Shown one piece after another: positions 1-64,000 of a stretch of 64,000 bases of DNA (within the stretch, counting starts at the first letter, position 1; each line of letters starts with the position of its first letter). The notes under the pieces were generated by a model. It ran no database searches. It had not been told where the DNA came from and was given only the letters and a program-made list of their open reading frames with translations. Made by a program: the position numbers and the translations under genes. The DNA is taken from assembly GCF_000403645.1 (NCBI RefSeq), contig NC_021313.1, positions 1,569,014-1,633,013 of the forward strand. Direction: 5' to 3'. The DNA comes from Salinarchaeum sp. Harcht-Bsk1. Its GTDB lineage: Archaea; Halobacteriota; Halobacteria; Halobacteriales; Salinarchaeaceae.

Positions 1-8387: not shown

Positions 8388-9977
8388 ATGAAGGTACTCG
8401 TCACGGACCCGATCGCGGACGAGGGTATCGCAAAGCTCCGCGAGGCGGGCCACGAGGTCGAGACGGCCTACGACGTGGAGGGCGACGCCCTCCTCGAGGC
8501 AATCGCGGACGCCAACGCGCTGATCGTCCGCTCGGGCACCGACGTCGACGAGGCGGTGTTCGACGCCGCCGAGGAACTGATCATCGTCGGCCGCGCGGGC
8601 ATCGGCGTCGACAACATCGACATCGACGCGGCGACGGACCACGGCGTCATCGTCGCGAACGCGCCGGATCCGAACGTCCGCGCGACCGCAGAGCACACGG
8701 TCGGCATGATCTTCGCCGCCGCGCGGTCGATCCCGCAGGCCCACAGCCGCCTCCAGGACGGTGAGTGGGCGAAGAGCGAGTACCTCGGCACCGAGCTCAA
8801 CGGCAAGACGCTCGGCGTCGTCGGCCTCGGCCGCGTCGGCCAGCAGGTCGCGAAGAAGCTCGACTCGCTCGGGATGGACGTCGTCGCGTTCGACCCCTAC
8901 ATCTCCGCGGAGCGCGCCGAGCAGATCGGCGCGGAGCTCTACGAGGACCTCCAGGATGCGCTCGCCGAGACCGACGTCGCGACGGTCCACACGCCGCTGA
9001 CGCCCGACACCGAGGGCCTGCTCGGCGAGGAGGAGTTCGCACAGCTCGAGGACGGCTACGTGATCAACTGCGCCCGCGGCGGCATCCTCGACGAGGACGC
9101 GCTCGCGGCGGCCGTCGGCGACGGCGTCATGGCGGGCGCCGCACTCGACGTCTACGAGTCCGAGCCGCTCGCCGAGGACTCCCCGCTGCTCGACGTCGAC
9201 GAGATCGTCACGACGCCCCACCTCGGCGCGAGCACCGCGGCGGCCCAGACCGGCGTCGCGACACTCACCGCCGACCAGGTCCTCGCCGCCTTCGAGGGCG
9301 AGCCAGTCCTCAACGCCCTGAACGCGCCCTCCGTCGACGAGAGCGCGTTCCCGCGCATCGAGCCGTACATCGACCTCGCGGACACCGCCGGCAAGATCGC
9401 CGCCCAGCTGTTCGACGGCCGCGTCGAGTCCGTCGAAGTCCGCTACGAGGGCGACATCGCCGAGGAGGACGTGGACCTCGTCACGGCCTCGGCGCTCAAG
9501 GGCGTCTTCGAGCCCCTGGAGTGGCAGGTCAACGCCGTCAATGCGCCGCAGGTCGCGGAGGATCGTGGCGTCGACGTGACCGAGTCCAAGTCCCACCAGA
9601 CCGAGGACTTCCAGAGCGTCGTCCGCGTCACCGTCGCCAACAACGGCGACGAGATCAGCGTCGACGGCACGCTCTTCGCCGGCGACGACCCGCGGATCGT
9701 CCGCATCGACGGTTACCGCGTCGACGCTATTCCATACGGCACGATGCTCGTTGCCCGGAACCGCGACGAACCCGGCGTCATCGGCCTGATCGGCACGACG
9801 CTCGGCCAGCACGACGTCAACATCGCCGGGATGTTCAACGCTCGCGAGACGATCGGCGGCGAGGCGCTGACGGTCTACAACCTCGACGACCCGGTGCCGG
9901 ACGAGGTCGCCGAAGAACTGCACGCCGACGACCGGATCACGGACGTGCGCGAGATCACGCTCGACGGCCGGGACTGA
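8388..9977 (+). CDS. serA: D-3-phosphoglycerate dehydrogenase
   Basis: The 529-residue enzyme oxidises 3-phosphoglycerate to 3-phosphohydroxypyruvate with NAD+, the first step of serine synthesis. The Rossmann motif GLGRVG lies at residues 146-151. The catalytic arginine lies in NCARGGILDE (about 233) and the histidine in TPHLGAST (about 283). An allosteric-substrate-binding domain and a C-terminal ACT domain (from about residue 455, LVARNRDEPGVIGLIGTTLG) complete the long form of the enzyme. The ACT domain suggests feedback by serine. The ATG fits a start directly after GGGAGGT; the upstream in-frame extension is arginine-rich antisense sequence and was not used. Confidence 0.97.
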   Translation: MKVLVTDPIADEGIAKLREAGHEVETAYDVEGDALLEAIADANALIVRSGTDVDEAVFDAAEELIIVGRAGIGVDNIDIDAATDHGVIVANAPDPNVRATAEHTVGMIFAAARSIPQAHSRLQDGEWAKSEYLGTELNGKTLGVVGLGRVGQQVAKKLDSLGMDVVAFDPYISAERAEQIGAELYEDLQDALAETDVATVHTPLTPDTEGLLGEEEFAQLEDGYVINCARGGILDEDALAAAVGDGVMAGAALDVYESEPLAEDSPLLDVDEIVTTPHLGASTAAAQTGVATLTADQVLAAFEGEPVLNALNAPSVDESAFPRIEPYIDLADTAGKIAAQLFDGRVESVEVRYEGDIAEEDVDLVTASALKGVFEPLEWQVNAVNAPQVAEDRGVDVTESKSHQTEDFQSVVRVTVANNGDEISVDGTLFAGDDPRIVRIDGYRVDAIPYGTMLVARNRDEPGVIGLIGTTLGQHDVNIAGMFNARETIGGEALTVYNLDDPVPDEVAEELHADDRITDVREITLDGRD

Positions 9978-10086
9978 ATTTCGACGGCCGGGACCGACTT
10001 CGGCAGGTTGCTTCGAGCGGACCGCCGCGGGTCCCAGAGAGCAGGAGGAAGGAAGCAGCGACGGCAGCGCGACAGTTCGAACGCGT

Positions 10087-10353
10087 CTATCCTAACAGCC
10101 CGAACAGCCCGGACCGATCATTCTGACGCTCGGCAGGGACGTCGTAGGACTCCCGATCCAGGATCGCCTCGTACTGGCGGCGAACCGCCTCGATCTCGGC
10201 GTCCTTGCGTTCGAGTTCTGTTTCTAGCTGGCTGACACGCGAGCGGAGGCGGCTGACCTCGCCCGACCCGTTGATTTCCTCGGCAGCCTGTGCGGCAGCG
10301 GGGGGATCGCCGCTCCCGCTTGCGGTCGTGCCGTCCTCGGGAGGTGCGGACAT
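10087..10353 (-). CDS. small coiled-coil protein
   Basis: The 88-residue protein has a low-complexity start (GTTASGSGDPPAAAQAAEE). A single coiled coil from about residue 30 to 66 (VSRLRSRVSQLETELERKD and IEAVRRQYEAILD) follows, and the end NDRSGLFGLLG is hydrophobic. I do not recognise a named family with certainty. It lies downstream of thrC on the same strand with 147 bp between them, and is convergent with serA. Oligomerisation or a scaffold role is an inference from the heptads. Confidence 0.7.
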   Translation of the reverse strand: MSAPPEDGTTASGSGDPPAAAQAAEEINGSGEVSRLRSRVSQLETELERKDAEIEAVRRQYEAILDRESYDVPAERQNDRSGLFGLLG

Positions 10354-10499
10354 GGCGACACACGTCCAGGGGGCGATCCGTCAAAAGGGTTTGTCAGACG
10401 ATCGTCACACGGCGCTGCCCGCGGGCGATTCGGCGGCGAAAAGTGGGGGTCGTTCGGCGATCTATGCGAGCGCCAGCGAGTCCGACTCGTCGCTCGCGG

Positions 10500-11759
10500 C
10501 TACTCGCCCAGGTGCTCCAGGACGCCTTCCGTGTTCCCGGGTACAGGCTCCGGATCCGCGCCGGCCGCCGCGGCCGCGTCGGGGTCCTTCAGCAGGTGGC
10601 CGGTCGTGAGGCAAACGACCTGCTCGTCGTCGCCCACGACGCCACGGTCGCGAAGTTCCCGGAGGCCGGCCAGCGACGCCGCAGAGGCGGGCTCGACGCC
10701 GACGCCCTCCTCGGCGAGGTCGCGCTGCGCGGCGGTGATCGCCTCGTCGTCGACGGCGACCGCGGTGCCGCCGGTCTCGCGGATCCCCGGCAGCGCCTTC
10801 GGCGCGTTGACGGGGTTGCCGATCCGGATCGCGGTGGCGATCGTCTCGACCTCGTCCCAGCGCTCGACGTGGTCCCAGCCGTTCTCGATGGCTTCGACCA
10901 TCGGCGCAGCGCCGCTGGCCTGGACGCCGGTGAGCTTCGGCACTTGCTCGGGGTCGAGCTCGCCGGCCTGGACGAGTTCGCGGAAACACTTGTACAGCGC
11001 CGCGGTGTTGCCGGCGTTGCCGACGGGGAGGACGATCCGGTCGGGGTACTCGCCGAGACGCTCGTGGTGGGTTTCGAGGATCTCGAGGCCGATCGTCTTC
11101 TGGCCCTCCAGGCGGAACGGGTTGAGCGAGTTGAGGAGGTAGGCCTCCCCGCGCTCGGCGAGGTCCTGGACGATGTCGAGACAGACGTCGAAGTTGCCGT
11201 CGACCTCGAGAATCCGGGCGCCGTGGAGGCTCGCCTGCGCGACCTTCCCGGCGGCGACCTTCCCCGCCGGGAGGAGGACGAGCGTCTCCATCCCGCCGCG
11301 GGCGCCGTAGGCTGCCAGCGCGGCGGAGGTGTTCCCCGTCGACGCGCAGGCGAGGCGGCCCACGCCGAGCTCCTTCGCGGCGCCGACGCCGACGGTCATC
11401 CCCCGGTCCTTGAACGATCCGGTGCCGTTCATCCCCTCGTGCTTGATCTGGAGCGAGTCGACGCCGACCGACTCCTCCAGGCGCGGGACGGTGTACAGCG
11501 GCGTGTTCCCCTCCTCGATGGAGACGTGCTTGGGGACCGGCAGGGCGTCCTCGTAGCGCCAGACGCCGCTGCCCGAGAAGTCGTCGAAGGTCGGCGGCTC
11601 GGCGTAGCGCGCTTCCAGCAGGCCGTCGCAGTCGGGGCAGGTGTACACCACGTCGTCGAACGGCGCGAGGGTCTCGCCGCACTCGATGCAGGCCAGCCAG
11701 ACGCCGTCGTCGGCGACGTCGGGCGTCGCGGACGCGGGCTCCGTGAGAGACAGGCTCAT
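10500..11759 (-). CDS. thrC: threonine synthase
   Basis: The 419-residue PLP enzyme converts O-phosphohomoserine to threonine. An N-terminal zinc-ribbon-like segment has cysteines at about 24, 27, 41 and 44 (ACIECGETL / YTCPDCDG). The PLP lysine is in GTGSFKDRGM at about residue 117, and GNAGNTAALYK supplies the phosphate loop. The start MSLSLTEPAS at 11759 was preferred over an ATG nine codons upstream because it gives the usual length. Repeat element A lies about 110 bp upstream. Confidence 0.96.
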   Translation of the reverse strand: MSLSLTEPASATPDVADDGVWLACIECGETLAPFDDVVYTCPDCDGLLEARYAEPPTFDDFSGSGVWRYEDALPVPKHVSIEEGNTPLYTVPRLEESVGVDSLQIKHEGMNGTGSFKDRGMTVGVGAAKELGVGRLACASTGNTSAALAAYGARGGMETLVLLPAGKVAAGKVAQASLHGARILEVDGNFDVCLDIVQDLAERGEAYLLNSLNPFRLEGQKTIGLEILETHHERLGEYPDRIVLPVGNAGNTAALYKCFRELVQAGELDPEQVPKLTGVQASGAAPMVEAIENGWDHVERWDEVETIATAIRIGNPVNAPKALPGIRETGGTAVAVDDEAITAAQRDLAEEGVGVEPASAASLAGLRELRDRGVVGDDEQVVCLTTGHLLKDPDAAAAAGADPEPVPGNTEGVLEHLGE

Positions 11760-11871
11760 TGGCAGGGAATTGCGGGCCGCGGGCAAAAGCGAGGCGGTTC
11801 GCGGCTTTGGGATGGTGTCGATGTAGGAACGGTTGTCGTGTCGTGAACCGCTACCGCGGGCACAGCATCCT

Positions 11872-12329
11872 CGAAAGCCCCCGGCCGCTCGTGCCCGCTC
11901 ACTCGCTGCGCGCGGCCTCGCTATCGCTCGGCCGTGCTACCGTCGTGACCGAACACGAGCGGTCGGCCCCTTTCAGTCCCGCCCGCCTCACACCTCCCCA
12001 GCCTTCTGCGCTGCTCACTCAGTCGCTGACGCTCCCTCGCTCCGCTGCTCGGCCCTCGCACGATGTCTGCGATTGGCTGCTCGCCCGCTTCGGGGCTCGC
12101 AGCCACCGTCGGAGCAAGCTCCGACGAGGTTCGCCTCGCGCTGCTCGGCTCACCATCGCGAGCGCGCGCCGGCGTGGTCCACGTGGTATAGCGCACTTCG
12201 GAAAACCATCCGGGCGGGACTGGAAGGGGCCGACCGCTCGCCGATTGAAACGAAGCAAGCACTGGACCGAGCGGAGCGAGGGAAGCGCGCAGCGAGTTAG
12301 AATCGGCGAGCGGGAGGGGGCTTCCAAGG
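11872..12329. repeat. dispersed palindromic element, copy A
   Basis: A noncoding block of about 458 bp lies between thrC and the TrmB-type regulator. Its ends are CGAAAGCCCCC on the left and GGGGGCTTCCAAGG on the right. Inside, 29-nt inverted arms lie at 11956-11984 and 12212-12240; they begin CGAGCGGTCGGCCCCTT on the left and pair with one mismatch. The core between them carries CCTCCCCAGCCTTCTGCGCT and a hairpin GTCGGAGC-AA-GCTCCGAC (12108-12125). The same blocks recur in copies B, C and D. The long open frames crossing it are arginine-rich and not conserved in frame. Confidence 0.9.
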
Positions 12330-12379
12330 CGGTCGTTGGTGTGCAATCGACGATAGAGGATTGCAAATTAAGCCAACTC

Positions 12380-12760
12380 TCACTCCGATTCGGCCTCGAA
12401 CTCGTCGATGACGCCGTGAACGGTCTCCGTCCAGGCGTCGAGCGCGTCGTGGAGCATCGCCTTGGCGTCTGGCAGCGGCACTGCGGTGTACTGGTAGACG
12501 TAGCCGCCGGGGTCGAGCAGCCGGCGGTCCCGTTTCACGAGCCCCTTGTCGAGCAGCGCGGTCAGCGACCGGTTGACGTTCGAGCGGTCGCGGTCGAGGA
12601 CGTCCGCGAGTTCCTCGGCGGTCGTACCGGGGTGGTCGAGCAGGGTGAGATACGTCCGCGTCTCGTGTTGCTGGATCCCGAACACGCAGGTCATCACCGC
12701 GTCGAACGACGGATCCGCGGCCTCCATCAGCGAACGCATGTCGTGATCGGGCTCGCTCAT
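12380..12760 (-). CDS. TrmB/MarR-type winged-helix transcription regulator
   Basis: The 126-residue protein contains a winged helix at about residues 22-92: ETRTYLTLLDHPGTTAEELADVLD, then RDRSNVNRSLTALLDKGLVKR as recognition helix and turn, then RRLLDPGGYVYQYTAVP as wing. A C-terminal helix (AMLHDALDAWTETVHGVIDEF) probably forms the dimer interface. The ATG at 12760 follows a proline-rich upstream frame that was rejected. The target is unknown. No effector domain is present, unlike full-length TrmB proteins. Confidence 0.8.
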   Translation of the reverse strand: MSEPDHDMRSLMEAADPSFDAVMTCVFGIQQHETRTYLTLLDHPGTTAEELADVLDRDRSNVNRSLTALLDKGLVKRDRRLLDPGGYVYQYTAVPLPDAKAMLHDALDAWTETVHGVIDEFEAESE

Positions 12761-12863
12761 CGGTCGCGGTTTGGGCGGGGGAGGTCCTAAGCGTGTTCCC
12801 CGAGGGCGATCGAAACGAGTCATCGCAGCGAGCGATCCACGCCGCGGAATGCAGCAACGACCG

Positions 12864-13103
12864 TCAGTCGGCGCTCGCGTACCCCTGGTTGTGGATGCAC
12901 TGGCGCATCTCATCCTCGGACTCGTGGGTGTGGAGCGTCGTCGGCGTGTCGCAGTAGTACTGTGAGCCGTCGTGGCGCAAAGTGACCTCGTGGTCGGCCC
13001 CGAGCACCTCCGTGCTGACGACGACGCGACGACCCTCCCGAAGTGCGTCGAGGATCTCGTCGGCGGTGATCTCTCCCGCCTCGACGCGGAGTGGCCCTGC
13101 CAT
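12864..13103 (-). CDS. small conserved haloarchaeal protein
   Basis: A 79-residue protein (MAGPLRVEAGEITADEILDA...) carries an early helix. A strand pair follows (RRVVVSTEVLGADHEVTLRH), and then a segment with two cysteines (QYYCDTPTTLHTHESEDEMRQCIHNQGYASAD). The histidine- and cysteine-containing half could bind a metal, but no canonical motif is complete. I do not recognise the function. It is divergent from the PAP2 gene, about 105 bp away, and tandem with the TrmB-type regulator. Confidence 0.65.
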   Translation of the reverse strand: MAGPLRVEAGEITADEILDALREGRRVVVSTEVLGADHEVTLRHDGSQYYCDTPTTLHTHESEDEMRQCIHNQGYASAD

Positions 13104-13208
13104 GGACGAACCGTTCGTGGGGCCGGTACTTCGTTCCTCCCGTTGTGGCCGTGGCGTCCCGCTCGCGAATCGGCGCACTTTTACTCGGCGGTGACGGACG
13201 TGAACGGT

Positions 13209-14057
13209 ATGCCGGTCGTTCCGTGGGAGGTCATCGGGTACACCCTCGGGCCGACCATCGCCGTCGTCGTCGTTTTCGCGGTCCTGACCGGGTGGCACCG
13301 GCACGCGAAGACTGCGATGGCGGGGGACCTCCGGGGCCGCGCCATCGAGTTGTCGCCCTACGCGGGTGTCCTCGTGCTGGTCCTGCTGTTAAACGCGTTC
13401 GTTCGACCGCGCGTCGACGAGTTCTCCTCGGCGTTCGCGATCGCCTTCACCGACAACATCCAGGGGTTCGAGGGCAACTTCGTCGCACTCCTGCAGGACG
13501 CGATTCCCGAACCGATGTTCCTGTACTTCTCGGCGGTGTACGTCGTCGGCTACGGCGCCCTGTTACTGTACCCGCCGATCGCCTACGTGGTGATCGACGA
13601 CCTGCTCAAGCCCGCGATGTTGTTCGTGGCCTACGCGGTGAACTACTTCACCGGCGCCCTGCTGTACGTCGTCTTCGCCGTGTATGGGCCGCGAAACCTC
13701 CAGGTCGGCCGCGTCGAGGCGCCGCTGTTCGAGGAGTTCCCCGACATCATGTACCTCACGAGCGCGATCAACACGAACTCGAACGCGTTCCCGTCGCTGC
13801 ACACCTCGATGGCGGTGACGGTGCTCATCTTCGCGTGGTTCACCCGCGAGGAGTACCCGATCTGGACGGTGATCGCCTCGATCCTGGCGCCGAGCGTCGT
13901 GCTCGCGACGATGGCGCTCGGGATTCACTGGTTCACCGACGTCATCGCCGGCGTCGCACTCGCGGTGTTCAGCGTCGGCGCGGCGCAGTGGATCGTCCCG
14001 CGAGTCCGCGGCGAGGTCGACGACGATCGCCGGCCGCTCGATCCGGTGCGGCTCTGA
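13209..14057 (+). CDS. PAP2-superfamily membrane lipid enzyme
   Basis: The 282-residue integral membrane protein has about six to seven helices. The phosphatase/transferase motifs appear as SLHTSMAV (196-203) and GIHWFTDVIAG (238-248), giving the histidine and aspartate-histidine pair of the type 2 phosphatidic-acid-phosphatase fold. YGPRNLQ near 159 is in the place of the first motif. The pattern resembles inositol-phosphotransferase (AUR1-like) members more than classical PSGH phosphatases. It probably acts on a lipid phosphate or head group at the membrane; the substrate is unknown. Confidence 0.85.
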   Translation: MPVVPWEVIGYTLGPTIAVVVVFAVLTGWHRHAKTAMAGDLRGRAIELSPYAGVLVLVLLLNAFVRPRVDEFSSAFAIAFTDNIQGFEGNFVALLQDAIPEPMFLYFSAVYVVGYGALLLYPPIAYVVIDDLLKPAMLFVAYAVNYFTGALLYVVFAVYGPRNLQVGRVEAPLFEEFPDIMYLTSAINTNSNAFPSLHTSMAVTVLIFAWFTREEYPIWTVIASILAPSVVLATMALGIHWFTDVIAGVALAVFSVGAAQWIVPRVRGEVDDDRRPLDPVRL

Positions 14058-14114
14058 GTCGGTACGGCGCGACGCCCACGGCGCGAGCGGCGCCGATCGG
14101 CGATGAGTCGCCGG

Positions 14115-15059
14115 TCAGCGCACGATCGCACAGGCCGCCACGTCCGGGAGCCCGATCGAGCGGGTCCGCCAGCCGTCGCCAGCGTCGGCGAGCACCGTGC
14201 CGTCGGCTGCGACGGCGAAGGTGGGCGGCGTCCCCTCGGCACCAGCAGCGTCGTCCCCGGTGCCGTAGGCGATCCCGGCGACCGGCGCTCGCGCGGGCCA
14301 GTCGGTCGAGGTCCAGCCGTCGTCGGTCCGGGCCAAGAGGTCCTTGCCGCTGGCGGCGTGGACGCGCTGCTCGCCGTCGGCCGTGGGTTCGCCGGCCGCG
14401 GACGCCGATTCGCCGGCGGCAGCGACGACGTCGAACGGCCCCTCGCGCTCCTCGACCCACCCCGGACCGAGGCGGAAGAGCCCATCTGCAGTCGCGGCGA
14501 AGGGACCGACCGCCTCGACGCCACCAGGAGCAGCGACGTCGCGCACGTCGTCGAGGCCGACGTGTTCGATCGCGTCCGTGTCGACCCGGTAGACGCCGTC
14601 CGCGGCAGCGAGGAGTCGGCCCCCGGCGGCGCGGACGTCCGCCTCGCCGATCGCACGCCAGGCGACTGCCGTCGCGGATCCCGAATCGGCCGCTGGGGCG
14701 GCGTCGAGCACCGAGGCCATCGGTGCGCGCCGAACCGCCCCGTCGGCTCCGGCGGCGATGACGGCGTCCCCGGTGATCGTGACCGCATCCGTCGGGCCGG
14801 CGTCCGTCGGCACGGTTCCAACCGTCTCCGCGACGCGGTCGGCGCCGAGGGCGACGACGAGGAGGTCCTCGGGCGTCGCGGCGAGTACCCGGCCGTCGCC
14901 GAGTGCGGCGACGTCCCGCACCGGGTCGCGGAGCGCCAGTCCGAACTCGCCGATCACGTCCGCCGAGATGCCGACCACCGCGAGTCCCTGGGCCGTGGCG
15001 ACGGCGAGTCTGCTCCGGCCGGCGCTGGTCTCGTAGACGCGCTTCTCGGCGATGTCCAT
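14115..15059 (-). CDS. HVO_0234-type beta-propeller protein
   Basis: A 314-residue protein is rich in repeated short strand units (VRDVAALGDGRVLAATPEDL; VRAAGGRLLAAADGVYRV; VEAVGPFAATADGLFRL; FAVAADGTVLADAGDGW), as expected for a propeller of six or seven blades. No signal peptide is seen. The family is a conserved haloarchaeal one of unknown biochemical role. Alanine- and glycine-rich linkers such as AAGESASAAGEPTADGEQ are low complexity. It is divergent from the DUF4260-like gene by about 100 bp. Confidence 0.8.
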   Translation of the reverse strand: MDIAEKRVYETSAGRSRLAVATAQGLAVVGISADVIGEFGLALRDPVRDVAALGDGRVLAATPEDLLVVALGADRVAETVGTVPTDAGPTDAVTITGDAVIAAGADGAVRRAPMASVLDAAPAADSGSATAVAWRAIGEADVRAAGGRLLAAADGVYRVDTDAIEHVGLDDVRDVAAPGGVEAVGPFAATADGLFRLGPGWVEEREGPFDVVAAAGESASAAGEPTADGEQRVHAASGKDLLARTDDGWTSTDWPARAPVAGIAYGTGDDAAGAEGTPPTFAVAADGTVLADAGDGWRTRSIGLPDVAACAIVR

Positions 15060-15159
15060 GCACGTCGATCGTGGCAGGGAGGAGGAAAGCGTTCCGTTGG
15101 GCGGCAGGAGCCGGGAGCCCGACGTACACGCTTATCTCGGGGGCAGGCGATCCGGGCAC

Positions 15160-15519
15160 ATGGACACGAGGCTGTACCTGCGGTTCGAGGCGGTCGGGAT
15201 CGCGGTCGCGACGATCGCCGCATACCAGCAGTTCGGCGGCGGACTCCTGCTGTTCGTGCTCCTCCTGTTCGCCCCCGACGTCGCCGCGGTCGGCTACTTG
15301 CTCGGCGACGACATCGGCGCGGTCACCTACAACCTCGCGCACGTCTACGTCTGGCCACTCGGACTCGTGGGGGTGGGGCTCTGGAGCGGTTCGGGGCTGG
15401 CCGTCAGCGGCGGGCTGATCTGGACGTTCCACGTCGCGATGGACCGCTCGATCGGCTACGGGCTCAAAGCCGGGAGCTTCCGGGAGACCCACCTCGGGCG
15501 AATTGGACGGTCGGGCTGA
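15160..15519 (+). CDS. DUF4260-type small membrane protein
   Basis: The 119-residue protein has four hydrophobic segments (about residues 9-27, 28-47, 60-80 and 82-95). A polar end containing MDRSIGYGLKAGSFRETHLG follows; HVAMDRSIGYGLK is the conserved C-terminal signature of the DUF4260 family as I know it. No catalytic activity is established. The ATG follows a short leader with CTTATC (15131-15136) about 27 bases before the start, a plausible TATA-like box. Confidence 0.8.
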   Translation: MDTRLYLRFEAVGIAVATIAAYQQFGGGLLLFVLLLFAPDVAAVGYLLGDDIGAVTYNLAHVYVWPLGLVGVGLWSGSGLAVSGGLIWTFHVAMDRSIGYGLKAGSFRETHLGRIGRSG

Positions 15520-15645
15520 ACCGGTTCGGCGAACTGCGCGGCTCGACAGGTTCCCGACGGTACGGACGAATCACCGGCCAGAACTGCCCGTTCCGGCGGC
15601 CCAGGTCAACAGACTTACCTCAGTACCCGAGCAAGTCCCGTTCCG

Positions 15646-17007
15646 ATGCACTGGCTGTCCGCCCTGACGACGTCCGTGTCGGTCCTGCAGTCGGCAGACC
15701 TCTCTACGTCCACCGTCACGATCGCAGGCGCGGTCTCGATCGTCGTCTTGCTGGGACTCTCCGCTTTCTTCTCGTCCTCGGAGATCGCGATGTTCTCGCT
15801 GCCGGCGCACAAGATCGACAACCTCGTCGAGGAGGGCGTCGCCGGCGCGGCGACGCTGAAGGCGCTGAAGGACGATCCCCACCGCCTGCTCATCACCATC
15901 CTCGTCGGGAACAACATCGTCAACATCGCGATGTCCTCGATCGCGACGGGGCTGCTCGCCTACTACGTCACGCAGGGGCAGTCCGTCGTGATCGCGACCG
16001 TCGGGATCACGATGCTCGTCCTCATGTTCGGCGAGGCGGCGCCGAAGTCCTACGCCGTCGAGAACACCGAGTCCTGGGCGCTCCGGATCGCCCGCCCGCT
16101 GAAGCTCTCGGAGTACTTCCTGCTGCCGATGGTCGTCGTCGTCGACTACCTCACACGGATCCTCAACAGGGTGACCGGGGGTCGCTCCGCCATCGAGAGC
16201 ACGTACGTCACCCGCTCGGAGATCAAGGACATGATCGAGACCGGCGAGCGCGCCGGCGTCCTCGAGGAGGACGAACACGAGATGCTCCAGCGGATCTTCC
16301 GGTTCAACAACACCATCGCGAAGGAGGTCATGACGCCGCGCCTCGATATGACCGCCGTCTCGGTCGACGCCAGCGTCGACGAGGCGCTCACCACCTGCGT
16401 CCAGAGCGGCCACGCCCGGGTCCCCGTCTACGAGGGCAGCCTCGACAACGTGATCGGCGTCGTGCACATCCGGGACCTCGTCCGGGACACGCAGTACGGC
16501 GAGAACGACGTCGACGTCCGCGACCTCATCAACCCGACGCTGCACGTCCCCGAGTCCAAGAACGCCGACGAACTGCTCTCCGAGATGCGCGACGAGCGCG
16601 TCCACATGGTCGTCGTGATCGACGAGTTCGGCACCACGGAGGGGCTGATCACGATGGAGGACATGGTCGAGGAGATCGTCGGGGAGATCCTGGAGGGCGA
16701 GGAGGACGAACCGATCGAGCGCGTCGACGACGACACCGTCGTCGTGCGCGGCGAGGTCAACATCGAGGACGTCAACGAGGCGTTCGACGTGGAGATTCCC
16801 GAAGGGGAGGAGTTCGAGACGATCGCCGGTTTCATCTTCAACCGGGCGGGCCGACTCGTCGAGGCCGGCGAGGAGATCAGCTACGAGAACATCGACATCC
16901 GCGTCGAGCGCGTCGAGAACACCCGCATCCTCGAGGCCCGCCTCCACAAACACGAGGAGCTGGAGGCGAGCGACGACGAGGCGTCCGAGGAAGCGGCCGA
17001 GAACTGA
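15646..17007 (+). CDS. CNNM/HlyC-CorC-type membrane protein with CBS pair
   Basis: The 453-residue protein begins with an export or membrane segment and a CNNM (DUF21) transmembrane domain (about 20-190, including LSAFFSSSEIAMFSLPAHKI). Two CBS repeats follow (about 210-335: VMTPRLDMTAVSVDASVDEAL; VMVVIDEFGTTEG-type second half). It ends with a CorC_HlyC domain (from about 350: VVVRGEVNIEDVNEAFDVEIP). Relatives move or sense magnesium or cobalt; haemolysin is a legacy name. The acidic C-terminus is typical of halophiles. It is convergent with the phosphate permease. Confidence 0.92.
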   Translation: MHWLSALTTSVSVLQSADLSTSTVTIAGAVSIVVLLGLSAFFSSSEIAMFSLPAHKIDNLVEEGVAGAATLKALKDDPHRLLITILVGNNIVNIAMSSIATGLLAYYVTQGQSVVIATVGITMLVLMFGEAAPKSYAVENTESWALRIARPLKLSEYFLLPMVVVVDYLTRILNRVTGGRSAIESTYVTRSEIKDMIETGERAGVLEEDEHEMLQRIFRFNNTIAKEVMTPRLDMTAVSVDASVDEALTTCVQSGHARVPVYEGSLDNVIGVVHIRDLVRDTQYGENDVDVRDLINPTLHVPESKNADELLSEMRDERVHMVVVIDEFGTTEGLITMEDMVEEIVGEILEGEEDEPIERVDDDTVVVRGEVNIEDVNEAFDVEIPEGEEFETIAGFIFNRAGRLVEAGEEISYENIDIRVERVENTRILEARLHKHEELEASDDEASEEAAEN

Positions 17008-17135
17008 GTGGCCGGTAACTGAGCGGCCGAGCATCGCGTTCGCACGAACGAACCGCCGGGACTGCCGAGCACTGACCACCTGCGAAGCGATCGCCTCGGG
17101 CCCCAACCGCGGTGGATCGCGACTTCTCCGTGCAC

Positions 17136-18326
17136 TCACGCACCGAACAGCGCCGCCAGCGCCGCGTAGATGCCGAACCCGGAGCCCAGCGCGATCGCGA
17201 GCGACGCGACCCACGCGAGGACGGTGTAGCCGACCTTCTCGGCGGAGACGCCCTCGCCGCTCGCGTACCCCGCGCCGACGATCGAGGAAACGATGATCTC
17301 GTTGAAGGAGACGGGAATCCCGAAGAGGACGGCCGCCTGCGCGATCGCGAAGGAAGGGATGAGCGCCGCGATCGAGCGCCGCGGACCGAGCGAGGAGTAG
17401 TCCTGGGCGATCGCCTTGATCATCCGCGGGGCGCCGGTCCAGGAGCCGACGAGGAGCCCGAGGCCGCCGCCCGCCAGCACGGCGAAGAGGTTGACGTCGT
17501 AGGGATCGAGCAGCGGCAACAGCGGGCCGATCGCGAGTCCGACCTGACTCCCGCCCGCGGAGAAGGCCACGAGACCGCCGAGCGCGAGGAGAAACCGGCG
17601 CTGGCCCTGTGCCGGATCGATCACGAGCTCTCGGTAGAGCGTGCCGGCGAACGCCAGCGCGAAGGCGGCAGTCGCGAGGAGGTGGCCCGCAATCGAGGGG
17701 ACGGCGGCAGCGTCGGCGAGCGCGACGCCCGCCGATGCCGCGATCGAGGCGCCGTTTTCGCCCAGCAACGCGACGTCGACGTTGGCGATCAGTGCGCCGA
17801 CGACGGCTGCGAGCACCGGCAGTGTGAGCCGTTCCGACGTGGCCTCGCTTCGCAGGAACCGGGCGGTGACGTACGCGATGCCGCCGCCGACGAACGGCAC
17901 GAGCACCCACAGCGTGGCGATCTCGACGTACTTCGGCCACGCGGGATCGCCGCCCATCGCCAGCCCCACGCCGACGACGGCACCGGTGACGGTGAACGCC
18001 GTCGCGATCGGGTAGCCGGCGAAGATCCCCACCGCGACGAGCGCAGCGGCGATCGTCAGCGCGAGCGCGGCGGCCTGCGCGGAGAGCGGATCGCCGACGA
18101 TCAGTTCCCGGCCGACGGCCTCCGAGACGTTGGCGCCCTGGATCACCGCGCCGCCCAAGCCCAGCAGGCCGACGACGAAGCCGGCGCGCATGACCGAGAT
18201 GGCGTTCGCGCCGACGGCGGGCGCGAAGGGCGTCGAACCCGAGGACCCCGCGCCGATTGCCCACGCCATGAACAGGCTGGCCAGTCCCGCGACGAGCACC
18301 GTCGCGACCGTCGCGATGCCGACCAT
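17136..18326 (-). CDS. inorganic phosphate transporter, PiT family
   Basis: The 396-residue permease contains the two half-repeats of the PiT family: an N-terminal FAPAVGANAISVMRAGFVVG...IQGANVSEAVGREL and a C-terminal GSWTGAPRMIKAIAQDYSSLGPRR...PVSFNEIIVSSIVGAGY. It has about ten to twelve membrane helices and a central loop. It should carry phosphate with a cation into the cell. The start at 18326 (MVGIATVATV) was chosen because the upstream extension is hydrophilic and shared with the opposite-strand frame. A TACTAGT sequence about 25 bases upstream may be its TATA element. Confidence 0.92.
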   Translation of the reverse strand: MVGIATVATVLVAGLASLFMAWAIGAGSSGSTPFAPAVGANAISVMRAGFVVGLLGLGGAVIQGANVSEAVGRELIVGDPLSAQAAALALTIAAALVAVGIFAGYPIATAFTVTGAVVGVGLAMGGDPAWPKYVEIATLWVLVPFVGGGIAYVTARFLRSEATSERLTLPVLAAVVGALIANVDVALLGENGASIAASAGVALADAAAVPSIAGHLLATAAFALAFAGTLYRELVIDPAQGQRRFLLALGGLVAFSAGGSQVGLAIGPLLPLLDPYDVNLFAVLAGGGLGLLVGSWTGAPRMIKAIAQDYSSLGPRRSIAALIPSFAIAQAAVLFGIPVSFNEIIVSSIVGAGYASGEGVSAEKVGYTVLAWVASLAIALGSGFGIYAALAALFGA

Positions 18327-18468
18327 TCGTCGCTGGGTTCGCCGGGGTGCTACTAGTGCCTGCCGGGATGGGGATCCGGGTGACCCTGTGGAGTGACGGG
18401 GCGACGAGCCCATTCCGCGTCGTGACCGGAGCGGAACGCTGTTGCCGCTGGATCGGTTCGGCGGACGT

Positions 18469-18885
18469 ATGCCCCGGTACTCGGTGGGGAGGATTCTCGG
18501 TCTCGGTGGCGGAGGTATCTGCGTCCTCGGCCTCGTGCTCGCGACCCTGGGAACGCTTCAGATCGGCGGCTGGAGGATCGCCCCGTTGCTCGGTCTCCTG
18601 TGGCCGCCGACCGGGCTCGCCATTGGGGCGATCGGCCTTCGGATCGCGGGCAGCCGCGCCAGCGGCGACGTGCTCGCCGTGTACGGTGGGATGGGTGCGC
18701 ACCTGTTCGCGCTGAGCCTCGTGCTCCTGACCGGTGGCGGCTGGCTCCTCGGCGGCGGGAGCGGTCGCCTGGTCGCCGCGGTCGCGTGGGGCGCCGCGGC
18801 GCTCCTCTACGGAGGATTCGCGTACGCCTGGGAACGAACGACCCCGACCGACGTGGACGCCGCCTGGCGGGACTGGCGCCGCTGA
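18469..18885 (+). CDS. small membrane protein of unknown function
   Basis: The 138-residue protein has four hydrophobic helices: 10-28 (LGGGGICVLGLVLATLGTL), 36-54, 66-90 and 96-115. They are joined by short glycine-rich turns, and the tail AWERTTPTDVDAAWRDWRR is charged. The ATG nine codons after the first possible start is preferred because it begins the basic N-terminus MPRYSVGRIL. No family is recognised. It is divergent from the phosphate permease. Confidence 0.65.
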   Translation: MPRYSVGRILGLGGGGICVLGLVLATLGTLQIGGWRIAPLLGLLWPPTGLAIGAIGLRIAGSRASGDVLAVYGGMGAHLFALSLVLLTGGGWLLGGGSGRLVAAVAWGAAALLYGGFAYAWERTTPTDVDAAWRDWRR

Positions 18886-18927
18886 GGGAGGATGGACTGG
18901 CCCGGCGACGGGTCGTGGAGACGCGAC

Positions 18928-19632
18928 TCAGTTCGTGGTGTGTTTCGAGCGGCCGTTCTCGTTCTCGGTCGGGGTCTCGACGCCCTCGGCGGCCTCGACG
19001 TGCGCGGTCTCTTTCTCGGTATCGACGTGCCAGCGATCGACCTCGTCCTCGTAGTCCCGGAGCCGATCACCGACCTCGGATTTGAGTTCGTCGTCGTTGA
19101 CGTTGACCTCGAACACGAAGGTGTCGTCGTCGCGCCCGGACTGCTGGAGGTTGGCGGAGATCAGCGCGTTGTCGAAGTAGTACGGCGCGAGCTGTGTCAT
19201 GACGCGCTGGTAGACGGTGTCCTCGACGACGCGAAGCGCCTTGCGGCCCGCGGAGTCGGCCGCACGGGCGACGTAGTCGATAGACTCGCCCCAGGCCTCG
19301 CGGGCGCCCGCGGCGTCGCCGTCGTCCTCCAGTTTCTCGTAGGACTCCGAGAGCTTGTCGCCGGCGGTCTTGACGTCCTCACCGGGCGTCGAGCCGGCCT
19401 TCTCGCCCTCACCCTCGCCGACGCTCGCCTGTTCGGCGGTCTTCTCTGGAACGTCCTCTTCGATGCGCTCGTGGGCCTTCGGGCGCCACTCCTCCCACTC
19501 CTCGAAATCGGCGGCGTAGGGGCTGTCGCCGTTGACGTCGAGGTCGCGGAGTGCTCGGGTGACGCGCTCGCCGTGCTCGACGATCGCTGGCCAGTCGCCG
19601 GTCACGCGGAAGCCGGAGACGCGCTCTTCCAT
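18928..19632 (-). CDS. DUF5828-type haloarchaeal protein
   Basis: The 234-residue highly acidic cytoplasmic protein begins MEERVSGFRVTGDWPAIVEHG and has long helical stretches. It contains QRVMTQLAPYYFDNALISANL followed by strands FVFEVNVNDDELKSEVGDRL. I match it to the conserved haloarchaeal DUF5828 family, whose function is not known. The middle (EKTAEQASVGEGEGEKAGST) and the C-terminus (EGVETPTENENGRSKHTTN) look disordered. Confidence 0.75.
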   Translation of the reverse strand: MEERVSGFRVTGDWPAIVEHGERVTRALRDLDVNGDSPYAADFEEWEEWRPKAHERIEEDVPEKTAEQASVGEGEGEKAGSTPGEDVKTAGDKLSESYEKLEDDGDAAGAREAWGESIDYVARAADSAGRKALRVVEDTVYQRVMTQLAPYYFDNALISANLQQSGRDDDTFVFEVNVNDDELKSEVGDRLRDYEDEVDRWHVDTEKETAHVEAAEGVETPTENENGRSKHTTN

Positions 19633-19691
19633 CTGGTGAGACTCTCGGTCGGTGGGGGGACGGCAAAGGCGTTCTGGCTCGCTCCTCGCGG

Positions 19692-19925
19692 TCAGCGGCC
19701 GTAAATAACTCGCGTGGCGAACGCGTCGAGTTTCGACTTGAGTTTCCCGGCCGCTACCTCGTGACGGACGACCGAGGTCAGCTCGCGCTCGCCGAGTTCG
19801 ATGCGCTCGCCGTCGAATGGGTTCTGGCCGCCCGACTCGGCGTCCTCGTCGTCGACGGCCTCCTTGGCGTCGAGGACCGCGGTGACGCTACAGCGACCGC
19901 AGGCCTCGGTCTGTTTCCCTCCCAT
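19692..19925 (-). CDS. small haloarchaeal protein with N-terminal CxxC
   Basis: A 77-residue protein begins MGGKQTEACGRCSVTAVLDA, with one CxxC pair. An acidic loop follows (DDEDAESGGQNPFDGERIEL), then a helix-rich end (RHEVAAGKLKSKLDAFATRVIYGR). A single CxxC could bind metal or form a disulfide, but the second half of a zinc site is absent. It sits just upstream of the DUF5828-like gene on the same strand (59 bp), so co-transcription is possible. The function is unknown. Confidence 0.65.
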   Translation of the reverse strand: MGGKQTEACGRCSVTAVLDAKEAVDDEDAESGGQNPFDGERIELGERELTSVVRHEVAAGKLKSKLDAFATRVIYGR

Positions 19926-20164
19926 GGGTGGTTCTCGGTGACATGGTACGGGGAGCGGCCGGATAAAGGTTGTCCGGCGGGGCAGACCGGGTGGGAAACG
20001 GGGCGGGGCGCAACGGCGTGTCCGTGTGGCGCCGCGGTCGTCGTCGAATCGCTCCGGTGAGCGCCATCGCTGGCGGCGCTCCGGACACCGTCAGATCACG
20101 TTCCTCCGGGACTCGCGAAAAAATCTCGCTGCCGCAACGAACCGCTACCGCAGCGTCGGGGCGC

Positions 20165-21253
20165 TTACGAGTCGTCCTCGCACTCGTCGTCGTTCGCTGC
20201 GTCGTCCGCTGCCCCGGCACCGTCGTCGGTAGCCGTCTCGTTCTCCCCATCGTCGTCAGCATCGGCGTCGTCCGCGGCGTCGGATTCGTCGTCTTCCATC
20301 TCGTCGTCAGCGTCGGCGTCCGTCTCGTTCTCGTCCTCCATCTCGTCATCTTCGTCCATCTCGCCGTCGCCCGGGAGTTCCACGCTCATCGTGGCGTCCT
20401 CCGTCGCGACGACCTGGAACGGCGTGTCGGCGGGCGCCTCGTCGGGGTTCAGGTACCCGAGTGCCCAGGCCGAGTAGGCAGTTTCGCCCTCGAGGGAAAC
20501 GTCGACGGTCGTGACGACCGTCCCGTTGTTGCCCTCCGTCGCGGGACGGATCTCGGCCGTGTAGTCACCGGCGGGCACGGTCACGTAGTCCGAGGCGTTG
20601 CCGAACTCGACGTCGTCGGCGATCACGACGCTCCCGTTACCGGCCGTGATGTCGACGGCAGGTGCGTCGGGCGAGAGGTGCACGACGCGGAGGGCGCTCA
20701 TGTCGTCTTCAGGCGTCCACGCGTTGTCGTTGAACGCGACCGGTGCGAAGGGTGCCGTCCCGTTCTCGCTGATCTCACCGCTGGCAGCGATCGTCGTCAC
20801 CGTGCGTGCCTCGAGAGTCACCTCGTCGTCGAACACGACGGTGTCGGGGTCCTCGGCGGCCGCGATCGTCACGTTGTACGTGCCGGCCGGGCCGGGGAGG
20901 TAGTCACTGACGTCGCCGAACGAGACGTTCGAGAGGACCGTGTCGTTCTCGATCAGCACGTCCACCGCCGGCGCGTCGGGCGACGCGTGTACGACTCTGA
21001 GGTAGGTCGTCTGCTGTGGATCGGCAGCAGCCGCTGCCTCGTCGTCGGTGGCGTTCTCGTCAGCCTCGTCGTCGGCCATATCGCCGTCGGTGGCGTTCTC
21101 GTCAGCCTCGCCGTCGGCCATGTCGCCGTCGGTGCCGTTGTCGTCGGTGTGCTGGTCGACGGCCGCGACGCCGCCGAGGGCGACGACGCTGCCGACCAGT
21201 GCAACCGAGAGCAGTACGACGATCAGCCGTGTGTATGGTATCGTTGATGCCAC
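20165..21253 (-). CDS. secreted DUF4397-repeat protein
   Basis: The 362-residue protein starts at GTG with a Sec-type signal (RLIVVLLSVALVGSVVALGG, residues about 9-28). An acidic repeat follows (two copies of a GDMADxEADENATD unit). Two DUF4397 domains come next, each with LRVVHxSPDAPAVD and an AGxYxxxI strand, at about residues 85-175 and 180-275. The last about 70 residues are nearly all D, E, A and N. It is an exported surface or secreted protein of unknown role. There is no clear membrane anchor or lipobox after the signal peptide. Confidence 0.85.
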   Translation of the reverse strand: MASTIPYTRLIVVLLSVALVGSVVALGGVAAVDQHTDDNGTDGDMADGEADENATDGDMADDEADENATDDEAAAAADPQQTTYLRVVHASPDAPAVDVLIENDTVLSNVSFGDVSDYLPGPAGTYNVTIAAAEDPDTVVFDDEVTLEARTVTTIAASGEISENGTAPFAPVAFNDNAWTPEDDMSALRVVHLSPDAPAVDITAGNGSVVIADDVEFGNASDYVTVPAGDYTAEIRPATEGNNGTVVTTVDVSLEGETAYSAWALGYLNPDEAPADTPFQVVATEDATMSVELPGDGEMDEDDEMEDENETDADADDEMEDDESDAADDADADDDGENETATDDGAGAADDAANDDECEDDS

Positions 21254-21862
21254 GCTCGCATCCTTCGTGATGGCACGTCTTTGTTATCATCTGATAATTC
21301 TCGCGGCTGCAGACGCCAGATCGAATAATGTTTACTTATCTGATGTTCAGTTCTCGGCCCCCAACTGCTGGGGCTGGCGGGGTGATCACGGCTCGGTAGA
21401 GCACTGAAAAACGAGAGACAGCGCGACGGCGAGACGTCGGAACGCCCGAGCGGCCGACTGGAGAAACGCGACCGAACTCGCGAGTAATCTCAGATAACGG
21501 AACAGTTTTATCGGCTGGTAGCTGGAGGCACTGTGTCGCCGACAGGTCTCGCCCGCCGCCGCCGGCCGGCCGGCGGAGGCCGGGTCGGAGCTGCACGAGC
21601 GGGGTCGCCAACACTACCTGCATACCGTCGCCGTACCGCGATCGGAGTCCGCGAGCGAACAGCAACCGGCACGAGCGTAGGATGGACGAACGGGCCACCA
21701 CGCGACCACAAGTGTCGGGAGCAACCGGGGCGGAAAGACAGCACTGTGGCCTCCTACCGAATACGGACGCCCAGCAACTGGTACGCACGGGATCGATCGA
21801 CGGTCCAGGAGACGCCCCGAGCGGCGAAAGCTATGTACGCACCGGGTGACAGTCTCACACAC
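21254..21862. other. AT-richer intergenic region with CATCWGATAA-type motifs
   Basis: About 600 bp separate the DUF4397 gene from the cupin gene. The first 100 bp are unusually AT-rich for this genome. They hold CATCTGATAA (21288-21297) and its inverted near-copy TTATCTGATG (21336-21345). A related CTCAGATAA lies at 21489-21497, just before a TTTTATC box. Open frames here are arginine-rich and I do not support them. It probably carries the promoter of the DUF4397 gene and regulatory sites. Confidence 0.5.
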
Positions 21863-22237
21863 ATGGGATACGCAGTGGTCGATCCGGAGGACCTCCCCGT
21901 CGCTGGCGACGAGGCGCGGGAGGCGAGCAGGCGATCGATCAGCGGCGAGGTCGGACTCCGCAACCTCGGCGCGCACGTCTACGAGGCTGGTCCCGGGGAG
22001 ACGATTCCGCTGGCCTACCACTTCCACGAGGAGCAGGAGGAGCTGTTCGTCGTCCAGTCCGGGACGTTGACGGTCGAGACCCCCGAGGAGACGCTGACCG
22101 TCGAGGCGGGCGAGGTGCTCGCCGTCGAGCCGAACAGTCCACAGCGCGCGTTCAACGCCCCGAACGCCACGGAGCCGGTCCAGGTGCTGGCGATCGGCGC
22201 GCCGAACGTCGACGACGCACAGCCATACGAGCCATGA
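21863..22237 (+). CDS. cupin-domain protein
   Basis: The 124-residue single-domain cupin carries the metal-binding motif HFHEEQEE (histidines 53 and 55, glutamate 59) and the closing glycine near 66. A second motif is degenerate (LAVEPNSPQRAFNA, lacking the usual histidine). Cupins of this size often bind sugars or act as small isomerases or dioxygenases; no substrate can be assigned. The ATG MGYAVVDPEDL fits haloarchaeal relatives. Its stop overlaps the next gene start as ATGA, so the two are translationally coupled. Confidence 0.85.
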   Translation: MGYAVVDPEDLPVAGDEAREASRRSISGEVGLRNLGAHVYEAGPGETIPLAYHFHEEQEELFVVQSGTLTVETPEETLTVEAGEVLAVEPNSPQRAFNAPNATEPVQVLAIGAPNVDDAQPYEP

Positions 22238-22866
22238 GCGAAGCAGGAGATCACAGCGACGCCGAGACTGGTACCGACGCGCCGACCGACGAGGATCCCC
22301 TCGCCGACGTGCCCGACTGGGACGACGAGTACGTCGACGAGGTCGCGGGACGACTCGTCCACAACTACGACCTCGAGCAGGACCGCACCGTGGAGGGCGA
22401 ATCCTTCGACCTGTACGGCGCGATGGAGATCCACAGCCAGAAGCACATCATCCATCCCTCCATCTCCTTCGCCCACCACGAGTCTCACGAGCACCTGTTC
22501 CTCCGACGCGTCGAGCACGCGACGGTCGCGGAGATCGACCGGCTGGTCGCGCTCGGCCACGACCTCGCCGACGAGTGGGTCGAGGCTGACGAAGAGCACT
22601 ACAGCACGGACTTCACGTTCGTCCTGGTCGCCCCCGAGGTCCCGGACGACGTCGACGAGCGCGTGGCGGCCGTCGACGAGCGCACGTTGCTCAAGTACGG
22701 CTACAACGGCCACTACGACGTCCACGTGGCCGTGGTCGCACCCGAGCAGGAACGCCTGGTCGTCAGTGAAGACGCCGACGTCGCCGAGGCGCTGGCGCTC
22801 TGGGAGCCCATCGAGCGCGAGGAGCCGGGGCTGCTCGGTCTGATCTCGCGGCGGTTGCAGATCTAG
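22234..22866 (+). CDS. conserved haloarchaeal protein coupled to the cupin
   Basis: The 210-residue acidic protein starts inside the cupin stop (ATGA overlap). A disordered N-terminus (about 30 residues) precedes DDEYVDEVAGRLVHNYDLEQ. A histidine-rich stretch follows (MEIHSQKHIIHPSISFAHHE and SHEHLFLRR), and then regular strands and helices ending LGLISRRLQI. The histidines could bind metal or haem, but no known motif is complete. I do not recognise the family; the cupin context is the only functional clue. Confidence 0.75.
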   Translation: MSEAGDHSDAETGTDAPTDEDPLADVPDWDDEYVDEVAGRLVHNYDLEQDRTVEGESFDLYGAMEIHSQKHIIHPSISFAHHESHEHLFLRRVEHATVAEIDRLVALGHDLADEWVEADEEHYSTDFTFVLVAPEVPDDVDERVAAVDERTLLKYGYNGHYDVHVAVVAPEQERLVVSEDADVAEALALWEPIEREEPGLLGLISRRLQI

Positions 22867-22947
22867 CGATCCGGTTCGCGGGAATGGCAGGACCCCTTTT
22901 CGCAGTACTCGCCGTTCCGAGCTACCGGCTCGTGGCCGAAGCGCTCG

Positions 22948-22956
22948 AAAAAAAAA
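22948..22956 (-). terminator. oligo-T terminator downstream of cstA
   Basis: Nine A residues on the plus strand read as TTTTTTTTT in the cstA transcript, 26 nt past its stop codon. Archaeal transcription often ends at such T-runs without a hairpin. Confidence 0.6.
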
Positions 22957-22981
22957 CCGCCCGCGTCAGTAGTGACGACCC

Positions 22982-24877
22982 TCAGTCGTCACTCGGTTGA
23001 TCGGGTTCTCCACCGTCGGCTGCGACCTGCTCGCCCGCACCGAAGCCCCGGACGTCCTGGATGTTGTTGTAGCCCATCCAGATGAGGCCGACCGCGAGGC
23101 CGACGAGCGTCAACCCGATGACCAGCTGTGCGATTGCCGATAGCTGCGCGAGCAACTCGGTTTCGGCGTCGGCGGTCTCGCCGAGCAACCGTCCACCGAG
23201 CACCGTGTACAGCGTCGTCCAGAGCAGCCCACAGATCGTGACCACCGCCATCAGCGCCATCGGGACGCCGGTCGAGACGAGCTGCTTCGTCTCGTCCCAG
23301 TTGGCGATCCAGACCGTGGCCGTCAGCAGTGCCATCGCGGCCAGCAGCTGGTTGGCGCCGCCGAAGAGCGTCCAGAGGTCCTCCCAGTTGCCGGTGTAAA
23401 CCAGCAGGAAGGCGGCGACGACGATAACGCTCGTGTTGGCGTAGCGGTTCGCCGCGAACTCCTCTGCGGTCGTCTCTGGCGTGCCGACGATCTCCTCCAT
23501 CATGTACCGGCCCAGGCGGCAGGCCGTGTCCATGCTCGTCAGGAGGAAGCTCGCGAGCACGAGCGCCATGAACGGCGCCGCGTACTCCATCGGAACGCCG
23601 AGCGCAGTGAGGATCGCACCACCGCCGGTCGCGAAGTTCGGGAGCGCGAGCCCGATACCGCCGGACGCTGCCGGGATCGCGATGATCGCGACCGTGGCGA
23701 TCGAGACTGCAGCGAGGAGCCCTTCGCCGAGCATCCCGCCGTAGCCGATCAGTTTGGCGTCGGTCTCCTGGTCCAGCTGTTTCGCCGTGGTCCCCGAGGA
23801 GACCAGCGAGTGGAACCCGCTGATCGTCCCGCAGGCGATGGTGACGAACAGCAGTGGGAACAGCGGCATGAGCGGTAGCGTGTCGGCGAACGGCCCGCCG
23901 TCGCCCATGAAGCCGTACCACATGTCGAGCTGGATGTTGAGCGTGATCTCCGCGCCCGTGTTGGGGTTGGTGGCGTCGACGCCCGTGATGAGCGTGCCGA
24001 CGATCACCGCCAGCAGCGCGCCCCCGACCCCGGTGTACAGCAGGAACGAGGACAGGTAGTCACGCGGCTGGAGCAGCATCCACACCGGGAGGACGCTCGC
24101 GACCCCGCCGTAGACGAGGATCACGAGCAGCCACGCGCCGATGTTGGCGCTGCCCAGGACCTTCGGGAGGAAGCTCGGTGCCGAATCTCCCAGAAGGATG
24201 ATCACGCTCTCGTCCGTCGCGAACGCGCCCTGCGTGCCAAAGAGCGCCAGCGGGTAGTTGACCCCGACCCAGACCGACCCGAACACGCCCGCGACGAACA
24301 ACACGGTGCCCGCCGCGAACGGAAGGTCGAACTGGTAGAGCCAGAACCCGAACAGCAACGCCAGCGTGACGTAGATCAGGCTGGCCATCGCTGCCGACGG
24401 ATAGGCGTTGAACGCGACGCCGATCACCAGTGCGAACACGGCGACGACGAGGATGATCAGGAGGAAGGCGAACCACAACAGCATGTCCTTCCCCCGTTCA
24501 CCCACGTACTCGCCGATGATGTAGCCGATCGACTTCCCCTCGTGCCGAAGGCTGCTCGACAGCGACGTGAAGTCGTGGACGGATCCCAGCAGTGGGTTAC
24601 CGATCGCGACCCACAGGAATGCCGGAACCCACCCCCAGATCATCGCGGCCGTGATCGGGCCGACGATGGGTGCGCCGCCCGCGATGCTCGAGTAGTGGTG
24701 CCCGAGCAACACGGGTTTCTTTGCCGGTACGTACTCCTGACCGTCTTCGTACTTGTGGGCTGGCGTCTCGCGGCTGTCGTCCAGTTCGACGAACTGGGAC
24801 AGATACCGTCCGTACGTGAAGTACGCGACGGTAAATGACGCGAGTACCAGCGCCACGATCCAAATTACCCCTGCCAT
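22982..24877 (-). CDS. cstA: CstA-type carbon-starvation/pyruvate permease
   Basis: The 631-residue polytopic protein begins MAGVIWIVALVLASFTVAYF and contains about 16 membrane segments. It includes the family signatures PVLLGHHYSSIAGGAPIVGP and FHSLVSSGTTAKQLDQETDA. CstA proteins carry peptides or pyruvate and related small organic compounds. The shorter loops and C-terminal tail GEQVAADGGEPDQPSDD are halophile-like. An AT-rich promoter with repeated GATCATG sits just upstream. Confidence 0.93.
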   Translation of the reverse strand: MAGVIWIVALVLASFTVAYFTYGRYLSQFVELDDSRETPAHKYEDGQEYVPAKKPVLLGHHYSSIAGGAPIVGPITAAMIWGWVPAFLWVAIGNPLLGSVHDFTSLSSSLRHEGKSIGYIIGEYVGERGKDMLLWFAFLLIILVVAVFALVIGVAFNAYPSAAMASLIYVTLALLFGFWLYQFDLPFAAGTVLFVAGVFGSVWVGVNYPLALFGTQGAFATDESVIILLGDSAPSFLPKVLGSANIGAWLLVILVYGGVASVLPVWMLLQPRDYLSSFLLYTGVGGALLAVIVGTLITGVDATNPNTGAEITLNIQLDMWYGFMGDGGPFADTLPLMPLFPLLFVTIACGTISGFHSLVSSGTTAKQLDQETDAKLIGYGGMLGEGLLAAVSIATVAIIAIPAASGGIGLALPNFATGGGAILTALGVPMEYAAPFMALVLASFLLTSMDTACRLGRYMMEEIVGTPETTAEEFAANRYANTSVIVVAAFLLVYTGNWEDLWTLFGGANQLLAAMALLTATVWIANWDETKQLVSTGVPMALMAVVTICGLLWTTLYTVLGGRLLGETADAETELLAQLSAIAQLVIGLTLVGLAVGLIWMGYNNIQDVRGFGAGEQVAADGGEPDQPSDD

Positions 24878-24893
24878 GGCATACCACAGGTAC

Positions 24894-24924
24894 GATCATG
24901 AGGATCATGCTCATAAATATAATC
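24894..24924 (-). promoter_or_regulatory. cstA promoter with TATA element and repeated operator-like motif
   Basis: On the minus strand TTATATTTATG (about 24913-24923) lies roughly 36-46 bases before the cstA ATG, giving a short leader. Between box and start are two direct copies of GATCATG (24894-24900 and 24903-24909) and an inverted ATGAG-N7-CTCAT pair. Their position over the expected start site suits a repressor. Confidence 0.55.
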
Positions 24925-25113
24925 CATTTAAATTGATAGCTATTCAGTCGAAAGACGAGACGGCTTCGGGGTGTCGATCGGAGTGGCGCGCGATGGCGTG
25001 TGACGGGCCACCGTGGCACGCGCGGCGGTGTCGTGACAGTCGTCTAACCATCGATCGGCAGAGAACGAACCGGGTGCGGCAGACCGATATCGTGGCGGAC
25101 CGGCGGGAATCTG

Positions 25114-26088
25114 TCAATCCCCGGCGGCGATCTCCGCCGTCGGATCGATATCGATCTCCTCGGCGACGTCGGCGAGCAGCGAGCCCTTGACCTCCCGCAC
25201 GCGGGTCTCTATCTCTGCGACCACCGGGACGGTGAAGTCGCTCCGGATGTCCGCGAGGCGTTCGCGCTCGGTCTCGACCCGATCCCGGAGGAAGGTGCCG
25301 CCGCGGCCCTGCTCGTCGGGATCGGGTTCGGGGGTGAGCTTGTTGACGACCAGGCCGTCGACGGTGAGTTCGGTGTCCTCAAGCCCACCGATCGCACGAG
25401 TGGTCTCCCGCATCGACAGCTCGTCGGGGTTCAGGACGAACGTGAACGTCGCCTGCTCGCGCAGCGTCTCACCAGCGTACGCGAACCGCTCCTTGCGTTC
25501 GTGGAGGCGCTGGAGGATCGGATCGCCCTCCTTCATCCGGCGAGCCTGCTGCTTCCCGACGGCGGCTTTCTCGTAGTAGTCGATGGACTTCTCGCGCTTG
25601 TGAAGCAGGCGGTCGATCCACTGTTCGAGGTACTCCGGCAGCGCGAGGAGCCGGAGCGTGCCGCCAGTCGGCGACGTGTCGAAGACGACCCGGTCGTAGG
25701 GATCGGACTGCTGCATCACCTCGATGAACCGGTCGAACAGCGCGGCCTCGTAGGCGCCCGGCGTCTGGTGGGCCATCTCCAGTTGTAAGGAGACCTCGTT
25801 GACCATCGCCGGGCTGAGCTGCTCGCCGAGCTGTCGGCGGAGGCCCTGGAGGTGGTTCTGGACCTCCTCTTCGGGATCGATCTCCATCGCGTGGAGGTCG
25901 TCGTAGGCCTCGACCGGCTCCGGTTCGTCGGTGAACTGCTGGTCGAACACGTCGGAAGTGCTGTGGGCCGGGTCCGTCGAGACGACCAGCGTCTCGAGGC
26001 CCGCGTTCGCACACTTCAGTCCGTAGGCGGAGGAGACGGTCGTCTTGCCGACGCCGCCCTTGCCGCCGAAGAAGCGAAAGCGAGCCAT
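25114..26088 (-). CDS. ArsA/Get3-type ATPase
   Basis: The 324-residue cytoplasmic ATPase carries the deviant Walker A GGKGGVGKTT (residues 8-17), STDPAHSTSDVF (switch I, about 37-48), FDTSPTGGTLRLLALPEYL (Walker B/switch II region, about 126-144) and FVLNPDELSMRETTRAI. This is the single-domain form found in archaea. Archaeal members are Get3/TRC40 homologues that may chaperone tail-anchored membrane proteins; arsenite pumping is less likely because no ArsB is near. A small helical gene lies just upstream (47 bp) on the same strand. Confidence 0.93.
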   Translation of the reverse strand: MARFRFFGGKGGVGKTTVSSAYGLKCANAGLETLVVSTDPAHSTSDVFDQQFTDEPEPVEAYDDLHAMEIDPEEEVQNHLQGLRRQLGEQLSPAMVNEVSLQLEMAHQTPGAYEAALFDRFIEVMQQSDPYDRVVFDTSPTGGTLRLLALPEYLEQWIDRLLHKREKSIDYYEKAAVGKQQARRMKEGDPILQRLHERKERFAYAGETLREQATFTFVLNPDELSMRETTRAIGGLEDTELTVDGLVVNKLTPEPDPDEQGRGGTFLRDRVETERERLADIRSDFTVPVVAEIETRVREVKGSLLADVAEEIDIDPTAEIAAGD

Positions 26089-26134
26089 CAGTACCGGCCC
26101 TCCGTCGTCGCCGGTCGCGAGTACGATCCCGCCA

Positions 26135-26431
26135 TCAGAAGTGGTACTGCTGGCCCTTGCGCTCGATCAGCGAGTCCCGGTCCCACATCCGGCGTTGCCA
26201 GGCCTCGAACTCGTCGGCGAGGTAGGGCAGGAACTCGGCCGTGTAGTACGACACCGGGCTCGGGATCCCGAAGGCGTCCGGGAAACACGCCAGCATGAAC
26301 GCGTCCTCCAGGTCCTCGGCCTCCTTTTCCAGCGTCTCGTAGGCCGGATGGGTGAGCATGCCGTGGTAGAGCCCTCTCGCCCACAGCTTCAGGGTGTCCA
26401 GAAACTCGTCGATGCGCTCTGCGAGCGTCAT
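26135..26431 (-). CDS. small helical protein next to the ArsA/Get3 ATPase
   Basis: The 98-residue, mostly helical protein (MTLAERIDEFLDTLKLWARG...) contains aromatic residues (YTAEFLPYLADEFEAWQRRMW) and a basic end (RDSLIERKGQQYHF). No transmembrane segment or metal site is seen. It precedes the ATPase gene by 47 bp on the same strand and is probably co-transcribed with it. A partner role is inferred from position only; I do not recognise the family. Confidence 0.7.
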   Translation of the reverse strand: MTLAERIDEFLDTLKLWARGLYHGMLTHPAYETLEKEAEDLEDAFMLACFPDAFGIPSPVSYYTAEFLPYLADEFEAWQRRMWDRDSLIERKGQQYHF

Positions 26432-26521
26432 GGACAGTGGTATCGTGTGGCATTCTAAAAGCGTGTCGCCGCTAAGGGACTCGGTCGGTGGGAGACGAAC
26501 GAGGCATTCAACGCAGACCCC

Positions 26522-26935
26522 CGAAAGCCCCCGAGCGCTCGAGGGCTGCGGCTCGCTGCGCTCCTCAGTTCGCAGTGCTCCTTGCGGTGCTTACTTCGCC
26601 TCGCACCGTCGAGCGCTCGGCCCCTTTCGAAGCCCACCCAAACAGCCTCATACCTCCCCAGCCTTCTGCGCTACTCGCCCTCCGGGCTGCGTTGCTCGGC
26701 CCTCGCACGGTGTCGCGCGACTGGCTGCTCGCCCGCAAGGGGCTCGCAGCCGACGCGAGCGCGCGCCGGTGGGGCCAACCGGGGTTTCGCGAACCTCCCG
26801 AAGATCCACCGGGTGGGACTGGAAGGGGCCGACCGCTCGTCGATCGTAACGAAGCAAGCACTGCAGCGAGTGAGCACCGCGAACGAGCGAAGCGCGCAAC
26901 GAGTTAGGATCGACGAGCGGTCGGGGGCTTCCAAG
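26522..26935. repeat. dispersed palindromic element, copy B
   Basis: This copy of about 414 bp is oriented like copy A. Its ends are CGAAAGCCCCC and GGGGGCTTCCAAGG. The inner arms lie at 26610-26639 and 26811-26839; the left begins CGAGCGCTCGGCCCCTTTCG and the right ends GGGGCCGACCGCTCG. The core retains CCTCCCCAGCCTTCTGCGCT and GCTCGGCCCTCGCAC. In place of the long core of A it has a small hairpin GCCC-TCC-GGGC. It lies between divergent genes, the small helical gene and prs. Confidence 0.9.
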
Positions 26936-27046
26936 GCGTCTGCAGCGGTTTGGAAAGCGGCCCGTCTACAATAACCCGAACCCAGGACCGAACGATCTCC
27001 TCGCGGGACCGAAACACGTTTTCACGGGCCGAGCGCACCACGGACC

Positions 27047-27925
27047 ATGATCGTCAGCGGGTCCACGTCGCAGTCGCTGGCCGCGACCCTGGCCACGGAA
27101 CTGGACGAACCCCTCGCCGTCGTCGAGCAGACAGCCTTCCCGGACGGCGAGTCGAAGTTCGCCATCGACGCGCCCGGGGAGCGAACGCTCGCGGACGTCG
27201 ACCGGGCGGTGATCGTCGCCTCGACGACGACCGCGGACGCCCACCTCGAGGTGCTCCAGCTCCAGGACGCGGCGCGGGAGGCCGGCATCGACGAGGTCGT
27301 CACGGTCCTGCCGTACATGGGCTACGGGCGCCAGGATCGGGCCTTCGAGACAGGCGAACCCGTCACCGCGCGAGCGATCGCCCGGGCGCTCTCGCCAGGC
27401 ACGGACCGGGTCCTTACCGTAACGCCCCACGAGCCCGCAGTCTGCGACTTTTTCGACCCGCCGGCGACCCAGATCGACGCGGAAGCGCTGCTCGCGGAGC
27501 CGCTCCGGAGCGACCCCGACCCCGCGCTCGATGAGCCGCTCTTCCTCTCGCCGGACGCGGGGGCCATCGACGTCGCCGAGACCGTCAGGGACGCCTTCGG
27601 CAGCGGCGAGGTGGACCACTTCGAGAAGACCCGGACCTCGGGCACGGAGGTCACGATCGAGCCGGGCAACGCCGAGATCGCGGGCCGGGACGTCGTGGTC
27701 GTCGACGACATCGTCGCGACGGGGTCGACGATGAGCCAGTCGATCGAGGTGCTCCAGGACCGGGACGTGGGCCGCGTGTTCGTCGGCTGCGTCCACCCGC
27801 TGCTCGCGCGGGACGCCCGCTCGAAACTCGCCCGCGCCGGCGTCGAAGCGATCCACGCGACCGACACGATCGAACGACTCGTCAGCACGGTCTCGGCCGC
27901 GCCGGCGATCGCCGAGGAACTGTAA
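27047..27925 (+). CDS. prs: ribose-phosphate pyrophosphokinase
   Basis: The 292-residue enzyme makes PRPP from ribose 5-phosphate and ATP for nucleotide, histidine and tryptophan synthesis. The N-terminal half has FPDGESKFAIDAPGERTLADV and the flexible loop YMGYGRQDRAFETGEPVTAR. The C-terminal half has the PRPP-binding loop VVVVDDIVATGSTMSQS. The length is that of the archaeal class. Element B lies about 110 bp upstream. It is convergent with the HEYVH peptidase paralogue. Confidence 0.96.
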   Translation: MIVSGSTSQSLAATLATELDEPLAVVEQTAFPDGESKFAIDAPGERTLADVDRAVIVASTTTADAHLEVLQLQDAAREAGIDEVVTVLPYMGYGRQDRAFETGEPVTARAIARALSPGTDRVLTVTPHEPAVCDFFDPPATQIDAEALLAEPLRSDPDPALDEPLFLSPDAGAIDVAETVRDAFGSGEVDHFEKTRTSGTEVTIEPGNAEIAGRDVVVVDDIVATGSTMSQSIEVLQDRDVGRVFVGCVHPLLARDARSKLARAGVEAIHATDTIERLVSTVSAAPAIAEEL

Positions 27926-27972
27926 GCTGACGCTCGCGCCCACCGCGGGCGTCGCCGCCAGCCGCTCGTCGC

Positions 27973-29334
27973 TCAGCGATGCCGAGGCGCGGCGCGATCG
28001 ATCGCGACGTCGCCGACCCGGTCGGCGGTCGTCCAGCCCGACTGGTCGGCGTCGAGTGGGCTCCCGGCGGCCTCGCAGTCAGCCGGCGAGACGTCGAACG
28101 TCGCGGCGTGGGTGCTCGCACTCCAGGGACGCGGCGTCGTCGGCGTCTCGGTGTAGGCGATCGCCGCCGCGCGAGCCGCCGGACCGCCCGCGCGCTCGAC
28201 GGCGTCGGCGAAGGCAGTCGCGTCGAAGGGCGCGGGAGCGGCCGCGTTCCACGTCCGGAGGACGGCCTGGAACGTCGTCTCACCGCCGGAGGCCGCGCGG
28301 ATCCGCCGGTCGAGCGCCGCCACGACGAGCGCGCCGGTCCGGTACTGCGCGTCGTCGGCCCAGGTCGACGGATCGGCGAGGACGACCTCGGGCGAGTCCT
28401 CCCCGACCCCGCGCTCCAGGACCTGTCGGTAGGTCGGGAAGTCGATCGCGCCGCGCTCGAAGGCCTGCGTGAGGGCGTAGTACTCGGCGGTGGCCTCGAG
28501 GAGCCACTCGGTCGCGGCCGTGGTCGCCGTTCGATCCTGCCGGGTGTGGACGTACTCGTGGACCCAGATGTTCGTCGGCGCGGCGAGCGCGGCGTCGTCG
28601 TTGACGCGGGCGTCCGGACCGAGGGAGAGCCCGCGGTGGGCCCAGCACGCGCCGTCGGTCGGCGCGACGAACACCGTGACGAGGTCGCTCCGGCCGCCGA
28701 CATCGAGGTGCTCGCTCGCCGCGGCGAGCGAGTCGAGGATCCGGTCGGGAGCGGTCGAGGGCGTCGCAGCAGCGGGAACGACGAGCCGCACGGTCTCGGC
28801 GTCAACCCGCCGTTTCGCGATCGCGTGCTCGCCCAGACAGACGAACTGCTCGCCGGCGATGCCGACGCCCCGAACGGCCGCGCGGCGGTCGATCCGTGGC
28901 TCGGTGCCACGGTAGCGCCAGCGCGTGTGCGTCCGCGGCCGCAAGCAGAGCGCCCAGTCGTCGGTGCCGGCGCCGTAGGTCGACGGATCGTCGGCGGTGA
29001 GCGGCTGGCGGCAGATCACCGTCGCGCGGTCGCCCGAGCCGTCCCACTCGAAGGCGGGGCCGTCGACGCTCCCCTGCCAGGTGTAGCCGCCGACGTCGGA
29101 GCGGTCGAACCCGTCGGTCGCGACCACGGAGACCGTCGGCCGCTCGATCCAGAACGCGAGTTTCGAGACTGCGTCTGGGATCTCGTAGACGATCGCGACG
29201 TCCACTGCACCGTCGACGTCGCCGTCGCGGTAGACGACCCGCTCGACGACCCGGGGCACCGCGTCGCCCACGGACTCGGTCCCCGCGGCCGCCGGTCGGG
29301 CGATCGCTCGACCGGGGCCGGATCGCCCTGCCAT
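27973..29334 (-). CDS. HEYVH zinc-peptidase-like paralogue lacking a signal peptide
   Basis: The 453-residue protein contains IWVHEYVHTRQ followed 16 residues later by the glutamate of WLLEATAEYYA, the gluzincin zinc-site pattern seen in M1/M61-like peptidases. An N-terminal beta domain with RTHTRWRYRGTEP precedes it. It parallels the next upstream gene along its whole length. It lacks that gene's signal peptide, C-terminal CARDB-like domains and membrane anchor, so as annotated it would stay in the cytoplasm. This suggests a shortened duplicate or a start missed upstream. The ATG at 29334 follows a possible TACAAT box. Confidence 0.7.
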   Translation of the reverse strand: MAGRSGPGRAIARPAAAGTESVGDAVPRVVERVVYRDGDVDGAVDVAIVYEIPDAVSKLAFWIERPTVSVVATDGFDRSDVGGYTWQGSVDGPAFEWDGSGDRATVICRQPLTADDPSTYGAGTDDWALCLRPRTHTRWRYRGTEPRIDRRAAVRGVGIAGEQFVCLGEHAIAKRRVDAETVRLVVPAAATPSTAPDRILDSLAAASEHLDVGGRSDLVTVFVAPTDGACWAHRGLSLGPDARVNDDAALAAPTNIWVHEYVHTRQDRTATTAATEWLLEATAEYYALTQAFERGAIDFPTYRQVLERGVGEDSPEVVLADPSTWADDAQYRTGALVVAALDRRIRAASGGETTFQAVLRTWNAAAPAPFDATAFADAVERAGGPAARAAAIAYTETPTTPRPWSASTHAATFDVSPADCEAAGSPLDADQSGWTTADRVGDVAIDRAAPRHR

Positions 29335-29546
29335 GGGCCACGGCTTCGGTCGATTTTCGCATTGTAATGGAGCGCATGCGATCGGGTACGCTGTTGCTAT
29401 GCGCTGTCGCCAGACAGTAGGTCACGCGTTCCATCGCCAGCAGGGCTGGCAGTCCTCTCGACCGTCGGCAACGGACGCGGTGTAGCACTTCGGGCGTTCT
29501 GTGGCGTTCCGGGGCGACGTACAGCAGCCGTCGCGAGAGCCCCGGG

Positions 29547-31676
29547 TTACCGGCTCCGGGCGAACAGGAGGAGAGTGGCGCCCGCCAGCAGTGCGATCAG
29601 ACCGGTGGCGAGCGCGACAGGGGGAATCTCGTCGATCGACTCCAGCACGCTCCCCTCCTGAACGTCGAGCTGGATGGTGAGCGATCCCGCGGACACGTTG
29701 TGCCGACCGGCTCGGTCGAACCCGGTCGAGATCTCGACCGTGCGATTGGCACCGGGCGTCAGCTGCACGCGCTCGGTGCCGACGGGCTCGCCGTCGGCGA
29801 AGACGGTGACGTTCCCGTCGGCCGGTCTGCTCGTCGGGTTCGACACTGACATCCTGACGTCGACGGCGTCGCCGGTCGAGGGCGACCTGGGGCTCACCCG
29901 GAGTGACGTCACGACGGGATCGGCGGGCTCGCGAACCCGGACCGTGCGCGAGACGTCACCGACGACGATCCGAACGTCGCCAGCCGTTCCGAAACGGTGG
30001 GAGAGGGAGACGGTCGTCGTCTCGCCCGGTTCGAGACTGCCGGACGAGACTGCCCGCTCGCTGCCACCGACGAACAACGTCGACCGGTACTGGCCGGAAA
30101 CGTTGCCGACGTTCGCGACCTCGACCTCCGCCGCGACGGCCTCGCCCACGACGGTCGTCTCGGGCAGTTCGCCGTCGCGGTAGGGACCGATCACGGACAG
30201 CGCCGGCTCCGAGACCACGCGATAGTCGAAGCGGGGAAGGTCGCTGCCAAAGAGCCGGCTGTGAGTCGTCCGGTCCCAGGTCGAGGGCGTGGCATCGGTC
30301 CGGGTGTAGGCGCTGACGAACTCGCGGACCGACTCGTCGCCGAGCCGTTCGGCCGCTGCTTCGAGGTCGTCGGCTCTGAACGTCTCCGCGCTGTTCCAGT
30401 CCGACATGATCGACTGGAAGGTCTCCGAGCCGTTGCTCGCAACGCGGAGTTCGCGATCGATCGCCCCGACGACGAGCGCCCCTTTCTCGTACTCGGCGTC
30501 GGTGTCCGCCCAGGTCGATCGGTCCGTGAGGACGGCGTCGGTCGCGGGCCGCATGGTGCCCCGTTCGAGCACGTTCCGGAAGGTCGCGTAGTCGATCCGC
30601 CCCTCCTCGAGACTCAGCAGCGCGGCGTAGTAGTCCGCGCTTCCCTCGACGAGCCAGTGGGCGTCGTCAGCGACGGCGTCGCCGTCGACAGTGTCGGCGT
30701 CGCGGTACTGCCGCGTGTGGACGTACTCGTGGACCCAGACGTTGACGGCCGCGTCGACGGGCTGGTCTGCCGCAACGCGGGTGTCCGCGCCGATCGCGAG
30801 CCCCGGCGGCCCCCAGTCGAACTCGCCGGTCGGTGCCGCGATCAGCACGACCTCCTGGTTGCGATTACCGAAGCGAAGACGATCGCTCGCGTACGCGACG
30901 GAGTCGAGGATCTCCGTGGGCGCCGAGGCCGGGTCGGCAGCGTCGGGCACGACGAGCGTGAGAACCTCGCCGCCGACGGTCCGGGATCGCGTCGAATGCG
31001 GCCCGAGGAAGGCGAACCGCTTCCCAGCGTATCCCTCGCCGGCCGTGGTGAGCCGGTACTCGAGCCCGGGGTTCTCGAAGCGGTAGTTCCACTGGGTGCT
31101 CGTCTGGGGACGCGTGACGATCGCCCACTCGCCCGTCCCGCCGACGAAGCGCTGATCTGGGCCCTCTGCCCGGAAGCTTTCGGTGACGGGGTGCCGGATC
31201 GTGACCGTCCCGCCGCCGCCCGACTCGTCCCACTCGAAGGTCCCGTCGTTTCGGGTGAACCCGTCGGTACCCACGACGTCGTACTGCCCCTGTGCGATCG
31301 AGAACGTGAGCGAACCGACCTCGTCGGGAATCTCGTAGGTGATCCGGGCCTCGACGGTGTCCGGCTGTGCGGGCAGCAGGTCGTACTCGACCCGCTCGAC
31401 GATCGGATCCGACGACTGCGCTGCGCTGGCGTTCGCGATCGAGGTGCTCTCGCCCACCTCGCTCGTCGACAGTGCGCCACCCGCATCGAGGCTCGACGCG
31501 GTCGCGGCGTCGGACGCTGGCCGAACCGGCGTCGGCGGGCCGGCGTCGGGTCCACCGGCGATGCCGGCGACTGGAGCGCCGGCCGTCGTGCCGACGGCCA
31601 GCCCACCGACCAGCGCCATCGTCAGGAGACAGAGGGCTAACAAGCGCCTATCGAGGGACTCGGCGCGCCGCTGCAT
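29547..31676 (-). CDS. secreted, membrane-anchored HEYVH zinc peptidase
   Basis: The 709-residue protein has an N-terminal signal (LLALCLLTMALVGGLAVGTT, about residues 11-30). An N-terminal beta domain comes next, then WVHEYVHTRQ with its zinc glutamate in HWLVEGSADYYA. Two Ig-like/CARDB-type domains follow (about 480-660, including VEVANVGNVSGQYRSTLFV and VRMSVSNPTSRPADGNVTVF). It ends with a membrane helix VALATGLIALLAGATLLLFA and RSR. It probably acts outside the cell, anchored in the membrane. The substrate is unknown. It is tandem with the shorter paralogue. Confidence 0.85.
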   Translation of the reverse strand: MQRRAESLDRRLLALCLLTMALVGGLAVGTTAGAPVAGIAGGPDAGPPTPVRPASDAATASSLDAGGALSTSEVGESTSIANASAAQSSDPIVERVEYDLLPAQPDTVEARITYEIPDEVGSLTFSIAQGQYDVVGTDGFTRNDGTFEWDESGGGGTVTIRHPVTESFRAEGPDQRFVGGTGEWAIVTRPQTSTQWNYRFENPGLEYRLTTAGEGYAGKRFAFLGPHSTRSRTVGGEVLTLVVPDAADPASAPTEILDSVAYASDRLRFGNRNQEVVLIAAPTGEFDWGPPGLAIGADTRVAADQPVDAAVNVWVHEYVHTRQYRDADTVDGDAVADDAHWLVEGSADYYAALLSLEEGRIDYATFRNVLERGTMRPATDAVLTDRSTWADTDAEYEKGALVVGAIDRELRVASNGSETFQSIMSDWNSAETFRADDLEAAAERLGDESVREFVSAYTRTDATPSTWDRTTHSRLFGSDLPRFDYRVVSEPALSVIGPYRDGELPETTVVGEAVAAEVEVANVGNVSGQYRSTLFVGGSERAVSSGSLEPGETTTVSLSHRFGTAGDVRIVVGDVSRTVRVREPADPVVTSLRVSPRSPSTGDAVDVRMSVSNPTSRPADGNVTVFADGEPVGTERVQLTPGANRTVEISTGFDRAGRHNVSAGSLTIQLDVQEGSVLESIDEIPPVALATGLIALLAGATLLLFARSR

Positions 31677-31700
31677 TCGTCGTGTCTGGGTAGGCGACGG

Positions 31701-31709
31701 CTATAACCG
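31701..31709 (-). promoter_or_regulatory. TATA-like box of the secreted peptidase
   Basis: On the minus strand the sequence CGGTTATAG is centred about 28 bases before the ATG at 31676, which fits a leaderless transcript. Confidence 0.55.
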
Positions 31710-31731
31710 CACCGCCACCACCTTTTTGCCT

Positions 31732-31802
31732 CCCACCGTTTTCGAGGAGCGGTCTCCTCGGTCGCTTCGCTCCCTCCGTCGACCGCTCTCCAAAAACGTG
31801 GG
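31732..31802. terminator. long inverted repeat between ileS and the peptidase
   Basis: CCCACCGTTTTCGAGGAGCG with GTC (31732-31754) pairs with GACCGCTCTCC-AAAAACGTGGG (31781-31802), leaving a short hairpin-rich loop with CGGTCGCTTCGCTCCC. On the ileS transcript a T6 run lies just before it and a pyrimidine-poor stretch after. It may end ileS transcription or stabilise its 3' end. Confidence 0.5.
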
Positions 31803-31867
31803 CGAAAAAACCGCACCGCATCCCAGTGGTGGCGACGTCGCTGCAATCAGACGGGCGTGTGAGTGGG

Positions 31868-34800
31868 CTACTCCGCCGCCCCAGCCGCCAGCGGCGCGAT
31901 CGCGATTTCGACCGTCACACCCTCGACCTCCCACTCCTTCCGGTGGCCGTCCTCGACGACACCGGTCGAGTCCGCGCGAACTTCCTCGGCGATCAGGTCG
32001 TCGTGGTCGGCGACCAGGTCCGCCACGCGGTCGTCCGCGATCGCGTACTCGAGCCGGATCGGCTCCTCGACGTCGAGTTCCATCTCTTTCCGCATCTCCT
32101 GCACCCGGCGGATGACCTCGCGAGCGTAGCCCTCGCTCTCGATGTCGTCGTCGAGCGTGGTGTCGACGTAGACGACGCCGAGCTCCTCGCCCTCGTCGAC
32201 GATCGGCGTGCCGGAGACGTCGTCGGGGGACTCGGTGACGGGGTCGATCATCGCCTCGGTGAGTTCGTCGGCGGACTCGAGGACGTCGCCGGCGACGAGC
32301 GCGTCGGCGAAGGCGTCGACGGTCGGCTCCTCGACGCGGGCCTCGTTGAGCGCCGTCATGACCTCGTGGGCGCGGTCGCCGAAGGCGGGACCGAGTTCGC
32401 CCATGTCGGCGTCGGCGCTGTACTGGAGTTCGCCCCACTCGGTTTCGGCGTCGAGCAGTTCGATCTCGCGAGCGTTGAGGCGGTCGGCGAGCAGGTTTCG
32501 GTGGCGGTCGATGGCGTCGTACACCGCGGCGTCGTCCGGCGCGACGACCACGCGGCTGACCGGCCAGCGAAGCTTGCGCTCGGCCTGCTGTCGGGCGTTC
32601 GAGCCAGCCTCCTCGACCTCGCGGAGGACGTCGAGGTCCGCTTCGAGCTGCTCGTCGACCCAGCGCTCCGCGGGTTCGGGGTAGTCGAGCATGTGGACCG
32701 TCGGGTGGCCCTCGTCGCCGGTGAGCTGGTCGTAGATCTCGTCGGTGAGGTAAGGTGCGAACGGGGCGAGCATCGCGACGACCTGGTGGAGCGCGTAGGT
32801 CAGCGTCTCGTAGGCCGCCTGCTTCTCCGGGCTGTCGGCCTCGTCCCACATCCGCTCGCGGACGACCTGGACGTAGAACCGCGAGAGGTCCTCGACGACG
32901 AACTCGCGGACGGCCTCGACGGCCTCGTCCTGCCGGAAGTCGTCCCAGGCGGCCTGGGCGTCCGCGGCGGTCGACTGGAGGCGGGCGAGCAGCCAGCGAT
33001 CGATCGTGGTGAGCGCGCCCTGCTCATCGAGGTCGGCGAGCGCGTCGAGGTCGTAGCTCGCGGGGTCGTAGCCGTCGAGTTCCATGTACGGCAGCGGGAA
33101 CCGGAACACGTTCCAGAGGATGTTGAGGTCCCGCTGCATCGTCTCGGTCCCCTCCCAGGAGAAGCGCATGTCCTCGCCCTGCGGATTGACCGAGAGCAGG
33201 AACATCCGCATCGGGTCGGCGCCGTGCTTCTCGATGACCTCGCCGGGCTCGACGGTGATCCCCTTGGACTTGCTCATGCCGCGGCCGTCGGGCATGTTCG
33301 CGTAGCCGTGCATCAGCACCTCCTCGTAGGGGATCTCGCCGAGGGCGGCGGTGCCCATCCCCAGCTGTGACCAGAACCAGCCCCGCGTCTGGTCGTGGGC
33401 CTCCATGATGAGGTCGGCGGGCCAGAGTTCCTCGAACGCCTCCGTGTTGGAGGGGTAGCCGATGGTGCCCCAGGTCGCGACCGAGGAGTCGAGCCAGACG
33501 TCGAACACGTCGGGGACGCGCTCGTAGGTCGTGCCATTTTCGGTGATGGTGAGGTCGTCGACGGTGCCCTTGTGGAGGTCGACGGTCTCGGGGTCGACGT
33601 CCTGGTCGACGCGCTCGGCGAGTTCCTCGCGGTCGCCGATCACGATCGCGTCGTCCATCGACCCGTTCCAGTCGTCGCCGCCGTCTCGCGGGCTCTGCCC
33701 GCTCGACTCGTCCGAGGCGCTTCGCGCCTCGCTCGGCAGCCAGATCGGGATCGGGATGCCCCAGTAGCGCTGCCGGGAGACGTTCCAGTCCGGCGCCTCC
33801 TCCACGAAGTCCCGGAAGCGGTTATCCCGGGCCCACTGGGGATGCCACTCGCTGTCCTCGATGTTGTCGAGGAGTTCGTCCTTGATGTCCGTGATCGTGA
33901 TGAACCACTGGTCGGTGACGATCTGGAGGATGCCGGTGTCACACCGCCAGCAGTGGCCGTAGCTGTGGGTGGTCGTACCGTGCGCGAGCAGGGCGCCGTC
34001 GTCCTGGAGGTCCGCGACGATGTCCGCGTCAGCGTCCTTGACGAACTCGCCGGCATACTCCCCCGCGGCCGATCCGTAGACGCCGTCGCCGCCGACGGGA
34101 CAGAAGATGTCGAGGCCGAGTTCGCGGCCGCGCTCGAAGTCCTCCTCACCGTGGCCCGGCGCGGAGTGGACGAGGCCGGTCCGGTCGACCTCGACGTAGT
34201 CCGCGGCGTAGACCTGCAGCGCGTCCTCGCCGCTGGGGTGGTCGGGCACCTCGTCGTCGAGGGGATGCTCGTACTCCCAGCCGAGCATGTCCTCGCCAGA
34301 CAGGGTCTTCGCGACCTCGTAGTCGTCGTAGCGACCCTCCTTGAGGACCTCCTCGACGCAGTCTTCGGCGACGTAGAGGCGCTCCTCCTCACCGTCCTTC
34401 GTCGCGTCGACGGCGGCGTACTCCACCTCCGGATCGACGGCGACGAAGGTGTTCGCCGGGATCGTCCACGGCGTCGTCGTCCAGATGACGAGGCTGCCCT
34501 CGCGGTCGCTGAGGTCGAACTTCACGTAGATCGAGGGGTCCTCGACCTGCTCGTACTCGACCTCGTTGTTGGCGATCGCGGTCTCACACCGGGGACACTG
34601 CGAGATGGAGCGCTGGCCCTGCTCGACGAGGCCGCGCTCGTTGGCGCGTGAAAAGCCCCACCAGGCGGCCTCCATGTACTCCGGATCGACCGTCTTGTAC
34701 GGGTCGTCCCAGTCCATCCAGACGCCGAAGGACTGGAAGTCCTCCTGGAGGCCGTCGAGTTGCTCCTCGGCGAAGGCCTTGCACTCCTCGATGAACGCCT

Positions 34801-35146
34801 CCTCGCCGAAGTTCTCGATGTCCTTCTTGTTCTCGAAGTCCAGCTTCTCCTCGACCTTCGTCTCGATCGGCAGCCCGTGCATGTCGTAGCCCGGCCGGTC
34901 CGTCACGTCGTAGCCGGACATCCGCAAGTAGCGGATGTAGGCGTCCTTCAGCGTCTTGTTCCAGGTCGTGCCCATGTGGGCCGCCCCGGAGGTGTACGGC
35001 GGACCGTCGACGAAGAAGAAGTCCTCGCCGTCGGCGCGGTGCTCGACCGTTCGTTCGTAGGCGTTTCGTTCGTCCCAGCGATCCGCCACGCGATCCTCGA
35101 CCGCGTGGGGATCGTACTGGTCGGAGAGGTCCTCGGCGTCGCTCAT
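31868..35146 (-). CDS. ileS: isoleucyl-tRNA synthetase
   Basis: The 1092-residue class I synthetase charges tRNA-Ile. The HIGH-equivalent AAHMG lies near residue 57, the editing domain follows, and the KMSKS-equivalent GMSKSKG lies near residue 620. The anticodon-binding domain has WLLARLQSTAADAQAAWDDF. After IPIPIWLPS near residue 470, a 16- to 18-residue low-complexity piece EARSASDESSGQSPRDGGDD interrupts the catalytic region. It is encoded by two perfect DNA hairpins and is absent from the conserved family pattern. A TTTATC box precedes the start. Confidence 0.97.
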   Translation of the reverse strand: MSDAEDLSDQYDPHAVEDRVADRWDERNAYERTVEHRADGEDFFFVDGPPYTSGAAHMGTTWNKTLKDAYIRYLRMSGYDVTDRPGYDMHGLPIETKVEEKLDFENKKDIENFGEEAFIEECKAFAEEQLDGLQEDFQSFGVWMDWDDPYKTVDPEYMEAAWWGFSRANERGLVEQGQRSISQCPRCETAIANNEVEYEQVEDPSIYVKFDLSDREGSLVIWTTTPWTIPANTFVAVDPEVEYAAVDATKDGEEERLYVAEDCVEEVLKEGRYDDYEVAKTLSGEDMLGWEYEHPLDDEVPDHPSGEDALQVYAADYVEVDRTGLVHSAPGHGEEDFERGRELGLDIFCPVGGDGVYGSAAGEYAGEFVKDADADIVADLQDDGALLAHGTTTHSYGHCWRCDTGILQIVTDQWFITITDIKDELLDNIEDSEWHPQWARDNRFRDFVEEAPDWNVSRQRYWGIPIPIWLPSEARSASDESSGQSPRDGGDDWNGSMDDAIVIGDREELAERVDQDVDPETVDLHKGTVDDLTITENGTTYERVPDVFDVWLDSSVATWGTIGYPSNTEAFEELWPADLIMEAHDQTRGWFWSQLGMGTAALGEIPYEEVLMHGYANMPDGRGMSKSKGITVEPGEVIEKHGADPMRMFLLSVNPQGEDMRFSWEGTETMQRDLNILWNVFRFPLPYMELDGYDPASYDLDALADLDEQGALTTIDRWLLARLQSTAADAQAAWDDFRQDEAVEAVREFVVEDLSRFYVQVVRERMWDEADSPEKQAAYETLTYALHQVVAMLAPFAPYLTDEIYDQLTGDEGHPTVHMLDYPEPAERWVDEQLEADLDVLREVEEAGSNARQQAERKLRWPVSRVVVAPDDAAVYDAIDRHRNLLADRLNAREIELLDAETEWGELQYSADADMGELGPAFGDRAHEVMTALNEARVEEPTVDAFADALVAGDVLESADELTEAMIDPVTESPDDVSGTPIVDEGEELGVVYVDTTLDDDIESEGYAREVIRRVQEMRKEMELDVEEPIRLEYAIADDRVADLVADHDDLIAEEVRADSTGVVEDGHRKEWEVEGVTVEIAIAPLAAGAAE
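33682..33733. repeat. palindromic insertion module inside ileS
   Basis: Two perfect hairpins in the coding strand read (minus strand) CGAGGCG-CGAAG-CGCCTCG and GCGGGC-AGA-GCCCGC, separated by GACGAGTCGA. The same pieces, in the same frame, occur in the HNH-like gene at 4877-4955. The encoded peptide is EARSAS-DE-SSGQSPR. It lies in a loop after the conserved IPIPIW strand. Confidence 0.85.
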
Positions 35147-35167
35147 ACGGGTACGGTGCCCCTCCGG

Positions 35168-35175
35168 GGATAAAG
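35168..35175 (-). promoter_or_regulatory. TATA-like box of ileS
   Basis: CTTTATCC on the minus strand is centred about 26 bases before the ileS ATG. This is the common haloarchaeal spacing for a leaderless transcript. Confidence 0.65.
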
Positions 35176-35258
35176 GACAATCGGAGTGTTGGTGGAGAGT
35201 GGCATGGAGATGAGGTGGGTACGGTCGGTTGGGGTTGCGACCGCATCAGCAGCCGCCT

Positions 35259-35762
35259 TCGGAAGCCCCCTCCCGCTCGCGGCACCTCACTCGTTGCGCT
35301 CCTCGCTCGCAATCGCTCGCTGTGGTGCTTACGTCGTGACGTGCCGCGAGCGGTCGGCCTCTTCCGGAGCCCCACCCGGAGAATATGTCGGATCTCCCGA
35401 TACCTCGGCGGGGTGCAGTGGCGCGCGTTTCGCGGCGGACCGGAGGTCCGTCGCGTAGCGTGCGAGGGACGACCGAGCGTAGTCCTCGTGAGCGAAGCGA
35501 ACGAGGGCCCGGAAGTCGCAGCCCGCGAGCGAAGCGAGCAGGAACGTCTTGCGGCGCGAGGGAGGAGGTTGGGGAGGACTGAGGTGCGGTTGCGGGGGGA
35601 CTTCGAAAGGGGCCGGGCGTTGACGGGCTACGCCCGTCTGCTCGGGAGAGCTTCGCTCTCCCGGCGGTTGGTCGTTCCCGGGCGACGTAAGCACCGCAGG
35701 CGAGCGTCGCGAAGCCGAGGAGGCAGTGAGCCCCGGAATGTCGAGCGTCCGGGGGCTTTCGG
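35259..35762. repeat. dispersed palindromic element, copy C
   Basis: The longest and most diverged copy is about 504 bp and is oriented opposite to A and B. Its ends are TCGGAAGCCCCCTCCCGCTC and GGGGGCTTTCGG. The left arm CGAGCGGTCGGCCTCTTCCG (35347-35377) faces a degenerate right arm with CGAAAGGGGCCGGGCG (35594-35622). Extra mini-hairpins are inserted: CGGACC-GGA-GGTCCG (35436-35450), GACGGGC-TAC-GCCCGTC (35622-35638) and CGGGAGAGC-TTC-GCTCTCCCG (35643-35663). It lies about 110 bp upstream of ileS. Confidence 0.8.
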
Positions 35763-35815
35763 GGATCCGAAAGCCGAGGAGTCAACCCAGTGAATACTGG
35801 AACCGAACTCGAATC

Positions 35816-37267
35816 TCAGTCGTCAGCGGGCTCCTCGGGGTGCACGCCCTCAGAATCCACGAACTCGGGCAGATCGGGAACGGAACTCGTGTCGTGGGTC
35901 CCCGCAGGCGGCAGATTCACCTCCGCAGCGGCAGAGGCGTCCAGATCGGTCCGATTCTCGATCGCGTCCATCTCCCCGTCCGCGACGTCCCGCGCGTCCT
36001 GATCGATCCGCATCGAGCAGAACTCGACGCCGCACATCGAGCAGAAGCGCGCTTCCTTGTAGTTGTCACCGGGCAATGTCTGGTCGTGGTAGTCCTGCGC
36101 GCGCTTCGGGTCGAGGGCGAGGTCGAACTGCCGGCGCCAGTCGAACTCGTAGCGGGCCTCCGAGAGGGCGTCGTCCCAGTCTCTGGCACCAGGAAGCCCG
36201 TTCGCGACGTCCGCCGCGTGCGCGGCGATCCGATACGCCGCGAGCCCCTCGCGGACGTCCTCCTCGTCGGGCAATCCGAGGTGCTCCTTCGGCGTGACGT
36301 AGCAGAGCATTGCCGCGCCGGCCCGCCCCGCTTCCGTCGCGCCGATAGCACTCGTGACGTGGTCGTATCCCGGCGCGACGTCGGTGACCAGCGGGCCGAG
36401 GACGTAGAACGGCGCGCCGTCGCAGACCTCCTGCTGGCGCTCGACGTTGTCGGCGATCTCGTGCATCGGGACGTGGCCGGGGCCCTCGACCATCACTTGC
36501 ACGCCGTGGTCCCACGCCGTCCGCGTGAGCTCGCCGAGCGTCTCCAGCTCCGCGAACTGCGCCTCGTCGCTGGCGTCGGCCAAACTGCCTGGCCGCAGCC
36601 CGTCTCCGAGCGAGAACGTCACGTCGTGCTCGGCGAAAATCTCGCAAATCTCCTCGAACTTCGCGTAGAGCGGATTCTGCATCCCGTTCTCCTCGATCCA
36701 CTGCGCGAGGATCGAGCCGCCGCGCGAGACGATCCCGGTCGTGCGGCCGTCGGTGAGCGGGAGGTGCTCCATCAGCACGCCCGCGTGGATCGTCATGTAG
36801 TCGACGCCCTGCTCGGCGTGCTTCTCGATCACGTCGAGGAGGAGTTCGTGGGTCATCTCCTCGGGACTGCCGGCCTCCTTTACCGCCTCGTAGATCGGAA
36901 CGGTCCCGACGGGCACCGGTGAGTACTCGACGTTCGTCTCGCGGATCTCGTCGAGGTTGGAGCCGGTCGAGAGGTCCATCACCGTGTCCGCACCGTAGTG
37001 GACGGCGGTGTGGAGCTTGCGGAGTTCGCCCTGGAGGTCGCTCGTCGTCTCCGAGTTCCCGATGTTGGCGTTGACCTTCGTCGAAAATTCGCGGCCGATG
37101 ATCATCGGGTCGAGCGAGTCGTGGCCGTGGTTGCTCGGGATGACGGCCTGGCCCTCGGCGACCTGCTCGCGGACGAACTCGGGATCGCGGTTCTCGCGCT
37201 CGGCGACGCGCTCCATCGCCGGTGTACTCTCGCCGTCGCGGGCACGCTGCAGCTGGGTTCGGGGCAT
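35816..37267 (-). CDS. thiC: phosphomethylpyrimidine synthase
   Basis: The 483-residue radical-SAM enzyme turns aminoimidazole ribotide into the HMP phosphate half of thiamine. The family cluster-binding motif [11 protein letters not shown] (C-x2-C-x4-C) lies near residue 410. Conserved blocks include [54 protein letters not shown] and [11 protein letters not shown]. No TPP riboswitch is visible, and the promoter is so close to the ATG that there is almost no leader. Control is more likely at the direct repeats over the promoter. Confidence 0.97.
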
Positions 37268-37272
37268 GAATC

Positions 37273-37298
37273 ACTAGGTTGTATTACTAGGTGATAAA
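37273..37298 (-). promoter_or_regulatory. thiC promoter with two ACTAGGT boxes
   Basis: Plus-strand ACTAGGT occurs at 37273-37279 and 37286-37292, 13 bp apart from start to start. They lie between the thiC ATG and a minus-strand TTTATC box (about 37293-37298) centred 28 bases upstream. The repeats cover the core promoter and start site, the place for a repressor such as the archaeal ThiR regulator (inference). Confidence 0.5.
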
Positions 37299-37357
37299 CC
37301 TGATTCTCCGGTGCTGTCGTCACGTTTACCCGACCGGACCGTGGGCAGACGGACAAC

Positions 37358-37678
37358 GTGTCCCTCCAGACCGTCTTCGATCGCCACAGGTTCGGGTTGT
37401 ACTACGGCTCGCTGGTCCTCGTCGGCCTCTCCATCCTCGCCGGCCAGTTCCCGGCACTGCTCGCGGCGTCGAGTCCCAGCGACGTCTCGCCGCTCGCGGC
37501 CGTCCTCGCGGTGGGCGGACTCGTTCTCGCGACGACCAGCGCCTGGGAAGCGCTCCACAGCGACCGCGCGGAGTGGGAGGCCGATCAGGACGAAGGACGG
37601 ATCCTCGTCGCGGTGACCATCGGCTTCGGGGCGCTGGTCGCCGGCGTGTTCGTCTACGTTCTTCTCACGGGCGTCTGA
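37358..37678 (+). CDS. small three-helix membrane protein
   Basis: The 106-residue protein starts at a GTG (V/MSLQTVFDRHRFGLYYG). It has three hydrophobic segments at about 16-36, 45-62 and 84-104 (VAVTIGFGALVAGVFVYVLL). A polar loop SDRAEWEADQDEG joins the last two. No family is recognised. It is divergent from thiC and begins a run of three small membrane genes on the plus strand. Confidence 0.65.
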   Translation: MSLQTVFDRHRFGLYYGSLVLVGLSILAGQFPALLAASSPSDVSPLAAVLAVGGLVLATTSAWEALHSDRAEWEADQDEGRILVAVTIGFGALVAGVFVYVLLTGV

Positions 37679-37807
37679 GCGGGACAGCGAAGCGGCCTGG
37701 CTCTCGCGTCTCACGGTATCGACGTCGTTCGGAGGACCGCCGGAGCAGCGCTGCACGTCTGGTTCGCGCCTCCTAACAATTGCCCTCCCAACCCGGTGTT
37801 CGAGCAC

Positions 37808-38068
37808 ATGGCATACGACGGTCTGCGGCCGCTCGCGGACTTCGGCACGCGATCGCTGGTGACCCACGCGATCATGGTCGTGACGCTGCTCGGCGCGGTC
37901 GTCTCGGCGTTCGTCCTCGAGGGCGAGGTCGGGCTCGTCTCGTTCGTCGCGTTCGTGAACTTCACCGCAGGCGTCTGGATCTGCCAGTCGATCCACTCGC
38001 TGGGCAACGCCTACGCAGGCGGCGAGTACCAGGGCGTCATCCAGACGTTGCGGGAGCGGGGGCGCTGA
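37808..38068 (+). CDS. small membrane protein of unknown function
   Basis: An 86-residue protein beginning MAYDGLRPLADFGTRSLVTH has two hydrophobic stretches, about residues 18-38 and 41-60. A conserved-looking end follows: SIHSLGNAYAGGEYQGVIQTL. A GTG four codons upstream is an alternative start. No function is known. It is tandem with the next small membrane gene, 12 bp away, and probably co-transcribed with it. Confidence 0.65.
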   Translation: MAYDGLRPLADFGTRSLVTHAIMVVTLLGAVVSAFVLEGEVGLVSFVAFVNFTAGVWICQSIHSLGNAYAGGEYQGVIQTLRERGR

Positions 38069-38080
38069 GGTGGGTCGATC

Positions 38081-38299
38081 ATGAGCGACGAACCCGCTTT
38101 CGACGTCGGCCGCCTCGCCCGGATCCTGACGCTCATCGCCGTCGTCACGGCGATCTTTCTGCTGACTGCGTCCTGGCAGCTGGAGGGGGCGACCTTGCAG
38201 GTCGGCGCCGTCGCGATCGGTGCCGTCGCGGTGGTCACGGCGATCACTGGCTTCCTGATCGCCGGCGGAGCCGCCTACGACGAAGCCCAGCGACTGTAA
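38081..38299 (+). CDS. small two-helix membrane protein
   Basis: The 72-residue protein (MSDEPAFDVGRLARILTLIA) has hydrophobic helices at about 16-33 and 42-62, each bounded by charged ends, and a short tail YDEAQRL. It follows the previous membrane gene by 12 bp and ends shortly before the convergent TrmB-sensor-like gene. It may form a small membrane complex with its neighbour (inference). Confidence 0.65.
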   Translation: MSDEPAFDVGRLARILTLIAVVTAIFLLTASWQLEGATLQVGAVAIGAVAVVTAITGFLIAGGAAYDEAQRL

Positions 38300-38338
38300 G
38301 CGAGCGCGGCACGGTCAGCGTGGACGCCGTACGCCGTC

Positions 38339-39085
38339 TCACATCGCCCGGAGCGTCCCCGAAACCGCCTTGACGTCTTCGAGATAGGCACCTGGACCGC
38401 CGACGGTGGTCCGTCCGGTGTCGGTCCGCAACACCAGGGTGCTCTGGAGCGACACCGCGCTATCGGCCGGTGAGAGCAGGGCCTGCGTGGCGTCGATGAC
38501 CGGCCCTTCGATCTCGTCCCGGTCCTCCGACGGGACAGGTTCGACGGTCGCGACGATCGGCGTCGCCTGCCGGAGGTGAACGGCCGCGTCGATCACCAGC
38601 CCGCGAACGTCGTCCGAGGAGACCGGCAGCGCCGGCGGCTCGGGGCTGTGCGTCTCGACGCCAGCCCGCCAGTAGTTGCCCACCAGGTGGCCGTAGAGTG
38701 CGTACGCGATGTCGCGGTTGTGGACGATCGACGCGCGGAGGGCCGGATCGTCCGCGACCAGGAGTTCTGGATCCCCGTACAGCCCGTGGAGGTCGTCGAC
38801 GACGCAGTACATCGGAACGATGCGTTCGGTCTGTCTCGCGATCGAGGCGATCGGTTCGAAGTCGGTGACGGGGTCGACCACCGTGTGGCAGTCGTACACC
38901 AGGAGTACCACCAGCGCGTCCCGGTCCCGGGCGGCCTCGAGTTCCGGACGGATCGCGTCGAGGTACGCTTCGTGGATCGACACGACTGCCGAGTGCTCCG
39001 CCCCGTCGAGGAGCGAACGCACGCGATCCAGGGCGTCCCCGGGATCGGACACGCACGACAGTTCGGTGGACTCCCCGGGGAACAT
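38339..39085 (-). CDS. stand-alone TrmB-type sensor domain without helix-turn-helix (paralogue 1)
   Basis: The 248-residue soluble protein (MFPGESTELSCVSDPGDALDRV...) has a Rossmann-like start with AEHSAVVSIHEAYLDAIRPEL and VVLLVYDC. Then come HNRDIAYALYGHLVGNYWRAG and a C-terminal beta segment (GGPGAYLEDVKAVSGTLRAM). The order resembles the effector-binding half of TrmB regulators, which normally bears an N-terminal winged helix. None is present here. The same architecture recurs at 51377-52129. It may sense a sugar-like or other ligand and act through a partner; this is an inference. The C-terminus is at 38339, convergent with the small membrane genes. Confidence 0.6.
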   Translation of the reverse strand: MFPGESTELSCVSDPGDALDRVRSLLDGAEHSAVVSIHEAYLDAIRPELEAARDRDALVVLLVYDCHTVVDPVTDFEPIASIARQTERIVPMYCVVDDLHGLYGDPELLVADDPALRASIVHNRDIAYALYGHLVGNYWRAGVETHSPEPPALPVSSDDVRGLVIDAAVHLRQATPIVATVEPVPSEDRDEIEGPVIDATQALLSPADSAVSLQSTLVLRTDTGRTTVGGPGAYLEDVKAVSGTLRAM

Positions 39086-39892
39086 ACCCCGCGTAGGGCG
39101 GACCGGCCTTTGAACGTACGTACCAGTTGGACAGGGCGGTGAGCGGCCGGTCGGAGTCGCTCGATCCACCGAATCGCCCGGTTCATCGACCGACGTGTGC
39201 CGTGTGAACGCGCCCCAATCTATCACAAATTTTAATATTACACCGATAACAGTGATGCATAGCTTCGACGCCTGCGCCGAGCGGGCGTCCGAGGTGTCCC
39301 ACATGACGACCGTACCCCAGACCCGCTGTGGCCGGCACGCTGCCATGGCAGCCGCAGGCACGCCACTATTTGCCGGCGGGTATGCTGGGGCAGTCGTCCC
39401 AACCGGGGTCGCATCTCACAAGGGTGCTGCGCCGGCTATTCACTCGGGGAATCTTGCCCCGATTGCCTGGCACACCCATCTTCGGTCCCGCAATCGCGTC
39501 GCCACGGTCGTCACGCCCGCGGCGTGACGGGACCCACGTTCGCCCCGGAGCGGGCGAGCGCTGACGACTTCTCCGCGTCGGTCCGACCGACCAGCCGCCG
39601 AGTCCCATAGTCCGCTCGGCAGCCACCCATTCGGTCCTCGCCGACGCGCGTCGCCACTCCCGAGCCAGCGGTCCGTGCTGGGCCCTCCGGCCCAGCCGGT
39701 CGGTCGCCGGCCGTTCGTCTGGATCACCTGCGGCCGGTTTGCCGACCGGTGCAACGGGGCCGCACTCCGATGGCGACGCTTCCACGAGCACCCGTTCCGG
39801 AGCCGCTCCTGCTTCGCGTCCGGAACTGCCCCTGCTGTTCGGATCCCCGGGCCGTGCCCGGCTGGCGCGCGTTCGACTCGCGCTGGGGGCCT
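39086..39892. other. gene-poor stretch, no confident gene
   Basis: About 800 bp contain no frame with the acidic, high-GC3 codon pattern of the neighbours. An AT-rich TTTTAATATTA run (39229-39239) could be a promoter for a short frame starting MHSFDACAERA at 39255 and ending at 39527. That frame has no acidic bias, so it is left as a possibility. A hairpin CGTCACGC-CCGC-GGCGTGACG lies near 39508-39530. Confidence 0.4.
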
Positions 39893-40201
39893 ATGGCATG
39901 CAGCCAGCAAGCGGTCGACGCACGCGTCGATTGCACGGTCAGAGTAGCGCGCGACGCCGACGGCACGCTCGCCGACGGCGCCGAGACACAGCTCGCCCGC
40001 GTCGAGGGCGTCGAGGTCGTCGAACCCGTCGACGTCGCGGGTCTGACGCCACGGCTCAACGACCTCGCAGTCGACGTCCAGGCCAGGGTCCGCGTCGTCG
40101 ACGAGCGGCGTCGGGACGACGAGCCCCCCGACGAACTCGTCAGACAGCGGCTCGCTGACGGCTTCGGCGTGGACGTCTCGGAGGTGGCAGTGCAACGCTG
40201 A
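39893..40201 (+). CDS. small acidic haloarchaeal protein of unknown function
   Basis: A 102-residue frame begins MACSQQAVDARVDCTVRVARD. It is rich in short strands and acidic residues, with D, E and V codons ending in C or G as in the rest of the genome: VEGVEVVEPVDVAGL, NDLAVDVQARVRVVDERRRD and a C-terminal GFGVDVSEVAVQR. An upstream extension in the same frame has an arginine-rich bias and was not used. No promoter is obvious and I do not recognise a family. Confidence 0.5.
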   Translation: MACSQQAVDARVDCTVRVARDADGTLADGAETQLARVEGVEVVEPVDVAGLTPRLNDLAVDVQARVRVVDERRRDDEPPDELVRQRLADGFGVDVSEVAVQR

Positions 40202-40303
40202 TCGGGCGACGCGGCAGGATGTAAGCCGAGAGGGCGACGGATCGGGGTTTTCGCCAATCGATCGGCGCAGCGGGATTCCCACGAGCGAGCGGCGGCGACG
40301 TGG

Positions 40304-41236
40304 TTACTCCCCGGTCGGTGCTGCGATCGCACCGTCGACGCGGAGGCGAACGACGACGCCGTCGGGATCGGACGCGACGACGAGGCCGGACGCCGTCGCC
40401 TCCCCGTCACCGAATCGATCGACGGCGACTCCTGACGCTTCGAGCCGATCGGCCGCGGCGTCGAGCGCCGCGTCGTCGGGCACGACCACCTCGAACCACC
40501 CGAGTCCGGGCGAATCCGGACTCGCGGGCGCCGAGCGGCGGCGCCAGGTGTTCGCGCCGACGTGGTGGTGGTAGTCGCCCGCCGCGAGGAACAGCGCCTG
40601 CTCGCCCATGCGCTGCCGGAGATTCGTGCCGAGCGCGTCGGCGTAGAAGTCGTTCGTCGCGTCGAGGTCGGTCACCTCCAGGTGGACGTGGCCGATCGTC
40701 GTGCCGGCAGGCAGCGGCGCGTCGGCGGGGTCGTCGCCGGCGAGCGCGACCAGCGCGTCGAGGTCCAGCGGGTCGGTCACCATCTCGACCCGGCCGTCGG
40801 GTGCGAGCGGCCACTCCGCCTTCGGGCGATCTGCGTAGAGTTCGAGGCCGTTTCCCTCGGGATCGCGCAGGTAGACCGCCTCGCTGACGCCGTGGTCCGC
40901 GGCGCCGTCGAGCAGGTCTCGCTCGCGACAGCGGACGATCGCAGCGCCGAGTGACGGTCGGTTCGGAACGCGGATCGCGACGTGGTAGAGCCCCGCTTCG
41001 TCGGGGGATCGCGAGGGTGCGTCGGGGGCTTCCTCGAGGACGAGCAGCGCGTCGCCGCCGGCGCCGAGAACCGCTCGGTCGCCCTCGGGAGCGGGCACGA
41101 CGTCCGGGACGGCCGCCGGATCGAGTCGCTCGAATCCGAGGACGTCCACGTAGAAGGCCGTCGTATCCGCGAGATCAGCGACGCGAAGGGCGACGCGACC
41201 GATGCCGGTCGCAGCGGGGAGGGCGTCGGAGTCCAT
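40304..41236 (-). CDS. two-domain VOC (glyoxalase/extradiol-dioxygenase-like) protein
   Basis: The 310-residue protein has two VOC halves. The first (about 13-145) has GRVALRVADLADTTAFYVDVLG, LYHVAIRVPNRP and YLRDPEGNGLELY. The second (about 185-305) has GHVHLEVTDLDATNDFYADALG, DYHHHVGANTWRRR and a FEVVVPDDAA strand. The histidines and glutamate form the metal pattern of catechol 2,3-dioxygenase-like VOC proteins. The substrate is unknown. It lies downstream of the enolase-superfamily gene on the same strand (66 bp), so they may be one unit. Confidence 0.85.
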   Translation of the reverse strand: MDSDALPAATGIGRVALRVADLADTTAFYVDVLGFERLDPAAVPDVVPAPEGDRAVLGAGGDALLVLEEAPDAPSRSPDEAGLYHVAIRVPNRPSLGAAIVRCRERDLLDGAADHGVSEAVYLRDPEGNGLELYADRPKAEWPLAPDGRVEMVTDPLDLDALVALAGDDPADAPLPAGTTIGHVHLEVTDLDATNDFYADALGTNLRQRMGEQALFLAAGDYHHHVGANTWRRRSAPASPDSPGLGWFEVVVPDDAALDAAADRLEASGVAVDRFGDGEATASGLVVASDPDGVVVRLRVDGAIAAPTGE

Positions 41237-41302
41237 ATCGGACGGAGGGCCCGGACGCGGAAAACCGATCGGGCCGGCGGCCCCACGGACTCGCAATTCC
41301 GA

Positions 41303-42508
41303 TCAGGCAGGATCCAGCAGCGTCTCGCCTGCGGCCATGTGCGCCTCCACGGCGTCCAGATCCAGCGTGACGCCGAGCCCGGGCGCCTCGGGTACCGGGA
41401 TCGCGCCGTCCTCGATGATGCCGTCCTCCTCGACGAAGTCCGCCCAGTGCTCGTCGTCGCGGCCGTGGAACTCGATCGCGAGGAACGTCGGGATGGCCGC
41501 CGCGACGTGAGCGCCCGCGACGGTCCCCAGCGGCGAGGAGACGTTGTGCATCGCGACGGGGAGGTAGTAGTCGTCGGCCAGCCGCGCGGCGTCGACGGAC
41601 TCGCGCATGCCGCCGAACTTCGGGACGTCGGGCTGGAGCACGTCGACGGCCTGCTCCTCGATCAACTGGCGGACGCCGAAGGTCCGGTAGCGGTTCTCGC
41701 CGGCGCAGATCGTCGTGTCCGTCGCCCGGGTGAGTTCGCGCTGGACGTCGAGGTTTTCGGGCGGCACCACGTCCTCCAGCCACCAGACGTCGTAGGGTTC
41801 GATGGCGTTCGCGAGCCGGATCGCGGAGTCGCGGTCGTAGCGCCAGTGGCAGTCGTAGGCGACGTTGACGTCCTCGGGGACCGCCTCGTCGACCGCTTCG
41901 ACGACCTGGCGGCGGTACTCGACGGCGCGGGAATCGAGCTGGCGGTTTCGCTGGTCGCGCTCGAAGCGGTGGTCCGCGTCGAGGTCGAACTTGAGCGCGT
42001 CGAACCCGTCGGCGACGGCTGCCTCGGCGGACCGCGCGTAGGCCTCCGGGGCGTACAGGTCCGCCTCGGCGTCCTTGCCCTCCCCGCGCTGGGCGGCGGT
42101 CTGGTGAATGCCGGCGTGGCAGTCGGCGTAGACTCTGGCTTCCTCGCGGTACTGGCCGCCGAGCAGCCGGTGAGCCGGTTCCTCGATCACCTTCCCAGCG
42201 AGGTCGTACAGCGCGAGGTCGAGCCCGGAGATCGCCGAGGCCGTGACCCCGGCCTCCGAGCCGAGGTGCTGGCTGGACTCGAAGCACCGATCGACCAGCA
42301 TATCGACGTCGCGGGGATCCTCGCCGACCAGGCGGTCCGCGAGGTGCTCGACGACGTCGCCGATACCCGGCCCCCAGTAGCACTCGCCATCGCCGACGAG
42401 GCCGGCGTCGGTGTAGAGCCGGACGAAGGTCCAGGACCAGTCGGCGTCGACCTGCGTCGTCTGCACGTCCGTGATCTCGACGTCGCTAGCGCGTTCGGCG
42501 CCGGTCAT
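41303..42508 (-). CDS. enolase-superfamily sugar-acid dehydratase or racemase
   Basis: The 401-residue protein is of the mandelate-racemase/muconate-lactonising type. The capping domain (to about 130) is followed by a barrel with FDALKFDLDAD, YDCHWRYD (first metal acid), WWLEDVVPPENLD (second metal acid), ICAGENRYR (third) and LPVAMHNVSSPLG (the catalytic histidine region). Sugar-acid dehydratases such as galactonate, gluconate or xylonate enzymes belong here, but the specific acid cannot be read from sequence. Its neighbours are a VOC protein and, across element D, an RraA-like protein. Confidence 0.85.
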   Translation of the reverse strand: MTGAERASDVEITDVQTTQVDADWSWTFVRLYTDAGLVGDGECYWGPGIGDVVEHLADRLVGEDPRDVDMLVDRCFESSQHLGSEAGVTASAISGLDLALYDLAGKVIEEPAHRLLGGQYREEARVYADCHAGIHQTAAQRGEGKDAEADLYAPEAYARSAEAAVADGFDALKFDLDADHRFERDQRNRQLDSRAVEYRRQVVEAVDEAVPEDVNVAYDCHWRYDRDSAIRLANAIEPYDVWWLEDVVPPENLDVQRELTRATDTTICAGENRYRTFGVRQLIEEQAVDVLQPDVPKFGGMRESVDAARLADDYYLPVAMHNVSSPLGTVAGAHVAAAIPTFLAIEFHGRDDEHWADFVEEDGIIEDGAIPVPEAPGLGVTLDLDAVEAHMAAGETLLDPA

Positions 42509-42621
42509 GCCGCGTGCGTTTCGGGAGGAGTGGCTTGAAGCTCCGGGCAGCGGAGAAGCGCGGTGTGGGCGGGGAGGCACGAAGTGAGCGGAGAAGCGCG
42601 GATTCCGTGGAGCGACCTGGC

Positions 42622-42786
42622 CTACACGCGGAGGAGACGGAGGACGAACATCGCAGAGAGCGTGGCGAAGCCGACGGCGACGAAGAGGAGGAAGCCGCTG
42701 CCGAGCGCGAGGCTGATCGCGACGAAGACGAGGCTGATCCCCGCGACGACGGCGATCGCGAGGGCCTTCTGGCCGAGCGTCGTCAT
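42622..42786 (-). CDS. very small two-helix membrane protein
   Basis: A 54-residue frame, MTTLGQKALAIAVVAGISLV..., has two hydrophobic helices (about 8-28 and 29-48) ending LRLLRV. The upstream extension through the intergenic region has a non-acidic, cysteine-rich composition and was rejected. Similar single-gene mini-membrane proteins are common in haloarchaea. The function is unknown. It lies upstream of the dehydratase gene on the same strand. Confidence 0.6.
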   Translation of the reverse strand: MTTLGQKALAIAVVAGISLVFVAISLALGSGFLLFVAVGFATLSAMFVLRLLRV

Positions 42787-42882
42787 GCGAACGGAGGATT
42801 TCGCGGGTGAGTGGTAGTAGTATCGGAACCGGATTTGGCCGGAATAATCGGAGGCCGGGGATCGGCAGGAGCATCGAACTGC

Positions 42883-43359
42883 TTGGAAGCCCCCTCCCGC
42901 TCGCCCGATTACACTCGCTGCGCGCTTCACTCAGTCGCTAGCGCTCCCTCGCTGCAGTGCTTGCTTCGTCTAAACGGGCGAGCGGTCGGCCCCTTCCAGT
43001 CCCACCCCGTTGATTTTCCACAGGTTCGCGAAACTTCGGTGGATCACGTCGGCGCGCGCTAACCGATGGCTGCGAGCCCCGAAACGGGCGAGCAGCCAAT
43101 CGCAGACATCGTGCGAGGGCCGAGCGATGCTGGACCGGAGGTCCAGCAAGTCTGAGGCTTCGCCTCAGGCAACGCAGCGGTGAGCGAAGCGAACCCGAGC
43201 AGCGCAGAAGGTTGGGGAGGTATGAGGCGTCTGGGTGGGCATCGAAAGGGGCCGATCGCTCCGGGAAGCCCGGCGGAGTAAGCACTGGAATGAGCGAACG
43301 GAGTGAGCGAATGAAGCGCGCAACGAGCCGCGCGACTGGAGCGATCGGGGGCTTTCGAA
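42883..43359. repeat. dispersed palindromic element, copy D
   Basis: This copy of about 477 bp is oriented opposite to A and B. Its left end TTGGAAGCCCCCTCCCGCTC is almost the reverse complement of the right end of A. The inner arms are at 42979-43007 (CGAGCGGTCGGCCCCTTCCA...) and 43233-43261. The core, read in reverse, keeps the CCTCCCCAGCCTTCTGCGCT-type block and the CAATCGCAGACATCGTGCGA block of A. It bears two inserted hairpins, CTGGACC-GGA-GGTCCAG (43130-43146) and CTGAGGC-TTC-GCCTCAG (43152-43168). It lies between divergent genes. Confidence 0.88.
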
Positions 43360-43451
43360 GGTCGCCGAAACCCAACTTCTGATTCGCTCATACTCCTCCC
43401 CGTTCTGCCGACCCCCACAGAACCAAATGGCCACTCGCCGACGGAATCGCC

Positions 43452-44222
43452 ATGGATCCCGACTACAGCTTCGACCTCGACGGGGAGCCCCGCGAACTCG
43501 ACGTGTCCGACCTCGAACGCATCGAGCGGTTCAGAGAAGCGGGCTACGGCGGCAGCGTCGCCGACGCGCTCTACGACGTCGGCCTCCGGCGGACCGTCTT
43601 CGACCAGGAGTTCTTTGGGATCAATCGTGGCCAGACGCTCGTCGGCAGGGCGCTACCGGTGAAGCTCCACACCTACCCGAAGACCGACGACGTGGAGGAC
43701 TACCTCGAAGCCAAGTGGGAGCACGAGCACGACGGCGTCCACCCGCAGAAACGGCTGATGCGTCGGGTCGAGGCCGACGAGGACGGCTCCGTGCTCGTCT
43801 TCGACACCGGCGGTGATATGCAGCCGGCGCACTTCGGCGAGATGAGCTGTACGCTCGCGAAGGCCCACGGCGCCCGGGGGATGCTCTGTGCCGGCAACGT
43901 CCGGGACACCCGCTACGTCCAACAACTCGAGGAGTTCCCCGTCTACACCCTCGGTACGACGCCGAACTGGCACGGCGGCTGGGAGATCGTCGAGGTCGCA
44001 CAGCCGATCCACGTTCCGGGGCACCTCAGCCACTACGTCACCGTCCGCCCCGGCGACTGGGTGTTCGGCGACCTCGACGGCGTCCAGTTGATCCCGCGGG
44101 AGGTCGTCGACGAGGTGCTGCTCCGCGTCGAGGACATCTACGAGGAGGAGACCGAGGAGCGCCGCAAGATCGAGGAGGGCATGCCGATCGACGAGGTCTA
44201 CGAAGAATACGGCGTGCTCTGA
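43452..44222 (+). CDS. RraA-like (HMG aldolase/demethylmenaquinone-methyltransferase-fold) protein
   Basis: The 256-residue protein contains the RraA/HMG-aldolase core. It has GGSVADALYDVGLRR near 30-45, GRALPVKLHTYP, GSVLVFDTGGDMQPAHFGEM, ARGMLCAGNVRDTRYVQQLE and RPGDWVFGDLDGVQLIPREVVDEVL. The last three blocks hold the DR-type active-site residues of 4-hydroxy-4-methyl-2-oxoglutarate aldolases, partly changed (NVRDTR). Archaeal members are likely aldolases or decarboxylases for oxo acids; the old RNase-regulator name does not apply. A charged C-terminal helix follows (EDIYEEETEERRKIEEG). Confidence 0.85.
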   Translation: MDPDYSFDLDGEPRELDVSDLERIERFREAGYGGSVADALYDVGLRRTVFDQEFFGINRGQTLVGRALPVKLHTYPKTDDVEDYLEAKWEHEHDGVHPQKRLMRRVEADEDGSVLVFDTGGDMQPAHFGEMSCTLAKAHGARGMLCAGNVRDTRYVQQLEEFPVYTLGTTPNWHGGWEIVEVAQPIHVPGHLSHYVTVRPGDWVFGDLDGVQLIPREVVDEVLLRVEDIYEEETEERRKIEEGMPIDEVYEEYGVL

Positions 44223-44541
44223 ACGGACGGTCGTGCGGAGGAGTGGTTCGCTCCCGAGCGGTCCGCTTCGGAGCGGTCCGCTGTGGAACTGTCTGCTGTG
44301 GAACTACGTTGCTCCGTGGCTGCTCTGGTCCGGAGTTGCACTGTATCCGAACTGCCACTCTCCGGAACTGCCGCCCTCCAATACTATCCTCCTGCGGAAC
44401 TACCCCTCCGGAGTTGCACTTCGAAAGGTGGTCTGCCAGGACACTCCTAACGCCTCCGACAGTGGCCGTGAATGCATATAGCGCCAAGCCCCAAGTAGTC
44501 AGCTAGCTACTCACTGATAGGGAGCGATTACGAACGAACCG
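44223..44541. repeat. degenerate short-repeat intergenic region
   Basis: Up to about 44430 the region is made of loosely repeated 14-20 bp units. Examples are GAGCGGTCCGCTTCG followed by GAGCGGTCCGCTGTG, then CTGCTGTGGAACTAC, TCCGGAGTTGCACTG (twice, in TCCGGAGTTGCACT form) and TCCGGAACTGCCGCC. After that an ATGCATATAG TATA-like stretch (44473-44481) and an AGCTAGCT palindrome lead to the TraB-like gene. No gene is supported. Confidence 0.6.
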
Positions 44542-45396
44542 ATGGCTGGCGATTTCGACGCGGAGACGGACCGCGAGGGAGTCGGCGGCGGGGACCCGCG
44601 ACTCTCCGCGGAGTACGTACGGACTATCGAGGCAGACAGCGCCGGGAACGAGGACGGCTCCGGGCGGGGGACCGTCACGCTCGTCGGCGTGGTCCACGAC
44701 CACCCAGCGAGTGCGTTCCGCGCCCGGACGGTCGTCCAGAGGCAAGCGCCGGACGTGCTCGCGCTGGAACTGCCACCCCTGGCGGTGCCACTTTTCGAGC
44801 ACTACGCAGCGGGGAGCGACGCGGAGCCGGGCGACGCCTCCGCCGAGGATGGGCAGGAGCCTGACGACGAGGCGTGGGAAGGCGACCGGTGGACGCCGCC
44901 GGAGCGCGGCGGCGAGATGAGCGCGGCGATCCGCGCCGCGAAGGCAGATCGCGTCGCCGGCATCGACGGACCGACGCCGGGTTTTGCGGTGGTACTTGCG
45001 CGGCACCTCCTCGCCGAGGACAGCTCGTTCTCGACGGCTCGGGCTGCCGTCGCGCGGTTCGCGAGGGCCTCTGGGCACGCGATTCGCTGCCGGCTCGCGG
45101 CCGCGAGAGCGACCCTGACGGAGCAGATTCCCGTGCCGTCGGCGCCGCGGGAGCACGCGGTCACCCCGGGCGATCCGCCAGCGACGCAGGCCGAGGACGA
45201 ACGGCGGCAGGTGCGGTTGGCCCGGTCGATCGCGGCGGCGTTCGGTGAGGAACGGAGCGTCGCGGTGCGGGACGAGCCCAGAGAATCCCACATGGCAGCA
45301 CGGCTCGCGTCGTTCGCGGCGGACGGCGACGACGTCGTCGCCGTGCTGGGGATCGATCACCTCGCCGGCGTCGCGACGTTGCTGGAAGAGCAGTGA
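44542..45396 (+). CDS. TraB/GumN-like domain protein
   Basis: The 284-residue protein has TVTLVGVVHDHPASAFRARTVV near residue 45, then VLALELPPLAVPLFEHYA, and at the end DDVVAVLGIDHLAGVATLLEEQ. The early HxxP-type block and the late GxDH block resemble the TraB/TIKI/GumN fold, a possible metallopeptidase or erythromycin-esterase-like family. The middle (RGGEMSAAIRAAKADRVAGI) is helical, and the linker GSDAEPGDASAEDGQEPDDE is acidic. The activity is not established. The ATG at 44542 is preceded by the AT-richer leader described above. Confidence 0.65.
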   Translation: MAGDFDAETDREGVGGGDPRLSAEYVRTIEADSAGNEDGSGRGTVTLVGVVHDHPASAFRARTVVQRQAPDVLALELPPLAVPLFEHYAAGSDAEPGDASAEDGQEPDDEAWEGDRWTPPERGGEMSAAIRAAKADRVAGIDGPTPGFAVVLARHLLAEDSSFSTARAAVARFARASGHAIRCRLAAARATLTEQIPVPSAPREHAVTPGDPPATQAEDERRQVRLARSIAAAFGEERSVAVRDEPRESHMAARLASFAADGDDVVAVLGIDHLAGVATLLEEQ

Positions 45397-45469
45397 TCCG
45401 GTGACCGGCCTCAGACGAGTGCGTCGCGACGCTGAGCGTCCGACGAGTTAGCAAAAAATCGGCTGGGAG

Positions 45470-45537
45470 TGGAGCCGTTGGGTGCGAATGGAACCGCGGG
45501 GTGCGGACGGAACCGCACTGCGTACAGTGGAACCCGG
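45470..45537. repeat. 19-20 bp degenerate tandem repeat
   Basis: Units begin TGGAGCCGTTGGGTGCGAA (45470), TGGAACCGCGGGGTGCGGA (45489), CGGAACCGCACTGCGTACAG (45508) and TGGAACCCGG (45528). The theme TGCGGA-CGGAACCGC resembles the units of the 25-bp array near guaB. It lies between the TraB-like gene and the convergent PRC-barrel gene. Confidence 0.6.
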
Positions 45538-45621
45538 GTGACCGCGAGCTGTCGCGGGCGAAACGAACGCCCACCGGTGGGCGGCAGCGGAACGTTTGCG
45601 AACGCTGGGCGCGACGCCGGC

Positions 45622-45867
45622 CTACATGTCGCGTTTGAGTCGGATCTCGTCCTCGGTGACGGTGTTGATCTTGTCCTGATCGAGGACGTAGTCGTCCTCG
45701 TCGACGTGTTCCCAGCCGAGCGTCGCCCGAATTCGGTCGCTGATGCTCGGGTCGGCGTCGACGTAGACGTTGTCGTTGCGGACGCCGCTGACGACGCCGA
45801 TCTTGTCGCCCGACGCGTTCACGACCCGCTTTCCTTCGTCGGTTTCGGTAAACGTGTGCATTGTCAT
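45622..45867 (-). CDS. PRC-barrel-like small protein
   Basis: The 81-residue protein (MTMHTFTETDEGKRVVNASG) has strand-rich composition: DKIGVVSGVRNDNVYVDADP, followed by a short helix ISDRIRATLGWEHVDEDDYV and an end TVTEDEIRLKRDM. The first 45 residues resemble a PRC-barrel, a fold that often binds RNA, proteins or membranes. Two in-frame ATG codons (45867 and 45861) are possible starts. The function is unknown. The preceding intergenic region contains a TTATACA sequence. Confidence 0.75.
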   Translation of the reverse strand: MTMHTFTETDEGKRVVNASGDKIGVVSGVRNDNVYVDADPSISDRIRATLGWEHVDEDDYVLDQDKINTVTEDEIRLKRDM

Positions 45868-46080
45868 GGTGGGGACTCCGCGGAGTTCTCGACTCGACCC
45901 ACGATTCGAAGGCGGGTGGAGACCGCCGCCGGGGGGTCGGGCAGCGGCGGTCCGGAACCCTGGGGAGCGGGGAACCGAGTGGCTGGCCGAACTCCGCGTC
46001 GCACCAGCCATCACGACACGAGCGCTCGGTCGATGATTGTTATACAGCACGTACCCGCGGAGGGCGCTGGGACGGCCGAG

Positions 46081-46089
46081 CTTACTAGT
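46081..46089 (+). promoter_or_regulatory. TATA-like box of the family 3 glycoside hydrolase
   Basis: CTTACTAGT is centred about 27 bases before the ATG at 46112, the expected leaderless spacing. Confidence 0.5.
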
Positions 46090-46111
46090 GAGCCGAGCAC
46101 CCAGGGTGCGT

Positions 46112-48448
46112 ATGGCTGACACGGCGTCGACAGCAGACGAATTCGACGGGGCTGCGAGGAGCGAGCGCGTCGCGGCGCTGCTGGAGGAGCTGACGGTGGG
46201 CGAGAAACGCGTCCTGGTCAAGGGCGGGATCGACCCCGAGGGCATCGCGACTGGCTACGTCCCGCCGATCGAGCGGCTCGGCATTCCGGACTGCTCGCTC
46301 GTCGACGGGCCGATGGGGATTCGGGCGGTCACGTCGACGGCGTTCCCGGCGACGGTCTCGCTCGCCGCGAGCTGGGACCCCGACCTCGCGGAGCGCTTCG
46401 GCGAGACGATTGGGCGGGAGGCCCGCGGTGCCGACCAGGACGTGTTGCTCGCGCCGGGCGTCAACATCGCTCGCGTCCCGCAGTGCGGCCGCAACTTCGA
46501 GTACTACAGCGAGGATCCCGAGCTGACGAGCGCACTCTCGACCCCGATGATCGAGGGCGTCCAGTCCGCTGGCGTGATGGCCTGCGTCAAGCACTACGCC
46601 GCGAACAATCAGGAGACCGACCGTCACGAGGTCAGCGCGGAGATTCCAGAGCGCGCGCTCCGGGAGCTGTACCTCCCCGCCTTCGAGGCGGCGGTGACGG
46701 ACGCGGAGGTCGCCTCGGTAATGGCGGCTTACAACCGGGTCAACGGGACGCACGCGACCGAACATCCGCGGTTGCTCACGGGGATTCTGCGCGAGGAGTG
46801 GGGCTTTTCGGGATTCACCGTCTCGGACTGGTGGGCGACGACGGACGGCCCGGCGGCAGTCGAAGCGGGGCTGGACCTGGACATGCCGGGAATGCCCGTC
46901 TACGAGTGGCACGAACCCGACGTGAAGCTGCTCGACGTGCTCGACGCGCTGCCCGACGGTGCGTGGTTCCCGAAACAGCGGATCGCGGAGCTACTGACCG
47001 AGCCGTGGCAGCCCGAGAACTCGAACCCCCACGTCCTCGAGGAGAGCCACTTCGGGAGCGAGTTGACCGCCGCGATCGAGGACGGACGCGTGAGTGAGGC
47101 CGACCTCGACCAGATGGTCGAACGCATCCTCGGCCAGTACGAGCGCTTCGGGCTGCTCGATGCTGCGGCGGCAGACCAGGCGGGAACGGGGAGTTCGGAC
47201 GCGAACGACGCCGACCCGCGTCCCCCGGGCGTGATCGACGCCGACGAACACCGCGACCTGGCGATCGAAATCGCCGAGCGGGGGATCGTCCTGCTGGAGA
47301 ACGCCGGCGTGCTGCCGCTCGACGCCGAGGACCTCGATTCGGTCGCGCTGATCGGTCCCCACGCCGACGAGGCGAAGGTCGGCGGTGGCGGTAGCTCGGA
47401 GGTCGACGCCGTCGGCACCGTCACGCCGCCCCGCGGCCTCCGGGAGTGTCTCGGCGACGGCGTCGACGTGACCGTCGAGCGCGGCGTCGACCGCATCGAG
47501 ATGGACGCGTTCACCGAGAGCCCCTTCCCGGACCTCCCCTCCTTCGAGGCTACCGGACCCTCGCTGGCGGACGCGGAGCGGGCAGCCAGCGAGGCCAACG
47601 TCGCGGTGGTGATGGTCCAGGACGCCGCCACGGAGGGCGCTGATCGGGCGTTCGGGCTCCCCGGCGAGCAGGACGAACTGATCGAACGGGTCGCGGCAGC
47701 CGCGGAGCGGACCGTCGTGGTCCTGAAGACCTCCGGCGCCGTCGCCATGCCCTGGCGCGAGCACGTCGACGCGATCGTCGAGGCGTGGTACCCGGGGCAG
47801 GCCGACGGCGGCGCGGTCGCGAACGTCCTCTGTGGGAACGTCGATCCCTCGGGCCGCCTGCCCGTCACCTTCGGCGCGGCGACCGAGGACTATCCGGCGA
47901 ACACCGAAGAGCGCTACCCCGGTCGCGACCTCACGGTCGAGTACTCGGAGGGCGTGTTCGTCGGGTACCGCCACTTCGACGACGCCGACGTCGAGCCGCT
48001 GTACCCCTTCGGCCACGGCGAGAGCTACGCCGAGTTCGAGTACGGCGACGTCACCGCGTCGCTCGACGGTAGCACGATTGCAGAGGCCGATGCCAGCGCA
48101 GACGATGCCAGCCCCAACGACGCCAGCGCTGCCGACGGCTCGATCGCCACCGTTTCCGCGACCGTCGAGAACGTGGCCGACCGCGGCGGCTGGGAAGTCG
48201 TCCAGTGCTACCTGTCGCCGCCGGGCGACGCGATCGACCGACCACCACGAGAACTCGTGGCGTTCGAGTCCGTGCCGCTCGACGCCGGCGAGTCCCGCAC
48301 CGTCGAGTTGCCCGTCGACCGGCGAGCGTTCGCCTACTACGACGAGGACGCCGCCGAATGGGCGATCGAGGACGGCGAGCACACGCTGTCCGTCGGCCGA
48401 TCCTCGCGCGACCGCCGGGCGAGCGCGACCGTCACGCTCGGCGAGTGA
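46112..48448 (+). CDS. family 3 glycoside hydrolase (beta-glucosidase-like)
   Basis: The 778-residue enzyme has an N-terminal TIM barrel (about 20-300). GRNFEYYSEDPELTSALSTP and CVKHYAANNQETDRHEVSAE supply substrate-binding residues, and GFTVSDWWATTDG places the nucleophile aspartate near residue 239. A six-stranded sandwich (about 370-590, AIEIAERGIVLLENAG) and a fibronectin-like C-terminal domain (about 650-760, VSATVENVADRGGWEVVQCY) follow. The role is cleavage of beta-linked glucosides or related sugars. No signal peptide is present, so it probably acts in the cytoplasm. A low-complexity piece, about residues 650-675 (DASADDASPNDASAADG), is disordered. Confidence 0.92.
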   Translation: MADTASTADEFDGAARSERVAALLEELTVGEKRVLVKGGIDPEGIATGYVPPIERLGIPDCSLVDGPMGIRAVTSTAFPATVSLAASWDPDLAERFGETIGREARGADQDVLLAPGVNIARVPQCGRNFEYYSEDPELTSALSTPMIEGVQSAGVMACVKHYAANNQETDRHEVSAEIPERALRELYLPAFEAAVTDAEVASVMAAYNRVNGTHATEHPRLLTGILREEWGFSGFTVSDWWATTDGPAAVEAGLDLDMPGMPVYEWHEPDVKLLDVLDALPDGAWFPKQRIAELLTEPWQPENSNPHVLEESHFGSELTAAIEDGRVSEADLDQMVERILGQYERFGLLDAAAADQAGTGSSDANDADPRPPGVIDADEHRDLAIEIAERGIVLLENAGVLPLDAEDLDSVALIGPHADEAKVGGGGSSEVDAVGTVTPPRGLRECLGDGVDVTVERGVDRIEMDAFTESPFPDLPSFEATGPSLADAERAASEANVAVVMVQDAATEGADRAFGLPGEQDELIERVAAAAERTVVVLKTSGAVAMPWREHVDAIVEAWYPGQADGGAVANVLCGNVDPSGRLPVTFGAATEDYPANTEERYPGRDLTVEYSEGVFVGYRHFDDADVEPLYPFGHGESYAEFEYGDVTASLDGSTIAEADASADDASPNDASAADGSIATVSATVENVADRGGWEVVQCYLSPPGDAIDRPPRELVAFESVPLDAGESRTVELPVDRRAFAYYDEDAAEWAIEDGEHTLSVGRSSRDRRASATVTLGE

Positions 48449-48561
48449 ACCGGGGAGTGAACGCGCTGGGGCGGCGGATCAGCCGCGGCGTGTCACGCCG
48501 TCCCACGTCGATTCCGAACGCGCAACGCTTACAAGACGCCACCGGCTACGGAAGCCTGCAC

Positions 48562-48634
48562 AGTCCCGTGGGGTAGTGGCCAATCCTGCGAGCTTCTGGG
48601 GCTCGCGACCCTGGTTCGAATCCAGGTGGGACTA
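48562..48634 (+). tRNA. tRNA-Gln (anticodon CUG)
   Basis: The acceptor stem AGTCCCG pairs with TGGGACT at the 3' end. The D-arm is GGGTAGTGGCCAATCC, the anticodon stem is CGAGC/GCTCG with loop TTCTGGG (anticodon CTG), and the T-arm is CCTGG-TTCGAAT-CCAGG. The discriminator base is A; no CCA is encoded and no intron is present. A weak TATA-like CTTACAAG lies about 30 bases upstream. Confidence 0.93.
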
Positions 48635-48777
48635 TTCTCGAACGCAGTGAGTGAGAGATAGGAGCACCTGACGAGTCTCGATCGATTACGAATCCGGAAC
48701 CAGGGACGGCCCGAAACCGGGGCGGCGGTGCTGCTCGATGATCGGAAGCGAGCCCCGAAAACGGCGAACCGGAGCGG

Positions 48778-49206
48778 TCAGTTGCCGCCGGTCGAGACCG
48801 TCTCGGAGTCGTAGATCAGCCACTCGCCGTCGTGTTTGCGCACGTCGAACTCGATGGTCTGGGTCTGCGACTGCTCCTCGCCCATCATCGTGACCGTCGT
48901 CTCGATCTCGGCCTCGACAGTGGCCTGTCCGTCGGACTGCTCGAGGACCTCCGTGGACTTGACGTTCATGCTGATGCCCTCGAGGTCGGAGTCCGAGAGC
49001 TCGCCGGTGCTCTCGTTCGCGTCGGGGTGGGCGAGGGACTGCAGTTCGTCTGCGTTGTTGTTGCTGACCGCGCTGGCGTACGCCTTGACTGGGCCGTCGG
49101 GGCCGGAGTTGCCGCCACCGCCGCCGCCAAGGATTCCCGAACAGCCCGCGATACTCGCCGCCGCGACGGTCGCCGATGCGCTGGTGATGAACTGTCGTCG
49201 TTGCAT
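48778..49206 (-). CDS. Tat-exported lipoprotein of unknown function
   Basis: The 142-residue protein starts MQRRQFITSASATVAAASIA with a twin-arginine signal and a lipobox IAGC (cysteine 22), followed by a glycine linker. The mature part is a small NTF2-like or DUF4878-like fold by appearance: AYASAVSNNNADELQSLAHP, EGISMNVKSTEVLEQSDGQA, EIETTVTMMGEEQSQTQTIE and FDVRKHDGEWLIYDSETV. It would be a membrane-anchored lipoprotein facing the outside. Confidence 0.85.
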   Translation of the reverse strand: MQRRQFITSASATVAAASIAGCSGILGGGGGGNSGPDGPVKAYASAVSNNNADELQSLAHPDANESTGELSDSDLEGISMNVKSTEVLEQSDGQATVEAEIETTVTMMGEEQSQTQTIEFDVRKHDGEWLIYDSETVSTGGN

Positions 49207-49425
49207 GGGCACATCGAGTGGAAGGGACCGGATAAATACATCGGCCACGGCCCGGGCGTGGAAATAACCCAAAGGCGCGTGATTATTACGCGTAGCCGAC
49301 CGCGCCCACTCGCACGCGCAGGCGGCCGCGAGTGCCGGGACCGTCGGGGCACGTGCTGTCCGAGAGCCGCCCCGAATCGCGCGCCGGTCGCTGGCGCGCA
49401 GCCCGGATCCATCAGGTTGCTTCGA

Positions 49426-49436
49426 ATATATTTATA
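49426..49436 (+). promoter_or_regulatory. strong TATA box before the zinc-ribbon gene
   Basis: ATATATTTATA is the strongest TATA-like sequence in this part of the window. Transcription would begin about 26 bases after its centre, near 49457, well before the annotated zinc-ribbon ATG at 49505. Confidence 0.65.
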
Positions 49437-49463
49437 CTGTGGGGGACCATGCAATTACGTGCT

Positions 49464-49508
49464 ATGGGGGAGAGTAACACACCGCGGATAGCGACGAGGC
49501 GACCATGA
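49464..49508 (+). other. possible short leader peptide overlapping the zinc-ribbon start
   Basis: An open frame of 14 codons (MGESNTPRIATRRP), or 19 codons from an ATG at 49449, ends at a TGA that overlaps the next ATG as ATGA. It lies between the predicted transcription start and the zinc-ribbon gene, so it could be translated first and couple or tune the downstream start. Confidence 0.3.
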
Positions 49509-49690
49509 CGACCGAGTTCGACCTCGGGTGTGCGACCTGCGGCGGCGCGCTGCAGGAACGATCCGTCGACGCCGAGAGCCTCGGCGTCGGCGGCGAGGGC
49601 ACGGTGCCCGTCGCGGAGTGCCCGGAGTGTGGCGACCGGTACGTCCCGGAGCAGACGCTCCACCGGATCGGCGGCCGGAAGCGAACGTAA
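49505..49690 (+). CDS. small two-CxxC zinc-ribbon protein
   Basis: The 61-residue protein has GCATCGGALQERS and, 27 residues later, ECPECGDRYVPEQT, a complete pair of CxxC motifs that should bind one zinc. A basic end (RIGGRKRT) follows. Such stand-alone zinc ribbons are common small proteins of haloarchaea and may bind nucleic acid or protein partners. A strong TATA box and a short possible leader peptide lie upstream. Confidence 0.75.
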   Translation: MTTEFDLGCATCGGALQERSVDAESLGVGGEGTVPVAECPECGDRYVPEQTLHRIGGRKRT

Positions 49691-49718
49691 GCGGACGAGC
49701 AGACGAGCGTCGGGCGGC

Positions 49719-50855
49719 CTAGACCCCGAACGTCGCGCGGAGTACGTCCCTGGTTCCCGGACCGAGGCCGACCGCGAGCACCGCGAGCAGCATGAGCACG
49801 GCGTAGCGCGGACTCTCCTCCAGAATCTCGTCGTTGAACAGCCACAGCACCAGGACGGCGGCCACGACCTTCACCGGGATGAACGGCCAGGTGACGCCGA
49901 TCGCGTCGCTGACCGACTCGGGCTGGATCGCCCGGGTAGCGTCCTGGATCCCCGAGTTGACGACGTGCTTCGGATCGTAGTCGTAGGCGAGACCGAACTC
50001 GTCGGACCAGTCGAGACTGATGACGTTCGCGAACCCGTCGATCGAGTGGCCCCAGACGACGAGCAGCCCGACGGTGCCCGTACCGACGTTCACCTCGGGC
50101 CAGTACTCCTCGGTGAGCGTCCAGGCGAGCGCCGTGGCCAGGGTCGCGCCGAGGACCGTCACCACCAGTACGCCGAGGTTGAAGCCGACGGCGTCGGTCG
50201 TCACCGAGAGGTAGACGAGCGATCCGAGCGCGAGCAGGAAGAGTACAGCGCCCGCCGCGCCGAAGGGCCGTTCCCACCGGTCGACGCGGCCGTCGCGTTC
50301 GAGCCAGACGCTCGCCGTGATCGCGATCACCGCCAGCAGGAAGACGGTCACGTAGATGAACGGGCTGATGATCGCCGCGGTCCAGGGGAAGGGAATCGCG
50401 GGATCGCCAGTCGCCGAGAGCAGGGCGACGCTCGCGTCCTCGACGGTGCGGAGCGCCCCGCCGAAGAGCACCCACGGGAACAGCGCGTAGAGGGCGGTGA
50501 CCTTCGCGTCGATGTCGAGTCGTTCGACCAGGAAGTAGACGCCCGCGAGCAGGAGGACGAGGAGGAGCGCGTAGCTGATCGTCGAGATCACGGTGTATCC
50601 CGGCTCGGCGACGATCCCGGAGGCGCCGGCACACTGCGCGCTGTCAGAGTAGTACGTCACGTCCCCACTCTCCCGAACGGCACACTTCGCCCCGTTGCCG
50701 TCGGCGGCGACGGGCCCCCAGTAGTACTTCCAGATCCACTGGTCGTAGACCTGCTTCGGGAACAGCAGGGAGCCGAGCGTCCCGGCGAGGGCCAGACCGG
50801 CGACCACCAGCGCCCAGGCCTTCTCCGGGTCGATCCGGTCGAACAGATCGTCCAT
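49719..50855 (-). CDS. DUF63 integral membrane protein
   Basis: The 378-residue protein has about eight to nine membrane helices. It has an N-terminal polar cap with RIDPEKAWALVVAGLALAGT and YDQWIWKYYWGPVAADGNG, a loop with paired cysteines (AKCAVRESGDVTYYSDSAQC), and the conserved ALFPWVLFGGALRTVEDASV. VVWGHSIDGFANVISLDW lies in the second half. It belongs to the archaeal DUF63 family, of unknown function. It is convergent with the zinc-ribbon gene, 28 bp apart. Confidence 0.88.
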   Translation of the reverse strand: MDDLFDRIDPEKAWALVVAGLALAGTLGSLLFPKQVYDQWIWKYYWGPVAADGNGAKCAVRESGDVTYYSDSAQCAGASGIVAEPGYTVISTISYALLLVLLLAGVYFLVERLDIDAKVTALYALFPWVLFGGALRTVEDASVALLSATGDPAIPFPWTAAIISPFIYVTVFLLAVIAITASVWLERDGRVDRWERPFGAAGAVLFLLALGSLVYLSVTTDAVGFNLGVLVVTVLGATLATALAWTLTEEYWPEVNVGTGTVGLLVVWGHSIDGFANVISLDWSDEFGLAYDYDPKHVVNSGIQDATRAIQPESVSDAIGVTWPFIPVKVVAAVLVLWLFNDEILEESPRYAVLMLLAVLAVGLGPGTRDVLRATFGV

Positions 50856-51196
50856 GGGCGGTTTCCGGAAGGGCTGGCGCTTCAGCGTTCCGGTACGGGG
50901 CGTCCGTCGTGCATTTCCGCTGGGAATCGAGTCGGCCGGAGTACCGATCGACGAGGCGGCGCAGCCGCTCGCGAACTGTGGAAGCCATATGCGAGGGCAA
51001 GACGCTCCGTCTTGCCGCATTTCGAGCGATCCCGAACGGGAGCGCCCGTCATGCGAGGGAAGGGATTTGAACCACGGGCCAGACGGTCCGGGCTGCGGTC
51101 TCGCTCGCGCTCGACCGTTCCGGGCTGCGATCTGGTCTGGTTCAAATCCCTTCCGCCGTGCAGTCGTGCGCTCGCGGTGTCGCTCGCGCACCACAT
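50856..51196. other. gene-free stretch with scars of the tRNA-Leu 3' end
   Basis: A 23-bp copy of the tRNA-Leu 3' part, ATGCGAGGGAAGGGATTTGA plus ACC, lies at 51051-51073. An identical copy is in the tRNA itself (51196-51218). An inverted partial copy GGTTCAAATCCCTTCC is at about 51139-51154, and a shorter ATGCGAGGG is at about 50989-50997, followed by the hairpin GCAAGAC-GCTCC-GTCTTGC. The partial copies fit repeated integration or excision at the tRNA end. There is no integrase gene. Confidence 0.7.
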
Positions 51197-51281
51197 GCGA
51201 GGGAAGGGATTTGAACCCTCGGACCCCTTCGGGAGCGGATCTTGAGTCCGCCGCCGTTTCCGGGCTTGGCTACCCTCGCAC
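51197..51281 (-). tRNA. tRNA-Leu (anticodon CAA)
   Basis: The minus-strand sequence folds with acceptor TGCGAGG paired to CCTCGCA. The anticodon arm is GCGGA-CTCAAGA-TCCGC with anticodon CAA. A long variable arm (CCCGAAGGGG) is typical of leucine tRNA, and the T-loop TTCAAAT closes the fold. It has no intron, and its 3' end is duplicated just downstream. Confidence 0.93.
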
Positions 51282-51376
51282 GCGGATCGGCTGTTGGTCG
51301 GTGGGGGACTTACGCGCGTCGATGGCAGCTCGTTCCAGGTGGTCGCCCGGTGTGACGGCATCCACTGCTGTCGCGC

Positions 51377-52129
51377 TCACGGTTCGTAGAACTCGACGCG
51401 GTCTGCCCGGAGGTCCTCGACCTGCGCGCTCTGGCTACCGGCCGAGACGACGCCGTCCGTGCTGGCCACGAAGATGCTCTGCTCGATCGGAAACGAGTTC
51501 GTCGCTGGCGAGATGATGCTCTGGCGGACGTTGATGACCTCGCCGTCGACGGTTGCAGGCTCGTTCGTATCGGTCGTCCGGCCCTCGATACGGGCGGCCA
51601 GCGGCTGGTCCTCCCGCAGGAATCGCGCCGCGTCGATCACCGCGCGGAAGAAGCTGTCGTGGGTGGTGGGCAGCGGCGCCGGATCGGCGGCGTAGAGCTC
51701 GGAACTTCGTTGCCACCACGCGAACAACATCGTGTTGAGCTGGAGGTCGCCGAAGAACTGATCCCGGTAGCGGAGGGCGCGCCCCGCCTGGCCGTCGGAG
51801 TCGTGCAGCTCCGCCTCCGTGTAGAACCCCCGATCGTAATCGACGCTCGCGGCGGTGACGAAGTCGATCGGGCGCTCCCAGTGGCGAACCAGCGTCGCGG
51901 GATAGGGTCGCTCGCCGGTCGATGTCTCGACCTCTCCGCCGACGAGCAGGAGGACGAGGACGTCGTCGGCGAGTGCAGCATCCAGTTCCGGCGTCAGTTC
52001 CCCGACGAGTGGCGACGGTGCCGAGCAAATGACCAGGTCCGTCGCCGTGGCGAGCAGGTCGCGGAGCGACGACAGCGCGGCCGCCCGGTCCTCGAGGTTC
52101 CGGTAGTGCTGCTCGCGCATCGTCTGCAC
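51377..52129 (-). CDS. stand-alone TrmB-type sensor domain without helix-turn-helix (paralogue 2)
   Basis: The protein of 250 residues (247 if the ATG at 52120 is used) begins with a short helix. It then has ATDLVICSAPSPLVGELTPEL and VLVLLLVGGEVE, then YRDQFFGDLQLNTMLFAWWQ, then a C-terminal beta part with GRTTDTNEPATVDGEVINVRQ and SIFVASTDGVVSAGSQS. It matches the effector half of TrmB regulators but has no winged helix. A minus-strand AGATATTC centred about 30 bases before 52120 favours that start. It is divergent from the histidine kinase and a likely partner or co-regulated gene. Confidence 0.65.
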   Translation of the reverse strand: MQTMREQHYRNLEDRAAALSSLRDLLATATDLVICSAPSPLVGELTPELDAALADDVLVLLLVGGEVETSTGERPYPATLVRHWERPIDFVTAASVDYDRGFYTEAELHDSDGQAGRALRYRDQFFGDLQLNTMLFAWWQRSSELYAADPAPLPTTHDSFFRAVIDAARFLREDQPLAARIEGRTTDTNEPATVDGEVINVRQSIISPATNSFPIEQSIFVASTDGVVSAGSQSAQVEDLRADRVEFYEP

Positions 52130-52175
52130 GTCGGGAGCCGGTGGCGAATATCTGTCGGCGGTGCTCGGCCCGAAC

Positions 52176-52185
52176 CGATTAATCG
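52176..52185 (+). promoter_or_regulatory. palindromic TATA-like element before the histidine kinase
   Basis: CGATTAATCG is a perfect palindrome centred 26-27 bases before the GTG at 52207. It supports that start and a leaderless transcript, and could also be an operator. Confidence 0.5.
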
Positions 52186-52206
52186 TCCCAGATCGTTGAG
52201 GCAGGC

Positions 52207-53826
52207 GTGCATAGGCTGGTGCCGCGACTGCTCGTGTTCGGGCACGATCCAGAGAGCGGTGCCATCGCCGAGGCCCTTGCCGGGAGCGAGTTCGATTCCG
52301 AGGTCGTCACCGTCGCGAGTCGGGAAGCGGCGCTGACCACACTCGACCGCCAGCGGATCGACTGCGTGATCACCGGCTACGACGTGCCCGACGAGCGGGG
52401 CCGGACCTACATGGGTGGGCTCCGGCTCCTCGAAGCCGTGCGCGAGGAACACGGCGACCTGCCGGTCGTGATCTTCACGGACGTCGTGAACGAGGATAGC
52501 CTCCGACTCGCCGCCGCGAACGGCGTCCGGGCGTACGTTCGGGACCAACCCGGTGAGGATGCCGTCGGCCAGCTACGCTATCACGTGGATTCGGCGATCC
52601 GCGGCCAGCTCGCGGAGCGTCGCGCCGCCGAACAGGACCGGATCAACCACCTGATGCGCGGCGTGACCCAGACGCTCGTGCTCGAGGAGGATCGCGGCGA
52701 GATGCTGGCAGCCCTCTGTTCGGAGCTGACCGAACAGGCCGTCTACCGATACGCGGCGTACCACGAACGCAGGGAGACGGGGGTCGATCCCGAACCTGAC
52801 AGCGCGGCCGGAAGCGCGTCGGGCGAGACGAGCGATACCGGGTTGGCCCGGCGCTGCGTGGAACGGGGGACGGTCGAAACCGCAAGACTGCGACGGCTTG
52901 TAGGTGACGATTCGGAGACGGACGCCGGGGCGACCGACCCGGCCGCGAAAGCCTGTGAGACGCTGCTTCGCGTGGCCGTGCCGATCGGCTACGAGGACGA
53001 GCGCTTCGGCGTCCTCGTCCTCGAGACCGATCCCGAGCACGCCGTCTACGAGAGCGAAACCGCCGTCCTCGCGGAGCTCGGCGAGGCGATCGGCCACGCG
53101 CTGAACGCCGTCGAAACGCGGGACGCACTCGAGCAGCGCGAGACGGAACTCGAACGACGGACCGAACAGCTTGAGAGATTCGCGAGCCTCGTCTCCCACG
53201 ACGTTCGGAACCCGCTCAACGTCGCGCAGGGGTACGTCGACCTCCTCGAGGAGCGAAGTGACGACCCGGCGATCGAGGAGATCGCGCAGTCGCTGGATCG
53301 GATCGAGGCGATCATCTCGGACATCCTGGCGTTGACCCGTGCCGAGCAGGAGCTCACGCTCGCGCCGACGGAGCTCACGGTAGTGGTGTCCGACGCCTGG
53401 GCAGCGGTCGACACGCCGAACGCGACGCTCGAGATCGCCAAGGGGGCGAGCGAGGACGGTGGCCTCCCGCGCGTCGAGGCCGACGCTTCCCAGCTGCAAC
53501 GCGTTTTCGAGAATCTGTTCCGGAACGCGATCGAGCACGGGCGGCCGGACGAGGGGGAAGATGCCGAAGCGGTGACGCTGACCGTCCACGTGACCTTCGA
53601 CGCCGAGGACGGCGAACTCGTCGTCGCCGACGACGGCGTCGGCTTCCCCGACGGCGCGACCGCTGCACTCTTCGAGCTCGGCGAGACTGGCAGCCGGGAT
53701 GGCACCGGCATCGGACTCGCGATCGTCGGCGATCTGCTCGAACGCCACGGCTGGACCGTCACCGCGGAGAACGGACCATCCGGCGGCGCCTGCTTCCGAA
53801 TCGGCGGTATCAAGCCGCTGGAGTGA
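52207..53826 (+). CDS. histidine kinase with degenerate receiver and GAF-like domain
   Basis: The 539-residue protein starts at GTG. It contains a receiver-like domain at about residues 6-115 in which the phospho-acceptor aspartate is replaced by glycine (DCVITGYDVPDERG; G57). A GAF-like domain follows (about 150-300, QAVYRYAAYHERRETG; FGVLVLETDPEHAVYESETA). A coiled coil leads to the H-box VSHDVRNPLNVAQGY (histidine about 332). The ATPase part has RVFENLFRNAIEHG, VVADDGVGFPDG and GTGIGLAIVGDLLERHG. It signals in the cytoplasm or at the membrane; there are no membrane helices. No response regulator is adjacent. Confidence 0.9.
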   Translation: MHRLVPRLLVFGHDPESGAIAEALAGSEFDSEVVTVASREAALTTLDRQRIDCVITGYDVPDERGRTYMGGLRLLEAVREEHGDLPVVIFTDVVNEDSLRLAAANGVRAYVRDQPGEDAVGQLRYHVDSAIRGQLAERRAAEQDRINHLMRGVTQTLVLEEDRGEMLAALCSELTEQAVYRYAAYHERRETGVDPEPDSAAGSASGETSDTGLARRCVERGTVETARLRRLVGDDSETDAGATDPAAKACETLLRVAVPIGYEDERFGVLVLETDPEHAVYESETAVLAELGEAIGHALNAVETRDALEQRETELERRTEQLERFASLVSHDVRNPLNVAQGYVDLLEERSDDPAIEEIAQSLDRIEAIISDILALTRAEQELTLAPTELTVVVSDAWAAVDTPNATLEIAKGASEDGGLPRVEADASQLQRVFENLFRNAIEHGRPDEGEDAEAVTLTVHVTFDAEDGELVVADDGVGFPDGATAALFELGETGSRDGTGIGLAIVGDLLERHGWTVTAENGPSGGACFRIGGIKPLE

Positions 53827-53948
53827 CCGCGAGGTACCGGACGTCGGGATCAGTATTGTGCCACGATGTAGCGTTCTGGCGTGTGCGGACCGGTGTCGCG
53901 GGGCGTGGATCGCACAGACTTAGTAGGCACGGGGCCGTCCCACCGCGC

Positions 53949-54878
53949 ATGGGATTCGAGGACATGGACGTGGACACGATCTGGCTCGACGGTGAGTTCG
54001 TGGACTGGGACGAGGCCCAGATCCACGTCCTCACGCACAGTCTCCACTACGGCACCGCCGTCTTCGAGGGGATCCGCTGTTACGACACCGAGGAGGGACC
54101 GGCGATCTTCCGGTGGGATTCACACGTGGACCGCCTCTACGAGTCGGCAAAGCCACTCGAGCTGGACATCCAGCACGAGCCCGAGGAGCTTCGGGAGGCA
54201 ACGGAGCAACTCATCCGCGACCAGGACTTGCCCTCCTGTTACATCCGGCCGATCGTCTTCTACGGCTACGACAGCCTCGGGGTCAGCCCGAAAGACTGCC
54301 CGACGCGGACCGCGATCGCGGCCTGGCCGTGGGGCGCCTACCTCGGCGAGGACGCCCTCGAGAACGGCGTCGACGTGATGATCTCCAGCTGGCGCAAGCA
54401 CCACCCGAGCCAGATCCCGACGAACGTCAAGGCGACCGGTCCCTACATCAACAGCATGCTCGCTGGCGAGGAGGCCCGTCGCAACGGCTACGTCGAGGCC
54501 ATCGTCCTCAACAAGGACGGCCAGGTCGCGGAGGGCCCCGGCGAGAACCTGTTCCTCGTCCGGGACGGCGAGATCTTCACCCCCGGCCTCTCAGAGAGCA
54601 TCCTCGAGGGGATCACCCGGGAGTCGATCATTCAGATCGCTCGCGACCTCGGCTACACCGTCCACGACCAGGCGTCGATCAGCCGCGGGGAGCTCTACAC
54701 CGCCGACGAGCTCTTCTTCACCGGCACCGCCGCCGAGGTCACGCCGATCCGCACCGTCGACGACGTCGAGATCGGCTCTGGCACCCGCGGCCCCGTCACC
54801 GAGGAGCTCCAGCAGACGTTCTTCGACGTGGTCGAACGGCGCACCGACGAGTACGACGACTGGTTCTCCTACGTCTGA
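53949..54878 (+). CDS. ilvE: branched-chain amino acid aminotransferase
   Basis: The 309-residue class IV aminotransferase moves the amino group between branched-chain amino acids and 2-oxoglutarate. Conserved features are HVLTHSLHYGTAVFEGIRCY (about 26-45), SSWRKHHPSQIPTNVKATGP with the PLP lysine near residue 160, AIVLNKDGQVAEGPGENLFL and SEG-type ending FFTGTAAEVTPIRTVD. The length and order are typical. The start MGFEDMDVDT was used because longer frames overlap the kinase end. It is downstream of the histidine kinase, 122 bp away. Confidence 0.96.
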   Translation: MGFEDMDVDTIWLDGEFVDWDEAQIHVLTHSLHYGTAVFEGIRCYDTEEGPAIFRWDSHVDRLYESAKPLELDIQHEPEELREATEQLIRDQDLPSCYIRPIVFYGYDSLGVSPKDCPTRTAIAAWPWGAYLGEDALENGVDVMISSWRKHHPSQIPTNVKATGPYINSMLAGEEARRNGYVEAIVLNKDGQVAEGPGENLFLVRDGEIFTPGLSESILEGITRESIIQIARDLGYTVHDQASISRGELYTADELFFTGTAAEVTPIRTVDDVEIGSGTRGPVTEELQQTFFDVVERRTDEYDDWFSYV

Positions 54879-55029
54879 GGTCGGGGCTCGCAACCGCCAG
54901 CCGACCGACGCGATCGAAGCGGCCGCCGTCGATCCGCGCGGTCACGACGTTCCGATCGCTGACGCTGTTCGTTCACTTCCCAGACCGGTTCGGTACAGTA
55001 GCGCTGATCGACAGCGACGGCGACGCCGC

Positions 55030-55764
55030 CTACTCGTCGGGCGTCGCGTCGACCTCGCCGGCGCGGCGCTCCGCCGACCGCTCGATCCCGATCTCCTCCT
55101 CGGCGTCCGCGTCGTCGAGCGCTTCGGAGACGTCCTCCTCGGTGACGCCGGAGGGGAGCACCCGCGAACTGGCCTCCTCCTCGTCGCCGAACCCGGCGCT
55201 GAGCAGTCGAGTGAGCGCGGTCTCGACGCCCTCGTCGGTCTCGGTGATGTCTTCGGGGGCGACCTCGACGACGAACCCGGTGGTGATGTTCGGCGCGGTC
55301 GGCATGAAGAGCAGTTCGCGACCGTCGGGCGTCTGCTTGCCCGTCTTGAACGCCGTGAGGCGCATCCCGTCCCAGGGCTCGACCTTCACGGGCGTCTGGA
55401 GGGACTGGGTGCCGGTGAGGGCGGTCTCGGCGGCCATCTTCGAGGCGTTGTAGACGACGCGGAGTCCGGGCACCTGGTTCACGAGGCGGTCGAGCGCGGA
55501 CTCGAAGAGGTTGCCCACGGCAGTCCGCATCAGGTAGCCGACCCCGAGGACGAGCAGGGTAAAGACGACGAGCGTGACCACCACCCGGACGAGTTCGACG
55601 GGCACGTTCTCGATCCCGAAGGACTCGAGCAGGCTCGCGTCGACGGCGGCGAGGAAGGGCGCGTTGGCGATGATGCCGTACACCCAGAGCACGACCCAGA
55701 TCGTGACGATGATCGGGACGAGGACGACGAGGCCGCTCGCGAAGTCCCGTTTCCAGGTCGCCAT
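55030..55764 (-). CDS. DUF502-type membrane protein
   Basis: The 244-residue protein has two N-terminal membrane segments (about 9-31, LVVLVPIIVTIWVVLWVYGI; 61-83, VVVTLVVFTLLVLGVGYLM). A cytoplasmic domain with VPGLRVVYNASKMAAETALT, MRLTAFKTGKQTPDGRELL and FMPTAPNITTGFVVEVAPED follows, as in DUF502 proteins. Its function is not known. The acidic end EEDVSEALDDADAEEEIGIE is disordered. It is convergent with ilvE. Confidence 0.88.
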   Translation of the reverse strand: MATWKRDFASGLVVLVPIIVTIWVVLWVYGIIANAPFLAAVDASLLESFGIENVPVELVRVVVTLVVFTLLVLGVGYLMRTAVGNLFESALDRLVNQVPGLRVVYNASKMAAETALTGTQSLQTPVKVEPWDGMRLTAFKTGKQTPDGRELLFMPTAPNITTGFVVEVAPEDITETDEGVETALTRLLSAGFGDEEEASSRVLPSGVTEEDVSEALDDADAEEEIGIERSAERRAGEVDATPDE

Positions 55765-56141
55765 TCGCCTGAACGTGAGGTCCCGGGGGTAATGAGCGTG
55801 TTCGTTTCGAGCACGTGTCGCGGATCGAAATTCTCCGAGTCATCGAACTCCCGGCCCCTCGTCGGCGCTACGGCTCGTTCGGGGCCTCGAGGCGACCCCA
55901 AGCACCTAGAGTCCCGTTTGATGGGGTAACGGGGGCTTCCCGACACCACGGTCGACGGTCTCGGCTCCGGGCGCACCGCGCTCGGGCCACCGTCGACGTT
56001 CGAGCGAGCACGCAGTCGGGGGCCGTCCGCCGCCGCGGGTCCACGCGATCCGGCCCACCGGATCGCGGGGCGCGATTGGGGACGGGAGGTCGTACCCGCC
56101 CGGCGACGGGACTGCGCCGCTCGTGACTGCGAGAGAGCACC
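55765..56141. other. intergenic region before the fibre operon
   Basis: The stretch is GC-rich with no supported gene and no strong TATA element. A weak GATGGGGTAACGG lies near 55920. It should carry the promoter of the surface-protein operon and that of the DUF502 gene. Confidence 0.4.
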
Positions 56142-57557
56142 ATGACTGGAGATGACACCACCGCGGCGGACGACGCCGCGAACGATGGAGCGGAACCGGA
56201 TCGCATCGAACGACTCGAACGGACGGTCGAGACGCTCGCCGAGCGGGTCGTCGAACTGGAGACCGAGCGCGCCGCCACAGCCAGCGGCGGCGGGGTCGTC
56301 TCGCGGCGGTCGGTGCTCGGAGCGCTGGGGCTCGCCGGCCTGGCGGGCCTGGGCGCGACCACTGCAGCCGGCGATCCGCAGGGCCAGATCGGGACGTCGA
56401 ACGACCCGCTACGGGCGCTGAACGTCGAGACGATCAACGCCGGTCTCGCGTCGACGCAGTTCGAACTCTCCGTCGGCGGGAGCCGTGCCCTCCACCTCGG
56501 TCAGGAGGAGCAGACGCAATCGCTTGCCGGCTCGGTCGTCCTCGGGCACTCGAACAACGGCGCATCGGGCCCGTGCGCCACGATCAGCGGCGGCGGCCGG
56601 GCCGGCGCGCCACACGATGCGGGCCGCAGGGCGGCGGTCGGTGGCGGCACGGGCAACGAGGCGACGGGGAACGCCGCAACGATCGCCGGCGGCATCACCA
56701 ACGACGCGAGCGGCAGGCAGACCGCCATCGGGGGTGGCAACGGTAACACCGCGAACTCGCTGCAAGCCACGATCAGCGGCGGCAGGGACAACACCGCCAG
56801 CGGCGAGGGGGCGACGGTCGGCGGGGGCGTCCTGAACGAGGCCAGTGGCGACTACGCGGTCGTGCCGGGCGGAGAGGCAAACAGTGCGGCGGCGCCCCAC
56901 TCCTTCGCCGGCGGGACGCACGCGTCCGCGACGCACGAGGGGGCGTTCATCTGGTCCGACACTTCGAGCGGTGGGCTCACCACGCTGAACCCGGACGAGT
57001 TCGCCGTGCTGGCCTCCGGCGGCACGTTCTTCTTCTCGAACGCAGGAGCGACGACGGGCGTCGAGCTGTCCTCGGGGTCGGGCTCGTGGTCCTCGGCGTC
57101 CTCGCGGACGCTGAAGTCCGACGTCGAACCGGTCGCCGGCGAGGACGTCCTCGAGCGGGTGACCGACCTCGAGATCTCCCGGTGGAGTTACGACAGCCAG
57201 CCCGGCGTCCGGCACATGGGCCCGATGTCCGAGGAGTTCCACGAGGCCTTTGGGCTCGGCGACGACGAGGAGCAGATCAGCACCGTCGACGCCGACGGCG
57301 TCGCGTTCGCCGCCATCCAGGGCCTCGCGGAGCGCAACGAAGAGACCACCGAACGTGTAGAAACGACCAGCGATCGGATCGACGAACTCGAAGCCGAGAA
57401 CGAGGCACTCCGCTCGGAGCTCCAGGAACTCCGTGCCGAAGTCGAGTTCGTCCAGAATGCGATGGTCGCCGCCGACGGTGGAATGCCGAAGGAGTCGACG
57501 GTCACCACCGGGGAGGGAGACGCCGGCGATCCGGAGAGCGGAGGCGAAGGGCAGTGA
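56142..57557 (+). CDS. Tat-exported head-repeat fibre protein with C-terminal S74 chaperone domain
   Basis: The 471-residue protein begins with an acidic coiled coil (RIERLERTVETLAERVVELE, about 21-40). A twin-arginine signal follows (VVSRRSVLGALGLAGLAGLG, about 52-71), an unusual long region before the arginines. YadA-type head repeats then run from about 130 to 265, with GGGTGNEATGNAATIAGG, ITNDASGRQTAIGGGNGN and SGGRDNTASGEGATVGGG. The C-terminal part (SSASSRTLKSDVEP, about 318-330) matches the intramolecular chaperone/S74 self-cleavage domain with a Ser-Lys pair, followed by a coiled coil. It is probably a surface fibre or adhesin. Its stop overlaps the next gene as GTGA. Confidence 0.8.
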   Translation: MTGDDTTAADDAANDGAEPDRIERLERTVETLAERVVELETERAATASGGGVVSRRSVLGALGLAGLAGLGATTAAGDPQGQIGTSNDPLRALNVETINAGLASTQFELSVGGSRALHLGQEEQTQSLAGSVVLGHSNNGASGPCATISGGGRAGAPHDAGRRAAVGGGTGNEATGNAATIAGGITNDASGRQTAIGGGNGNTANSLQATISGGRDNTASGEGATVGGGVLNEASGDYAVVPGGEANSAAAPHSFAGGTHASATHEGAFIWSDTSSGGLTTLNPDEFAVLASGGTFFFSNAGATTGVELSSGSGSWSSASSRTLKSDVEPVAGEDVLERVTDLEISRWSYDSQPGVRHMGPMSEEFHEAFGLGDDEEQISTVDADGVAFAAIQGLAERNEETTERVETTSDRIDELEAENEALRSELQELRAEVEFVQNAMVAADGGMPKESTVTTGEGDAGDPESGGEGQ

Positions 57558-58840
57558 GGACCCGCGGCGTGATCGCGGCGGTCGCGATCGCCGCGCTCCT
57601 CGCGGTCGCGATCGGTTCACTCGGCGGCGTCGCGGCCGCCGACCCGGACGCCGGGTGCGTCGGCACCGAACGGGGGACGCCCTTCCAGACGGACGGCGGC
57701 TTCACGGTCTGGTACAACGACAGCGAGCCGATGCCCGGCAGCGGGCCGTTCGTCGACGACCAGACCCTCCGGTTCCGGAACGTCACGCTGTCCTCCGGGG
57801 GTGCCACCGAACTCGTGCTCGAGGACGGGACGGGTCCGGAGACCTGCCTCGGTGGGATCGACGCCACGGCGGCCCCGATCGTGATCGACCCCGACGGCGA
57901 GCAAGCAGTGCGCGTCGCGGGGCAGGTGCGGGCGCTCTCGGTCGCGGACGCGCAGTTCGGCGACGGCGCGGCCGACTTCGCGTACGACGCAACGAGCGAC
58001 TGGACGATCGAGGTCACCGACACCGGGTTCGGCGGCGGGACCACGATAGAGGCCGTGGACGCCAGCGGGAGCACGCTCGCTACCGGCACCGTCGACAGCT
58101 CCGGTGCCCTGGGTCTCACGCTCCCGGCGGGAACGAACGAGGTCGCACTCCGAGCGGAGAGCGGGAACCAATCGGATGGCGGAACGGACGGTGGGAGCGG
58201 CAGTGGAGATGACGGCGACGGCAGCGGGGACGGTACCACCGACGGGAACGCGACCGACGACGCCACTGACGGCGGATCCACGAACGACGGTGACGGCGGG
58301 TCAACGAACGACACTGACGGCAGTGGCAGCGATGGGTCGAGCGACACTGACGGCGGGTCCGCAAGTGGCACTGACGGCGGCAGCGACGGGGCGAGCGGCG
58401 ATGGCGACGGCGGCGAGAGCGACAGCGGGCTGCCCTGGCCGCTCATCGGCGGTGGCGTTGCCGCCGTCCTGGTCGCCGGCGGCGCCGGCTACTTCCTGAA
58501 CAGCGGCGGGCGTGGCGACGCGACCGGCGCCGACGGCGGAGGTGGCTCGACTGACGGGCCGGCTGCCGACGTCGCGGCGGGCAACGGCGCGACGGCCGCA
58601 GCAGACGACGCCGGGACGGAGTCCGCCGGACAGGGGGAGACAGGGCCACAGGACGCCGGAGCCGACGCGGGGGCACCGGCAGCGGCCGAGTCGACGGCGG
58701 TGGACGACGCGGCGAACGAGGAGATGGATCGGCCTGCCGACGACGACCCCGTCGACGACCCCAACGACGGATCCACCGCTGAAGCCCGGGAGGGAGACGA
58801 AGGCGGCGAAGCAGGTGAGAACGAGACGGCCGACGAGTGA
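57554..58840 (+). CDS. membrane-anchored Ser/Gly/Asp-rich surface protein
   Basis: The 428-residue protein starts at a GTG overlapping the fibre gene stop. It has a Sec-type signal (RGVIAAVAIAALLAVAIGSL, about 4-23), then a folded beta domain to about residue 200 (GTPFQTDGGFTVWYNDSEPM; GPFVDDQTLRFRNVTLSSGG). A long linker built of G, S, D, T and N follows (about 200-293). A membrane helix (LPWPLIGGGVAAVLVAGGAG, about 294-313) and an acidic cytoplasmic tail complete it. The linker offers many O-glycosylation sites. It probably anchors or displays the co-transcribed fibre (inference). Confidence 0.85.
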   Translation: MRTRGVIAAVAIAALLAVAIGSLGGVAAADPDAGCVGTERGTPFQTDGGFTVWYNDSEPMPGSGPFVDDQTLRFRNVTLSSGGATELVLEDGTGPETCLGGIDATAAPIVIDPDGEQAVRVAGQVRALSVADAQFGDGAADFAYDATSDWTIEVTDTGFGGGTTIEAVDASGSTLATGTVDSSGALGLTLPAGTNEVALRAESGNQSDGGTDGGSGSGDDGDGSGDGTTDGNATDDATDGGSTNDGDGGSTNDTDGSGSDGSSDTDGGSASGTDGGSDGASGDGDGGESDSGLPWPLIGGGVAAVLVAGGAGYFLNSGGRGDATGADGGGGSTDGPAADVAAGNGATAAADDAGTESAGQGETGPQDAGADAGAPAAAESTAVDDAANEEMDRPADDDPVDDPNDGSTAEAREGDEGGEAGENETADE

Positions 58841-58853
58841 CGGGCGAGTGCGA

Positions 58854-59687
58854 TCAGCGGTTGAGGATCGCCCGGAGCGCGAACAGCGCGTTCTCCTTGC
58901 GCTCGAGGACCCGCCGCGAGAAGTAGGAGAACCACTTGCCGCCGTAGGGCACGTACTGCCAGCACTCGTAGGTCTCCGCGAGGTCGAAGAGTCGATCCTC
59001 GCGCACGCCCGCGAGGAACTGGAACTCGAAGTCGGTGCCCGTCGCCTCGTGACACTCGATGGCGTGCTCGATCATCTGCTCGTCGTGGGAGCCGACGGCG
59101 ACGCCGCCGTCGTAGGTCTCGAACGCCTGGGTGAGCAGGTCGCGGTAGGCGTCGTTGACGGCGGCGCGGTCGGTGTAAGCGATCGCCTCGGGTTCGTCGT
59201 AGGCGCCCTTCACGAGGCGGACCTTCGCCGGCACGTCGGCGAACCGCTCGACGTCGGCCTCGGTGCGCCGGAGGTTCGCCTGCATGCAGACGCCGACGTC
59301 GTGGCCGTCGGTTGCGAAGGCCTCGACGGCGTCGAGCGTGACGTCGGTCGTCTCGTGGTCCTCCATGTCGAACCAGACGAAGCCGTCGTGCTCGGCGGCG
59401 GCCTCGACGACGAGCCTAGCGTTCTCGCGGAAGGTGTCGGCCCCGACGTCGAGACCCAGTTGGGAGGGCTTGACGGAGACGCAGGCCCTGAGTTCGGGGT
59501 CTTCGATGTCCGCGAGGAGGTCGCGGTAGGCGTCGCGGTCCCCGGCGGCGTCCTCGGGGTCGGTGTAGTGTTCCCCGAGGAGATTGAGAATCGCACCCAC
59601 CTGCCGGTCCTGGAGGTCCCAGGCGGTATCGACGGCCTCTGCAGGGGTTTCGCCCCCGACGAAGCGACTCGCGATCGGCGGGATCAT
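58854..59687 (-). CDS. proline dehydrogenase
   Basis: The 277-residue single-domain FAD enzyme oxidises proline to pyrroline-5-carboxylate. It carries the PRODH barrel: PPIASRFVGGETPAEAVDTA, LRACVSVKPSQLGLD, GFVWFDMEDHETTDVTL, VGVCMQANLRRTEADVERF, KVRLVKGAYDEPEAIAYT, VAVGSHDEQMIEHAI, FEFQFLAGV and the flavin/substrate-binding end YVPYGGKWFSYFSRRVLERK. The short form without the aldehyde dehydrogenase domain is common in archaea. It is convergent with the surface-protein operon. Confidence 0.93.
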   Translation of the reverse strand: MIPPIASRFVGGETPAEAVDTAWDLQDRQVGAILNLLGEHYTDPEDAAGDRDAYRDLLADIEDPELRACVSVKPSQLGLDVGADTFRENARLVVEAAAEHDGFVWFDMEDHETTDVTLDAVEAFATDGHDVGVCMQANLRRTEADVERFADVPAKVRLVKGAYDEPEAIAYTDRAAVNDAYRDLLTQAFETYDGGVAVGSHDEQMIEHAIECHEATGTDFEFQFLAGVREDRLFDLAETYECWQYVPYGGKWFSYFSRRVLERKENALFALRAILNR

Positions 59688-59845
59688 GGCCACTGCTTCG
59701 CAGTCGCCCGGTAAATGTCCGATGATCGTTCGTGACGGACGGCGCCGGGATGCGGGATCCAGCGGACCGCGAGGCACGTGGGCTCGCGCCGCCCGTCGCT
59801 GCCGGATCGCCACCCATTATGTGGCCGGCCCGCACGCTCGGGCAT

Positions 59846-60388
59846 ATGGTGCTCGAGGTCGTCGCGATCGCAGTCTGGGCGATGCTGCCGGCGTACGTGC
59901 CGAACAACGTCGCCGTGCTCGCCGGCGGGGGCCGCCCGATCGACGGCGGCCGGACCTGGGGCGGGAAGCGGGTCCTCGGCGACGGCAAGACCTGGCGCGG
60001 GACGGCGTTCGGGATCGCAGCGGGGCTGGCGCTCGCACTCGCACTCGACGCGATCGCTGGCGACGCCGGCAGCACGCTCGGCGTCGACCTCCCGGGGTTC
60101 CCGATCACCGCGGCGCTCGCGCTCCCGGCCGGCGCGATGCTCGGCGACGTCGGCGCGTCCTTCCTCAAGCGACGGACTGGCCGCGAACGCGGCGCGGCGT
60201 TCCCCGGCGTCGACCAGCTGGACTTCGTCGTGGGTGCGCTCGGGCTGACTGCCCTTGCCGCCCGGGACTGGTTCGGCGACGTGTTCGAGCCGCCAGTGCT
60301 TCTCGCGGTGCTGGTGCTCACGCCCGTCCTCCACGTGGGGACGAACGTGATCGCCTACCAGCTCGGGTTCAAGGACGAGCCCTGGTAG
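59846..60388 (+). CDS. carS: CDP-archaeol synthase
   Basis: The 180-residue integral membrane enzyme joins CTP to geranylgeranylated glycerol phosphate, giving CDP-archaeol for archaeal membrane lipids. The family motifs are [40 protein letters not shown] and [20 protein letters not shown], followed by [14 protein letters not shown]. About five membrane helices are seen. An ATG nine codons upstream ([14 protein letters not shown]) is an alternative start. It marks the host as archaeal. Confidence 0.95.
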
Positions 60389-60544
60389 CGGAGCGACCCG
60401 TCCGGACCTGTTTCTGCGGAGCGTTCACTTCCAGACATCTCCACGCCGGCGAGCGTGGGATCGGTGGCACGGTCGCGTCGGCGGACAACGTCGGTCGGAT
60501 CGGCGTGTTCCTCACGGTCGTGAAGATTTAGCCGCGAGCCGACG

Positions 60545-60551
60545 CCTATAA
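60545..60551 (+). promoter_or_regulatory. TATA box of the small zinc-finger gene
   Basis: CTATAAG is centred about 28 bases before the ATG at 60576, which would give a leaderless transcript. Confidence 0.65.
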
Positions 60552-60575
60552 GTGTACACATGTTTTTCTGTTGGT

Positions 60576-60782
60576 ATGGCAGAGAGTAGCGTGGATGAGG
60601 GACCGATCCAGTCGGTGTCGACGCGGATCCGACTCGACGGCGGATCGGGCGAGTGCGAGGCCTGCGGCGGGAGCATCGAAGGGGGCGAACGGTTCAAAGT
60701 TGCAGCGGTCCGGACTGGTGGCCGGATCGTCTATCACGACTTCTGCGGCGGCGATTGCATCGACAACTGGCAGACAGCGTGA
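60576..60782 (+). CDS. small zinc-finger-like protein
   Basis: The 68-residue protein (MAESSVDEGPIQSVSTRIRL) has CEACGGSIEGGERF followed by KVAAVRTGGRIVYHDFCGGD and CIDNW. This gives C-x2-C, then an H-x2-C-x3-C set that could bind zinc. The TATA spacing favours this ATG over one eight codons upstream. Such short zinc fingers are common in haloarchaea; the partner is unknown. Confidence 0.75.
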   Translation: MAESSVDEGPIQSVSTRIRLDGGSGECEACGGSIEGGERFKVAAVRTGGRIVYHDFCGGDCIDNWQTA

Positions 60783-60929
60783 GGATTCTCGTCGGGGGAT
60801 CACGGCCGAACAGCGACGGCAATAGGTAGGGTACCCGTCCGGGCAGCGATCGGACCACCGGGCGCTACCGGAACCGTTCGCGAGGTGGGTCCGACTTGAA
60901 ACGGAAACGCCGAGCGAGACCCCTCGCCG

Positions 60930-62039
60930 TCACTCCCCGTCGTCCGGGTTCGCGTGGCCGCCGTAGTCCTCCCGAGTCGCGGCAGGTTGGGTCTCGAGCC
61001 AGCTCAATCGGCCGTCCTGTGGCGGCTCCGGCGGCGGCGTGTCCCGGCCGAGCGCGTCGTAGTGGGCGTCGAACGCGCGAATCATCGCGGCGAACAGGCC
61101 GACCACGAGCGGGCCGACGAACAGGCCCACCGCGCCGAGGCTGTAGATGCCGCCGATGACGCCGACGAGGATGACGCCGGGGTTCACGTCCGCCGACTGG
61201 TCGATGGCGATCGAGCGCAGGTAGTTGTCGACGAGACTCACCACGACGAGGCCCCAGAGGAAGAGAAACGCCGCCATGCGCGGCTCGCCGACGAGGTAGA
61301 GGTAGCCGGCAGCCGGGCCCCACACGAGGAAGGCACCGACGACCGGCAGGAGCGCCGTGATCACCATCACGGCCGACCAGAAGATCGGGCTGGGGACCCC
61401 GGCGACGAAGAGGCCGACGCCGCCGACGATCCCCTGGACGAAGGCCACGAAGATGTGGCCGGCGACCACGCCCCAGGCCATCCGGTCCATCCGGGAAGCG
61501 ATCTCGTGGGCGACGGCGTCGTCGAGCGGCGCCGTCGAGACGGTCCACTGGACGAAGTCGGGGCCGTCGAGCAGCACGTAGTACACGAGGAAGAGCACGA
61601 GCGTGAACCCGAGCAGGACCGTCGTGACGTAGGAGAAGATCTCGACGCCGTTGCCGTAGAGGAAGTCGCCGAGCAGCGTCCCGAAATCACCGGTCACGCT
61701 GGCGAGATCGACGCTCTCGCCCGTGGTCGATTCGAGCTCCGTTTCGATCGCCTGGAAGTTCAGCGACGACTCACCGGCGGCGAGGTCCTGGGCGTCCTGA
61801 TAGACCACGTAGCCGATGTAGACGAGCGGAGCGATGATCGCGACGGCCGCCGTCGCGATGACGGTGATCGCGGCCGGCCGCTCGCCGACGTGGGGCGCCA
61901 GCCGGGTGTGGAGTGGCCGGAGGACGTAGCCCAGCAGGAGTGCGCCGAGGACGTAGTTCAGGAACGGTAGCAGGACGTAGAAGCTCGCCACCGCCGTGGC
62001 GACGAGGAGCACGAGGAGGAACGCCTGCTCTCGATTCAT
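60930..62039 (-). CDS. AI-2E-family transporter
   Basis: The 369-residue membrane protein has two N-terminal helices (EQAFLLVLLVATAVASFYVL; LPFLNYVLGALLLGYVLRPL), a central soluble region and a cluster of hydrophobic segments (about 215-330, VVAGHIFVAFVQGIVGGVGL, LFLWGLVVVSLVDNYLRSIA). It is the AI-2E/PerM pattern of about seven to eight helices. Substrates of archaeal members are unknown; the autoinducer name is historical. The acidic end contains DTPPPEPPQDGRLSWLETQP. Confidence 0.88.
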   Translation of the reverse strand: MNREQAFLLVLLVATAVASFYVLLPFLNYVLGALLLGYVLRPLHTRLAPHVGERPAAITVIATAAVAIIAPLVYIGYVVYQDAQDLAAGESSLNFQAIETELESTTGESVDLASVTGDFGTLLGDFLYGNGVEIFSYVTTVLLGFTLVLFLVYYVLLDGPDFVQWTVSTAPLDDAVAHEIASRMDRMAWGVVAGHIFVAFVQGIVGGVGLFVAGVPSPIFWSAVMVITALLPVVGAFLVWGPAAGYLYLVGEPRMAAFLFLWGLVVVSLVDNYLRSIAIDQSADVNPGVILVGVIGGIYSLGAVGLFVGPLVVGLFAAMIRAFDAHYDALGRDTPPPEPPQDGRLSWLETQPAATREDYGGHANPDDGE

Positions 62040-62141
62040 GTGGATCCGTGCGTGGAGTGGTGGCTTAAAACCAGGTGCGCCGTCACAGACGGAGAAGTCG
62101 CGTCGATGCAGCCAGCGCGATGCCGCACTCGGGCCAGTCGG

Positions 62142-62594
62142 TCACAGCTCGCGTTCGTACACCGTCCCGAACGGCTCCATGCCGACGTGCTCGTAGAAGG
62201 CCGCAGCCTCGTCGTTGTCCGCGGCACAGACGAGCGCGACGTGGTCGCAATCCCGCGTCTCGCCCCAGGTCTCCAGCGCGTCGAGCAGCGCTTCGCCGTG
62301 GCCCTCGCCACGGTGGGCCTCGTCGACCACGAGGTCGTGAATCCACAGGCTCCGCTCGTGGTGGACGACGGTCTGGACGTAGACGCCGGCGACCGCGACG
62401 AGCGATTCGGCGCTTGCGCCGCGGGCGTCGGCATCCCCGCCGGTCGCTTTGGCGAACCAGCCCAGGAGCCGGTAGTCGTCCTCGTCCCGCCAGGATCGCA
62501 CGAACGCCTCGTCGACGTAGCTCCAGAGCTGGCGAAGGATCGGGACGGCGCGCTCCCACTCGGCGTCGGTCGTCAGTTCCCGGAGTTCGGCCAT
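62142..62594 (-). CDS. GNAT-family N-acetyltransferase
   Basis: The 150-residue enzyme transfers an acetyl group from acetyl-CoA to an amine. The conserved CoA-binding strand and loop are VVDEAHRGEGHGEALLDALE (R/Q-x-x-G-x-G/A type), preceded by VAGVYVQTVVHHERSLWIHD and followed by VALVCAADNDEAAAFYEHVG. The substrate is not known. It lies between the AI-2E gene and the helicase, all on the minus strand, with gaps of about 100 bp. Confidence 0.9.
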   Translation of the reverse strand: MAELRELTTDAEWERAVPILRQLWSYVDEAFVRSWRDEDDYRLLGWFAKATGGDADARGASAESLVAVAGVYVQTVVHHERSLWIHDLVVDEAHRGEGHGEALLDALETWGETRDCDHVALVCAADNDEAAAFYEHVGMEPFGTVYEREL

Positions 62595-62698
62595 CGAGCG
62601 ACGATGCGGGAGCTACGGTGAAAATCCTCCGTACGGTGTGCCAGGCAGTGCCAGCGGGAGTCGACGGCTGCAGGCCGGACCTCGGCAGCGAGACGCCG

Positions 62699-64000
62699 TC
62701 ACTCCGCGGCCCAGTCGCTCGATGCCAGCTCCCCGGGCGCGTCGACGTGGACCTCCCGGACGTCGACGCCCTTGCCCGCGAGGTGGCGAGTGCGCTGGCG
62801 GGCGAACTCCTCTTCCTCGGTGCCGGTCGTCGCGAGCACGTAGACCTGGGCCTTCCCGGCGGGGCGCATCGTGCGGCCCGCGCGCTGGGCGCCCTGGCGG
62901 CGGGAGCCGCCGAGCCCGGAGGCGACGATGGCGACCTCGGCCTCCGGGAGGTCGATGCCCTCGTCGCCGACCCGGGAGACGACGAGCGTGCCGAGGTCGC
63001 CGGCGCGGAACGACGACAGGAGCCGCTCGCGTTCGGCGTGGCGGGTCTCACCGGAGAGGAAGGGTGCGTCGATGGCGTCGGCGATCGCCTCGCCCTGGTC
63101 GAGGTAGTCCACGAACACGAGCGACTGCTGGGTCGGGTGCTCGGCGAGCAGCGCCTCGACGTGGGCGATCTTCGCGGGGTTCGTGGCTGCCGCCTGCCGG
63201 CGCTCGTGACCGTGGCTGGCGGCGTACTCGTCCTGGGCGGTGACCGTTGCGGCGTCGGGGCCCGATTCTGGCGGTTTCGTCGGGACGCTCGCGTCGGTGG
63301 GTCCAGCATCGGGGTCGGTTCCGGTGGCTGTCTCGTCACCGGCAGCCGCCGAATCTGTCGCATCCGGCTCCGTGTCTGCGGACTCCGCCGCCTCCGCCCG
63401 CTCGGGCCAGGGGACGAAGTGCAGCTCCAGTTCGGGCTCGGCGACGTAGCCGGCGTCGAAGAGCTGGTCCCAGTCGGTGCCGATCGGCGGGCCGATCAAC
63501 GTGTAGATGTCGGCCTCGTCGTCGCCCTCGCGGACGGGCGTGGCGGAGAGGCCGAGGCGGTGTCGGGACTGGAGGTCCGCGCTGCGGCGGTAGACCGGCG
63601 CCGGGACGTGGTGGGCCTCGTCGAACAGGAGGAGGCCCCACTCGCGGGACTCGAAGAGTTCCCGGTGGCGGTCCATTCCCGCGACGTGGTAGGTCGCGAT
63701 CGTGATCGGGCGGACCTGCTTCGTGCCGCCGTGGTACTCGCCGACCTGCTCGGGCTCCAGGGTGGTGTGGGTCAGCAGCTCCTCGCGCCACTGCGAGACG
63801 AGTTCGCGGCTCGGGACGAGCAGCAGCGTCTCCCCGCCGATCGCGCTCATGATCCCCATCGCGGCGACGGTCTTGCCCGAGCCGGGCGGCCCGACGAGCA
63901 CGCCGGCGCCAGCGTCCTCGAAGCGCTCGACCCAGTCCTGCTGGTAGTCCCGGAGCTGGAGGTTCAGGTCGAACTCGACGGGCTCGCCGGATTCGAGGTC
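62699..64000 (-). CDS. DEAD/DEAH-box helicase of the XPB/Rad25 type (5' end outside window)
   Basis: The visible 433 codons contain a Q-like LNLQLRDYQQDWVERF, Walker A GPPGSGKT, motif Ib LLLVPSRELVSQWREELL, Walker B LLLFDEAHHV, motif III LGLSATP and motif V/VI VVSRVGDEGIDLPEAEVAI and GAQRAGRTMRPAGKAQVYVL. The arrangement fits XPB/Rad25-like DNA helicases used in repair or restriction. A long acidic, low-complexity insert lies between the two RecA folds (about 55 residues, DTEPDATDSAAAGDETATGT and similar). The start codon lies beyond the right edge. Confidence 0.88.
   Translation of the reverse strand, partial: DLESGEPVEFDLNLQLRDYQQDWVERFEDAGAGVLVGPPGSGKTVAAMGIMSAIGGETLLLVPSRELVSQWREELLTHTTLEPEQVGEYHGGTKQVRPITIATYHVAGMDRHRELFESREWGLLLFDEAHHVPAPVYRRSADLQSRHRLGLSATPVREGDDEADIYTLIGPPIGTDWDQLFDAGYVAEPELELHFVPWPERAEAAESADTEPDATDSAAAGDETATGTDPDAGPTDASVPTKPPESGPDAATVTAQDEYAASHGHERRQAAATNPAKIAHVEALLAEHPTQQSLVFVDYLDQGEAIADAIDAPFLSGETRHAERERLLSSFRAGDLGTLVVSRVGDEGIDLPEAEVAIVASGLGGSRRQGAQRAGRTMRPAGKAQVYVLATTGTEEEEFARQRTRHLAGKGVDVREVHVDAPGELASSDWAAE

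Follow-up and report, generated by a model that had tools for sequence, protein, structure and literature searches.

A haloarchaea-wide family of paired, folded palindromic units, one copy of which is block A of Salinarchaeum sp. Harcht-Bsk1

Block A and its repeated unit

The window, the whole 64,000-nucleotide stretch of Salinarchaeum sp. Harcht-Bsk1 DNA that we analysed, contains a noncoding block, A (11872-12329), in which two units that we call U face outward around a spacer, M, in the order U(-), M, U(+). The left unit lies at 11861..11993 (-), with core arms at 11872-11985, and corresponds to a match of covariance model R1 at G000:1580874-1581006:- (101 bits, E 3e-21; G000 is the host genome), and the right unit lies at 12203..12337 (+), with core arms at 12211-12329, matching at G000:1581216-1581350:+ (138 bits, E 3e-30). 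Spacer M occupies 11994..12202 (+); blastn of M against loci of its own genome finds a part of it (M 1-145) in other copies, its orientation fixed relative to the right-hand U. The inner arms (11956-11985 and 12211-12240) pair along 30 nt, a single mismatch excepted, while the outer ones (11869-11913 and 12285-12329) show 76% complementarity. Folded as single-strand DNA, block A reaches -155 kcal/mol, a z of -9.1 relative to dinucleotide-shuffled sequences.

By blastn, block A has three significant relatives in the window, B (26516-26938), C (35249-35767), and D (42882-43363), with E from 1e-19 to 1e-43. The units of copy B are at 26512..26648 (-) and 26802..26944 (+), scoring 91 and 152 bits with R1; those of copy D are at 42873..43016 (-) and 43224..43369 (+), with 143 and 109 bits. 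Copy C has a left unit at 35248..35386 (-), with 130 bits, and a partial right unit at 35660..35755 (+), which covers model positions 28-126 (34 bits, E 4e-5). A preliminary description of this DNA had given inner arms of 29 nt with a single mismatch, a core found at three more places, and a shared orientation of A and B with C and D inverted; the arms are real and one nucleotide longer, the orientations agree, and the copies are related by alignment. What it overlooked is the actual module, a U of about 125-145 bp that also occurs singly, block A being an inverted pair of it around M.

Elsewhere in the window, a tRNA gene lies at 51196-51279 (-), where the host has no U; in G001, a genome of the same genus, a U (L072 4018-4156) and the orthologous tRNA region are about 140 nt apart, and the sequence past this U is unlike that of the host. 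A 72 bp direct repeat (3133-3204 and 3233-3304; 90% identity, 100 bp apart) and two diverged paralogous stretches (28296-28786 and 30443-30957; 67% identity) are also present.

Across the 3,255,260-base host chromosome, model R1 gives 106 matches to U, which fall into 78 sites: 28 pairs, every one of them outward-facing, and 50 solos. The units of eight compact pairs found in other genera adjoin each other back to back, their model ends 0-9 nt apart. An alignment of the genome-wide matches gives U the order GGGTGGGACTGGAAGGGGCCGACCGCTCG, variable stem, ACGAAGYAAGCACYG, GA-rich inner hairpin, GCGCAGCGAGT, second stem half, and CGAGCGGGAGGGGGCTTCC. Three G-tracts, GGGTGGG, GGGG, and GGGGG, vary hardly at all and could possibly form a G-quadruplex. 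In twelve of the host's own copies, additional arms of at least two forms are found close to one part of the inner region. At L127, L133, L136, L148, L160, L172, L185, and L197, the three bases after CTTTC vary between elements, but the two ends of any one compact element agree in them, as though one U had served as template for the other.

Fold, strand, and gene context of the unit

Pairing was assessed on an alignment built without structure, with 500 shuffles and a partner slid by one column as controls. Paired cells amounted to 94%, covariation was 0.371 compared with 0.125 in shuffles, and double-sided changes that keep pairing occurred in 160 cells compared with 56; sliding the partner by one column lowered pairing to about 40%. 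Over all U pairs, G.U (G.T in DNA) outnumbers A.C by 40 to 8, and the variable stem has 19 G.T and 3 A.C where column composition predicts 33 and 27. Since correction of a double-stranded cruciform or palindrome would be symmetric, this asymmetry suggests that selection probably acts on the G-rich strand as a single strand, be it RNA or DNA. At 14 orthologous positions in the two Salinarchaeum species, identity is 71.5%, barely above that of paralogues (68.4%), and 62 double-sided changes keep pairing, compared with a null mean of 34 and a maximum of 46 in 300 shuffles.

Gene context was taken from a simple codon-based gene call, by which 77 host sites were classified as 41 tandem, 18 divergent, and 18 convergent gaps. 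The distance from a U end to a facing start codon is usually 71-132 nt and to a facing stop codon 20-92 nt. Genes facing a U have an AT peak 26-30 nt ahead of the start codon, which places U directly upstream of the core promoter and outside the leader. Solo units in tandem gaps are oriented with transcription 22 to 4 in the host, and no such bias was seen in a sample from genus g6 (n=20). The preliminary description had placed all four copies upstream of genes, none between convergent ends, and proposed that they are kept near promoters. In the window this is correct, as all four gaps are tandem or divergent, but genome-wide it fails, about a quarter of the sites lying between convergent genes. 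A role of U as a general promoter element was rejected because convergent sites are common, yet the ends that face start codons do adjoin core promoters.

Distribution, stability, and mobility of the family

With a threshold of E <= 1e-6, U was matched in 223 of 293 sampled Halobacteriales genomes, representing 67 of 81 genera. All 27 positives of a phylum-wide sample belong to Halobacteriales, and none of the sampled genomes outside this order had a match. Bacterial loci with a common 17-mer gave zero covariance-model matches, as did U in a phage collection, and a plasmid collection held U in two haloarchaeal plasmids. Rfam offered no match to U at the gathering score and no plausible weak match, the sole match in the window being a tRNA, and the literature searched by words and sequence strings, mainly open-access papers, held no account of the family. 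The family is apparently so far undescribed, in line with the earlier statement that no named family with this layout was known to the describer. In genus g6, where two genomes have more than 100 copies each, U is extended by another hairpin domain on its 5' side and by a tail in which a 57-bp sequence with TTTATAA is repeated in tandem. At one g6 locus (L264 1628-1794), these repeats stand at the U 3' end, and that 3' end starts each repeat unit.

Among 24 U sites examined in G001, about nine are syntenic with a host U. At four others (L064, L068, L070 3661, and L081), one or both flanks lead to host U sites and are joined differently, which marks rearrangement breakpoints at U; the rest are without a U counterpart in the host regions examined. 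Since the Salinarchaeum copies are diverged, the host itself shows no recent burst. One candidate for a clean empty site (G000 661395-661503, compared with G001 L082 3977-4173) was rejected as more likely a deletion remnant of U. Presence and absence of U also differ at orthologous sites in g6, where target duplications were unreadable because the intergenic sequence is too diverged.

The mobility of the family is shown by comparison of genomes in genus g36. The U-M-U elements of L304 and L307, from two species, are 93% identical over 329 bp between unrelated flanks; the element is about 320 bp long and ends in TAGT...ACTA, about 40 bp beyond U. L304 also has 70-bp direct repeats (732-801 and 1255-1324; 94% identity) about 50-80 bp from the element on either side. 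Model R1 finds two units each in L309, L310, and L311 and none in the corresponding empty loci. These three elements are enclosed by inverted flanks, CGCGGCC..GGCCGCG, GATCGACGC..GCGTCGATC, and GGTTGCGGG..CCCGCAACC, respectively, of 7-9 bp in L309 and L310. In L314, the orthologue of filled L311 in another species, GGTTGCGGGCCCA runs uninterrupted into TGGGCCCACAACC, and its length equals that of the joined L311 flanks; the insertion lies exactly at the palindrome dyad, with no target duplication and no base lost. The remaining two g36 sites gave near matches, CGCGGCC-AGA-GGCCGCG and CGATCGACGCAC followed directly by CGCGCCGATCG. Insertion at a palindrome dyad is thus shown in one genus, for three copies and cleanly for one, and is inferred for other genera; inverted flanks were not in excess around the U pairs of the host genome. 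The three g36 sequences suggest a target set by DNA shape and not by sequence. The preliminary description, which had proposed a covariance model and a comparison with empty sites, left the choice between a miniature mobile element and a structured RNA or DNA element. The covariance model recovered the family from haloarchaeal genomes; mobility is borne out by the unrelated flanks and the empty site, structure by covariation, and a classical element with target duplication is contradicted by the L311/L314 pair of this one genus.

Flanking proteins of about 70 U copies include no common family, insertion sequence (IS), or transposase-bearing relative, consistent with the earlier remark that no transposase is nearby. 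A linked protein was rejected as well, the flanking proteins clustering only as housekeeping genes of close relatives. The Y1 transposase (PF01797) has 0 matches in G000 and G001. Across genomes, U occurs without Y1 in G000, G001, G006, G010, G033, G034, G040, and G042, and Y1 without U in G002, G011, G012, G015, and G054. RAYT/IS200 was rejected as mobiliser, Y1 being missing from the host and its sister and not co-occurring with U.

Interpretation and relation to known systems

Our reading, probable if by no means certain, is that block A belongs to a family of non-autonomous mobile elements of palindromic (foldback) type that spans the haloarchaea; its members are made of folded U pairs and, in one genus, sit at palindrome dyads. 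The folded U, probably in the form of single-stranded DNA, would be recognised by an enzyme supplied in trans, which would insert the element at a hairpin or an extruded palindrome, either in the loop or at the dyad. Such insertion would nest palindromes within palindromes, and M at the U/U dyad of Salinarchaeum may be one instance. The copies would then stay in intergenic gaps and act as breakpoints for ectopic recombination. More tentatively, and with considerable doubt, the family may stand for a class of mobile DNA, order-wide in range, that recognises the shape of DNA, the folded element being inserted without scars at dyads by an undiscovered haloarchaeal enzyme and giving nested palindromes. 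Against a mobile element, syntenic Salinarchaeum units keep their pairing despite sequence drift, which is not expected of an inert insertion. The restriction of the dyad evidence to one genus, the lack of excess inverted flanks around host pairs, the searches that yielded no mobilising protein, and the divergence of the host copies also weigh against this reading.

The main rival is a structured RNA. Transcription of U from the G-rich strand would yield a product that acts in cis or in trans, for instance at the 3' ends of transcripts or immediately ahead of promoters, and U would have spread because a useful module was duplicated. This is rather unlikely in our judgement, but it accommodates the covariation, the excess of G.U over A.C, the extra covarying hairpins of 12 own-genome copies, the 62 double changes that preserve pairing at orthologous positions (34 in shuffles), and the orientation of solo units with transcription; in g6, moreover, a conserved 5' motif is preceded in most copies by a TATA-like box, at a distance of about 16-27 nt. 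However, tandem, divergent, and convergent gaps are all occupied, the orientation bias is missing from the g6 sample, the 0-9 nt between units of compact pairs in other genera leave no space for two promoters, Rfam has no match at threshold, and an excess of G.T over A.C is also expected of single-stranded DNA.

REP/BIME sequences, and REPINs with their RAYT, consist of a palindromic unit, solo or in inverted pairs, in about 100 intergenic copies. U resembles them in being palindromic and intergenic, with 50 solo sites and 28 inverted pairs, but is about five times longer, has internal loops, and resides in a host without RAYT/Y1. It is quite improbable that U marks chromosomal sites of REP/BIME type, which selection would keep at fixed places and to which a nucleoid or topology protein would bind. 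Copy number, intergenic position, inverted pairing, the many sites common to the two Salinarchaeum species, and the invariant G-tracts would all fit, whereas the missing TnpA_REP/Y1 protein in the host genome, the strong presence/absence differences between species, and the precise insertion of a whole element (L311/L314) would not.

MITEs and foldback elements are short and ORF-free, with long inverted repeats, to which the inverted U-U pair and the lack of a linked ORF family correspond. A classical MITE moved, with target duplication, by the DDE transposase of a resident IS would likewise explain the inverted terminal repeats, the absence of an ORF, and the many copies. We consider it very improbable, as the clean filled/empty pair from one genus has no target duplication, each terminal repeat is itself a folded palindrome, and the flanks of about 70 copies share no IS or other protein. 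Chance likeness of GC-rich haloarchaeal intergenic DNA, suggested by the GC-rich sequence of U with its GCGA-type repeats, is excluded by covariance-model matches down to E 5e-34, by covariation exceeding all 500 shuffles, and by the failure of the slid controls.

For the mobile, dyad-inserting element that we favour, the closest known system in behaviour is that of the small mobile repeats SMR-A (HqIRS42, 43, and 55) from Haloquadratum walsbyi, which are about 110 bp long and transposase-free, have inverted terminal repeats, cause no target duplication, and are mobilised in an enigmatic way; their target is the near-terminal palindromes of PATE/IS605 elements (PMC3119063). Both are haloarchaeal and transposase-free with inverted terminal repeats, and the U elements of g36 also share the lack of target duplication and the insertion within palindromes. 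Compared by their published description, U elements differ as pairs of a folded unit of 125-145 bp that measure about 320-480 bp, lie in gene-flanked intergenic gaps, and extend throughout the order. The PATEs of Haloquadratum are palindromic, transposase-free, and IS605-related, without terminal inverted repeats or target duplication (PMC3119063). A U element is likewise palindromic, transposase-free, and without target duplication, but it has long terminal repeats, formed by the outward U pair, in a host without the Y1 transposase. The best reading of these analogies would be a REPIN/MITE-like form combined with SMR-A-like targeting.

The unit occurs in the majority of the haloarchaeal genera sampled and numbers about 100 copies in several genomes, yet it has no Rfam entry. 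Its filled and empty sites are a ready set for finding the machinery of hairpin-targeting integration. The family would account for nested palindromes and for some rearrangement breakpoints, and it may inform on the unexplained SMR elements of Haloquadratum.

Follow-up and report, generated by a model that had tools for sequence, protein, structure and literature searches.

A 48-bp in-frame hairpin module in the ileS gene of Salinarchaeum sp. Harcht-Bsk1 probably belongs to a family of protein-coding palindromic elements spread through haloarchaea

The ileS gene of Salinarchaeum sp. Harcht-Bsk1 raises the question of why an essential tRNA synthetase should carry, in frame, the same short hairpins as an unrelated gene of the same genome. 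The window, that is, the whole stretch of 64,000 nucleotides that was analysed (G000:C1:1569014-1633013), belongs to a 3.26-Mb one-contig genome. A previous sequence-only reading had placed a hairpin module at 33682-33733, in the loop following the IPIPIW strand of IleS and in the frame used in a gene at 4542-5210 that it named HNH-like, and had attributed this to a spreading DNA module and not to protein homology. In the open reading frame listing, ileS extends from 31868 to 35146 on the minus strand and encodes 1092 amino acids; PDB isoleucine--tRNA ligases were matched with E values down to 6.2e-172. The second gene was assigned by Pfam to DUF7097 (PF23382). The features of both copies are as follows:

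33686 to 33733, minus strand: ileS copy of the element, 48 bp with two hairpins, 16 codons, SEARSASDESSGQSPR, residues 472-487; matched by the covariance model, its 48 bp being absent from the congener G001
33713 to 33731, minus strand: hairpin A of the ileS copy, CGAGGCGC-GAA-GCGCCTCG, 8-bp stem, loop GAA, a perfect inverted repeat
33688 to 33702, minus strand: hairpin C of the ileS copy, GCGGGC-AGA-GCCCGC, 6-bp stem, loop AGA
33678 to 33685, minus strand: tail GACGGCGG, 3' of the ileS element, kept in the congener without the 48 bp (window compared with L131)
4542 to 5210, plus strand: DUF7097 (PF23382) gene, host of the second copy, Pfam E 7.3e-79 in two stretches
4875 to 4957, plus strand: second copy, with three hairpins (A, B and C), read in frame within the DUF7097 gene; covariance-model matches
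4877 to 4895, plus strand: hairpin A of the second copy, letter for letter as in ileS
4910 to 4928, plus strand: hairpin B of the second copy, CGCGGAAC-GCA-GTTCCGCG, between A and C
about 4939 to 4953, plus strand: hairpin C of the second copy, letter for letter as in ileS

The sense codons of the ileS element (33733 to 33686) are AGC GAG GCG CGA AGC GCC TCG GAC GAG TCG AGC GGG CAG AGC CCG CGA, which translate as S-EARSASDESSGQSPR and stand immediately C-terminal to GIPIPIWLP, so that the proposed module and its place after the IPIPIW strand were both confirmed. The covariance model matched this copy at 33733-33684 with 72.7 bits (E 9.8e-17, searched 64 kb), and the second copy at 4908-4957 (E 1.7e-10) with a neighbouring match at 4875-4907 (E 9.5e-8, both searched 64 kb). 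In the latter, hairpin B is a stem variant of hairpin A, to which the model aligns it. The hairpin A 17-mer of the ileS copy is identical to 4878-4894, and when this 17-mer (at most one mismatch) and the hairpin C 21-mer (at most three mismatches) were searched across the genome, both matched at two places only, with zero matches for the reversed-pattern controls of either search; these two are the only strong copies in the genome. Chance hairpins were rejected on the basis of these two-place matches and reversed controls, the covariance-model E values and the random-position frames given below. Both copies are read in the common frame EARSAS...SSGQSPR, and since IleRS and DUF7097 are different families having nothing in common except the insert, the claim of one frame in two unrelated proteins held and protein homology of the hosts was rejected. 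No Rfam family was found in 31500-36000. The copy in the DUF7097 gene is also present in the congener G001 (L026).

Other repeats were observed in the same window. At 3108-3332, a 25-bp unit (GCGGCGGTTGCAGAACGGAAGCGGT) is repeated in tandem, with about seven copies in register, and a second palindrome-rich repeat family (GGAAGCCCCC...CGCTCG with partners) was found at 11873-12331, 26523-26938, 35261-35700 and 42885-43362, one copy of which sits between ileS and the next gene. Perfect hairpins of at least 8 bp numbered 47 in window 1-64000 versus 9-27 in 20 Markov-chain controls, about twice as many.

Whether the insert is an ordinary part of IleS was addressed with a 131-residue IleS query, which matched all 106 order-level genomes; from 30 loci, 73 additional genomes and three repeats, 101 rows were parsed, representing 98 distinct genomes, with five unparsed loci and three genomes outside this sample. 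Within it, the element occupies the loop in the window's genome only (1/98), and the commonest haloarchaeal loop has 12 residues and starts LPEDW or TPEDW. The sequence-only reading had staked its claim on the peptide not being present in most haloarchaeal IleS proteins, and this is what was observed; the element as an ordinary IleS feature was therefore rejected. Beyond the 98 genomes, the IleS of Halorhabdus salina (L051) carries the element at the same place as the window, while two further genomes (L075 and L108) carry it elsewhere in the protein, at about the position of residue 253 in the window's IleS. A palindrome of at least 6 bp was present in the loop of 11 of the 20 genomes whose loop has 18 residues or more (the window's included) versus 3 of the 78 with shorter loops, which suggests that this loop is a spot repeatedly taking up hairpin DNA, in a comparison made without a formal test and in which long loops have more room. 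Other palindrome-coded inserts were seen in the same loop at L128, L129, L130, L132 and L146, for example NGGGEAA (GGCGGCGAAGCCGCC) and the ADSSA/ADESA types.

Sites without the element provide a second line of evidence. Where the window has IWLPSEARSASDESSGQSPRDGGDDW, the congener G001 reads IWLPDGGDDW, and the difference is exactly 48 bp. The DGG of G001 resembles the tail of the element and the commonest loops start LPEDW or TPEDW, so that DGG may be that tail and G001 may have lost the element; judged from these sequences, loss in G001 would be as possible as gain in the lineage of the window. In another genome (G057), a gene that we take, from reading its protein, to be dihydroorotase-like is a net 48 bp longer than in congeners on account of the element (10/10 genomes matched; nine loci read, G057 included; L435 outside the pattern). 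A third gene, in G071, presumably oxidoreductase-like from its protein, shows a net 51-bp difference from the short-loop congeners, and other congeners have other inserts there. Neither ileS nor the genes of G057 and G071 showed an evident target-site duplication, which along with terminal inverted repeats would mark a MITE, but their flanks vary.

The element is confined to haloarchaea, where it is widespread. An exact 20-mer was scanned against a collection of 84,980 species and found in 89 stretches; among the 80 loci listed, 79 are titled haloarchaea, and the 80th, an uncultured proteobacterium MAG, is without the usual hairpin C and without coding support. Thirty-two gapless elements were used to build a covariance model, which at E <= 0.01 was positive in 89 of 98 order-level genomes, with 1 to 49 matches per positive genome and at least 1,246 matches altogether, at most 61 candidates being scored per genome, so that this number is a lower bound. 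In a phylum sample of 147 genomes, 25 were matched, 23 within the order and two outside it; the latter two, out of about 121 out-of-order genomes, gave a single weak match apiece (E 0.0036 and 0.0044), about the chance level at this threshold. The exact 20-mer was absent from viral contigs, and carriage by viruses is thus unsupported. Some copies depart from the usual arrangement: at L093 (6349-7221) two copies are in tandem, and at L012, L031, L032 and L100 the copies have neither coding flanks nor long ORFs and precede a common T-rich motif (GGCTTTTG... or GTGCTTTTC...), as though they belonged to a longer repeat between genes.

The hosts are functionally diverse. A set of 30 host proteins, from 29 of the 80 exact-20-mer loci together with the DUF7097 gene of the window, was submitted to Pfam, and a family at E <= 1e-6 was found in all of them. 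They include proteins of translation and RNA metabolism (class I LysRS, MetRS, a tRNA-synt_1 protein, the IleRS of L075, TruD and GatB/GatE), proteins acting on DNA (UvrA, a DNA-polymerase-beta-thumb/PHP protein and an HhH-GPD glycosylase) and, further, CobN, SufBD, NAD kinase, TrpA, PALP, acyl-CoA dehydrogenase, a P-type ATPase and peptidases. The same insertion site is used across genera, most clearly in TrpA (L070, L071, L084, L096 and L114); the TrpA gene of L096 (5786-6826) has a three-hairpin insert, and SASDESSGQSPR is one example of an insert peptide. An AlphaFold2 model of TrpA from L084, built with five other sequences, reached a mean pLDDT of 84.9, with a mostly confident fold in which the insert residues 106-117 fall below a pLDDT of 50. 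The insert thus forms a disordered loop in this model, which supports its surface exposure in TrpA. The IleS model, obtained from four sequences, had a mean pLDDT of 45.5 and was unusable for judging the exposure of the loop, and in alignments with solved IleRS sequences the insert stretch either pairs with a shorter, poorly matching segment or sits between two aligned pieces.

The peptide encoded by the element has the consensus S-E-A-R-S-A-S-[DE]-x-S-S-G-x-x-P-R, and its frame is constant where both flanks are readable. Frames were called with a codon model trained on the loci, each flank being called separately and the element left out. Both flanks agreed in 57 of the 80 exact-20-mer loci, and in 57/57 the frame was EARSAS, sense. 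The lower-ranked 100 of 120 listed covariance-model rows without a locus gave agreeing flanks in 69 cases (EARSAS frame 69/69), one readable flank in 17 (11 left-only), all in the EARSAS frame, discordant flanks in 3 and no call in 11, with no antisense call from both flanks or one flank among these 100 hits. A pattern that ignores hairpin A yielded 30 loci, 19 of which had both flanks readable, all 19 in the EARSAS frame; of the remainder, 6 had one flank in that frame, 3 gave no call, 1 was discordant, and at L399 the right flank only was readable and antisense. As a control, 370 of 800 random positions had agreeing flanks, distributed over the six frames as 84, 68, 57, 56, 53 and 52. Additionally, both-flank coding calls were obtained for 69-71% of the elements versus 46% of random positions in the same loci, and the hits without coding flanks (11/100, of which not every one was confirmed to be intergenic) are fewer than would be expected from random insertion.

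Stop codons do not account for this restriction, since four of the five other frames are stop-free in 32 aligned elements. In those 32 elements, the frame in use has a net charge of -0.88, whereas four of the five other frames are basic (+3.9 to +5.0). Across the set of 64 elements, the mean charge of the frame used is +0.31, still below that of any other frame. Minus frame 0, with a net charge of +0.47, is more hydrophobic and is open in 32/32, and it is absent from every both-flank call; being near neutral, its absence is not fully explained.

An invariant frame wherever both flanks are readable, together with a hydrophilic peptide that is predicted to be disordered in the modelled host, is what would be expected if the peptide itself were selected, as a flexible polar linker that arose many times and whose DNA was made alike by codon bias. 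However, the hairpin is conserved, and not just the peptide. Elements are usually arranged as [ACG]GCG-hairpin A-GGA-about 4 nt-TCGA-hairpin C-GAGA, and among the 32 aligned elements hairpin C has as its inner pair C-G in 17, G-C in 9, A-U in 2, U-A in 2 and other in 2. This pair is formed by two third codon positions, GGC occurring with GAG, GGT with GAA, GGG with AGC and GGA with AGT. When it was left free in the search pattern, 101 of 103 hits were paired, versus a shuffle mean of 49 and a maximum of 68; with a spacer one base shorter, the 103 hits fell to 3. In hairpin A, which was unused in that search, 92.5% of cells were paired versus 77.1% when shuffled (maximum 84.2%; 30 loci, many different stems). 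Double-change cells numbered 81 versus 18.5 shuffled in 64 model hits, a set found with a structure model and hence leaning towards structure. As the stems covary, synonymous third positions included, a shared peptide alone is insufficient as an explanation; both stem arms change together around a fixed spacer, and selection on the peptide, already disfavoured by these results, is hardly credible.

Covarying stems could also arise in another way. Template switching during replication, which corrects quasipalindromes, would produce compensatory changes without selection. On this basis, the palindromes might be made or perfected locally, with no copying between genes, and haloarchaeal DNA is generally hairpin-rich, as the 47 stems of the window illustrate. 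What tells against this explanation is that hundreds of unrelated genes share one fixed two-hairpin layout, spacer and flanks included, which calls for a common source. As the sole origin of the module, template switching is thus highly improbable, although it could keep the stems perfect after insertion.

The claim of the sequence-only reading that a DNA module had spread, and not a protein, was in turn supported by the single occurrence among 98 IleS loops, the congener lacking exactly the 48 bp, the unrelated Pfam hosts and the covariation of the stems. The ileS insert is, in our judgement, quite probably one copy of a haloarchaea-wide, RPE-like family of protein-coding palindromes of about 48 bp with two hairpins, which spread as DNA into unrelated genes and was kept in one tolerated frame. 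The mobility of the element is what we infer from its distribution. At the DNA level, the hairpin module would have been copied in a transposition-like way into numerous unrelated genes by some single-strand or hairpin-recognising activity. Purifying selection would then act against the other frames, in which basic or hydrophobic peptides, or a broken protein, would result, leaving copies nearly always in the sense orientation and in the single frame whose product is a hydrophilic, near-neutral to acidic, disordered loop. Because stem pairing is conserved while the stem sequence changes, whatever is copied or retained includes the hairpin itself, as DNA or mRNA.

Two observations fit poorly with simple neutral insertion, namely the small number of copies without coding flanks and the unusually conserved third positions, so that the hairpin may have a role as RNA or DNA. 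Between orthologues, 88/93 third positions in the part of the element not covered by the search 20-mer were identical, versus 1673/2183 in the flanks (Fisher p 4e-6), in eight pairs chosen from ten, L045/L068 and L010/L033 having been dropped as aligning badly and probably not orthologous. This excess, as well as the strict sense orientation, the compensatory change at synonymous positions and the genic excess relative to random positions, would agree with a module that is a functional nucleic-acid structure, an mRNA or ssDNA hairpin pair involved in RNA processing, translation pausing or replication, selected in the sense orientation and with the peptide as a by-product. However, the hosts are functionally unrelated and the presence of the element is patchy, as in the IleS loops; moreover, the orthologue pairs were picked because both matched the hairpin, so that decayed copies would be missed, and gene conversion or repeated insertion would yield the same third-position excess. 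We consider an account by function alone to be distinctly unlikely. A broader proposal would be a group-wide haloarchaeal coding palindrome whose hairpins are under nucleic-acid constraint once inserted, whose entry or survival occurs on the sense strand in one frame only, acting at the transcript or at transcription-exposed single strands, which continually remodels surface loops of essential enzymes and is moved by an undescribed activity. We put it forward tentatively, as an idea with a modest chance of being right.

The source of the copying activity was sought among Y1 (HUH) transposases, which might move in trans a minimal IS605-derived PATE or a REP-like element. The small size and the hairpins of the element would suit such an origin, and palindrome elements without a transposase have a haloarchaeal precedent in the available part of PMC3119063. 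Additionally, hairpins like hairpin A were found near the tnpB 3' end in 2 of 30 Y1 loci, as weak matches (E 5e-4 and 0.006). However, Y1 transposase genes are present in 56 of 98 genomes, the window's genome having none; the copy number of the element is uncorrelated with them (rho -0.013), and 9 of the 20 genomes with at least 20 copies have no such gene. The hairpins that recur next to Y1/TnpB genes of haloarchaea (30 Y1 loci, one of them not oriented) also have 4-nt TTTA/TTCA loops and other stems, and the consensus of the element contains no GTAG or CGTC tag. A Y1/RAYT or IS605 origin is therefore not supported, given the copy numbers and the differing hairpins at Y1 loci, and we regard it as very unlikely. 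A different two-hairpin motif with 3-nt loops was observed beside or inside Y1/TnpB genes at L364, L366, L369, L370, L376 and L377, possibly another family of small mobile repeats.

If the favoured reading of a spreading coding palindrome is true across free-living haloarchaea, insertion of hairpin DNA would be a general route by which the surface loops of essential proteins are lengthened, an idea made testable by haloarchaea with laboratory genetics. For annotators and phylogeneticists, near-identical stretches of 16 residues in unrelated haloarchaeal proteins would then indicate neither homology nor a functional motif.

No report of a haloarchaeal coding palindrome was found in the literature, in which subscription journals were partially covered. 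Methanocaldococcus jannaschii is an archaeon but not a haloarchaeon. Its coding repeats (Suyama et al. 2005), known here from the citing papers PMC2229807 and PMC2996958 in their available parts, are archaeal and fused in frame into protein genes, so that archaea were already known to have coding repeats. In haloarchaea, the available text of PMC3119063 ties the PATEs of Haloquadratum to IS605-type ends, describes SMRs as often targeting PATEs or IS605-type elements, and gives 80 bp as its shortest length (HqIRS41). These, too, are haloarchaeal mobile repeats without a transposase and with palindromes or inverted repeats, from which the present element differs in its size of about 48 bp and, as far as that text goes, in its in-frame coding. 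REP/BIME sequences with RAYT likewise consist of short hairpins repeated in a genome; according to the part of PMC3733652 at hand, they are typically extragenic and carry GTAG or CGTC tags, whereas the haloarchaeal consensus is AGCG-hairpin-GGA, 69 of the 100 hits are intragenic by both flanks, and no association with a Y1-type transposase was found.

Protein-coding palindromes are reported from Rickettsia, Wolbachia and one methanogen (PMC10969869, PMC3767692, PMC2229807 and PMC2996958, as far as their available sections extend). In the same sources, Rickettsia palindromic elements (RPE), which the haloarchaeal element resembles most, and their Wolbachia counterparts are palindromic DNA in frame in unrelated, often essential genes, with a conserved peptide and with orthologues without the insert; different families can strike the same loop, and an RPE occurs in the isoleucyl-tRNA synthetase of Rickettsia (PMC3767692). 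The haloarchaeal element shares the palindromic stem-loops, the in-frame insertion in unrelated genes and the orthologues lacking the insert. However, RPE are bacterial and about 105-150 bp long in the available parts of PMC2229807 and PMC10969869, while the haloarchaeal element measures 48 bp in ileS and in the G057 gene and about 83 bp in the DUF7097 copy, and 79 of the 80 listed exact matches come from haloarchaea and not from Rickettsia or Wolbachia. RPE copies also lie in intergenic regions; of the haloarchaeal hits, 11 of 100 have no coding flanks and may be intergenic. Its two small hairpins, its haloarchaeal spread and the single frame observed also set the haloarchaeal element apart from RPE as these are described there. 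By analogy, the haloarchaeal element appears to work like an RPE, but it is no member of that group, being shorter, built of two small hairpins and haloarchaeal.
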